Source: Acidobacteriota bacterium (GTDB taxonomy: Bacteria; Acidobacteriota; Vicinamibacteria; Vicinamibacterales; UBA2999). From it: a stretch of DNA of 46,678 bases. The DNA lies in the NCBI GenBank assembly GCA_030697165.1, contig JAUYQQ010000005.1:1-46678 (forward strand). Direction: 5' to 3'. The notes beneath the pieces were generated by a model. The model saw nothing but the letters and a program-made list of their open reading frames with translations. It was not told where the DNA came from and did no database searches. Position numbers and translations under genes: made by a program. Of this stretch, positions 1 through 46,678 are shown piece by piece; the first letter of the stretch is position 1; each line of letters begins with the position of its first letter.

Positions 1-4628
<4,628 letters not shown>

Positions 4629-4653
4629 GCGTCGCTCGGGGTCCCGGGAGGTG

Positions 4654-4696
4654 AAAAAAAGTACGGCGGACACCAGGGGCGCACCCCTGGTGTCCG
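4654..4696 (-). promoter_or_regulatory. Hairpin plus T-run between rplL and rpoB, possible attenuator
   Basis: On the minus strand a perfect 13-bp stem (CGGACACCAGGGG with its complement, 4-base loop, 4667-4696) is followed after six bases by seven Ts (4660-4654), then the rpoB start region. This is terminator-like, though the spacer before the T-run is longer than usual. It sits where E. coli has the rplL-rpoB attenuator and an RNase III site, which set ribosomal protein output above RNA polymerase output. A dispersed repeat that happened to land here is the alternative. Confidence 0.55.
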
Positions 4697-4733
4697 TCAC
4701 CACGGTCGTAAACTGTCCGCGTCGGTCGAGGTG

Positions 4734-5129
<396 letters not shown>

Positions 5130-5187
5130 TGCTATCGCTCCTTAAAAGTAAACCTAAGACTTCGGGCTTGAGGCTGGTGCCAGTCCC

Positions 5188-5715
5188 TTACGATTCCTTG
5201 CGCTTCTCTTCCGCCTGCACGAGCACGCTCATCAGGTCCCTCGGGACCGCGCTCAGCACGCGCACCAGGTTGGTCATCGGCGCCTGGAGGAGGAAGAGCA
5301 GCTTCGCGTAGAGTTCCGGCTTGCCCGGCATGGTGGCAAGGCTCGCCACTTCCGTCGCCTTCAGGGTCTGGCCCTGGACCACCGCCGCCTTGATCTGCAG
5401 CGCCGGCACCGTCTTCATGAAGGTGGTCAGCGTCTTCGCCAGCGCCACCGGATCGCCATCGGTATAGACAACGCCGGTGGTGCCCTCGAAGTGCGACGAC
5501 AGCACTTCGTAGGCCGTGCCCTTGAGGGCGCGCTTGGCCAGCGAGTTCTTGACGACCTTGTAGTTGGCCTTCGACTTGCGCAGCTGCGAGCGAAGCTCGG
5601 TCACCTGCGGCACGTTGATGCCCTTGTAGTCCAGCAGGATCGCCACTTCGGCGCCCTTGAACATGCCTTCCAGTGTTTCCACTGTGGCGGTCTTGTCGGC
5701 TCGTGTCACTGCCAT
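5188..5715 (-). CDS. rplJ: 50S ribosomal protein L10
   Basis: Stalk base protein that anchors L7/L12 dimers to 23S rRNA. The 175-residue length is normal. The N-terminal RNA-binding part ([25 protein letters not shown]) and a C-terminal helix carrying the L12-binding region are present. The start lies only 15 bp after the rplA stop. That leaves no room for the separate structured L10 leader found upstream of rplJ in many bacteria, so any autoregulatory site would have to lie inside rplA or further upstream. Confidence 0.97.
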
Positions 5716-5730
5716 GATGTCTGTTCCCGC

Positions 5731-6435
5731 CTACTTCTTGGCGGCAGTTTCCACGCCGCTCTCATCGATCTTGACGCCGGGGCCCATGGTGGACGACACC
5801 GTGATGCTCTTCAGGTACTTGCCCTTCGCCGCCGCCGGCTTGGCGCGCACGATGCTGTCGATCAGCGCCGTCGCGTTGTCGACCAGGTTCTCGGCCGAGA
5901 ACGAGATCTTGCCGACCGGGGCGTGGACGATGCCGGTCTTGTCGACGCGGAACTCCACCTTGCCGGCCTTGATTTCCTTCACGGCCTGCGCCACGTTCGG
6001 CGTCACCGTGCCGGTCTTCGGGTTCGGCATCAGGCCGCGGGGGCCGAGCACCTTGCCCAGCTTGCCGACCGCGCGCATCATGTCGGGCGTCGCGACGACC
6101 GCGTCGAAGTCGGTCCAGCCGCCGTTGATCTTCTCGACCAACTCTTCGCCGCCGACGATGTCGGCGCCGGCTTCCAGCGCTTCCTTCTGCTTGTCGGGGC
6201 CGGCAATCACCAGCACGCTCTTGGACTTGCCCAGGCCGTGCGGCAGGACCACCGTGCCGCGCACCATCTGGTCGGCATGCTTCGGGTCAACGCCGAGACG
6301 AATCGACAGGGCGACGGTCTCGTCGAAGTTCGCGAACTTCACCTTCTGCACGAGCGGGAGCGCGTCAGCCAGTGGATACAGCTTGTTCTCCACCTGCTCG
6401 CGGGCCGCCGTGTATTTCTTGCCGTGTGTTCTCAT
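5731..6435 (-). CDS. rplA: 50S ribosomal protein L1
   Basis: Forms the mobile L1 stalk that handles the exiting tRNA. In many bacteria it also represses its own operon by binding the rplK leader. The 234-residue length and the blocks [25 protein letters not shown] and the start MRTHGKKY are typical. It follows rplK after a 51-bp spacer, the classical L11-L1 pair. I did not find a convincing L1-binding mimic by eye. Confidence 0.98.
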
Positions 6436-6486
6436 GTTTCTCCAACCGTGGTGTTAACGGGCCGCCGCAGCGGACCTCCCACTTGC

Positions 6487-6912
6487 CTATCCGACTACGT
6501 CGAGTCCCATCGATCGCGCCGTGCCGGACACGGTGCGGACCGCCGATTCGAGCGAATCGGTGTTGAGGTCGGGCATCTTCAGCTTGGCAATGTCTTCGAC
6601 CTGCTTCGCCGTCACCTGGCCGACCTTGTTCTTGTTCGGCACCGCGGACCCCTTAGCGAGGTTCGCCGCCTTCTTGAGCAGCACCGACGCCGGCGGCGTC
6701 TTGGTGATGAACGTGTACGAACGGTCCGAGTAAATCGTCACCACCGCGGGGATGATCAGCCCATCGTCCTTGGCCGTCTTCGCGTTGAAGGCCTTGACGA
6801 AGTCCATGATGTTGACGCCGTGCGGACCGAGCGCCGTGCCCACGGGCGGGGCCGGAGTGGCCTTGCCTGCGGGAATCTGGAGCTTCACCATCGCCTGAAC
6901 TTTTTTCGCCAT
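6487..6912 (-). CDS. rplK: 50S ribosomal protein L11
   Basis: Binds the GTPase-associated centre of 23S rRNA and is needed for stringent-factor activation. The length of 141 residues is standard. The proline-rich N-terminal domain ([16 protein letters not shown]) and the RNA-binding C-terminal domain ([20 protein letters not shown]) are intact. Its ATG shares one base with the nusG stop (TAATG), so translation is probably coupled to nusG. Confidence 0.98.
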
Positions 6913-7454
6913 TACAGTTTCTCAACCTGCAGAAAATCGAGCTCCACCGGGGTGGCGCGGCCGAAGATGGTCACCATGACCTTCAGCGTGTTCTTCTCGA
7001 CGTTGACCTCGTCCACGGCGCCATTGAAGCCGGTGAACGGACCCTCGTTGATGCGCACCTGGTCGCCCTTGTCGAACGAATACTTCGGCTTCGGCTTCTC
7101 CGCCGCCGTCTTGACCTGGTCGAGGATCTGCTCGACCTCTTCCTTGCTGAGCGGCGTCGGCTTGGCGCCGGCGCCGACAAATCCGGTGACCTTGGGCGTG
7201 TTCTTGACGACGTGCCACGCGTTGTCGGTCATGTTCATCTCGACCAGGATGTAGCCGGGGAAGAAGCGCTTCGACGAGACCACCTTGCGGCCCCCGCGCA
7301 TCTCCACGACGTCCTCGGTCGGGATCAGGATCTCGCCGATTTCGTCGGCGAGACCGTAGGCCTTTTTACGCTCGGCGAGCGACTCGGACACCTTCTTCTC
7401 GAAGCCCGAGTAGGTGTGGACGATGTACCAGCTCTTGGTGGCGACGTCGGTCAT
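6912..7454 (-). CDS. nusG: Transcription termination/antitermination factor NusG
   Basis: Processivity factor that bridges the RNA polymerase clamp and protrusion and links transcription to translation or Rho. It has 180 residues from the ATG at 7454. The longer in-frame reading up to 7652 is rejected because it runs through secE in another frame. The NGN domain ([24 protein letters not shown]) and the C-terminal KOW domain ([17 protein letters not shown]) are both present. The start overlaps the secE stop by one base (TAATG). Confidence 0.98.
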
Positions 7455-7711
7455 TACGCGCCCCCGAAGCTGCGGAACACCCATTCGGCCGCGCGGCCGA
7501 ACAGCAGGTCCACGCCAAACAAATACAGCCCGACCAACACCGAAAACAGAATCACCACCACGGTCGTCGCGTAGACCTCGCGCTGCGTCGGCCACGTGAC
7601 CCGCTTCATCTCGTTGCGCACCTCGGAGAAGAACTCCGTCGCGCGCTGCCACCAGCCCAGGGGCCCGCGCAGGGTCCGCTCGCCGGGCTGTTCAATAATC
7701 TCGGTGCTCAT
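7454..7711 (-). CDS. secE: Preprotein translocase subunit SecE
   Basis: Small essential subunit that clamps the SecY channel. It has 85 residues. An amphipathic surface helix with the family motif (EVRNEMKRVTWPTQREV, about residues 30-46) is followed by one membrane segment (about 47-68). This is the short single-span form usual outside enteric bacteria. It lies between tRNA-Trp and nusG, its usual place, and overlaps nusG by one base. Confidence 0.97.
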   Translation of the reverse strand: MSTEIIEQPGERTLRGPLGWWQRATEFFSEVRNEMKRVTWPTQREVYATTVVVILFSVLVGLYLFGVDLLFGRAAEWVFRSFGGA

Positions 7712-7766
7712 CGGTTCGCAGTGTTCTTTCTGCTTCGCAGTTATGGTCGCGTGCCGTGGCGCAGGA

Positions 7767-7842
7767 TGGCAGGCCAGGAGGGAATCGAACCCCCAACCCC
7801 CGGTTTTGGAGACCGGTGCTCTGCCAATTGAGCTACTGGCCT
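7767..7842 (-). tRNA. tRNA-Trp (anticodon CCA)
   Basis: A 76-base cloverleaf including an encoded 3' CCA. The acceptor AGGCCAG pairs with CTGGCCT. The anticodon stem encloses the loop CTCCAAA, giving anticodon CCA. The T arm contains GGTTCGATTCC. It sits five bases after rpmG and 55 bases before secE, a common bacterial order, so it is probably cut out of the same transcript. Confidence 0.97.
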
Positions 7843-7847
7843 ACGAG

Positions 7848-7997
7848 CTACTTCTGCTCCTTGTGCGGCTGATGCTTACGGCAGAAGCGGCAGTACTTCT
7901 TCATTTCCAACCGCTCGGTCGTCTTCTTCTTGTTCTTGGTCGTGCTGTAGTTCCGGCGCTTGCATTCGCCGCACGCCATTTGAATGATGTCTCTCAT
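7848..7997 (-). CDS. rpmG: 50S ribosomal protein L33, zinc-binding form
   Basis: A 49-residue ribosomal protein of the large subunit near the E site. Two CxxC pairs (CGEC at residues 9-12, CRFC at 36-39) form the zinc ribbon of the C+ type, so this is the zinc-dependent version. The start is [17 protein letters not shown]; a second ATG six codons in is possible, but the first fits the family better. It lies between tuf and tRNA-Trp. Confidence 0.96.
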
Positions 7998-8015
7998 TGC
8001 TGATCCTTGTCGGCA

Positions 8016-8075
8016 GTCGGGAGTCGGGAGTCGGGAATCGAATTTCGACTCCCGGTTCCCGGTTCCCGACTCCCG
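8016..8075. repeat. Word-iterated palindrome in the tuf-rpmG spacer
   Basis: The spacer has three copies of GGGAGTC/GGGAATC-type words on one arm (8016-8040). A five-base centre separates them from the inverted words CTCCCG, TTCCCG, TTCCCG and CTCCCG on the other arm (8046-8075), so a long imperfect hairpin can form. There is no T-run, so a simple terminator is unlikely. The same words recur at 40,841-40,870. Confidence 0.75.
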
Positions 8076-8082
8076 TCACTAA

Positions 8083-9282
<1,200 letters not shown>

Positions 9283-9351
9283 GACTCGTCTGCGCTCGCT
9301 TCCTTACGACCCGGCGTCGTGCCGCGTCGGTTTAGAGTGTTACTGCCCATT

Positions 9352-9396
9352 CCACCGTCGCGACTTCGTCGCTATGGTGGACAAGCCGGACTACCT
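9352..9396. repeat. Hairpin repeat upstream of tuf
   Basis: Arms 9352-9364 and 9368-9380 (11 of 13 bases paired, 3-base loop) are followed by AAGCCGGACTACC. The AGCCGGAC tail matches the ends of the repeats at 37,421 and 42,849, so this looks like a third, shorter relative. It lies in the 187-bp spacer between tuf and tRNA-Thr, which holds no gene. Confidence 0.5.
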
Positions 9397-9469
9397 ACAA
9401 TCAAATCTGCCTGCCGTCACCGGCATGGCCTGCCATCCGCAGCTCGCCCAGAAGTGCACGAGCGAAGGA

Positions 9470-9545
9470 TGGAGCTGATGACCGGGATCGAACCGGTGAC
9501 CTCGTCCTTACCAAGGACGTGCTCTACCTACTGAGCTACATCAGC
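9470..9545 (-). tRNA. tRNA-Thr (anticodon GGT)
   Basis: A 76-base cloverleaf with encoded CCA. The acceptor GCTGATG pairs with CATCAGC, and the anticodon loop TTGGTAA is enclosed by the stem CGTCC/GGACG. It is the last of four tRNA genes before tuf and corresponds in position to E. coli thrT. Confidence 0.97.
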
Positions 9546-9693
9546 CTTCGCCTTGCGACTCCGCCAATGCCCCTCGACTCGCGATCGAACGGCACAAGCC
9601 GTTCGCTCACTCGCTCAGGACACTCGACCCGTCACAGGGCCTGCCACGAGCGAGCCTGCGGCTCGCCGGAGGCGGGCCGCACGGCGCGTCGAG

Positions 9694-9768
9694 TGGAGCG
9701 GGAGACGGGGATCGAACCCGCGACCAACAGCTTGGAAGGCTGTGACTCTACCACTGAGTTACTCCCGC
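9694..9768 (-). tRNA. tRNA-Gly (anticodon TCC)
   Basis: A 75-base cloverleaf with encoded CCA. The acceptor GCGGGAG pairs with CTCCCGC, and the anticodon loop is CTTCCAA. It corresponds in position to E. coli glyT. The 148-bp spacer to the next tRNA holds only short GC-rich hairpins. Confidence 0.97.
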
Positions 9769-9904
9769 CTTCGTCCCTCGCTACCTTCGCTTACTCGGGA
9801 CTTCGGCGTGGTAAACCCGCTGTCCCCATCTTCACTCCACTCGCTCCCCCGACTGGGCTTGGCCCGGCCGAAGCTCGCCTCGTTTTAAGCCCGAGAGCGA
9901 AGGC

Positions 9905-9991
9905 TGGTGGGCAGGGAAGGATTCGAACCTTCGTAGCCACTGGGGCGACAGATTTACAGTCTGTTGCGATTGACCGCTCCGCCACCTGCCC
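9905..9991 (-). tRNA. tRNA-Tyr (anticodon GTA)
   Basis: An 87-base class II tRNA with a long variable arm and encoded CCA. The acceptor GGGCAGG pairs with CCTGCCC, and the anticodon loop is ACTGTAA with anticodon GTA. It corresponds in position to E. coli tyrU. Confidence 0.97.
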
Positions 9992-10082
9992 CTTAATCGC
10001 CGGCTCTCCGAGCCGGGTCTGACTTATGAGGATGCTCCCCTGTTTGCTTAATCCGTCCTGGCTCCAGCGCGCTCAAAAAAGA

Positions 10083-10159
10083 TGGAGCTGGCGAAGGGAT
10101 TTGAACCCCCGACCGGCTGATTACAAATCAGCTGCTCTACCGGGCTGAGCTACGCCAGC
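10083..10159 (-). tRNA. tRNA-Thr (anticodon TGT)
   Basis: A 77-base cloverleaf with encoded CCA. The acceptor GCTGGCG pairs with CGCCAGC, and the anticodon loop is TTTGTAA between GCTGA and TCAGC. It is the first tRNA of the cluster and matches E. coli thrU in position. A possible promoter lies just upstream. Confidence 0.97.
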
Positions 10160-10174
10160 CTAGACAAAACGGGA

Positions 10175-10204
10175 ATGCTAGCACGTCTTGTGCCAGCTAT
10201 GCAA
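10175..10204 (-). promoter_or_regulatory. Possible sigma-70 promoter for the tRNA-tuf unit
   Basis: On the minus strand TTGCAT (10204-10199) and TAGCAT (10180-10175) are separated by 18 bases. They lie 15 bases before the 5' end of tRNA-Thr(TGT), a good distance for a stable-RNA promoter. Both boxes match consensus at only four of six positions, and position is the main support. A small perfect palindrome (10226-10244) lies upstream and has no T-run. Confidence 0.4.
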
Positions 10205-10297
10205 ACGGAAGGAAGACTTTTCCTGGAGCTCCGTCCCGGAGCTCGCCTCTGCGAACCAATCCTATCTCCTCCGGGGTGCGAGCGGCCGAACCCTGAT

Positions 10298-11038
10298 TCA
10301 GGGCTTTTCTGGCCTCCCCCGGCTCCGGCTCCGCCTCTGCCTGACCGCCTCATACAAGACGATCGCAGTTGCGGCCGAAACATTAAGACTACCCACGTGG
10401 CCCAGCATGGGAATGCTGACCACCTGGTCGCACCGTTCCCGCACGAGCCGTCGCAGCCCGTGACCCTCGGCGCCCACTACGAGCGCCGTTGGAAGAGTGA
10501 GATCCCACTCATAGTAGGACATTTCCGCGTCCGCGTCGAGTCCCAACGTCCAGACCCCCGCCTTTTTCAGCTCTTCGAGGCTCCGGGCGATGTTCACGAC
10601 GTCGGCCACCGGCACGTAGTTCACGGCCCCGGCAGACGCCTTGGCGGCGGCGCCGTCCAGGGCGGCCGCCCGCCGGGTCTGGCGAACCACCCCGGTCGCA
10701 CCAGAAGCATCCACTGTCCGCAGGATTGCCCCCACGTTCTGGGGATCCTCGACCTCGTCCAGCACCACGATCAGCGGCGTCCCGGTGGCGCCGCTGGCCA
10801 GCTCGTCCAGAGTCACGTCGGCGCGCCTCGCCACCTCGGCGACCACTCCCTGATGGGAGCCGCCGCGCGACTCGTTATCCAGCACGTCCCGCGACACCCG
10901 CCTCACCTTCACCCCATGATGCGCCGCATCGTCCAGGAGGCGCTGGAGGCGATCGTCGGCCCGCTCGGCGACGCGGATCTCGCGCACCTTGCCAGCCTTG
11001 ATCGCCTCGGCGACCGGGTTGATTCCGTAAATGATCAT
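10298..11038 (-). CDS. rlmB: 23S rRNA 2'-O-ribose methyltransferase of the RlmB/TrmH family
   Basis: SpoU-type methyltransferase that methylates a ribose, most likely G2251 in the 23S peptidyl-transferase loop. It has 246 residues. An N-terminal L30-like substrate domain (YGINPVAEAI, SRGGSHQGVVAEV) precedes the knotted SpoU domain with motif 1 (VVLDEVEDPQNVGAILRTVD), motif 2 (LVVGAEGHGLRRLVRE) and motif 3 (IPMLGHVGSLNVSAATAIVL). RlmB is more likely than TrmH because of the N-terminal domain. It is the first gene of the minus-strand block leading into the tRNA cluster. Confidence 0.9.
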   Translation of the reverse strand: MIIYGINPVAEAIKAGKVREIRVAERADDRLQRLLDDAAHHGVKVRRVSRDVLDNESRGGSHQGVVAEVARRADVTLDELASGATGTPLIVVLDEVEDPQNVGAILRTVDASGATGVVRQTRRAAALDGAAAKASAGAVNYVPVADVVNIARSLEELKKAGVWTLGLDADAEMSYYEWDLTLPTALVVGAEGHGLRRLVRERCDQVVSIPMLGHVGSLNVSAATAIVLYEAVRQRRSRSRGRPEKP

Positions 11039-11057
11039 GGTGGGTCAGGAGACTAAA

Positions 11058-11121
11058 CAGGAGGTCAAGAGATCAGGAGTAGGCATTTCAAAAACTTTAC
11101 TCCTGATCTCCTTGACTCCTG
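11058..11121. repeat. 24-bp imperfect inverted repeat between two genes
   Basis: The arms 11058-11081 and 11098-11121 are built from the words CAGGAG, TCAAG and ATCAGGAGTA and enclose a 16-base centre. They fill the spacer between the amidohydrolase stop and the rlmB start. No T-run follows on either strand. The purine-rich iterated words resemble the other spacer palindromes in this window. Confidence 0.75.
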
Positions 11122-11127
11122 TGAATT

Positions 11128-14103
11128 CTAGGGCCTCGCAGCGACTAGCTGCCCGACGTCATGCAGGCGCCCGTTGGCCATCACCTTCCGGACCTTCACG
11201 GTGTTGGCGATGTCCTCGAGCGGGTTGCCGTCGATCATGATGAGGTCGGCGAGCTTGCCCGCCTCGATCGTGCCGGCCTCGAGACCAAGGGCCCGGGCCG
11301 GATTGACCGTGGCGGTCTTCAGGATGTCGAACGGCGCCATGCCGGCCATGCGATACGACATCAGCTCGCCGTGCAAGTTGATGCCGTTCGGCGTGTCGGT
11401 GCCGGCCACGACCAGGCCGCCGGCCTTCATGATGTCGAGCACCATCTTGCCGTGACCACCGGTGGGATCGACGCCGCCGCTCGGGCCTGGAGCATTCGGC
11501 TGCGCCGCGACCTGGCGCTGCATCCAACCCGGATAGAGGGTAAAACGCGGGTCCTGCTTCAAGGCCGGATCATCCTCGAACAACTTGCGCGCCCCGCCGC
11601 CCGAGATCATCGGACTGAAGATGCGCTGGCTCTTGCCAAACAACTGCACCACGTCTTGGTAGGCGGTCTGCAACGTCGCCTGCTTCGGCGAGTAGCCGCG
11701 CCGGCTGGTGGCCGCCGTGTGCTCGGTGTTGTCGACGCCGACGAGCGCGGCCGGCCAAATCTCGTGCGTGGCCACCGGCACGCCGATGCTGTGCGCGAAC
11801 TCGACCATGCGCTTCTGCTGCAGGTCGGGCAGGCGGACGTAGCTCTTGAGCAGGTCGTGCTCGAGCACCTGCGCGCGCTGCAGTTCCATCTCGAACTGGC
11901 TGACACTCGAAATGGCGATGCCCATCTTGTAGTACACGCGGTTCCATTCCATCAGGTAGCCGGTGCCGTAGACACGCGGCCCGAGGCGGACCCCGGCTTC
12001 GTTCGCCTCGCGATCCTCGACCGCTTCGTAGGGCGTGTTGCCAGGGCTCCTGACGGTGGTCACCCCAAAGGCCAGCCACGCGCGGCCGTGCGCCTCGCCG
12101 AAGTCCTTCTGCAAGTGGGAGTGGAACTCGACCAGGCCCGGCATCACCGTGAGGTCCGAGGCGTCGACGACCGTTGCCTGCGCGTGGTTCGCGGCCGCGT
12201 GCGGCACCACCGACACGATCCGGTTCCCCACCACCGTGATGTCAACGTTGGTGCGCGGCGCCGCGGTCTTCATGTCGAGCAGGCGGCCGGCATGAATCAC
12301 GGTGCGGGCCTTGGGGATCGCCGGCGTCCACGTCAGGTTCAGCGGAACCGTCCGGGTCGCGCCGGTCTCGAGGTCCACGATCTTCAGTTGATCGAGTGAC
12401 TGGTACAGGATGTGGCGCGAGTCGCCCTGCCAGCTTGGCGCGTGCGCGCTCTCGCTGGTGACGCGGCGCGGCGGGCCAAGCGGCTCCCCACTGGCGGCCA
12501 CCGGCCACACCGCCAGCACGCCCTCGTAGATCGCTGCCATCTTGGTGCCGTCGGGCGACCACACCGGGCCACCACCGCCGCGCGAGTCGATCGACAGCAT
12601 CGGGATGGGGGCGTACCACTTCACGTCGCCGCCCGCGGCCGAGATGGTCTGCACCTGGTTGGTGCCCTCGCGGAAGCGCACGGTCATGGGCGCGATGCCG
12701 GCCAGCGCAATGCGCGTGCCGTCGGGCGACCACGTCGGCGTGCCCGGCTGCGGCAGCGACTCGTGGATCCGAGTCACCCGGCCGCTCTCGAGATCGAGAA
12801 TCGACATCTCGGCCACTCGCCACATGCCGTCGACGTTGAAGAACACGATTCGCTTGCCGTCGGGCGAGAACGAGGCCCCCTGGGGCTGCGTGGTCAAGTT
12901 CGTGACCTTGCGGCTCTGGCCGCTCTTCATGTCGCGGATCCAGAGCTGCAGGTGCGCGCTGTCCTTGTCCGACGAGTAGACCAGCGACGAGCCATCCGGC
13001 GACCACGACGGATCGGTGTCGAGCGCCGCGTCCTTCGTCACGTTGACGGCGGCGCCGCCAATCGGCATCACGTAAATGTCGCCGACGGCCGCGAAGGCGA
13101 TCTGCGAGCCGTCTGGAGAGATGACCGGCCGCACGATGCCCAGGGCCTTGCGCGGCGCCGTCGAGGTGAAATCGCGAACCCGCCGGGTGTACTGCGGACG
13201 GGTCACCTGCATGGTGGCCGCGAAGTCGAGCGTTTGCATGGGCAGGCCGGCCAGCGACCGCCGGCGGATCTTGCCGTCCGAAACGTAGATGACTTCCGAG
13301 GACGAGGCCCAGGCGGCACGGAACGCGAACACGTTCTCGGCGCCCGTCACGGGCTTGCCGTCCAGTTCGAAGCGCGTCTCACGGCCCGCGGTCACGTGAT
13401 ACAGCAGCTGGCCGCCCGGCCCCCACGACGGCGCGTCGACACGCGCGCCCGCGACAGTGCGGACTTTCCGCTCGGCACCGGTGGCCAGGTTGATCACCCA
13501 GACGCCGTTGTAGGCATCGCGCGACGAGGCAAACGCAATCTCGGTGTCGTCCGGCGACCAGCTCGGCATGAAGTCTTCGCCGGGGTCCTTCGTCACCTGG
13601 GTGATCGCGCCGGTCCGGGTGTCGAGCATCCAGATGTTGTAGTCGCTGCCCATCGGGTTGCCGCGATCGGACGAGAAGGCCACGCGCGTGCCGTCGTGCG
13701 ACCAGATCGGCTCGCGATCGTCGAAGGTCCCCCACGTCAGCTGGCGCTGGTTCGTGCCATCGGGGTTGATCGACCAGATGTCGTAGCCGCCATCGCGATA
13801 GCCGAAGTACGTAATGGTGCGGCCGTCGGGCGACCACATCGGCTGGCGCGCATCGTTGAACGGATCGGTGATGCGCGTCATCGTTCCGCCGGTGACCGGC
13901 AGCGTCCAGATGCTGCCCTGCATGTCAACGGCGAGCGTGGTGCGGTCGGGCGAGACGGCCACCGACATCGAGGTGCCCTCGCTGACGGTGACATCGATCG
14001 GCGCCGCCGCCGGAGCCACCCGCGGCGGGCGCTGCGCCACCCCTGGCCAGGACACGACCGACAGCAGAACAGCGGTAGCAAGCGCGACGCGGCGAGTGGT
14101 CAC
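11128..14103 (-). CDS. Secreted amidohydrolase with N-terminal TolB-type beta-propeller
   Basis: Predicted exported metal-dependent hydrolase, 991 residues from a GTG at 14103. That start has AGGAGG four bases upstream and begins a clean signal peptide (residues 1-24, ending GVAQ); an ATG 25 codons earlier is less likely. Residues 40-590 carry repeated WSPDG-type blades of a TolB/WD40-like propeller. Residues 600-991 form an amidohydrolase barrel with HSH (661-663), a possible metal-bridging K753, H780, H795 and D903 in GTDTP, and the usual C-terminal GKLADLIMIDGNPL. The substrate is unknown; imidazolonepropionase- or prolidase-like peptide or ring amidase activity is possible. Confidence 0.88.
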   Translation of the reverse strand: MTTRRVALATAVLLSVVSWPGVAQRPPRVAPAAAPIDVTVSEGTSMSVAVSPDRTTLAVDMQGSIWTLPVTGGTMTRITDPFNDARQPMWSPDGRTITYFGYRDGGYDIWSINPDGTNQRQLTWGTFDDREPIWSHDGTRVAFSSDRGNPMGSDYNIWMLDTRTGAITQVTKDPGEDFMPSWSPDDTEIAFASSRDAYNGVWVINLATGAERKVRTVAGARVDAPSWGPGGQLLYHVTAGRETRFELDGKPVTGAENVFAFRAAWASSSEVIYVSDGKIRRRSLAGLPMQTLDFAATMQVTRPQYTRRVRDFTSTAPRKALGIVRPVISPDGSQIAFAAVGDIYVMPIGGAAVNVTKDAALDTDPSWSPDGSSLVYSSDKDSAHLQLWIRDMKSGQSRKVTNLTTQPQGASFSPDGKRIVFFNVDGMWRVAEMSILDLESGRVTRIHESLPQPGTPTWSPDGTRIALAGIAPMTVRFREGTNQVQTISAAGGDVKWYAPIPMLSIDSRGGGGPVWSPDGTKMAAIYEGVLAVWPVAASGEPLGPPRRVTSESAHAPSWQGDSRHILYQSLDQLKIVDLETGATRTVPLNLTWTPAIPKARTVIHAGRLLDMKTAAPRTNVDITVVGNRIVSVVPHAAANHAQATVVDASDLTVMPGLVEFHSHLQKDFGEAHGRAWLAFGVTTVRSPGNTPYEAVEDREANEAGVRLGPRVYGTGYLMEWNRVYYKMGIAISSVSQFEMELQRAQVLEHDLLKSYVRLPDLQQKRMVEFAHSIGVPVATHEIWPAALVGVDNTEHTAATSRRGYSPKQATLQTAYQDVVQLFGKSQRIFSPMISGGGARKLFEDDPALKQDPRFTLYPGWMQRQVAAQPNAPGPSGGVDPTGGHGKMVLDIMKAGGLVVAGTDTPNGINLHGELMSYRMAGMAPFDILKTATVNPARALGLEAGTIEAGKLADLIMIDGNPLEDIANTVKVRKVMANGRLHDVGQLVAARP

Positions 14104-14153
14104 CAGCCCTCCTGTTGACTTAGTGGAACTTGTGGATCCGAGAAATCCGTGAA

Positions 14154-14191
14154 ATCTGCGGCTGTGTTTTCCTGACATCTGCGGCTGTGTT
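14154..14191. repeat. Direct repeat of ATCTGCGGCTGTGTT
   Basis: Two exact 15-base copies (14154-14168, 14177-14191) lie 23 bases apart in the 90-bp spacer between the amidase and the amidohydrolase. A related string (ATCTGTGAAATCTGCG) occurs at 32,090. No function is evident. Confidence 0.7.
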
Positions 14192-14193
14192 GC

Positions 14194-15618
14194 TTAAATC
14201 GGTGGCCGGCGGCGGTGCCACTCGGTCGCGCGCTCATAGGCGTCGCCAATTCGCAACAGCGTCGCTTCGTCAAAGGCGCGGCCATACAGCTGCAGGCCGA
14301 TCGGCAGCACCGGCGGTCCGGCCGAAAAGCCACACGGCAGCACCAGCGCGGGCAGGCCGGTCATGTTGCCCAGAAACGAATTGCCGCCGCGGAAGCGCGC
14401 CGGGGTCGAGCCCGGCTTGACGTCGGTGGCAGCCGCCTCGGGAGTCTCGAGCAAACCGGCCACCGCGGTGTTCGCGGGTACCACCATGCAGTCGCACTTG
14501 GTGAACACCGCGGCCATCTCGTCCATCAGCATCGTCCGAATGCGCTGGGCCTTGATGTAGTCGGTGGCGGGATAGAACCGCGCCGCATCCAGCCGCTCGC
14601 GGACGATCGGGTCGAACAGTTCCGGGGTCTCGCGCAGGCGCTTCTCGTGATACTGCGCGGCTTCCGCCATCGCAATGATCCAACCAGCCGACGTCGCATA
14701 CTGCGCGTGGGGCACGTCGACGTCCACCACGGTGGCGCCGAGCGAACGCAGCGTGGCCACGGCCTCAGCATAAGCACGCGCGCTGTCCGCTTGTGCGCCC
14801 TCGGTGAAGTACCGTGTCGGGACCCCGATCCGGATGCCTTTCAACCCGCCGCCCAGTGCCTGGACGTAGTCCGGCACCGCGTCGCGCGTGCAGGTGCGAT
14901 CCAACGGATCGGCGCCGGCGATCACTTGCAGCATGGCGGCCGCGTCCTTGACGCTGCGCGTCATCGGCCCGGCGTGATCCAGCGTCCACGCCAGGGTGGT
15001 GACGCCGTGCCGGCTGACGCGGCCATAGGTCTGCTTCAATCCGACGATGCCGCAGAACGCGGCTGGACCACGAATCGAGCCGCCGGTGTCGGTGCCGATG
15101 GACAGCGGCACCATGTGCGCCGCGAGCGCCGTGCCCGATCCGCTCGAGGACCCGCTGGGCGTCCGTGCGGGATCCCACGGGTTGCGCGACGGACCGAAGC
15201 CCGAGACCACGCCGCTCCCCATGGCGAACTCGAGCAGGTTCAGCTTGCCGACCAGGATCGCGCCGGCGGAGGCCAACCGGGCGGTGATCGTGGACTCGAA
15301 ATCCGTCACCTGCGTCGCGGTGACCTTGGAACCGTTCGTGGTGCGAATGCCCTTGGTGGCCAGGATGTCCTTGGGCGCGTAGGGAATGCCGTGCAACGGG
15401 CCGCGGTAGCGTCCGCGCACGATCTCCTGTTCGGCGGCGGCGGCGGCCGCGCGCGCCTGCTCGGGCGTCACCGTGATGAACGCATTCAGTTTCGGATTGA
15501 GCGCCTCAATCCGCGCGAGATACGCGTTGGTCAGTTCCACCGGCGAGATCTTCTTCGCCTTGATCAGCGCGGCTTGCTCCGCCGCGGATTGAAACAGGAC
15601 GGCCGCGTCGAGTGCCAT
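14194..15618 (-). CDS. Amidase-signature family hydrolase
   Basis: Hydrolyses a C-N amide bond by a Ser-cisSer-Lys triad. It has 474 residues. The triad is visible as K83 (YAPKDI), S157 in the Gly/Ser-rich loop (SGSSSGSG) and S181 (GTDTGGSIRGPA). No signal peptide is present. It resembles GatA, but no gatB or gatC is nearby and the neighbours are exported proteins, so it is more likely a general amidase than the tRNA amidotransferase subunit. The ATG lies two bases after the stop of a 97-aa twin-arginine protein, pointing to co-translation and perhaps a shared function. Confidence 0.9.
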   Translation of the reverse strand: MALDAAVLFQSAAEQAALIKAKKISPVELTNAYLARIEALNPKLNAFITVTPEQARAAAAAAEQEIVRGRYRGPLHGIPYAPKDILATKGIRTTNGSKVTATQVTDFESTITARLASAGAILVGKLNLLEFAMGSGVVSGFGPSRNPWDPARTPSGSSSGSGTALAAHMVPLSIGTDTGGSIRGPAAFCGIVGLKQTYGRVSRHGVTTLAWTLDHAGPMTRSVKDAAAMLQVIAGADPLDRTCTRDAVPDYVQALGGGLKGIRIGVPTRYFTEGAQADSARAYAEAVATLRSLGATVVDVDVPHAQYATSAGWIIAMAEAAQYHEKRLRETPELFDPIVRERLDAARFYPATDYIKAQRIRTMLMDEMAAVFTKCDCMVVPANTAVAGLLETPEAAATDVKPGSTPARFRGGNSFLGNMTGLPALVLPCGFSAGPPVLPIGLQLYGRAFDEATLLRIGDAYERATEWHRRRPPI

Positions 15619-15620
15619 GA

Positions 15621-15914
15621 CTAGCGCCTCACCAGGAACACCAGACCCGGCTCGACCGCGTCTGGAATCGCCAGGTCACGAACGGCCTGGGTCTGATCGA
15701 GATTGCGCTGGACCGCGATGCGGCTCACCTCGAGACGCTGCTCATCGAAGCTTCCCGACAGCAACGACGCCGCGCTGCGAAGCGCCGCGCCGGTCACCTG
15801 CGGCGTGGCCTGCGCCGCCAGGTCCGCAGCCACGACACCGGAGAATCCCAGGGCCGTCAGAATCTGCAGGACGTCACGGCGACTAACTTGAGTGTTCGAG
15901 TGATCGTGGTCCAT
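15621..15914 (-). CDS. Small twin-arginine signal protein of unknown function
   Basis: A 97-residue protein from the ATG at 15914, which has AGGAG seven bases upstream. An in-frame extension to 15968 runs into gltX and is rejected. Residues 10-35 form a twin-arginine signal (SRRDVLQIL, then a hydrophobic run ending VVAADLAAQA). The remaining 60 residues have no motif I recognise. It starts 11 bp after gltX ends and stops two bases before the amidase. It could escort the leaderless amidase through the Tat system or be a separate exported factor; both ideas are inference. Confidence 0.75.
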   Translation of the reverse strand: MDHDHSNTQVSRRDVLQILTALGFSGVVAADLAAQATPQVTGAALRSAASLLSGSFDEQRLEVSRIAVQRNLDQTQAVRDLAIPDAVEPGLVFLVRR

Positions 15915-15925
15915 GGTAATTCTCC

Positions 15926-17395
15926 TCACGCCAACATCCTCGCCGCGAACGCGGCCCGCTCCTGGCAACTCGCCACGGGCGCCAGTCCCGAGTTGCGCAG
16001 GTCGGCAGCCCGATCGATGGCCGGGACGATCAGATCGAGTTCGGGGCCTTCGGCGGCGCCAGTCAGGATCGCGCGAATCGGGTGGAACAGCCCTTTGCCC
16101 TTGAGGCCGGTGCGGTCCTTCACACGACCAGCCATGGCGCGGAACGTCTCTTTGTCCACCAGCCGCAAGCCACTCGACAGTTCCGCCGCCAATGCCGCGG
16201 CGACTTCCGGCAGCCCAGCTTCGTTCTCGAGCGGCGCCGCGGCCTCGAGGAACACACTCTCGAGCCGATCGGCGAGCTGCGGCAACCGATCCACCGACGT
16301 CGCCATCGCGGGCAACACGCTTTCAAGCCACGCGCGGCCTTCAGCCGACACGGGACCGACGATCTGTCCGCGCGCGCGCAAGTGAGGCTCGGCCAGGTCC
16401 GCCAGGCGGCCCGCCGGGCACAGCTTCAGGTAGTGACGATTCGCCCACGCCAGCTTGTCCTCGTCGAACACGCCGGCGCTGTGCGCCACGCTCTCCAGGC
16501 GAAAGCGGCGCGCCAGCTCGTCGGCCGGCAACAACTCTTCGTTCTGCCCTGGCGACCAGCCGATCAGCGCCAGGTAGTTCACCAGCGCTTCCGGCAGGTA
16601 GCCCTTCTCGCGGAACTCGCGCACCGAGGTGGCGCCGTGCCGCTTCGACAGCGGCGCGTGGTCCGGCCCCATGACCAGCGACAGGTGCGCAAACGCCGGC
16701 GGGGTGTAGCCGAACGCCTCGTAGAGCAGGATCTGCCGCGGCGTATTCGAAATGTGATCCTCGCCGCGAATCACATGCGTCACCTTCATCAACTCATCGT
16801 CTATGACAACGGCGTAGTTGTATGCCGGGATGCCATCGGAGCGCACCAGCACCGGATCGCCGATCACGTCGGTGTGAAACGTGACCGGACCGCGCACCAC
16901 GTCGTTGAACGTGACCTCGCGCCCTTCGGGCACGCGCAAGCGGATGACGGCCGCCTCGCCATTGGCACGGCGCGCCTCGGCGTCGGGACGCGGCAGATCG
17001 CGGCAGGTGCCGGCGTACTTCGGCGGCAGCGACGCGGCCAATTGCGCCTTGCGCTGCGCGTCGAGCGTCTCCGCGGAGCAGAAGCAGTAGTAGCCCTTCC
17101 CCTCGGCCAACAGTCGAGCTGCATGATCGGCATAGGTCTGCATGCGCTCGGTCTGCCGATAGGGGCCGTAGTCGCCGCCGGCCTCCACGCCTTCGTCCCA
17201 CTGCAGGCCCATCCACCGCAGATCGGCCAGGATGGCCTGCTCCGATTCCTTCGTCGAACGCTCGAGGTCGGTATCCTCAATCCGCAGGATGAACGTGCCG
17301 CCCTGCCCGCGGGCCAATAACCAGTTGAAGAGCGCGGTGCGGGCATTGCCAACGTGCAGGTGGCCGGTGGGCGACGGGGCAAAACGGACTCTCAT
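15926..17395 (-). CDS. gltX: Glutamyl-tRNA synthetase
   Basis: Class I synthetase that charges tRNA-Glu, 489 residues. The HIGH-type motif is HLHVG (residues 12-16, in FAPSPTGHLHVGNARTAL) and the KMSKS-type motif is PLSKRHG. A Cys cluster (YCFCSAE followed by GTCRDL) fits the zinc-binding insert of bacterial GluRS. The C-terminal anticodon-binding helices are present. Whether it also charges tRNA-Gln cannot be told from the sequence. It is divergent from the secreted protein at 17,496 with a 100-bp shared upstream region. It is the first gene of the run to the small Tat protein, amidase and amidohydrolase. Confidence 0.97.
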   Translation of the reverse strand: MRVRFAPSPTGHLHVGNARTALFNWLLARGQGGTFILRIEDTDLERSTKESEQAILADLRWMGLQWDEGVEAGGDYGPYRQTERMQTYADHAARLLAEGKGYYCFCSAETLDAQRKAQLAASLPPKYAGTCRDLPRPDAEARRANGEAAVIRLRVPEGREVTFNDVVRGPVTFHTDVIGDPVLVRSDGIPAYNYAVVIDDELMKVTHVIRGEDHISNTPRQILLYEAFGYTPPAFAHLSLVMGPDHAPLSKRHGATSVREFREKGYLPEALVNYLALIGWSPGQNEELLPADELARRFRLESVAHSAGVFDEDKLAWANRHYLKLCPAGRLADLAEPHLRARGQIVGPVSAEGRAWLESVLPAMATSVDRLPQLADRLESVFLEAAAPLENEAGLPEVAAALAAELSSGLRLVDKETFRAMAGRVKDRTGLKGKGLFHPIRAILTGAAEGPELDLIVPAIDRAADLRNSGLAPVASCQERAAFAARMLA

Positions 17396-17495
17396 GAGGT
17401 GCGGCCGATCTTATCAGCTTGAATCGAGGCCGTTGGCGTATCCTCCTTGGGGCGCGATTCGGCGCCTTCGGAAGTTTGTGACCTGGAGGTTACGC

Positions 17496-18062
17496 ATGAA
17501 ACGAACAATCCTGATGGCAGCCGGCCTGCTGGCGCTGGCCAGCCCCACTTTCGCGCAGGCCCCGACGGCCGCCGCGACCCCCGGCCCGCACGACGCGGCG
17601 CTCGCCGCCGCCCCGGCCAACATGCGCGACGGCGCGATGGTCATCAAGTGGAAGGCGGACGGCTCGTACGACACGCTCCGTCCCGGCACCAACCGGCTGA
17701 TGTGCTACGACCAGTCCGGCGACGCCGGCGAACAGCCGGTCTCGTCGCAGTGCACGAGCGTTGGCAATCTCGAACGCGTCAAGCAAAACAAGATCTACGA
17801 AGCGAAGATCGCCGATCGCGCGGCCCGAGAAGCGGCCTTGACCGAGCTCGAAAAGGCCGGCACGCGGGTGAAGCCGGAATTCGGCTCGGTGTTCTTCACG
17901 CGGCAGGGCAAGGATGCGACCGCCACCCGCTTGCACGTCACGATCGCGGTGCCGGGCGCCACGGCAGCATCGCTGGGCCTTCCGGACAACAACAAGATGG
18001 GCGGCGCGTGGATCATGGCCGCGGGCACGACCGCGGCGCACATCATGACGCCGGGGAGCTAA
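17496..18062 (+). CDS. Secreted protein of unknown function
   Basis: A 188-residue protein starting MKRTILMAAG, with GGAGG about seven bases upstream of the ATG. A clear Sec signal peptide ends near ASPTFAQ (residue 21). The mature part starts with an Ala/Pro/Thr stretch and has two cysteines (in LMCYDQSG and SSQCTSV) that could form a disulfide. A charged helical middle (about 95-125) is followed by a segment ending GGAWIMAAGTTAAHIM. I do not recognise the family. It stands alone on the plus strand between gltX and ispDF. Confidence 0.8.
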   Translation: MKRTILMAAGLLALASPTFAQAPTAAATPGPHDAALAAAPANMRDGAMVIKWKADGSYDTLRPGTNRLMCYDQSGDAGEQPVSSQCTSVGNLERVKQNKIYEAKIADRAAREAALTELEKAGTRVKPEFGSVFFTRQGKDATATRLHVTIAVPGATAASLGLPDNNKMGGAWIMAAGTTAAHIMTPGS

Positions 18063-18140
18063 GTGCCAAAGTGCCAGGGTGCCAGGGTGCCAAAGTGCGA
18101 GCACCTTGGCACCGTTAGCACCTTGGTACCCTGGCACCTT
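18063..18140. repeat. GTGCCA-word palindrome between convergent genes
   Basis: Directly after the stop codon, four copies of TGCCAAAG or TGCCAGGG run in one direction (18063-18099). Copies of CACCTTGG and CCCTGGCACCTT follow in the other, so the RNA can fold into a long imperfect hairpin. It lies between two convergent genes and could end transcription from either side, although there is no T-run. Confidence 0.7.
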
Positions 18141-18148
18141 GCTGCGCT

Positions 18149-19348
18149 CTAAGCGCCAGTCAGGAGCGCAATCGCATGGCACGCCATCGCTTCGCCGCGG
18201 CCCATGCTATCGACCCCTTCATTGGTCTTCCCTTTTACGCTGACCGCGGCCACCTCCACCTGTAGCGCGGCGGCCAGGTTCTCCCGCATCGCCTGCAAGA
18301 ACGGCAGCAGCTTCGGCTTCTGCGCAATCACCGTCACATCCACGTTCGAAACGCGATAGCCGGCGGCATGCACGTGTGCGAGCGCACCGCGCAGCAAGGC
18401 GATGCTGTCGGCGCCCTTCCACTTCGGATCAGTATCCGGAAACAGCCGGCCAATGTCGCCCGCGGCTGCCGCGCCGAGCACCGCGTCGGTCACGGCGTGA
18501 CAGACGATGTCGGCGTCGGAGTGGCCGTCCAAGCCGAGTTCGTACGGAATGGTCACGCCGGCCAGGATCAGCGGCCGGCCCGCGACCAGCCGGTGCAGAT
18601 CGTAGCCGTTGCCGATGCGGATAAGGCGACGGCTAAAGCCATCGCCCTCCGAACGTCGGCCCGCCTGGAGAGCGACGGCTTTAGCCGTCGCTAGATCTTC
18701 TGGCGTCGTGATCTTCATGTTTCCTGGATCGCCCTCAACGATGTGAACCGGCAGGCCGAGGCGCTCGACGAGCATGGCCTCGTCGGTCACGTCAGTCTCG
18801 CTGCCGGCGGCCAGCGCGCGGGCCAGCACGTCACGGCGAAAGGTTTGCGGCGTTTGGGCGAGGAACACCGACTCGCGCGGCACCGTCGCGGTGATCGGCC
18901 GCGAGCCGTCGGCCATGCCGGGCCCAGCCTGCTTGACCGTGTCGCGCACCGGGATGGCCGCAATCGCCGCGCCATGGGCGATGGCCGCATCGATCGCGCG
19001 GTCGATCACGGCGGCCGTCACGAAAGGACGCGCCGCGTCGTGGATCAGGATGATGTCGGCCGTGGCCGCGGTCTTCGCAAACGCCTGGCTCACCGAGTCT
19101 TGCCGGCGCGCCCCGCCCGCCACGAATGTCAGCGGCTTGCCGGCGCCGCCCGCCCAGGCGGCGGCCGCGCTCGCCAGGTGATCCGGCGGCACCGCCACCA
19201 CGATCTCGTGAATGCGATCGTTCGCCACCAGGGCGTCGATGCTCAAGTCGAGAATGGAACGTCCGCCGAGTTCAAGAAACTGCTTGGGGCGATCGGCGCC
19301 GAGCCGGACGCCCCGGCCCCCGGCGGCAATGATGGCGGCTACGTGCAT
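18149..19348 (-). CDS. ispDF: Bifunctional IspD-IspF enzyme of isoprenoid synthesis
   Basis: Two MEP-pathway steps in one 399-residue protein. Residues 1-218 are IspD (cytidylyltransferase that makes CDP-methylerythritol), with the nucleotide-binding loop [17 protein letters not shown] (8-24) and HDAARPFV (103-110). Residues 244-399 are IspF (cyclodiphosphate synthase), with metal ligands in GYDLHRL (D250, H252), [18 protein letters not shown] and the C-terminal [13 protein letters not shown]. The linker (219-242) is encoded by a palindromic repeat. IspE, which acts between these two steps, is in the same window at 42,933. Confidence 0.96.
18625..18692. repeat. Palindromic repeat inside the ispDF linker
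   Basis: The arms 18625-18650 and 18667-18692 pair at 23 of 26 positions around a 16-base centre. Each arm is itself near-palindromic (GCGACGGCTTTAGCCGTCGC type). It encodes residues 219-242 (ATAKAVALQ... GDGFSRRL), exactly between the two catalytic domains, and keeps the frame open. Confidence 0.8.
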
Positions 19349-19396
19349 GAAGCTGCCGATTGTACTCCGGCCGTTGCGGGCCCGCCGGCCCGCGCT

Positions 19397-19585
19397 TCAG
19401 CCCTTGACGCCGGCCATGCGCAGGAAGGCCATCATCGGGCACCAGCGGGTAAACGCTGACTGGAACAGGTTGAGCCCGATAAACGCCGTGAACCACAGGA
19501 AGCCGGGATGCACATACATCCCCAACAGCACACTGGCCATCACGAAGGCGCCGGCGATCAATCGCAACATCGGTTCTACGGTCAT
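19397..19585 (-). CDS. Small membrane protein, DUF2892-like
   Basis: A 62-residue protein with two hydrophobic segments (about residues 8-25 and 30-45). The sequence LNLFQSAFTRWCPMMAFLRMAGV is typical of DUF2892 (inner-membrane YgaP-like) proteins, including the conserved Cys-Pro. The ATG overlaps the uspA-like stop by four bases (ATGA), so it is co-translated. Such domains often accompany rhodanese or sulfur proteins, but none is adjacent here. Confidence 0.8.
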   Translation of the reverse strand: MTVEPMLRLIAGAFVMASVLLGMYVHPGFLWFTAFIGLNLFQSAFTRWCPMMAFLRMAGVKG

Positions 19586-20319
19586 CGGACAGGCCCTCCG
19601 CCGGCCTCGGGAATGAACAGCACGGGAATCGCGCAATTCTGTAACAACGGCTCGCCAACATGCGATCGCCAGTTCGCGGTCCTGGGGACGGGCACCGGGA
19701 TGGCCGCCCACGTGGCATTGACCCGGGCCCGGGCGGCCGGCGCATCTTCGCCAGCCACTTCGGTCACGGTGCCGCCGACCCGCGCGGCAATCTCGCCGGC
19801 GAGTTGCCGGGTGCGCTCGGCCGGGGTGTGAGCATCGACCAGCAGCAAGCCGCGGGCAAACAACTCCTGCGGTCGGTCCGCCGCCTCACTGGCGTGCACC
19901 ACCAGCAGCGGTATTGGCGTCTCCCGCAGCACGCGCTCGGCCACCGACCCCAGCCACCATCGTGACGGCCCCCGCCGGCCATGGGTCCCCATCACGATCA
20001 GGTCCGCGTCTCTTGCCGCGTGCAGGATGGCATCGACCGCGGTCCGGCTCTCGACGATGGTCGTGAACGCCTGGGTCGTCTGGCGCTTGCCGAACTTCAG
20101 CAGGAACTCGCCGGCTCGCTTCCGGTTGGCCCGCTCCTCGCCTTCGAGTGCCTGCAACTGAGCGGGCGTGAAGTACGGCGGCACATCGAGCGACTCGGCG
20201 TGCATCAGCCACAGCGCGGCGCCGGTGCGCGCGGCGAGTTCGCCGCCAATCGCCACCGCGCGGGCTGACGCGTCGCCAAAGTCCACGGCCACCAGGATCT
20301 TCTTGGGCAGTATCGTCAT
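19582..20319 (-). CDS. Universal stress protein (UspA family), tandem-domain length
   Basis: A 245-residue protein. The first domain (residues 6-145) has the start KILVAVDFGDASARA and the ATP-binding signature GTHGRRGPSRWWLGSVAERVLR (about 112-133) followed by PIPLLVV. The second half is a degenerate Usp domain that lacks the glycine-rich loop and ends CAIPVLFIPE. It probably binds ATP and acts in stress or energy sensing. It is co-translated with the small membrane protein downstream and starts only seven bases after the RND pump stop, so it may be the tail of the efflux operon. Confidence 0.88.
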   Translation of the reverse strand: MTILPKKILVAVDFGDASARAVAIGGELAARTGAALWLMHAESLDVPPYFTPAQLQALEGEERANRKRAGEFLLKFGKRQTTQAFTTIVESRTAVDAILHAARDADLIVMGTHGRRGPSRWWLGSVAERVLRETPIPLLVVHASEAADRPQELFARGLLLVDAHTPAERTRQLAGEIAARVGGTVTEVAGEDAPAARARVNATWAAIPVPVPRTANWRSHVGEPLLQNCAIPVLFIPEAGGGPVR

Positions 20320-20326
20320 GTCGTCC

Positions 20327-23300
20327 TCAGGCGCCTTCCGCGGCGGGTTCTACCAACACGGGCGCCGTCACCGCGGGCTTGCGGTGCGTCAAGTAATAGG
20401 TGATCGGCACCGTCATGCGGGACAGTAGCAACGAGGCCACTTCACCGGCCATCAGCGCGATCGCCAGGCCCTGGAAGATCGGGTCGGAAAGCATCACCGC
20501 CGAGCCGACAATGACGGCGGCGGCGGTCAGGGCCATGGGACGGAAGCGCACCGCGCCGGCGTCGACCACGGCCTCTTCGAGCGGCATGCCCTCGGCCACG
20601 CGCAGTTCGATGAAGTCCACCAGGATGATCGAGTTGCGGACGACGATGCCGGCGCCGGCGATGAAGCCGATCATCGAGGTGGCGCTGAAGAAGGCGTCCA
20701 TCGCCGCGTGCGCCGGCAGGATGCCGGCCAGCGAGAACGGAATCGCCAGCATGATGGTGACCGGCGTGATGAACGACTGGAACCAGCCGACCACCAGGAT
20801 GTAGATCAGCACCAGCACGGCCGCGAAGGCGATGCCCAGGTCGCGGAACACCTCGTAGGTGATGTGCCACTCACCATCCCACTTCATGGCGTACTTCGAA
20901 CTGTCGGACGGCTGCCGGGTGTTGAAGATCTCGAAGCCGTAGCCCTCGGGCAACTGCAATGCCTCGAGCGCGCGGTTCATGTCGAGGATGGCGTAGACCG
21001 GGCTCTCCACCGCGCCCGCCACGTCGCCGGTAACGTACGTCACCGGCAGCAGGTTCTTGTGATAAATGCTGATGTCTTCGACGCCGGTGCTGGTCTCGAC
21101 CAGTTCCCCCACCGACACGCCGCCGCCCAGCCGCAGCGCCGACACCGCCGCGCCCGAACCGCGCGATGCGCGCGGCAACCGCATCACCACCGGCACCGGC
21201 TCTCGCGAGGCGGGGTCGTGCAGCAATCCGGCCGGCGACCCGGCGCCGGCCATTCGCACCGCCGCCATCACCTCGGCCGCTGACACCCCGGCCGCGGCCG
21301 CTTTCTCACTGTCGACTGCGAGCCGGGTCTTCGGCCGTGGTGACTCCACGTACCAGTCCACGTCGACGACACCGGCCGTGCCAGTGAACACGTCGCGCAC
21401 CTGCTTGGCCAGGGCCAGCCGCTTGTCGGGGTCGGGTCCGTACACCTCGGCCACGAGCGTCTGCAGCACCGGCGGTCCTGGCGGGATCTCCACCACCTGC
21501 ACCTCGGCGCCCAGCGTCTTCGCCAACGGCTGCAGTTGCGTGCGCAACCGGCCGGCGACGGCGTGGCTCTGGTCGCTGCGCTCGTCCTTCGCGGTGAGCA
21601 TCAACTGGAGGTCGGCCATGTGCGGCTCACGCCGCAGGAAGTAGTGACGGACCAGTCCGTTGAAGGTATACGGCGATGCCGTGCCGGTGTAGCTCTGCAC
21701 ACTGACGACGTCGCGGTCGCGCAGCAACTCGTCAGCCAGCAGCGACGACACGCGCGCGGTCGTCTCGAGCGGGGTATCGTCGGGCATCCGCACCACCACC
21801 TGCAACTCGTTCTTGTTGTCGAACGGCAGCATCTTCACGGTCACCAGCTTCGCCGGCACCAGCACCATCGCGCCCACGAGGAGCGCGGCCACGCCACCGA
21901 GGAACCCCCACCGGCTGGTCGGATTGGTGATGAGCGACGCCATCACGCGGCGATAGAGCGCGGTGAGCCGGTCGTCGACTTCGTGGTGATGCCCGGTGGG
22001 CTGCTTGAGCAGGCGCACCGCGGCCCACGGCGTGACGATGAAGGCCACCACCAAGGAGAACAGCATGGCGGCCGTGGCACCGACCGGAATCGGCCGCATG
22101 TACGGACCCATCAGCCCGCCGACGAAGGCCATCGGCAGGATCGCCGCCACCACGGTCAGCGTGGCCAGGATGGTGGGGTTGCCCACTTCATCGACTGCGC
22201 GGATGGCGACGTCCTCGATCGAGCGGCTGCCGCCCGACAGGCGCATGTGCCGCACGATGTTCTCCACCACCACAATGGCATCGTCCACCAGGATGCCGAT
22301 CGAGAAGATCAGTGCGAACAGCGTGATGCGGTTGAGCGTGTAGCCATAGAGATAGAACACGAACAGCGTCAGGGCGAGCGTCACCGGAATGGCGGTCAGC
22401 ACGACCAGCGACTCGCGGCGGCCCAGCGCGAACCAGATCAGCGCCGACACCGAGATCACGGCGATCAGCATGTGCCACAACAGTTCGTTCGACTTGTGCT
22501 CGGCAGTCTCGCCGTAGTTGCGCGTCACCGTGACCTGCAGGTCCTGCGGGAGGATGTAGCCGCGCAGCGTCTCGACCTTGCGGTCGATGGCGCGGGTCAG
22601 TTCAATGGCGTTCACGCCACGCCGCTTGGCAATCGACAGCGTCACCGCGGGAAAGGCCTGGCCGCGTTTGGGGTGGTAATAAACGTAGTCGGTGGGTTCG
22701 CCGGCTTCATCCGTCACGGTGGCGACATCGCGCAGGCGCACCGGTCCGCCCGCCGAGCCCACCACGAGGGCGGCGAGTTCACCAGCGGTCGTCGCGTAGC
22801 CACCGGCTTCGACGCGGGTACTGCGGTTGCCCGACACCAGGTCGGCCGTAACGCCGCGGGCCGTGGCCCGCACCAGCGACTGCTGCACCTGCAGCGGGTC
22901 GAGCCCGCGCGCCGACAGCGCCGACGGATCCAGATCGACGCTCACCTGCCGTGGCCGGCCGCCAATGATGGTGACCTCCGACACGTCGGGAACTTCCTTG
23001 ACCGATTCCTGCAGTTGCGCCGCCAGCCGCCGCAACTGCTGGTCGTCGTAGCCCTCGCCCCACAGCGTCAGCGCCATGACCGGCACATCGTCAATCGAAC
23101 GCGCGCGCACCATCGGCGCCGAGGCGCCGTCCGGCACGAGTTCGGGGCTGGTGGCCAGCTTCTGGTTGAGCCGCACCAGCGCGCGGTCTTCGTCTTCGCC
23201 AACCAGGAAGCGGGCGACGAGCATCGCGCGGCCGGGACTGGAGGTGGAATAGAGGTATTCGAGCCCGGGCACTTCCCACAGAAGTTTTTCGAGCGGCCGC

Positions 23301-23512
23301 GTCACGCGCTGCTCCACTTCCGCGGGCGACGCGCCGGGCAGGTCCACGAATACGTCGATCATCGGCACGATGATCTGCGGCTCTTCTTCACGAGGCAGCG
23401 CCACGGTGGCGAACACGCCCAGCAACAGGGACGCCACGATCAGCAGCGGCGTCAGCTTAGAGTGGATGAATGCGGCCGCCAGCTTGCCGGCCATCCCGCG
23501 CGGCGCGCTCAT
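20327..23512 (-). CDS. RND efflux pump inner-membrane transporter
   Basis: Proton-driven transporter of the AcrB/CzcA type, 1061 residues. There is one N-terminal membrane segment (about 20-40), a large periplasmic loop, segments 2-6 (about 343-500), a second loop and the last segments (about 870-1040). The pair D410 D411 in [14 protein letters not shown] marks the proton relay in segment 4. The start overlaps the adaptor stop by four bases. The substrate is uncertain: the D-D pair suggests a drug- or hydrophobe-type pump, and no metal-specific motif was clear. Confidence 0.95.
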
Positions 23513-24693
23513 TGACGTGCTCCCGCGGCGCCGGTGATCGGCGTGCCGTCAGCGATCGCGTCGGTCGGCGTCAGCACGACGCGGTCGCCTTCTTTCAGGC
23601 CGGCGAGCACCTCGATGCGGCCCTGGCTCTCGCGGCCCGGCGACAGCATTCGCAGGCGCGCGGCGCCGTCGGTATCGACGACAAACGCCAGCGTCAGTTG
23701 CCCGCGCCGCACCACCGCTGTGGCCGGCACGGCCAGCACGCGTTCGGAGGGGCCCATGACCCGCGCGCGCCCGAAGACGCCGGACCGGAGGCCCGCCGAC
23801 TGGGGCAGGTCGAGCTTCACCACGAAGCTGTGAAGGGCCGGATCGACGCTCGCGACTTCAACGACGTTGGCCGGCGCCCAGCCATCCTCCCCGGCGGTAC
23901 CGCGGTCGATCCGCACTTCAGCGGCAGTGCCCGGCGGCACCAGGTGAGCGCGCGATTCATCAACGCGCACTTCAAGCCGGTAGGCCGAGGTGTCCTCGAT
24001 GGTTAACAGGGGCATGCCCGGGGCGGCCATGCTGCCGGGATCCACCTGCCGGTTCGACACGAGGCCGTCGAAGGGCGCCGTCAGCACCGCATAGGACGCG
24101 GTTACCGACGCCACTTCTTCGCCGGCCCTGGCGGCGGCCAGGCCGGCTTCGGCTTCAGCCGCGCGCGCGGTCGCGCCGGCGAGGCGCGCTTCGGCGCCGG
24201 CCAGGACCGCCACGGCCTGATCCAGTTCCTGCGCGGTCGCCGATTTCGTCTCGACGAGGCCCTTCACGCGGTGGTGCGTGGCCCGGGCCAGCACCAGAGC
24301 CGATTCGGCTGAGCGGCGCTCGGCCTGCGCGGCCTCGATCGACAGGCGCATGCCGCTGGCCGAGGCCGACGCCCGCGTGGCCTGCGCACCCACTTCGCGG
24401 GCGTCGAGCCGGATCAGCACCTGGCCACGGGTCACGCGGTCGCCGGCCTTCACGCGCACCTCGACCACGGGAGCGACCACGCGACTCGAGACCACCGCGA
24501 CCTGCCGGGCGCGGACGACGCCGCCGGCCTCGTAGGTCGAGGGCCAGTCCACGGCCTCGACACGGCCGAGCGACGCGGCGACCGAGGCCGGCGGCTGCTC
24601 CGCGGGTTTCTCGGCGGGCGCCCCACATGCGGCGAGCGTCACGACGCCCGCGCCCATCATCACCAATGCCGCTGCTTTCACGATGCCCCTCAC
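23509..24693 (-). CDS. RND efflux periplasmic adaptor lipoprotein
   Basis: Membrane fusion protein that joins the inner pump to the outer-membrane channel, 394 residues from a GTG with AAGGAG eight bases upstream. A lipobox (VTLAAC, Cys at about residue 23) predicts lipidation. The barrel-lipoyl half ([20 protein letters not shown]) is followed by an alanine-rich coiled coil (about 105-195), then the returning lipoyl half ([18 protein letters not shown]) and beta-barrel. It starts one base after the outer-membrane gene's stop. Confidence 0.95.
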
Positions 24694-24694
24694 G

Positions 24695-26020
24695 TTACGG
24701 TCTCCTTCCGAGCGCCCGATTGAGCGCCGCGTGTGCTTCGATGCGATCGACCAGCGCCGACAACCGCGAGGTCTCGGCCTCGAGAACGGCGGTGGCCGCG
24801 CCCAGGACGTCGGACACGCCGGTCATGCCCGCGTCATACCGGTTGCGGACAATGCGCTGGCTTTCCCGGGCCTGGGCGACGGTGGCCCTGGCCACGTCTT
24901 CGCGCGCGGTCGCCGACGCCAGCCGGCTGAGCGCGGCGCGCAGGTCCACCTGCACGGCGGCCCGCGCGTCTTCGTGTGCGAGCCGGGCGCGCTGCTCGGC
25001 TTCGGTGGCCGCGCGCACCGATGCCTGCGCGGCGCCGCCGGTCGCCAGCGACCAGCGCACTTCGCCGCCGATCGTCCACGCCGAGGCGCGATCGGCGAAC
25101 GAGATCCCGTCGAACTGGTAAGCGGCCTGCGCCGCGACTTGCGGCCACCAGGCGGACTTGGCCTGGCGGCGGCCGGCTTCAGCCATGCCCACTGCGGCGG
25201 CTCCGCGTTGCAACTCGGGCCGTCCGGCCTCGGCTTCGGCGACGAGCGCGGGCCACGCGGGCAGTGCCGCCGGCGCCGGTGGCGCCGGTTCCTGCACCGC
25301 AAAATCAGCATCTATAGCCACGCCGCGGAGCCGGTTCAGTTCGGCGCGCGCGATGGCCGCCTCGCCGGCCGCATGGATCGCGCGTTGGCGCATGGCGGCA
25401 AGGTGCACGGTGATCGAGAGCACGTCGGCCTCCGTGACGGTACCGGCATCACGCCGGCGCTCGGCACGGGTCACGTCTTCTTGCGCCGCGGTGACCGCGG
25501 CGGCAGCGGCCTTGGCCTCGGCGTCACCGCGCAGCACACGGCCGTAGGCGCGGGCCACATCCACCGTGAGCCCCAGCGCCTGCTCGTCGCGACCGGCCTC
25601 AGCGAACTTGCGTGCGTGCGCCGCCAGGTCGACGCCACCGCCCGTGCGGCCACCGTCGAAAAGCACCTGGTCGACCGCCACGGCGCCGTGGAAGAAGCCC
25701 GTCGCTTCGGGATGGTTCAGGGCGTCGATGGCGAAGTTCTGGGCGCCGAACTGGCGTGCCGACAGCAGCGAGCTGAAGACGAACACCGGGTTGTTGCCGC
25801 GCTGCCATGACTCGATTAACGAGAGACGGGGGAAGAAGCCGGACCTGGCCTCGTCTTCGCGCGCGGCGGACTCTCGGGCGCTCGAGCGGGTCGCCTCAAG
25901 CGCGCGGTTGCCGCCGATGGCCTGGGCCGTGGCTTCGTCCAAGGTCAGCACGCTCTGGGCTGACACGGTAGCGGCCGCCAGCAGACTGGCGGCCAGGGAG
26001 AGGGAAAGGGTGAATCGCAT
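24695..26020 (-). CDS. Outer-membrane efflux channel protein, TolC/OprM family
   Basis: Forms the exit duct of the tripartite pump. It has 441 residues from the ATG at 26020, which begins a signal peptide (MRFTLSLSLAASLL, cut near VSAQ). A longer in-frame start at 26071 is rejected because it would overlap the divergent sigma gene. Two repeats of long alanine-rich helices with the family's opening (TLDEATAQAIGGNRAL) and its sequence FPRLSLIESW are visible. It is the first gene of the efflux operon, 49 bp from the divergent ECF sigma gene. Confidence 0.93.
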   Translation of the reverse strand: MRFTLSLSLAASLLAAATVSAQSVLTLDEATAQAIGGNRALEATRSSARESAAREDEARSGFFPRLSLIESWQRGNNPVFVFSSLLSARQFGAQNFAIDALNHPEATGFFHGAVAVDQVLFDGGRTGGGVDLAAHARKFAEAGRDEQALGLTVDVARAYGRVLRGDAEAKAAAAAVTAAQEDVTRAERRRDAGTVTEADVLSITVHLAAMRQRAIHAAGEAAIARAELNRLRGVAIDADFAVQEPAPPAPAALPAWPALVAEAEAGRPELQRGAAAVGMAEAGRRQAKSAWWPQVAAQAAYQFDGISFADRASAWTIGGEVRWSLATGGAAQASVRAATEAEQRARLAHEDARAAVQVDLRAALSRLASATAREDVARATVAQARESQRIVRNRYDAGMTGVSDVLGAATAVLEAETSRLSALVDRIEAHAALNRALGRRP

Positions 26021-26069
26021 CGCCCACAGAGATGCAGGGTTCCGCGGAAAGGTGACAGCTCGGGCTATC

Positions 26070-26669
26070 ATGTTGACAGCACACGAGATGGCGCAATCAC
26101 TGTCAGACCCCCATCAGGCCGACCGCGCCCGTTATGCCGCCTTGCTGGCCGAAATCGGCCGCGACGGCAATGGTCCGGCCATGGAAGAGCTGCTGACCGA
26201 CGTCCAGGCCCTGGCGTACCGGTTCAGCCTGCTCGTCTGCGGTAACGCCGCCGACGCCGAAGACGCCATGCAAGACGCGCTGCTCCAGACTTACAAGAGC
26301 GCCCGCCGCATCCGCCAACCCGACGCCTTTCGAACGTGGCTCTATCGCACCGTGAAAAACTCGTGCCTGATGTCGCGCCGCACCGCCGCGCACGAGCCGT
26401 TGCACCTGGCCTCGCTCGACGAGGATCGCGCGGAGCAGGTGGCGTCGGCGGCGCCGAACCCCGAAGAGCAGACGGCCGCCGGCGAGCAGCGGCATCGCTT
26501 TCGCGAGGCGTTCCGCTCGTTGCCCAGGCCCTACCGGCTGGTGGCGTTCCTGCGAGACGTCGAAGGCCTGTCCACGCGCGAGGTGGCCGAGGTGGTGGGC
26601 ATTTCCGAAGACAACGTGAAACAACGGCTGCACCGGGCACGGACGCTCCTGCGCAAGGCGCTGGCATGA
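26070..26669 (+). CDS. ECF-family RNA polymerase sigma factor
   Basis: Alternative sigma factor, 199 residues from the first ATG; a second ATG at 26088 is equally possible because neither has a good ribosome site. Region 2 (about residues 45-105: ALAYRFSLLVCGNAADAEDA, then FRTWLYRTVKNSCL) and region 4 (about 145-199: LPRPYRLVAFLRDVEGLSTR, then SEDNVKQRLHRARTLLRKAL) are present and region 3 is absent, as in ECF factors. It is divergent from the RND operon across 49 bp, so it may control the pump. The anti-sigma gene overlaps its end by four bases. Confidence 0.93.
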   Translation: MLTAHEMAQSLSDPHQADRARYAALLAEIGRDGNGPAMEELLTDVQALAYRFSLLVCGNAADAEDAMQDALLQTYKSARRIRQPDAFRTWLYRTVKNSCLMSRRTAAHEPLHLASLDEDRAEQVASAAPNPEEQTAAGEQRHRFREAFRSLPRPYRLVAFLRDVEGLSTREVAEVVGISEDNVKQRLHRARTLLRKALA

Positions 26670-26935
26670 GCAAGGCGAAGACGCCGGCGGCGACGGCACA
26701 CTGCCGGGTCACGCCGCTGCATTGGTCGCAGTACCTGGACGGCGAGTTCTCGACGGCCGAATGCCGGCGTTGCGAAGCGCACTTACAAGGGTGCGAATCG
26801 TGCCGCAGAAAGCTGCAGGGCTTGCGCCGCCTCGTCCGCGCCTGCCGGGCGGCTGGGGCGAAGGCGGTGCCGGTCACCGTCAGGGCGACCGCAAGGCGCC
26901 GGGCACGCGCCCTGCTGTCACGATCGCGGCGCTGA
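26666..26935 (+). CDS. Small anti-sigma factor with a zinc-finger (zf-HC2) motif
   Basis: An 89-residue soluble protein. The HxxxCxxC signature (HLQGCESC, about residues 35-42) follows W-x-YLDGE and two further cysteines, as in zinc-dependent anti-sigma domains that sequester ECF factors. There is no membrane segment; the C-terminal half is Arg/Ala-rich. The ATG overlaps the sigma stop (ATGA). It probably holds the sigma factor inactive until a cytoplasmic signal, perhaps redox or zinc, releases it. Confidence 0.85.
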   Translation: MSKAKTPAATAHCRVTPLHWSQYLDGEFSTAECRRCEAHLQGCESCRRKLQGLRRLVRACRAAGAKAVPVTVRATARRRARALLSRSRR

Positions 26936-26978
26936 GGTAGCATGGGGCCCGCCGCCGAATGCGGCGTGGAGCCACACC

Positions 26979-28124
26979 ATGATTACCAGACGCGATTTCG
27001 TGAAGACCGCTTCCGCCACCCTGGCCGCGGCCTCGCCGCTGTCGGCGGAACTGCTCATCCAGCGCACGGTGCGCCCCGTCGTCATCTCCGATTTCTCGGG
27101 ATGGGAGTTCAAGAACGGCGGCGCCGAGAACGCCGTGCAGCGCGCCTTCCGGCTGATCACCGAGGGCAAGGACGTCCTTGACGCGCTCATCGCCGGCGTC
27201 AACATCCCCGAACTGGATCCGCTCGAGACCGGCATCGGCTACGGATCGTTGCCCAACGCCGACGGCGTCATTCAACTGGATGCGTCGTGCATGCACGGCC
27301 CCAGGAAACGCGCCGGTGCGGTGGCCGGCATCGAGGGCGTCCGCACGCCGTCGCTCGTGGCCCAGGCCGTGATGGATCACACCGACCATCACTTGCTCGC
27401 CGGTGACGGCGCTCAGCAGTTCGCGCGCGCGATGGGGTTCACCATCGAAGACGACCTCAACACCGACAATTCGCGCCAGCTGTGGCGTGAGTGGAAACGC
27501 CGCCTCGATCCCGAACGCTGGCTCGATCCAAACGGCGACGGGCGCAAGCCCAAGCCGCGGCATGAGAAGGACCCGGGCGAGTTGGCCGCGCGCGGCCTCG
27601 CGGCCGGACGCTCGATGGTTCGCGACGGTCTCATCCGCGAAGGCAGCTTCTGGGGCACCATCAACTGCGACGCCATCGGCCCCACCGGCGACCTCTGCGG
27701 CGTGACCACCACCAGCGGCCTGGCGTGGAAGATTCCTGGGCGCATCGGCGACTCCCCCATCCTGGGTGCGGGGCTCTACGTGGACAACGAGGTCGGCGCC
27801 GCCGGATCCACCGGTCGCGGCGAAGCCAACCTCTACAACCTGTCGTCGTTCCTGGTCGTCGAGGGCATGCGCCGCGGCCTGTCGCCGAAGGACGCGGGGA
27901 TGGAGGCGCTCAGGCGCATCCGCGCCAATACCGTCGAGGCGCGGCTGCTCAACGCGAAGGGCAACCCCAACTTCAACATCCGCTTCTTCGCGCTGAACAA
28001 GCGCGGCGAGTATGCCGGGGTGGCGATGTATCACGCCGGCGAAACCAATTACGCGGTGTGCACCGAGAACGGCGCGCAGACGCTCGAGCTCGAGCCACTG
28101 CTGCCGGGCGGGCCTGAGGATTAG
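26979..28124 (+). CDS. Exported asparaginase-2 family (glycosylasparaginase-like) Ntn hydrolase
   Basis: Predicted to hydrolyse an asparagine or glycosyl-asparagine amide after self-cleavage. It has 381 residues and a twin-arginine signal (ITRRDFVKTASATLAAASP). The Ntn core is clear: GVTTTSGLAWKIPGRIGDSP (241-260) and GAGLYVDNEVGAAGSTGRGE (263-282). The likely nucleophile is T227 in FWGTINCDAIG, where classical enzymes have HD-T-I-G, so the two residues before the cleavage site differ. It is the first gene of a plus-strand operon of exported hydrolases, 18 bp before phoD. Confidence 0.87.
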   Translation: MITRRDFVKTASATLAAASPLSAELLIQRTVRPVVISDFSGWEFKNGGAENAVQRAFRLITEGKDVLDALIAGVNIPELDPLETGIGYGSLPNADGVIQLDASCMHGPRKRAGAVAGIEGVRTPSLVAQAVMDHTDHHLLAGDGAQQFARAMGFTIEDDLNTDNSRQLWREWKRRLDPERWLDPNGDGRKPKPRHEKDPGELAARGLAAGRSMVRDGLIREGSFWGTINCDAIGPTGDLCGVTTTSGLAWKIPGRIGDSPILGAGLYVDNEVGAAGSTGRGEANLYNLSSFLVVEGMRRGLSPKDAGMEALRRIRANTVEARLLNAKGNPNFNIRFFALNKRGEYAGVAMYHAGETNYAVCTENGAQTLELEPLLPGGPED

Positions 28125-28142
28125 GCACTCAGTCGCAGGATC

Positions 28143-29693
28143 ATGGGCATGAACCGGCGCGCGTTTCTGCAGTCCACCACCGCCGGCTTGTTCGCCGCCC
28201 CAGCGGTGATGAGCCGCGTGCTGCAGGAGTCGGCCGCGCCGGCCATGCCGGGCGGCGTGCAGGTCGGCGATGTCACGGCGACCCGCGCCATGATGTGGAG
28301 CGCCGCCGATCGCCCGGCGCGGATGATGCTGGAGCTGTCCCGTGACGAGCGCTTCACGTCTCCGAGACTCATCGAGGGGCCGGTCGCGCTGGAGAACAGC
28401 CAGTTCACGGCCAAGCTCGATCTCGGCGGGCTCACCGCCGGCGAGCCCGTGTTCTATCGCGTCTGGTTCGACGACCTCGCGCGGCCGGGCCTGCGCAGTG
28501 CTCCGGTCACCGGCCAATTCCGCGCCGCCCCCACGGCCGCTCGCCCACTCACCTTCTGCTGGTCCGGCGACGTCGTCGGCCAGGGCTGGGGGCTCAGTTC
28601 CGACTTCGGCGGCATGCGCCTGTACGAAACCATGGCGCGGCACCACCCGGACCTGTTCATCCACTCCGGCGACATGATTTATGCCGACGGTCCGCTCGCG
28701 GCCGAAGTGACGCTCGATGATGGCTCCACCTGGAAGAACCTGGTGACGCCGGCCAAGAGCAAGGTCGCCGAAACCTTGGACGAGTTCCGCGGCAACTTCG
28801 CCTACAACCTGCTCGACCCGCATGCCCGCGCGTTCAACAGCCAGGTGCCCATGGTCGTGCAGTGGGACGATCACGAGGTGATCAACAACTGGAGCCCCGG
28901 CACGGACCTGTCGATTCGGCCGGGCTACACCGAGCGCAGCATCGGACTGCTCGCGGCCCGCGCCAAGCGCGCGATGTTCGAGTACCTGCCGATCCGGTCG
29001 CACCCGGACGAAGCGGAGCGTGTCTACCGTGCCTATCGATATGGGCCCGTCGCCGAAGTGTTCGTGCTCGACCAGCGGAGTTACCGCGCCGCCAATGGTG
29101 CGAACCGAGAAGAGACGCCCAGCCGGGCGACACGCATGATGGGCCCGGCGCAGGTGGCATGGCTCAAGCAGAACCTCGCCGCGTCGACCGCCACGTGGAA
29201 GATCATCGCCAGTGACATGCCGCTCGGCCTGCTGATCGGCGATGGCCAGAAGGACGGCGTGCCGGCGTGGGAAGGGTGGGCGAACGGCCCGGGAGCGCCG
29301 CTTGGCCGCGAGCACGAGCTGGCCGACGTGCTGTCGTTCATCAAGCGCGAACGCGTGCACAACGTGGTGTGGGTCACCGCCGACGTCCACTATGCCGCGG
29401 CGCACTTCTACGACCCCAAGGTGGCCGTGTTCAAGGACTTCACGCCGTTCTGGGAGTTCGTTGGCGGGCCGCTGCACGCCGGCACGTTTGGGTCGAGCGT
29501 CGCCGACCCCACGTTTGGGTGCACGCAGGTCTTCAACAGCGTCCCCGCCAACTTGAAGCCGAATCGGCCGCCCAGTGAAGGCCTGCAGTTCTTCGGGACG
29601 CTGACCATCGATCCGCGTACGAAGCGGATGACGGCGGCAATCTGGAACTTGAAGAACGAGCGGCTGTGGAGTCAAGAATTGGAAGCGGAGTGA
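28143..29693 (+). CDS. phoD: PhoD-family alkaline phosphatase/phosphodiesterase
   Basis: Exported metal-dependent phosphatase, 516 residues; a second in-frame ATG two codons in is also possible. It has a twin-arginine signal (NRRAFLQSTTAGLFAAP). An N-terminal fibronectin-like domain (about 38-128) is followed by the catalytic domain with metal ligands in SGDVVGQ (D143), HSGDMIYADGP (D177), WDDHEVINNW (N248) and TADVHYAAAH. It releases phosphate from phosphoesters outside the cytoplasm. It follows the asparaginase-like gene by 18 bp and precedes the S9 peptidase by five. Confidence 0.93.
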   Translation: MGMNRRAFLQSTTAGLFAAPAVMSRVLQESAAPAMPGGVQVGDVTATRAMMWSAADRPARMMLELSRDERFTSPRLIEGPVALENSQFTAKLDLGGLTAGEPVFYRVWFDDLARPGLRSAPVTGQFRAAPTAARPLTFCWSGDVVGQGWGLSSDFGGMRLYETMARHHPDLFIHSGDMIYADGPLAAEVTLDDGSTWKNLVTPAKSKVAETLDEFRGNFAYNLLDPHARAFNSQVPMVVQWDDHEVINNWSPGTDLSIRPGYTERSIGLLAARAKRAMFEYLPIRSHPDEAERVYRAYRYGPVAEVFVLDQRSYRAANGANREETPSRATRMMGPAQVAWLKQNLAASTATWKIIASDMPLGLLIGDGQKDGVPAWEGWANGPGAPLGREHELADVLSFIKRERVHNVVWVTADVHYAAAHFYDPKVAVFKDFTPFWEFVGGPLHAGTFGSSVADPTFGCTQVFNSVPANLKPNRPPSEGLQFFGTLTIDPRTKRMTAAIWNLKNERLWSQELEAE

Positions 29694-29698
29694 CTGAC

Positions 29699-31876
29699 AT
29701 GACACGTTCAACGCAATTGCTCGCGGGCCTTGCTCTGATCGCCGCACTCGGCACGGTTCCAGCGGCGCAGCAGGCTCCGTCCCTCTCGATCGAGACGCTG
29801 ATGGCAACGCCGTTCCCCACCGACCTGGTGGCCGCACCCACTGGCGGGCGGATCGCGTGGGTGTCGAGCAACACCGGCGTGCACAACGTGCTGGTCGCCG
29901 ACCCGTCACCAGGCACCGGACCGATGGCCGGACGCACCGATCACCAGTGGCGCGCGGTCACCACCTACACGGGCGACGACGGTCTCTGGATCACCGACCT
30001 TGGCTGGACGAGCGATGGCGGCACCCTCGTCTTCGTGCGCGGCGACGGCGCCAATCGCCAGGGCGAGTCGCCCAATCCCGCGCAGTTGCAGGACGGCACC
30101 GAGCAAGCGGTGTTCGCGGTTCCCGCCGCTGGCGGTACGCCGCGCCGACTGGGCGCCGGCAGCGGGCCCGTTCCATCGCCCCGGGGCCAGCGTGTCGCCT
30201 GGGTCTCCCGCGGACAGATCTGGAGCGCCGACCTCGCGTTGGCCACTGACAAGCCGGCCCAACTGGTCAACGCGCGCGGCAGCGCGTCGGGGCTGGCGTG
30301 GTCGCCCGACGGCTCGATGCTGGCCTTCTCGAGCGGCCGAGGCACCCACAGTTACATTGGCGTGTTCACGCTGGCGTCGCGCGAGCTGCGCTACCTCGAT
30401 CCCTCCCTCGATCGCGATGGCAGCCCGGCGTGGTCGCCCGACGGCTCGCGCCTGGCCTGGATTCGGCAGGGCGCCGCGCCCCGGGCCCGCATGTTCTCGC
30501 CACGGCGGACCGTTGACGAGCCGTGGTCGATTCGCGTCGCCGACGTGAAGACGGGGCAGGCCCGCCAGGCCTGGAAGGCCGATGCCGGCTACGGCAGCGC
30601 GTTCCAGGGCGTGGTGTCGGACAGCCAGTTGTATTGGGGCGCCGGCGACCGGCTGGTGTTCCCGTGGGAGAAGGACGGCTGGCTGCATTTGTACTCTGTT
30701 CCCGCCCCCGGCGGGAAGATTGGCAGCGGGGATCCTTCCGGCGGAGCGGCCACGCTGCTGACGCCCGGCGCCTTCGAGGTCGAGTACGTGAACATCTCGC
30801 CCGACCGGACGCGGATGATCTACAACTCCAACCAGGACGACATCGACCGGCGGCATGTCTGGACCGTGCCGGTGGACGGCTCGGCCAACCCGGCGCGTAA
30901 CGCGGTGAAGTCAAACGGCAGCGAATGGCAGCCGGTGATCACGAGCGACGGGCATGTCGCGGCTCTGCACGCCGACGCGCAGATGCCGCCACACGTGATG
31001 GTGATCCAGCCCGATGGCCTGGCACACAACCTGCTCGAGAACCTGCTGCCGGCCGGCTTCGACCCGGCCGCCCTGGTGCAGCCACAGGCGGTCACGGTGA
31101 CCGCGACCGACGGCATGCCGATTCCCGCGCAGCTGTTCGTGCCGCGCGATCTGAAAGCCGGCGAGAAGCGGCCCGGGGTGATCTTCTTCCACGGCGGATC
31201 GCGGCGGCAGATGCTGCTCACCTGGCACTACAACTACTACTACCGCAATGCCTACGCGATGAATCAGTGGCTGGCGAGCCAGGGCTACGTGGTGCTGTCG
31301 GTGAACTACCGCAGCGGAATTGGCTACGGTCTCGAGTTTCGCGAGGCGCTGAATTACGGGGCGACTGGCGGCGCTGAATTCAACGACGTGATGGGCGCCG
31401 GCCTTTACATGAAGGGCCGAGCCGACGTCGACCCGTCGCGCATCGGACTGTGGGGCGGTTCGTACGGCGGCTACCTCACGGCTATGGGCCTGTCGCGCGC
31501 CTCGGATCTGTTCGCGGCGGGCGTGGACATCCACGGCGTGCACGACTGGAACCAGGGCATCCGCACGTTCATTCCCGAATACAACGTGCTGGACGACCCG
31601 GACTTCTCGCGCACGGCGTTCGCGTCCTCGCCCATGGCGACCGTCGATGGCTGGAAGTCACCAGTGCTGCTGATCCACGGCGATGACGACCGCAACGTCT
31701 CGTTCATCGAGTCAATCAACTTGATCGTCGCGTTACGCAAACGCAACGTCGAGGTCGAACCGCTGGTCTTTCCAGACGAAGTCCACGACTTCCTGCGACA
31801 CCAGAACTGGGTGAGGGCCTACAAGGCCTCGGCCGACTTCTTCAACCGCAAGTTGGGGCCGGCCAGCCACAGATAA
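29699..31876 (+). CDS. Secreted S9-family serine peptidase
   Basis: Prolyl-oligopeptidase or acylaminoacyl-peptidase type enzyme, 725 residues from the ATG at 29699, which begins a signal peptide (MTRSTQLLAGLALIAALG, cut near AAQ). Residues 35-480 form a beta-propeller with WSPDGS repeats. Residues 490-725 are the alpha/beta hydrolase domain with S588 in GGSYGG, D664 in HGDDD and H696 in DEVHDF, a complete triad. It probably degrades peptides in the periplasm or outside. Last gene of the hydrolase operon; its final codons reach the repeat-rich spacer. Confidence 0.93.
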   Translation: MTRSTQLLAGLALIAALGTVPAAQQAPSLSIETLMATPFPTDLVAAPTGGRIAWVSSNTGVHNVLVADPSPGTGPMAGRTDHQWRAVTTYTGDDGLWITDLGWTSDGGTLVFVRGDGANRQGESPNPAQLQDGTEQAVFAVPAAGGTPRRLGAGSGPVPSPRGQRVAWVSRGQIWSADLALATDKPAQLVNARGSASGLAWSPDGSMLAFSSGRGTHSYIGVFTLASRELRYLDPSLDRDGSPAWSPDGSRLAWIRQGAAPRARMFSPRRTVDEPWSIRVADVKTGQARQAWKADAGYGSAFQGVVSDSQLYWGAGDRLVFPWEKDGWLHLYSVPAPGGKIGSGDPSGGAATLLTPGAFEVEYVNISPDRTRMIYNSNQDDIDRRHVWTVPVDGSANPARNAVKSNGSEWQPVITSDGHVAALHADAQMPPHVMVIQPDGLAHNLLENLLPAGFDPAALVQPQAVTVTATDGMPIPAQLFVPRDLKAGEKRPGVIFFHGGSRRQMLLTWHYNYYYRNAYAMNQWLASQGYVVLSVNYRSGIGYGLEFREALNYGATGGAEFNDVMGAGLYMKGRADVDPSRIGLWGGSYGGYLTAMGLSRASDLFAAGVDIHGVHDWNQGIRTFIPEYNVLDDPDFSRTAFASSPMATVDGWKSPVLLIHGDDDRNVSFIESINLIVALRKRNVEVEPLVFPDEVHDFLRHQNWVRAYKASADFFNRKLGPASHR

Positions 31877-31951
31877 ATACCGCCACAGATTGGTCACAGA
31901 GTGGTCACAGATTGGACACGGATTGACCAGCGGCGCGACTCGTCAGACACC

Positions 31952-32087
31952 AGTTCGCCGAGCGACGCTCCGCGTCGCGGGTGCGGCGAAGAGCTCCCAG
32001 AAATGAGTCGTCCATAATTCACACTCGACTCATTTCTGGGAGTTCTTCGCCGCACCAAGCGCTGGCCGAAGGCCGGCGCGGCGAACT
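31952..32087. repeat. 136-bp multi-arm palindromic element
   Basis: Terminal inverted repeats AGTTCGCCG (31952-31960) and CGGCGAACT (32079-32087) enclose three hairpins. These are a small one (GCGACG CTCCG CGTCGC), a long central one with arms 31981-32010 and 32026-32055 (29 of 30 paired, 15-base loop), and a second small one (GGCC GAA GGCC). Flanks carry iterated CACAGATTGG-type words, and AGCCACAGAT near 31,864 is inverted at 32,109. It fills the 245-bp spacer between the convergent S9 peptidase and B3/B4 genes. No open reading frame of note is present. Confidence 0.8.
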
Positions 32088-32121
32088 CGCATCTGTGAAA
32101 TCTGCGTAATCTGTGGCTGTT

Positions 32122-32760
32122 CTACAACGCCAGTCGCGCGGTTTCGTGGCCGCCGGCGATGTCGGCCATGCGGGCGGCAGTAGCGTCAAGCACGCGCGCG
32201 ATCTGCGTGGCCGGTAGCTCTGCCGGCGCATAGACGACCACAAGTGCCTCGGTGGTGGCCGTGGTGACCATCGTCCGCGCAGAGTCGGAGGTCGGGTTCC
32301 CAAACGCGCCGGCGGTATCGGCCAGCGTGATTCGCCCACCGACGTTCACATCGTCTTTGCGGATCCCCGCGTACGATTCTCCGGCCGCGCCCAGCCGCAT
32401 CGTCACCGCTCCGGCGATCTTCGACAGGTCGTAGAGTCCGTACGGAAGCTGGAACTCGAGCGAGCACCAGTTCACGATGTCGACCAGCGAGTTGATGCGA
32501 GGAATGGTGTCGCCCTTGCGGACGCGGCGCAGCAGCGCCTCGTTCGACGGCCGCGTCTTGGTGGGATCGAGGCCCACGCGCTTGTACATCGTCCGCACAG
32601 CCGCCGACTCGGCCGGGGGCGACAGCCGCACGCGCGCCTCGGCCTCGGCCAACAGCGCATCCAACCGGTGCTCGTGCGACACGACCGTGGCACCGCTCCA
32701 CCACAGCAGCCCGGGCCTCACGATCGAGAAAAGTTCTGTGGAGAGCGTGAATTCAGCCAC
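32122..32760 (-). CDS. Stand-alone B3/B4 tRNA-binding-domain protein
   Basis: A 212-residue protein made mostly of the B3/B4 domain that occurs in the beta subunit of phenylalanyl-tRNA synthetase. Recognisable are YKRVGLDPTKTRPSNEALLR, INSLVDIVNWCSLEFQLPYG and LYDLSKIAGAVTMRLG. In PheRS this domain helps editing of mischarged tRNA; stand-alone copies are of uncertain function. I chose the GTG at 32760, which overlaps the plsC stop by eight bases; an upstream ATG at 32814 is possible. It is the last gene of the long minus-strand array. Confidence 0.82.
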   Translation of the reverse strand: MAEFTLSTELFSIVRPGLLWWSGATVVSHEHRLDALLAEAEARVRLSPPAESAAVRTMYKRVGLDPTKTRPSNEALLRRVRKGDTIPRINSLVDIVNWCSLEFQLPYGLYDLSKIAGAVTMRLGAAGESYAGIRKDDVNVGGRITLADTAGAFGNPTSDSARTMVTTATTEALVVVYAPAELPATQIARVLDATAARMADIAGGHETARLAL

Positions 32761-33562
32761 CGATGTCCGCCTTCGCTCCGGGATCGGCCGAGCTTCGGCG
32801 CGACGTCGCACCACCGGCCTCCGGCCGCGTGCGCGACGCCTCCGCTTCCACGGCCGGGCGAATCACCTCGCGCACCTGCTCGGCCAGGGCGCGAATCTCG
32901 GCCGGCGTCGGCTCGGGGTTCGCTGGCGTCTCGATCGGATCGTGCACGAGCAACGTGACCTGCCCGGGCCGGGTCGTCAGCTCGCCCTTCTTCATCACGT
33001 GCCGGCTCCCGATCACCGAAATCGGCGCGAGCGGCAGGCCCGCCTGCAGGGCCAGCAGGATGCTGCCGCCCTTGAACTTGCCCATCATGCCGGTGCGGCT
33101 GCGCGTCCCTTCGGGAAACACGATCAGCGACAGGCCGTTCGCGGTGAGTCGGCTGGCCCAGCCGATGATGCCCGCCTTGTCGGGGCGGCTGCGGTCCACG
33201 AGCATGTGCCCGGTTCGCTTCAGGTGCGGCCCCAGCATCGGGAAGTTGCCCAGCGACTCCTTGGCGATGATCCGCAGCTGGAACGGGATCGACCAGAACA
33301 ACACCGGGATGTCGTAGATGCTCTGGTGGTTCGCCACGAACACGTAGGTCTTGCCAGGCACCAGGCGCTCGAGGCCCTTTACGTCCACCGCGACGCCGGT
33401 CGTCGCCAGGATCAGCCACGACCACGCCCGCGCGCAGCCGTGCGCGAAATGGCCGCGGCGGTCGAAGAAGCTGGAGGTGATCGACGCCAGGCCGAGGACG
33501 ATGGTGTAGACGGCGATGGCCGGGATCAGGAACAGGACGGTTCGTACGAGGTGAAACGACAA
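32753..33562 (-). CDS. plsC: 1-acyl-sn-glycerol-3-phosphate acyltransferase (PlsC family)
   Basis: Adds the second acyl chain in phosphatidic acid synthesis at the inner membrane. It has 269 residues. An N-terminal membrane segment (about 5-30) is followed by the acyltransferase motifs NHQSIYD (about residues 78-84) and FPEGTRS. The last 50 residues are charged and low in complexity. It lies five bp after the PIN-TRAM gene, and its stop overlaps the B3/B4 gene. Confidence 0.93.
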   Translation of the reverse strand: MSFHLVRTVLFLIPAIAVYTIVLGLASITSSFFDRRGHFAHGCARAWSWLILATTGVAVDVKGLERLVPGKTYVFVANHQSIYDIPVLFWSIPFQLRIIAKESLGNFPMLGPHLKRTGHMLVDRSRPDKAGIIGWASRLTANGLSLIVFPEGTRSRTGMMGKFKGGSILLALQAGLPLAPISVIGSRHVMKKGELTTRPGQVTLLVHDPIETPANPEPTPAEIRALAEQVREVIRPAVEAEASRTRPEAGGATSRRSSADPGAKADIGG

Positions 33563-33567
33563 AGCGC

Positions 33568-34647
33568 CTATCGGTCTTTCGCGACGATCGGCGAGGGCGA
33601 AGCCACCGCGGCCGAGGCACCGGTGGCCGCCGCCGGCCGCGGCGCCGGCGCCTGGGTGCCGGCCGGCTCGAGATAGCGGCCAAAGATCATCTTGCCGGCC
33701 GTCGTCTGCAGCACGCTGGTGACGGCAATATCGATGGTCTTGCTGATCATCTTGCGCGCGTTGTCGACGACCACCATCGTGCCATCGTCAAGGTAGGCGA
33801 CCCCCTGGTTGTATTCCTTGCCTTCCTTGAGGATGAACACCTTCATGATCTCGCCCGGCAGCACCACCGGCTTCAGGGCGTTGGCCAGTTCGTTGATGTT
33901 GAGGACGGCGACGCCGCGCAGCTGGGCCACCTTGTTGAGGTTGAAGTCGTTGGTGACGATCTTCCCCGAGAGCGTCCGGGCCAGTTCGATCAGCTTGAGG
34001 TCCACTTCCTTGACCTCGGGGAAGTCGACGTCGGAGATCACGACCTCCACGCCCGCCATCTTCTGGATCTTCTGGAGGATGTCGAGGCCGCGGCGGCCGC
34101 GGTTGCGTTTCATCGAGTCGGACGAGTCGGCGACCAGCTGCAACTCTTTCAGCACGAACTGCGGAACGACCATGGCCCCGTCGATGAAACCGGTTTCGCA
34201 CAAGTCGGCAATGCGCCCATCGATGATCACGGAAGTATCGAGAATCTTGTAGTGCCGTTCGGGACCCGCGGCGTGGAACAGCGCGATCAGCCGGGCCGGC
34301 TCCAGCCACTCCCCCTTCCGGCCGCCCATGACGGCGCCGATGTAGGGGAACACGAGCAAGATGAAGCTGTGAAGGAAGGCGACTTGCGGATTGCCGTGGT
34401 CAATCCAGAACAGCGCCTCGCTGATGCCCTTGGCCAGCAGCAAGCCGACGGCGCCGCCCAGAAAGGCGCCGAGCATGCTGGTGACCGCGGTGTGCCGCAG
34501 CAGCCACTCGAAGCCCACGGCGATCAGGGCCAGGGCGGCGCCGAAGGCGATATTGAGCCACGCGTCGGCGCCAAGCGGGGACAGCATGTATGCCGACGCC
34601 GCCACCGCCACGATGAATGCCAGGCGAGCGAGTATGAACCAGGCCAT
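33568..34647 (-). CDS. PIN-TRAM membrane protein (YacL type)
   Basis: A 359-residue protein. Four predicted membrane segments (residues 5-110) precede a PIN nuclease domain with acidic residues in KILDTSVIIDGRI (134-146), VPQFVLKELQ and IVTNDFNLNK. A TRAM RNA-binding domain follows (about 265-335: LPGEIMKVFILKEGKEYNQG). The Ala/Pro-rich tail is disordered. It is probably a membrane-bound ribonuclease. The family is often next to radA or ispD, and here it lies 62 bp after radA. Confidence 0.9.
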   Translation of the reverse strand: MAWFILARLAFIVAVAASAYMLSPLGADAWLNIAFGAALALIAVGFEWLLRHTAVTSMLGAFLGGAVGLLLAKGISEALFWIDHGNPQVAFLHSFILLVFPYIGAVMGGRKGEWLEPARLIALFHAAGPERHYKILDTSVIIDGRIADLCETGFIDGAMVVPQFVLKELQLVADSSDSMKRNRGRRGLDILQKIQKMAGVEVVISDVDFPEVKEVDLKLIELARTLSGKIVTNDFNLNKVAQLRGVAVLNINELANALKPVVLPGEIMKVFILKEGKEYNQGVAYLDDGTMVVVDNARKMISKTIDIAVTSVLQTTAGKMIFGRYLEPAGTQAPAPRPAAATGASAAVASPSPIVAKDR

Positions 34648-34655
34648 ATGAAAGT

Positions 34656-34671
34656 CCCGCGAAACCGCGGG
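34656..34671 (-). other. Short GC hairpin just before the PIN-TRAM start
   Basis: CCCGCG and CGCGGG pair around a four-base loop, eight bases before the ATG on the minus strand. It occupies the ribosome-binding region, so it could reduce translation of the PIN-TRAM gene relative to radA. No T-run follows. Confidence 0.35.
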
Positions 34672-34709
34672 GAGTTACCCGGCAACCTTAGAACCGCTGG
34701 GGGCAAAGG

Positions 34710-36089
34710 TCAAGCGAGGAGCATGTCGAGGGCCTCACCGACCGACCGGACACCCACGAGTTCCGCCTTGCCCACTTCTTCACTGGCGTCCATGTTCGAG
34801 GCCGGCAGGACGATGCGGGTGAAGCCCATCTGTTCAGCTTCGCGGATGCGCAGGTTGGCTTGGGAGACCCCGCGAATCTCCCCGCCCAGGCCGACCTCGC
34901 CAAAGACGGCGGTTCCGGTCGCCACCGGGCGGTTGCGCAGGCTCGACCCGACCGCCGCGACAATACCCAGGTCCACGGCCGGTTCGTCGATGCTCATCCC
35001 GCCGGCAATGTTGACGAACACATCGTCCGACACCAGGTGCAGGCCGGCGCGCTTCTCGAGCACGGCCAGCAGCAACGAGAGCCGGTTCTGGTCGATGCCC
35101 ACGGCCATGCGCCGGGACGTGCCGTAACTGCTGGTGCTGACGAGGGCCTGCACTTCGACCAGAAGCGGCCGCGATCCTTCGAGGCAGCACAATACGGCTG
35201 AGCCGGGCGTCGCTGTGGGACGTTCCGCCAGGAACATGGCCGAGGGATTCGGCACGGGGCGCAGGCCGGTACCGGTCATCTCGAAGACCCCCAGTTCGCT
35301 GATGGCGCCAAACCGGTTCTTCACCGCGCGCACGACGCGATGCGAGTGGTGCCGCTCGCCCTCGAAATACAACACGGTGTCGACGACGTGTTCGAGCGCC
35401 TTGGGACCGGCGATGTTGCCGTCCTTGGTGACGTGGCCCACCAGGAAGGTTGGGATGTTGTGGCCCTTGGCCATGAACAGGAACTGGGTCGCCGCCTCGC
35501 GGACCTGGCCAATGCTGCCCGGCGCCGACTGAAACTTCAGGGAGAACACGGTCTGCACCGAGTCGATGACCAGCAGCGCCGGCTTCACGCGGCCGACCTC
35601 TTCGAGAATGCGCTCGATGCAGGTTTCCGACAGCAGGTAGAGCGGCGCGTCGCCGACGCCCAGGCGGTCGCCGCGCGACTTGATCTGATGCTCGGATTCC
35701 TCGCCCGAGGCATACAGCACGGGACCGACGTGGTGGGCGAAGTTGGCGGCCGCCTGCAGCAACAAGGTCGACTTGCCAATGCCGGGTTCGCCGCCCAGCA
35801 GGATCAGCGAACCGGGCACGATGCCGCCGCCCAGCACGCGGTCGAACTCGTTGATGCCGGTGGAAATGCGATCCGCGTCCGAGGCCGCGATGTCGGCATA
35901 CTTCTTCGCCCCGCGCGAGGTCACGCCGGGCGTGGAATAGCGATGTTCGGCCGGTCCGGCACTGGGCTCAGACACGCGCTCCTCAACAAACGAGTTGAAC
36001 GCGCCACAGTCGTGGCACTTGCCTTGCCACTTCGGCTGTTGCGTGCCGCACTCTTGGCAGACGAACACGGGTTTGTTGGCTTGTTTCAT
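34710..36089 (-). CDS. radA: DNA repair protein RadA
   Basis: RecA-like helicase that drives branch migration during recombination repair. It has 459 residues. An N-terminal zinc finger (C11, C14, C25, C28) is followed by the ATPase core with Walker A GGEPGIGKST (about 99-108), the RadA-specific KNRFG, and a C-terminal Lon-like domain (VDLGIVAAVGSSLRNRPV). All parts are intact. It lies upstream of the PIN-TRAM gene and downstream of alr in the co-directional array. Confidence 0.97.
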   Translation of the reverse strand: MKQANKPVFVCQECGTQQPKWQGKCHDCGAFNSFVEERVSEPSAGPAEHRYSTPGVTSRGAKKYADIAASDADRISTGINEFDRVLGGGIVPGSLILLGGEPGIGKSTLLLQAAANFAHHVGPVLYASGEESEHQIKSRGDRLGVGDAPLYLLSETCIERILEEVGRVKPALLVIDSVQTVFSLKFQSAPGSIGQVREAATQFLFMAKGHNIPTFLVGHVTKDGNIAGPKALEHVVDTVLYFEGERHHSHRVVRAVKNRFGAISELGVFEMTGTGLRPVPNPSAMFLAERPTATPGSAVLCCLEGSRPLLVEVQALVSTSSYGTSRRMAVGIDQNRLSLLLAVLEKRAGLHLVSDDVFVNIAGGMSIDEPAVDLGIVAAVGSSLRNRPVATGTAVFGEVGLGGEIRGVSQANLRIREAEQMGFTRIVLPASNMDASEEVGKAELVGVRSVGEALDMLLA

Positions 36090-36103
36090 GTGGTTTGAAA
36101 TGC

Positions 36104-36228
36104 GACCACGAAGATCACGAAGAAAATCACGAAGATCACGAACAACCCCACTGCCATTCTCTCATCGTCCCGGTCGAGAACAATTAGCTTCGCGTCCTTG
36201 GTTTGCTTGCTTCGTGTTCTTCGTGGTC
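36104..36228. repeat. CACGAAGA-word inverted repeat between radA and alr
   Basis: The 19-base arms at 36104-36122 and 36210-36228 (GACCACGAAGATCACGAAG type, 18 of 19 paired) enclose 87 bases that carry two further ATCACGAAGA words. The right arm ends three bases before the alr stop codon. No gene or T-run lies inside. Confidence 0.75.
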
Positions 36229-36231
36229 AGG

Positions 36232-37392
36232 CTACGCGTACTTTCGTTCGACGCGGGCACCGAGGCGGCAGAGGATTTCGTACGGGATCGTCCCGATCCA
36301 CGCCGCCATCTCGCGGGCATCGATGGTCTGTTCCGGCGCGGCCCCCTGCGAGCCCAGGAACACGACCTCATCGCCCGGGCCAACCGCGTCAACGTCGGTG
36401 ACGTCGGCCGTCAGCATGTCCATGCTGACCGCGCCGACGATCGGCGCGCGGCGGCCGCGGATCAGCACCGCGCCCCGCCCCTCGAGGCGGCGATCCAGGC
36501 CATCAGCGTAACCGGCGGGAATGACAGCTAAGGTCACGGGGCGGTCGGCGGTGAAGCGCCCGCCGTAGCCGACCGTCTCCCCCACCCGCACGCCCTTCAC
36601 GGCGACGACGCGGCTGGTAAGCGACATCACCGGCGTGAGGGCCAGGTTCGAACCGAGGGGTGGCGGCACCAAACCAAACAGCAGCAAGCCGGGCCGGACG
36701 AAGTCGTACCAGACGCGCGAATCGCGCAGCAGCGCCGCCGAGTTGGCGGCGTGCCGCACGCGCGGGCCGGCGGCCAGTTCGTCGAGCACGCGGCAGGCCG
36801 CCTCGAATCGCGTCCGTTGTTCATCGAACAGCTGGTGGCCGGGCTCGTCGGCACTGCCAAAGTGCGTGTGCACGGCGTCGAGTGTCAGGTTCGGGCTGTT
36901 GAGCAACGCGGGAAGAGTACGCCTGAGGTTGTCGTGCCGAAACCCGAGGCGGTTCATGCCGGTGTCGATCTTCAGGTGATACGGCAGCTTCGTCCGCCGC
37001 TTCGCCGCGGCAGCCTGCAGCGCGGCCCCGGCCGCGGGGCTCGAGATGGTCGGCGTGAGGCCGTAGTCGAACACGCCATCGACGTCGCTGACGCTGAGCG
37101 CGCCAAACACCAGGATGGGCGCGCGGATGCCGGCAGCCCGAAGGTCGACGCCTTCCTCGATGTCGGCGACGGCCAGCATCGTGGCGCCGGCGGCCTCGAG
37201 CGCCTTGGCCACCGGGCGCGCGCCGTGCCCATAAGCATTGGCCTTGACGACGGCGATGATGCCGGGCGGACGGGCCGGGCCGCGGCCCGCGTCGCGGTTG
37301 AGCGAGGCCTCGTCCTGCAGGTACGACCCAATGGCGCGGAAATTCGAATCGAGGGCGGGCAGGTCGACGCGTGCGGCGGTACACCGAGTCAC
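36232..37392 (-). CDS. alr: Alanine racemase
   Basis: Makes D-alanine for peptidoglycan, using PLP. It has 386 residues. The PLP lysine is K50 in VVKANAYGHG and the second catalytic residue is Y276 in VGYGGRF. The phosphate-binding regions (HTHFGSADEP, RPGLLLFG) and the C-terminal beta domain (VSMDMLTADVTD) are present. It follows dnaB, as in E. coli, but a 136-bp spacer with a dispersed repeat separates them. Confidence 0.96.
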   Translation of the reverse strand: MTRCTAARVDLPALDSNFRAIGSYLQDEASLNRDAGRGPARPPGIIAVVKANAYGHGARPVAKALEAAGATMLAVADIEEGVDLRAAGIRAPILVFGALSVSDVDGVFDYGLTPTISSPAAGAALQAAAAKRRTKLPYHLKIDTGMNRLGFRHDNLRRTLPALLNSPNLTLDAVHTHFGSADEPGHQLFDEQRTRFEAACRVLDELAAGPRVRHAANSAALLRDSRVWYDFVRPGLLLFGLVPPPLGSNLALTPVMSLTSRVVAVKGVRVGETVGYGGRFTADRPVTLAVIPAGYADGLDRRLEGRGAVLIRGRRAPIVGAVSMDMLTADVTDVDAVGPGDEVVFLGSQGAAPEQTIDAREMAAWIGTIPYEILCRLGARVERKYA

Positions 37393-37420
37393 CGGTTGAT
37401 TACAACATAGCCCGCCGTGG

Positions 37421-37525
37421 TCCGCCTAAAGGCGGACGCCACATCGTGTGGGAGCGGACGCCACATCGATGTAGTGTCCGGCTTCTTGACCCGCCGTAGC
37501 CTTGGCGAAGGCGGTTAGCCGGACC
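37421..37525 (-). repeat. REP-like dispersed repeat, copy A, after dnaB
   Basis: On the minus strand it begins three bases after the dnaB stop with GTCCGGCT, runs through an imperfect hairpin to AGCCGGAC, and ends with the palindrome TCCGCCTAAAGGCGGA (37421-37436). A shorter copy with the same order and orientation follows ispE at 42,849-42,927. Copy A has an extra central segment that duplicates GCGGACGCCACATCG. Confidence 0.8.
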
Positions 37526-37528
37526 CCA

Positions 37529-38896
37529 CTAGTCGTCGCTGACGGCGTAACCCGGACCCGAGTAGTTGGCGAATCGCGTCTGCTCGCGCAGGAAGGTGAG
37601 CTTGACGGTGCCGGTCGGGCCGTTGCGCTGCTTGGCGCTGATGATCTCGGCCACGCCGTCGGAATCGGCCGGCGTGTCGTCGGTCTTGTACATCTCTTCG
37701 CGGAAGATCATGCACACGACGTCGGCGTCCTGTTCGAGGGCGCCCGACTCACGCAGGTCCGACAGCATGGGGCGCTTGTCGGAACGCGCCTCGGGCGCGC
37801 GCGACAGCTGCGACAGCACGATAATCGGCACGCTCAGTTCCTTGGCCAGGCCCTTGAGCGAGCGCGAAATCGACGCCAGTTCCAGGTTGCGGTTCTCGAA
37901 CCGGCCGCGGCCGGTCATCAGCTGCACGTAGTCGATCGCCAGCAGGTTCAGGCCGTGCTCGGCCTTGAGCCGGCGCGCCTTGGCGCGCATTTCCATCACG
38001 CCGATGCCGGCGGTGTCGTCCACGAACAGCTGGCCTTCGCTGAGCGTTTCGAGCGCGTGCGTAATCAGACCGTATTCCTTCTGGCCGATCTGCCCGCTCA
38101 ACAGCCGGTACATGTCGATCTTCGCCTCCGATGCGAGCATGCGCATGAACAGCGATTCCTTCGACATTTCGAGGCTGAAGAAACCGGCGACGCCGCCGTG
38201 CGTGGCCACGTACTGGCAGATGTTCAGCACCAGGCTGGTCTTGCCCATCGACGGACGGGCGGCAACGATCACCAGGTCGCCCGCCTGCAGGCCGCGGGTC
38301 TTGCGGTCGATGTCTTCGAACCCGGTCGGCACGCCGGTGACGAAGGTCTTATTCTCGAACAGCTTCTCGATCTTGGGGAAGCTCTCGCGCACCAGGTCGC
38401 GCATGTGCACGAAGCCTGACTTGATGCGGTCCTCGGCCACCGCGAAGATCGCGCTTTCGGCCTCGTCCAGGATCAGGTCGGCTTCCTGGTCGGCCTCGTA
38501 GGCGTTCGAGACAATCTTGTTGGCCGAGAAGATCAGGCTGCGCAGCGTGGCCTTTTCCTTGACGATCTGCGCGTAGTACTCGACGTTGGTCGAGCGCGGC
38601 ACGCCGTCGACCAGCGACGCGATGTAGGCAGGACCGCCCACCTCGTCCAGCTCGCCGGCCCGCTCGAGCTCTTCCTTGAGCGTGACCAGATCGATCGGCT
38701 GGCTGCGCTCCGACAGGTCGGACATCCGCTCGTAAATGCGCCGGTGCGCATCACGGAAGAATGCCTTGCTGTCGAGCATGGCCGCCGCGACGTTGTAAGT
38801 GTCGTTGTCGATCAGGATGGCGCCCAGCACCGAACGCTCTGCCTCGAGGTTATGAGGCAGGGTGCGTTGCGGTGCTGGTGCCGCGATTTCGGCCAT
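37529..38896 (-). CDS. dnaB: Replicative DNA helicase DnaB
   Basis: Hexameric helicase that unwinds DNA at the replication fork and recruits primase. It has 455 residues. The N-terminal primase-contacting domain (residues 12-110: LPHNLEAERSVLGAIL) is joined by a linker to the RecA-like domain with Walker A ARPSMGKTS (K219) and Walker B LLAIDYVQLM. The arginine-finger region (KRPMLSDLRESGALEQDAD) is present. No intein. It follows rplI by 13 bp in the usual rpsF-rpsR-rplI-dnaB order. Confidence 0.98.
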   Translation of the reverse strand: MAEIAAPAPQRTLPHNLEAERSVLGAILIDNDTYNVAAAMLDSKAFFRDAHRRIYERMSDLSERSQPIDLVTLKEELERAGELDEVGGPAYIASLVDGVPRSTNVEYYAQIVKEKATLRSLIFSANKIVSNAYEADQEADLILDEAESAIFAVAEDRIKSGFVHMRDLVRESFPKIEKLFENKTFVTGVPTGFEDIDRKTRGLQAGDLVIVAARPSMGKTSLVLNICQYVATHGGVAGFFSLEMSKESLFMRMLASEAKIDMYRLLSGQIGQKEYGLITHALETLSEGQLFVDDTAGIGVMEMRAKARRLKAEHGLNLLAIDYVQLMTGRGRFENRNLELASISRSLKGLAKELSVPIIVLSQLSRAPEARSDKRPMLSDLRESGALEQDADVVCMIFREEMYKTDDTPADSDGVAEIISAKQRNGPTGTVKLTFLREQTRFANYSGPGYAVSDD

Positions 38897-38909
38897 GGCC
38901 GTAAAACGC

Positions 38910-39356
38910 TTACGCTTCCTTGGTAATGGTCAGCTTCAGCTGGGCCGTGACGTCACGGTGCAGCTTGACCGGGACGAGCGATTCGCCCAGCGCGCGCAGC
39001 GGATCGGGCAGCAGGATCTTGCGGCGATCCACGTCGAAGCCCTTTTCCTTCAGCAGGTCCGCGATGTCGCCGTTCGTCACCGACCCGTACATCGTGTCGT
39101 TGTCGCCCACCTTGCGGGCAATCTGCAGGTCGAGGGCCACCAGCCGCTCGGCCAGCGCCTCGGCCTGGCCGCGTTCCTCGCCTTCACGCGCTTCGGAAAT
39201 CTTCCGCTCGCGCGCGATCCAGTTCTTGTTGGCCTCGGTCGCCGGCAGGGCCAGCTTCCGCGGCAGCAGGTAGTTGCGGGCGTAGCCATCGGCGACTTTG
39301 ACGACGTCGCCGCGCTTGCCCACGTGATCCACGTGATCCCGGAGAATGACTTCCAT
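38910..39356 (-). CDS. rplI: 50S ribosomal protein L9
   Basis: Large-subunit protein with two rRNA-binding domains joined by a long helix. At 148 residues it is full length. The signature is in EVILRDHVDHVGKRGDVVKV and YARNYLLPRKLALPAT. The helix (about 41-75) and the C-terminal domain (GSVTNGDIADLLKEKG) follow. It lies 15 bp after rpsR. Confidence 0.98.
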   Translation of the reverse strand: MEVILRDHVDHVGKRGDVVKVADGYARNYLLPRKLALPATEANKNWIARERKISEAREGEERGQAEALAERLVALDLQIARKVGDNDTMYGSVTNGDIADLLKEKGFDVDRRKILLPDPLRALGESLVPVKLHRDVTAQLKLTITKEA

Positions 39357-39371
39357 TGTTCCTGTTCTCCC

Positions 39372-39680
39372 TTAATCCGCTGCGTACGGGAGCAGCGCCA
39401 GCTGGCGCGCCCGCACGATCGCCACGCGCAGCCCGCGCTGGTGCTTGGCACAGGTCCCGGAAATCCGTCGCGGCAACACCTTGCCACGCTCGGGAACGAA
39501 GCCGCTCAGCAGCTTGACGTCCTTGTAGTTGATGTCGTCGATCTTGTCCGCGCAGAACTTGCAGACTTTCCGGCGCCGGAAGAATCCGCCGCCACGACGC
39601 TTGTCGCCACCCTTGGCGTCCTTGGCATCCTTGCCACGGGCTCCGCCCGGGCCGCCTCGCTTGGGTCCACCGAATGCCAT
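39372..39680 (-). CDS. rpsR: 30S ribosomal protein S18 with a basic N-terminal extension
   Basis: Small-subunit platform protein that pairs with S6. It has 102 residues, longer than the usual 75-80. The first 30 or so residues are a Gly/Lys/Arg-rich extension ([14 protein letters not shown]). The S18 core follows ([32 protein letters not shown]). A CKFC pair plus a later Cys may bind zinc. The ATG lies one base after the rpsF stop. No ssb or priB lies between rpsF and rpsR, unlike many bacteria. Confidence 0.97.
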
Positions 39681-39681
39681 G

Positions 39682-40149
39682 TTAAGCCTCCATCTCCCCG
39701 CCGTCGAACATCATGTCGCCGGAATCGTCGTTATCTTCACCCTGCGGACCTTCACCCGGCTGACGATCGGGCGGCAGGCCACGCGCCACGCGGCGGCGGC
39801 GCGACTCTTCGGTGCGCTTGGTGCGCATCCGCTCGGCCTTGATCGACGACTCGTCGACCCGGACGATCAGGTGGCGCAGCAGGCCCTCGGTCACCTTGAG
39901 GCGGCGGTCGATTTCCTTCATCAACTCGGCCGAGCCGGTGATCACTTCGAGGACATAGAAGCCTTCTTTGTGATGGCCGATCTCGTAAGCGAGGCGGCGC
40001 CGGCCCCAGGGGGCGACGTTCTCGCTCTTGTCGATGGTGCCGCCCATGCGTTCGACGATGTCGGCCACCTGCTGGTGCAGGTCGGCGACCTCCGTTTCGG
40101 GCGCGTCCGGCTTGAGGACGTAGATCAACTCGTACGTACGGTTACTCAT
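39682..40149 (-). CDS. rpsF: 30S ribosomal protein S6 with an acidic C-terminal tail
   Basis: Small-subunit protein that binds S18. It has 155 residues. The ferredoxin-like core occupies residues 4-100 ([32 protein letters not shown]). A 50-residue tail follows, first Arg-rich, then Asp/Glu/Met-rich ([19 protein letters not shown]). It opens the rpsF-rpsR-rplI-dnaB run. The 83-bp spacer upstream to pth holds a small hairpin (CTCCGAGGCCACCG type) and no gene. Confidence 0.97.
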
Positions 40150-40232
40150 TACTGCTCCTTGTGGACTCCTTGGAAAGCCTTGAATCCGCTTTCCTCCGAG
40201 GCCACCGTAGTGGCAAGGAGAACCAGGCTGCG

Positions 40233-40838
40233 TTATGCAGGTCCCGGGTCTTGCTTCTCTGCTGCGTTGAACGCGCTCATCACGCGTTCGATACCATCGG
40301 ACAAGAATCGCTCCGAGGCATCGGCGGCTCGCAGCACGGCCGCCAAAACTGTGTCGTGTTCGGCCGGTTCGAACCGGCCGAGCACGTGGTCTGACAATTC
40401 GCGGCGATGTCCCTTAGTGACATCGTCGCCGCGCCCTATCCCCACCCGCACCCGCGGAAAGGCCTGCGTGCCCAGGTGCTGGATGATCGACTTCAACCCG
40501 TTGTGCCCGCCGGCACTGCCTTCAGGCCGCGCCCGCAACCGTCCCAGTGGCAGCGCCACGTCGTCGGTCACCACCAGCACGTCGGCCGGGTCGATCTTGT
40601 AGAACCCCGCGAGCCCGGCCACCGCCTGCCCGCTGAGGTTCATGAAGGTCAGCGGCTTGGCGACAATCACCGCCTCGTCCGCCACCGTGGTCCTGACGTG
40701 CAGCGCCGCGAACTTCTCGCGCCACGCCTCCGACAGCCGCCAGCGGCGGGCCAACTCGTCAGCGACGAGAAAGCCCACGTTGTGACGGGTCTCGCGGTAT
40801 TCGGGACCAGGATTGCCGAGGCCGACAATAAGTTTCAT
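40233..40838 (-). CDS. pth: Peptidyl-tRNA hydrolase
   Basis: Recycles peptidyl-tRNA dropped from stalled ribosomes. It has 201 residues. The catalytic residues known from E. coli are found as N9 (VGLGNPG), H19 (TRHNVGF), Asn in TFMNLSG, Asp in VVTDDVALPLG and Asn in GGHNGLKS. It follows rplY across a 32-bp spacer occupied by a repeat, the common rplY-pth pairing. Confidence 0.97.
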   Translation of the reverse strand: MKLIVGLGNPGPEYRETRHNVGFLVADELARRWRLSEAWREKFAALHVRTTVADEAVIVAKPLTFMNLSGQAVAGLAGFYKIDPADVLVVTDDVALPLGRLRARPEGSAGGHNGLKSIIQHLGTQAFPRVRVGIGRGDDVTKGHRRELSDHVLGRFEPAEHDTVLAAVLRAADASERFLSDGIERVMSAFNAAEKQDPGPA

Positions 40839-40840
40839 GC

Positions 40841-40870
40841 GACTCCCGACTCCCGGTTCCCGACTCCCGG
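40841..40870. repeat. CTCCCG/TTCCCG iterated repeat between rplY and pth
   Basis: Four six- to seven-base words (CGACTCC, CGACTCC, CGGTTCC, CGACTCC) fill the whole spacer from the rplY stop to two bases before the pth start. They are the same words as one arm of the palindrome at 8016-8075. The pth ribosome-binding region therefore consists of repeat sequence. Confidence 0.7.
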
Positions 40871-41605
40871 TTACTTCTTCTTGTCGTCCTTCTTCTTGTC
40901 GTCCTTCTTGTCGCCAGCCTTGGCGTCCTTGGCGTCGCCGTCCTTGTCGGTCTTGCCCTTCTTGGCGACTTCCGGTTCGGCGGCGCCACCGGCCGGGGCT
41001 GCGGCGGCACCTTCAGCAGGCGTCTCTTCGGCGACCTTGATGGTGATGACGTGGACCAGCATCAGGTCGGCATCGGTGACCGGCGTCCAGGCGGCGTTGG
41101 CGGCCACGTCGCGGACGTGGATGGCGCCGCCGACGCCCAGGTCGGTGACGTCGATCTCGATCGAGTTCGGAATGTCGGCCGGGAGCACTTCGACTTCGAT
41201 CTCGCGGTGCACGAAGTCGAGAATGCCGCCGTCGACCTTGACGCCGCGGGCTTCGCCGCGCAGCGTGACCGGGACGGTGACCGTGATCTTGCGGTCCATG
41301 TTCACGCGGTAGAAGTCGGCGTGGAGCAGGTGCTGCGAGATCGGATCCAGCTGCACGTTGCGCACCAGGACGCGGGCCTCGTTGCCGCCCGCAATCTTGA
41401 GCGTGATCAGGGTGTTCAGGCCCGAGCTGGAGTGGAGAATCTTCATGAAGGGCTTGGGATCGACCGCGACCGCTTCGGGTGCGGGCGCATCGCCGGCCTT
41501 CTGGGCCCCGTACACCACCGCCGGAATCTTGCCGGCAACGCGGAGACGCCGGGCTTCGTTCTTGCCCCTGGTGTTACGGGTGACTGCGTCGAGAACTGCT
41601 TCCAT
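40871..41605 (-). CDS. rplY: 50S ribosomal protein L25/general stress protein Ctc
   Basis: Binds 5S rRNA. It has 244 residues. The N-terminal L25 domain (residues 1-95: TRNTRGKNEARRLRVAGKIP, QHLLHADFYRV) and the C-terminal TL5-type beta domain (about 100-190) are standard for the long Ctc form. The last 45 residues are a Lys/Asp-rich low-complexity tail ending in repeats of KKDDK. It lies downstream of prs and upstream of pth, the usual order. Confidence 0.96.
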   Translation of the reverse strand: MEAVLDAVTRNTRGKNEARRLRVAGKIPAVVYGAQKAGDAPAPEAVAVDPKPFMKILHSSSGLNTLITLKIAGGNEARVLVRNVQLDPISQHLLHADFYRVNMDRKITVTVPVTLRGEARGVKVDGGILDFVHREIEVEVLPADIPNSIEIDVTDLGVGGAIHVRDVAANAAWTPVTDADLMLVHVITIKVAEETPAEGAAAAPAGGAAEPEVAKKGKTDKDGDAKDAKAGDKKDDKKKDDKKK

Positions 41606-41667
41606 GACCTGACTACCTTCCTCGGGCTTCGGCCGTGGCCTACACCCTTTGCCGAATTAAACGAGGG

Positions 41668-41698
41668 CTTAGGGACTTGCCCCTAGGCCCCTAAGTCC
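41668..41698 (-). terminator. Weak hairpin after prs
   Basis: CTTAGGG and CCCTAAG pair across a 14-base loop, and a competing stem GGACTT/AAGTCC overlaps them. It begins four bases after the prs stop on the minus strand. TCGTTTAATT follows, too short a T-tract for a strong terminator. It may be only a partial terminator or an RNA end protector. Confidence 0.3.
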
Positions 41699-41701
41699 GA
41701 A

Positions 41702-42655
41702 CTACACAAACAGCGAAGAAACCGATGTCTCTTCGTGGATGCTGCGGATGGCCTGGCCGAGCAGGCGCGCCACCGACAGCACGACGATCTTCTGGCACTT
41801 CGCACGATCCGCCGTGAGGGGGATGGTGTTGGTGATGAGCAGCTTGTCGATCGGCGCCTTCTCGATGCGGTCGATCGCCGGGCCCGACAACACGCCGTGG
41901 ACCGCGCAGGCGAGCACGCGCTCAGCGCCGTTGTCCTTCAGCGCCTGCGCCGCCTTCTGGATGGTGCCGGCGGTGTCGATGATGTCGTCGGCGATCACGC
42001 AGGTGCGGCCGGCCACTTCGCCGATCACGTTCATGACCTCGGCGGTGCCGTCTTCGCTGCGGCGCTTGTCGATCACGGCCAGTTCAGCGTCGAGACGCTT
42101 GGCGTAGGCGCGGGCGCGCTCGGCGCCGCCGGCGTCGGGCGCCACGATCGTCAGCTTCTCGTACGACTGGCGCGAAAGGTAATCGATGATCACCGGCGCG
42201 GCGAACAAGTGGTCCACCGGCAGGTCGAAGAAGCCCTGGATCTGCGCCTTGTGCAGGTCCATGGTCAGCACGCGGTTCACGCCCGACGCGGTCAGCACGT
42301 TGGCGACCAGCTTGGCGGAAATCGGCACCCGCGGCTTGTCCTTGCGGTCCTGCCGGGCATAGCCGTAATACGGGATCACCGCGGTAATGCGCGCCGCCGA
42401 CGACCGGCGGAACGCGTCGGTCATGAGCATCAGCTCCATCAGGTGGGGATCCACCGGCGCGCAGGTCGGCTGGAGGATGAACACGTCGGTGCCGCGGATG
42501 TTTTCGTCGATCTGAAACGAGACTTCGGTGTCGGGAAACCGGCGCAGGCGTGCCTGCCCAAGCTGCACGCCAAGGAACTCGGCAATCTCCGCCGCCAGTT
42601 GCGGATGAGCGTTGCCCGAGAAGATTTTCAGTTCACCAAAACCGGTTGGTCGCAT
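41702..42655 (-). CDS. prs: Ribose-phosphate pyrophosphokinase (PRPP synthase)
   Basis: Makes PRPP for nucleotide, His and Trp synthesis. It has 317 residues from the ATG at 42655, which matches the family start (LKIFSGNAHPQLA). A GTG ten codons upstream is less likely. Catalytic and binding regions are present: RFPDTEVSFQIDENIRGTDV, DLHKAQIQGFFDLPVDHLFA and the PRPP loop CVIADDIIDTAGTI. It lies 61 bp downstream of tRNA-Gln and next to ispE, an order shared with E. coli. Confidence 0.97.
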   Translation of the reverse strand: MRPTGFGELKIFSGNAHPQLAAEIAEFLGVQLGQARLRRFPDTEVSFQIDENIRGTDVFILQPTCAPVDPHLMELMLMTDAFRRSSAARITAVIPYYGYARQDRKDKPRVPISAKLVANVLTASGVNRVLTMDLHKAQIQGFFDLPVDHLFAAPVIIDYLSRQSYEKLTIVAPDAGGAERARAYAKRLDAELAVIDKRRSEDGTAEVMNVIGEVAGRTCVIADDIIDTAGTIQKAAQALKDNGAERVLACAVHGVLSGPAIDRIEKAPIDKLLITNTIPLTADRAKCQKIVVLSVARLLGQAIRSIHEETSVSSLFV

Positions 42656-42716
42656 ATCAACAGTGCCCGCCGGAGGCTGGGCCACACAAAGGAGCTCGGG
42701 GCGAAGCCTGACAAAC

Positions 42717-42791
42717 TGGTTGGGGCGGAAGGATTCGAACCTTCGAATACCGGCTCCAAAGGCCGGCGCCTTACCGCTTGGCCACGCCCCA
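42717..42791 (-). tRNA. tRNA-Gln (anticodon TTG)
   Basis: A 75-base cloverleaf with encoded CCA. The acceptor TGGGGCG pairs with CGCCCCA, giving the U1-A72 pair typical of tRNA-Gln. The anticodon loop CTTTGGA gives TTG. The T arm is GAAGGTTCGAATCCTTC. It lies between ispE and prs, where tRNA-Gln is often found. Confidence 0.96.
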
Positions 42792-42848
42792 ACACCCCGG
42801 GGAAACTCTTATCGTAGCCGAGTTTACGGGAGTTGGGCAACCCGTGAA

Positions 42849-42927
42849 TCCGCCTAAAGGCGGATGCTACAGGTGGCGTCCGGCTTCTTGGCCCGCCGAA
42901 GCCTTGGCGAAGGCGGCTAGCCGGACC
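42849..42927 (-). repeat. REP-like dispersed repeat, copy B, after ispE
   Basis: On the minus strand it starts five bases after the ispE stop with GTCCGGCTAGCC, then an imperfect hairpin, AGCCGGAC and finally the palindrome TCCGCCTAAAGGCGGA. Apart from a central deletion and about eight substitutions it matches copy A at 37,421-37,525. It separates ispE from tRNA-Gln. Confidence 0.8.
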
Positions 42928-42932
42928 ACTGT

Positions 42933-43823
42933 TTACAGGCCGGCGGCAACCCGGCGACCGTATTCGCGGCGGGACATCGTGCGGGTATGCAGTGACAGCC
43001 AGCCCGGCCGGGCCAGGTCGTTGGCCGTGCGGCGCGCGGCGTCGGCCCGTTCGAACAGCCCGAACACGGCCGATCCCGACCCCGACATGGCCGCGAAATT
43101 GGCCCCCGCGTCGAGCAAGGACTGGCGAATCCGTGCAATTGCGGGATGGTGCCGCATCACCGGCGCCTCCAGGTCGTTGCGAAGTGCGGCCGCCCACGAG
43201 GGCCAACCGGCCGCGTACGGCCGGGGCGCGGGCTCCCGGGTGCGGCGGGTTTCCTCATCGAACCACTGGTACGCGTCGGCCGTCGCGACCCCAAACCCGG
43301 GGCGCAGAATGACCACGTGCACGGTCGGCAGGTCGGTCAGCGGGTAGATATCGTCGCCGCGGCCCAGGCCGAGCGCCGTGCCGCCCACCAGGAAGTACGG
43401 CACGTCGGCACCGAGCCGGGCGCCAATGCGCGTGAGCATCGCGAGGTCGAACTTCAGCCGCCACAGCTTGTTCAGCGCCAGCAGCGTCATGGCCGCATTG
43501 GCGCTGCCGCCGCCGAGGCCCGCTTCCATCGGGATCCGCTTGCGCAGGTCAATCGATACGCCCTGCGGCACCGTGGTCTTGCCGGTCGCCACGCGGTGCA
43601 GCAGCGACGCCGCCTTCCAGACGAGGTTGCGGCGGTCGGTCGGGACGTCTTCCTGATCGCACACGATCTGGAGCGGCCCACGCCGGTGGGACACGGTCAC
43701 CTTGTCGAACAGCGCCAGGCTTTGAAAGATCGTGCGCAGATCGTGATAGCCGTCGGGGCGCGTGCCGAGAATGCGGAGATCGAGGTTGATCTTCGCGAAG
43801 GCGGGCAGACTGACCGATGCCAT
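42933..43823 (-). CDS. ispE: 4-diphosphocytidyl-2-C-methyl-D-erythritol kinase
   Basis: GHMP-family kinase of the MEP isoprenoid pathway, 296 residues. The opening PAFAKINLDLRILGTRPDGYHDL and the ATP loop IPMEAGLGGGSANAA (about residues 97-111) carry the expected substrate and nucleotide motifs. The third GHMP motif is MSGSGSAVFG (about 258-267). Its start shares one base with the stop of the upstream lipoprotein gene (TGATG). Together with ispDF in this window it covers three consecutive pathway steps. Confidence 0.96.
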   Translation of the reverse strand: MASVSLPAFAKINLDLRILGTRPDGYHDLRTIFQSLALFDKVTVSHRRGPLQIVCDQEDVPTDRRNLVWKAASLLHRVATGKTTVPQGVSIDLRKRIPMEAGLGGGSANAAMTLLALNKLWRLKFDLAMLTRIGARLGADVPYFLVGGTALGLGRGDDIYPLTDLPTVHVVILRPGFGVATADAYQWFDEETRRTREPAPRPYAAGWPSWAAALRNDLEAPVMRHHPAIARIRQSLLDAGANFAAMSGSGSAVFGLFERADAARRTANDLARPGWLSLHTRTMSRREYGRRVAAGL

Positions 43824-44611
43824 CAGGGTTCCTTGGGAACGAGCGGAGCGACCGATCGCAACTCGTCGAGGGTCATCGGCTCGGCGTCCGATGGTACTTC
43901 AAGCGTAAACGCGAGCGGGTTGATCGTGGTGTTCACTTCGAGTTCACCGACCCGCGCCGTGACGTCGGTGGTCGCATCACCCGCCCGGCGCACCCGCACG
44001 ACGCGCGGATAGCCGCTCAGGTGTTCAGAATAATCGACGTGCCACGGCCCATAGTCAGCGGCCACGACCACCGGCCGCCCCTGTTGCACGCGCAGGTAGG
44101 CCGTGCGATCGGGGGCCAGCGTCACCGCCTGCCAGCCGCCGGGCCACTGCTTCCCTTCCGTCGGCGTCGCGTTGTCGGCAAGGCAGCCCGACACCATCAG
44201 CCGCAGGTCATCGGCGCTTAACGCGAGACCGGTGAGCCGTTCGAGCACTGCCGACACCGCCGTGTCCGGGAGCACGCGGTGCTCGCGCGGCAGCAGCAGC
44301 GTGGCCCGCTCGGCCGTGCCCGCCAGGATGAACACCGGCGGGCCAAATGGCGCCACCCCTTCGAGGCGAACCGACCCGCCGGACTCGAGCCCGGCAATCA
44401 CCCGGCCGCGAATGCGTTCACCGGCCGCACGACCCGACAACGACAACTCGCCGGTCATGGACCGGAAACCGCGGCACGCCGCGGTCGCCGTGGTAAACGC
44501 GTCAAGGGCGGCAGGGTCGGGACCGGGGCTGCCGGCCGGACGGGTGGGCAGCCGCGCCGCGCACGCGGTCAGTGCCAGCGCCGTGGCCAGCGCGGCGAAC
44601 AGGCGGCTCAT
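43823..44611 (-). CDS. Lipoprotein of LolB/DUF4292-like type
   Basis: A 262-residue predicted lipoprotein. The lipobox LALTACAA puts the lipid-bearing Cys at residue 17. The mature part begins with a Pro-rich linker. It continues with beta-strand-rich sequence (MTGELSLSGRAAGERIRGRV, GGSVRLEGVAPFGPPVFILA) as in the LolA/LolB fold, which carries lipoproteins to the outer membrane. In E. coli lolB directly precedes ispE and prs, and the same order here supports the assignment; sequence alone would allow a general DUF4292 protein. Confidence 0.7.
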   Translation of the reverse strand: MSRLFAALATALALTACAARLPTRPAGSPGPDPAALDAFTTATAACRGFRSMTGELSLSGRAAGERIRGRVIAGLESGGSVRLEGVAPFGPPVFILAGTAERATLLLPREHRVLPDTAVSAVLERLTGLALSADDLRLMVSGCLADNATPTEGKQWPGGWQAVTLAPDRTAYLRVQQGRPVVVAADYGPWHVDYSEHLSGYPRVVRVRRAGDATTDVTARVGELEVNTTINPLAFTLEVPSDAEPMTLDELRSVAPLVPKEP

Positions 44612-46572
44612 CGGGCCTTCGCGCGAGCGGCCTTGATCTTCTTCTCGATGGCGCCGCGATCGATCTGCTCGCCGTCACCGGCGAGGGCGCGTTCCCAGGC
44701 GGCCACCGCCTCGGCATGGCGGCCGCGGCGCGCGAGCACGTCGCCATGATGATCCTGGATCACCGAGTTGCCGGTCAGCGTGGCGGCGGCCCTGGCCAGC
44801 GGCGCATCAGCTTCATCGGCCTTGCCCTGCTTGAACAGCGCCCAACCGAGCGTGTCGAGATAGGACGGGTTGTCGGGTTCGATCGTGAGCGCGCGCTCGG
44901 CGAGCGCCACGGCCTCGGGCAGCCGCAGGCCGCGATCGGCCAGCATGTAGCTCAGGGAATTGAGCGCGTTGGCGTTTAACGGGTCCTCCGCCATGAGCCG
45001 GCGCAGCTCCTGCTCGGCCTCGGCCAGCTTGCCGCCCACTTCGTAGGCGGTCGCCATGCGCATGGTCAACACCTCGTCATCGCCGAAGGTCTTGCGCGCC
45101 TGTTCCAGCATGCGCACCGCATCGTCAGCGCGCTTCTGATCGGTGTAGAGGTCGGCGAGGCCGACCACGTACTCGCGGCTCGCCGGGTTCTTGGCGGCGC
45201 CGGCCTCCATGAGGTGCCGCGCTTCGGCCGGCTTGCCGCCCTTGCTCAGGGCCTGGGCGCGCAGCCGGATCATGCGCGGCTGTTCGGGGTTGCGCGCCAG
45301 GTTCTCGCGCGCGAGCGTCTCGGCGCGATCGAAGCGCCGCGCCGCAAGGTGCGCCTGCACCAGGTACGCGTCGATTTCCGGATCGCGCGGGGTCAGCGCC
45401 TTGGCCGACATGAACGCCGCGATCGAGGCATCCCACTGCGCCAGCTGCTGTTGCGCGATGCCCAGTTGGACCAGGACCGCGGCGCCTTCCATCTCCCGGC
45501 CCTTGGAACGGCTGACCGGTTCCCTGGCGAACGGCGCGACGACCTCGACCACCTGCTTGAAGTCGTAGCGATCGAACAGGATCTGCACCAGCGCGTACAG
45601 GCCGGTGACGCTGGCGGGATCGGCCGCCATGATTTTGCGCGCCGCGGCCTCGGCGGCCTTCATGTCGCCACCGGCCCGCTCCACGCTCGACATCAGGTAC
45701 AGCGCGCGCACGTCGTTCGGGTTGGCCTTCAGGAGATCGGCGAGCACGACCCGCGCGCGCGGCGCGCCGTCCTCGACATTGAGCAACGCCGTCACCAGGC
45801 GCAGCTGCAGGTCGCGGCTCGGTTGCCGCGTGCGCTTGAGCGCCTCGTCGTACGCGCCGGCAGCCTCCACCCATTGACTGCGCCGCTCGTAGTACTGCCC
45901 GAGCTGCGCCCCGAATCGCGGGTTGATCTCGGCGGCGCCGACGAGCGCCTTCTCGGCCTCATCGAACCGGCCGCTGGTCGCGTAGGCCTCGTAGAGCAGC
46001 ACCAGCGGCTCGGCGGCCCACGGCGCCTGCGCCGCCACGCGTTCGAGAATCGGCAGGGCGTCGGCGGTGCGGCCGGCGCGCAGTTGCAGCCGGCCGAGCG
46101 TCATTTGCAGGTTGGGATCGACGGCCATCACGGGAGACTTCTGAATGGCCACCAGGTGCTCGATGGCCTTGTCTCTCGCGCCGGCGGCGGTCTCGCCGGC
46201 CGGCGGCGACGCCCCTTCGGCCCACTCGGCGTAGAGCTGCGCGAGCACGAAGTGCGCCTCGACGTTGGCGGCATCCAGCTTGAGGGCGCGCTCGGCTTGC
46301 AGAATGGCCGACCGCGCCTGGTCCTGCCGCGCATGGGCACCAGCCATTTCCGCGGCGATCTCGGCGGAATTGGGATCGAGCTCCTGCGCGCGTTGCAAGG
46401 CCGCCATCGAGCCGGCGCTGTCACCGGCCGCTTCGAGCCGCCGCGCCATCAGGAATTCGTAGAAGGCCCGCGCCTTCGGGTCGTCCACGGTGGCGGCCGC
46501 CGTTTGCCCGCCTTCGCTCAACGCCGGGGCCAGCACCGCCAGCGCGACCAGAACGACGCGAATCACCAGCAT
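44608..46572 (-). CDS. Secreted TPR-repeat protein
   Basis: A 654-residue protein with a signal peptide (MLVIRVVLVALAVLAPALSEG). It is almost entirely tetratricopeptide repeats, about a dozen, such as AALQRAQELDPNSAEIAAEM, LAEAEQELRRLMAEDPLNAN and AVALAERALTIEPDNPSYLD. The last 20 residues are Lys/Arg-rich. It probably is a periplasmic scaffold, perhaps for envelope assembly given the co-translated lipoprotein (four-base ATGA overlap). No enzymatic domain is seen. Tandem repeats lie just upstream of its start. Confidence 0.88.
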   Translation of the reverse strand: MLVIRVVLVALAVLAPALSEGGQTAAATVDDPKARAFYEFLMARRLEAAGDSAGSMAALQRAQELDPNSAEIAAEMAGAHARQDQARSAILQAERALKLDAANVEAHFVLAQLYAEWAEGASPPAGETAAGARDKAIEHLVAIQKSPVMAVDPNLQMTLGRLQLRAGRTADALPILERVAAQAPWAAEPLVLLYEAYATSGRFDEAEKALVGAAEINPRFGAQLGQYYERRSQWVEAAGAYDEALKRTRQPSRDLQLRLVTALLNVEDGAPRARVVLADLLKANPNDVRALYLMSSVERAGGDMKAAEAAARKIMAADPASVTGLYALVQILFDRYDFKQVVEVVAPFAREPVSRSKGREMEGAAVLVQLGIAQQQLAQWDASIAAFMSAKALTPRDPEIDAYLVQAHLAARRFDRAETLARENLARNPEQPRMIRLRAQALSKGGKPAEARHLMEAGAAKNPASREYVVGLADLYTDQKRADDAVRMLEQARKTFGDDEVLTMRMATAYEVGGKLAEAEQELRRLMAEDPLNANALNSLSYMLADRGLRLPEAVALAERALTIEPDNPSYLDTLGWALFKQGKADEADAPLARAAATLTGNSVIQDHHGDVLARRGRHAEAVAAWERALAGDGEQIDRGAIEKKIKAARAKAR

Positions 46573-46613
46573 GGCGCGATCTTACCCCGCGAACTGCCGC
46601 GTTGAACCCGCGC

Positions 46614-46678
46614 GATTGAACCCCCGTGATTGAACCCCCGTGATTGAACCCCCGTGATTGAACCCCCGTGATTGAACC
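46614..46678. repeat. 14-bp tandem repeat running off the window
   Basis: The unit GATTGAACCCCCGT is repeated four times without change from 46614, with a fifth partial copy cut by the window edge. A degenerate copy (GTTGAACCCGCGC) precedes it at about 46601. It starts 42 bp upstream of the TPR gene's ATG, so it lies in that gene's promoter or leader region. There is no spacer diversity, so it is not a CRISPR array. Confidence 0.85.

Follow-up and report, generated by a model that had tools for sequence, protein, structure and literature searches.

Two REP-like units read in frame at the IspD-IspF joint of an acidobacterial fusion enzyme

In an Acidobacteriota genome (assembly GCA_030697165.1), the joint between the two halves of the fused enzyme IspDF is encoded by two units of a dispersed, REP-like repeat, which lie head to head, are both read in frame and together specify residues 220 to 241 (Table 1). 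We consider it very probable that this pair was mobilized by a RAYT (REP-associated tyrosine transposase) and inserted into a joint that already existed and that tolerates inserts. A first-pass annotation of the window, a 46,678-nucleotide stretch of contig JAUYQQ010000005.1, had proposed a repeat of a noncoding type turned into protein in ispDF, and on this point our analysis agrees with it. Beyond that annotation, we find that the repeat consists of two REP units, that REPs sit at the same place in some relatives, and that other genes are hit as well.

The IspD and IspF domains lie in a single frame, as is required of a bifunctional IspDF, with Pfam placing IspD at residues 3 to 225 and IspF at residues 243 to 396. 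The NCBIfam model of the bifunctional enzyme scores 362 bits, below its cutoff of 417; both single-domain models score above their own cutoffs. A structure search matched the solved bifunctional IspD/IspF of Campylobacter, PDB 1w55, likewise a fused enzyme. The nearest named records are metagenome bins with the labels Acidobacterium, Acidobacteriota and, oddly, Cyanobacteria and Sulfopaludibacter, followed by a Vicinamibacterales bin at 56%, so the host would be a Vicinamibacterales-like acidobacterium. The 68-bp inverted repeat of the first-pass annotation, with 23 of 26 arm bases paired, is borne out: the arms (18626-18650 and 18667-18691) are 25 nt long, 92% complementary and separated by 16 nt, and adding the unpaired positions 18625 and 18692 gives the 23 of 26. 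Each arm is also palindromic in itself (GCGACGGCTTTAGCCGTCGC and GCGATGGCTTTAGCCGTCGC). The numbering of the encoded stretch as residues 219 to 242 likewise stands; its description as exactly the linker does not, since the Pfam boundaries show that the palindrome covers the end of IspD as well. The segment folds far more stably than its shuffled versions, both as RNA (91 nt, z = -7.85) and as DNA (66 nt, z = -8.22). Two weak microRNA matches, far below their gathering scores, were all that Rfam returned over the palindrome, and a search of a plasmid collection gave no match. Elsewhere in the window, a cluster of GGTGCCAAGGTGC-like repeats, first direct and then inverted, lies between two convergent genes (18062-18138); it holds 7 of the 13 matches in the window, for which the chance mean is 1.86 over the whole window.

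Table 1. Coordinates of the ispDF joint in the window and loci of in-frame REPs in other genes of the genome
Feature	Position or locus	Strand	Basis
ispDF, fused IspD and IspF, 399 aa	18149..19348	(-)	Pfam and NCBIfam domains
REP A, GGAG foot and 20-nt palindrome	18667..18691	(+), antisense to ispDF	Arm search, 28-nt pattern (C5:18664-18691:+), AlphaFold2
REP B, CGTTC, GGAG foot and 20-nt palindrome	18626..18655	(-), sense to ispDF	Arm search, 28-nt pattern (C5:18626-18653:-), AlphaFold2
Spacer between REP A and REP B	18656..18666	(-)	Codon listing, by eye
In-frame REPs within mfd, ileS, pheS, pheT, helicase, oxidoreductase, TPP enzyme and others	L154, L156, L166, L164, L145, L170, L151, L153, L171		

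The two units are predicted to contribute differently to the protein. In an AlphaFold2 model computed from a 19-row alignment of IspDF (mean pLDDT, 89; pTM, 0.59), the last helix of IspD spans residues 216 to 230 and includes the REP A-derived residues 220 to 228, whereas pLDDT falls below 50 at residues 231 to 240, nearly all of which derive from REP B. REP A, which encodes residues 220 to 227 and one base of residue 228 (ATAKAVAL-Q), is thus predicted to supply the end of the IspD C-terminal helix. REP B, in which CGTTC (18651-18655) precedes the foot and palindrome (18626-18650), encodes residues 232 to 241, the predicted disordered linker. The codons of the spacer between the units resemble, by eye, native helix codons, (E/Q)A.RR, of relatives.

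As the annotation had supposed, the element is a dispersed one of the REP type, with many further copies of the arm in the genome, also outside genes. The 20-nt core gave 75 strand matches at ≤3 mismatches in the 5.39-Mb genome, many of them a single palindrome counted on both strands, versus 4 for a reversed control; a 28-nt pattern that includes the foot and leaves stem positions free gave 63 matches versus 0. The foot GGAG is present in 61 of the 63 copies (the pattern named it but allowed 3 mismatches). The pattern leaves three stem pairs unconstrained; of the 189 pairs that these give over all copies, 169 are Watson-Crick and a further 17 are G-T (shuffled mean, 107; maximum, 122), indicating that the two sides of the stem covary. 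The family thus has the many dispersed copies and the hairpin with a paired stem and a short loop that characterize REPs, together with a RAYT gene between inverted REPs, as described below. In the text available from two studies (PMC6006769 and PMC2817692), REPs are described by a GT[AG]G foot, and the former mentions some classes without such a foot; with GGAG in its place, we call the present family REP-like with a deviating foot. Native helices at the joint can be rich in alanine (DLAAAQAAG in G004), and alanine codons might by chance make a palindrome. We regard such an origin as practically negligible, as the linker matches a genome-wide repeat of 63 dispersed copies twice with zero mismatches, and none of 10,600 codon-shuffled linkers came within 2 mismatches of that repeat.

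Six Y1-transposase genes are found in this genome (G000), one of which (G000:C2:335681-336061) lies between inverted first-family REPs, five plus and two minus copies, and is a RAYT (NF047646, REP_Tyr_transpos; 111.5 bits against a cutoff of 80). Among the matches listed, RAYT genes of three other genus members (G008, G001 and G007) are likewise located between inverted REPs. First-family copies number 63, 27, 21, 53, 47 and 77 where a RAYT scores above the cutoff (six genus members) and 12, 7 and 5 where none does (three members); controls were 0 to 4, and the difference has an exact p of 0.012. The first family is associated with RAYT genes. A second family, with the pattern CCAGRAGGGC.G..CTTYAG..C.GCC derived from a copy in the ispDF linker of G006 and a copy in pheT of G005, has 40 matches in G000 (control, 2), where it flanks a second RAYT gene (C13:80003-80395, in region G000:C13:79956-80498). 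This family is also found in G003 (35 matches), G008 (28), G005 (26) and G001 (23), with controls of 1 to 2, and one copy in G008 is a single base off the G006 linker copy. G003 carries its 35 matches yet has no RAYT above the cutoff, so REPs are not accompanied by a RAYT in every case.

We compared the joint among relatives. An ispDF match was found in 57 of 60 genomes, our own included; all 57 loci were read, and 53 linkers, again including our own, were parsed (L235, L240, L253 and L261 were dropped). The genus is represented by nine genomes, G000 to G008, and G005 has no ispDF match, which leaves eight readable linkers. In each of the 53 linkers, the frame stays open between the final IspD motif and the initial IspF motif, and in 49 neither of the two REP families for which they were scanned has a copy at ≤3 mismatches, which argues that the repeat entered a preexisting joint. 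The first-pass annotation had favored a different story, in which a repeat between separate ispD and ispF genes was read through in frame and thereby created the fusion; the repeat does sit exactly at the joint, but with every linker an open fusion and nearly all of them free of both families, we find this hardly credible.

Within the genus, first-family REPs at 0 to 1 mismatch occur in the linkers of G000 (two units, zero mismatches), G007 and G002. The single antisense unit of G007 has the same start and frame as REP A, beginning in both genomes directly after EDL/DDL codons, and the single sense unit of G002 aligns with REP B and has the foot GGCG. The linker of G006 contains a second-family REP with 0 mismatches (codon-shuffled linkers at ≤3 mismatches, 0/5,300). 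REPs are thus present at the joint in three other species, so that, with G000, four of the eight genus members whose linkers could be read carry one there; among the 53 linkers, REPs were seen in this genus only. By REP density alone, the probability of finding them in three of the seven other members is near 1e-7, a rough figure that ignores shared ancestry. A pattern-free scan for hairpins identified perfect stems of ≥8 in exactly these four linkers of the 53 (null, 64/5,300; ∼0.64 expected) and stems of ≥7 in nine (∼2.4 expected), five beyond the REP-bearing ones. In G057, the junction segment is unusually long (L260; 207 nt, against 99 to 150 for all other linkers parsed) and includes a 7-bp hairpin.

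The G004 linker holds an antisense look-alike in the register of the G007 unit, with 5 mismatches (pooled null, 46/10,600; p ∼0.001 for that linker); it is also the nearest approach among the relatives to a linker that keeps the peptide and has lost the palindrome, which the annotation had named as evidence against its repeat-to-protein reading and of which we found no instance. No first-family trace is evident in the ispDF linkers of G003, G008 and G001 (best, 8 to 10 mismatches; p = 0.22 to 0.95). The nearest ispDF in sequence is that of G003, at 83% over the aligned protein; its linker differs and is shorter, and none of the relatives examined is a strain with the exact empty site. These comparisons also bear on whether the hairpin is kept for a role in RNA or DNA, such as stabilizing the mRNA or pausing transcription between the enzyme halves, with the peptide being incidental. 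The very stable fold and the intact hairpins of coding REPs in several species would fit such a role, but an intact first-family hairpin is missing from ispDF in five of the eight genus members examined (G003, G008, G001, G004 and G006), so there is no general need for it, and we judge the idea improbable.

Other genes of the genus reveal both shared and separate insertions. A genus tree from four proteins, read unrooted, separates G000, G003, G005, G006 and G008 from the rest with support of 100, as it does the pairs G001/G002 and G004/G007; G000, G006 and G008 group together with support of 76. A nearly identical REP dimer in ileS is found in G000, G006 and G008 and was not seen in G001 to G005, which fits inheritance within that group. 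In pheS, G000 and G008 have a unit, a further REP occupies that loop in G007, and G006 has no pheS match; one mfd loop bears REPs in G000, G001 and G002. The G002 mfd (L219) has, compared with that of G001, an extra in-frame coding insert within the REP loop. In the pheT loop, G000, G008 and G001 have a dimer, whose spacer is identical between G000 and G001; G007 has a single unit and G005 a second-family copy, and G004 shows a decayed sense unit (5 mismatches, p = 0.005) with an antisense-like peptide recognized by eye only. The G003 loop has no REP. Candidate first-family relics in the pheT loops of G002 and G005 gained no support from their match scores (sense p = 0.39 and 0.13), and the G005 loop holds the second-family REP instead.

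We weighed whether a single old REP insertion in the genus ancestor, followed by decay, partial deletion or loss in most species, could account for the ispDF pattern. The shared start of REP A and the G007 unit, the G004 look-alike in the same register and the pheT dimer shared by G000 and G001, members of different clades, all speak for it. Conversely, G003, G008 and G001 lack any trace in ispDF, and the different REP family at the G006 joint and in the G005 pheT means that at least those insertions were independent. We therefore hold a single insertion to be possible, if somewhat unlikely, and more than one insertion would have taken place at the joint. Across the genus, inheritance and fresh insertion, the latter for the second-family copies in G006 ispDF and G005 pheT, are both needed.

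In G000, the 63 copies group into 36 clusters, 21 of which lie within a predicted gene according to our own simple calls from codon use. Eighteen REP-overlapping calls were translated and scanned with Pfam; this set leaves aside L167, predicted as a gene across the array of REPs next to the RAYT, and the partial overlaps L148 and L168. We judged 14 of the 36 clusters, ispDF included, to be internal and in frame. For ten, Pfam domains or aligned relatives flank the REP on either side: ispDF, pheS, pheT, ileS, mfd (two), helicase (two), molybdopterin oxidoreductase and TPP enzyme. The other four, in FAD oxidoreductase (two), a spermine-synthase fusion and a molybdopterin-binding enzyme, were judged from a one-sided domain and an open frame. 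L147, L160, L155 and L172, where the REP is probably ahead of the true start, and two cases in L162, where it is near an end, were not counted. With 89% of the stretches read predicted as coding, internal clusters are strongly depleted at 14 of 36, as expected if most insertions in genes are lost, yet they are far from absent. All 13 antisense units within these genes use one and the same frame, though a second is open (0.5^13 = 1.2e-4, with dimer partners not independent), and the 9 sense units use two frames (6 versus 3).

In two further gene calls, kept apart from these 14 clusters, REP units lie at the beginning of the gene, on our reading of the start codons, and may form signal-peptide-like N termini. 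In G000, a REP dimer supplies the N-terminal stretch of L157 (2227-4080, minus strand), a TPR protein that contains a CxxCH motif. The G001 homologue (L266) also has a REP dimer at its start, and those of G003, G004, G007 and G008 begin with an ordinary signal-peptide-like segment. Over 12 residues, hydropathy peaks at 2.57 in L157, at 2.1 to 2.6 in the latter four and at 2.0 in the G001 protein. The start of an ankyrin protein (L149; REP around 4091-4134, minus strand) is similar, with a peak of 2.1.

Translated REPs have precedents. Di Nocera et al. (2013; PMC3733652) describe, in the portions available, intragenic GTAG/CGTC REPs, monomers and dimers, the dimers encoding 20 to 30 aa, in conserved genes, tRNA synthetases and repair genes among them. 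For these, the authors propose flexible linkers or loops. Intragenic REPs, dimers included, are thus already known from that account. Ours share with them the translation of monomers and dimers within conserved genes; they differ in the GGAG foot, in the acidobacterial host genus and in that the same loops carry two REP families across species. With REP/RAYT systems (REPtrons, REPINs and BIMEs), as portrayed in excerpts of PMC2817692, PMC3116915, PMC8266576 and PMC6006769, the present one shares a foot tetranucleotide with a hairpin, paired inverted units and a RAYT between inverted REPs. It differs in its foot, GGAG rather than GT[AG]G, and in a gene-internal share larger than in Pseudomonas fluorescens SBW25, where, in the part of PMC3116915 consulted, 14 of 1,067 abundant 16-mers overlap genes. 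The palindromic elements of Rickettsia (Ogata et al. 2000, as summarized in extracts of the review PMC2229807) are also in-frame inserts in conserved proteins; at 105 to 146 bp and in Rickettsia, they are distinct from our units of 25 to 30 nt in an acidobacterial genome with a RAYT. The same extracts mention further kinds of small mobile sequence that are fused in frame and of which some have a predicted signal peptide. A literature search of incomplete coverage, over partial texts, returned no description of this REP family, no IspDF that contains a REP and no case of signal peptides arising from REPs alongside RAYTs. New to us are the GGAG foot, the fact that two REP families reuse the same protein loops, and the REP-derived signal-peptide-like starts.

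We propose that two REP units, mobilized at some time by a RAYT of the genus, would have entered the existing IspD-IspF joint head to head, where both came to be read in frame. The antisense unit, in its commonly used open frame, would give the end of the IspD C-terminal helix, and the sense unit would lengthen the flexible linker. The units may persist because the joint tolerates inserts, perhaps without benefit to the enzyme, and the same filter would leave REPs in variable loops of pheS, pheT, ileS, mfd and other genes. More tentatively, with the odds slightly against it in our estimation, REPs and RAYTs may be a lasting generator of protein segments in this genus, with two families repeatedly entering the same loops of essential enzymes, some inserts being inherited and slowly decaying into ordinary coding sequence, and one REP frame offering a ready-made core of a secretion signal. 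The IspDF joint seems to be a site at which mobile repeats can be accommodated and translated. It offers a traceable case of mobile, usually noncoding hairpins becoming protein, with intact, shared, apparently decayed and absent states at the same sites across nine genomes of one genus, so that whether such segments are merely tolerated or used becomes directly testable in well-understood essential enzymes.
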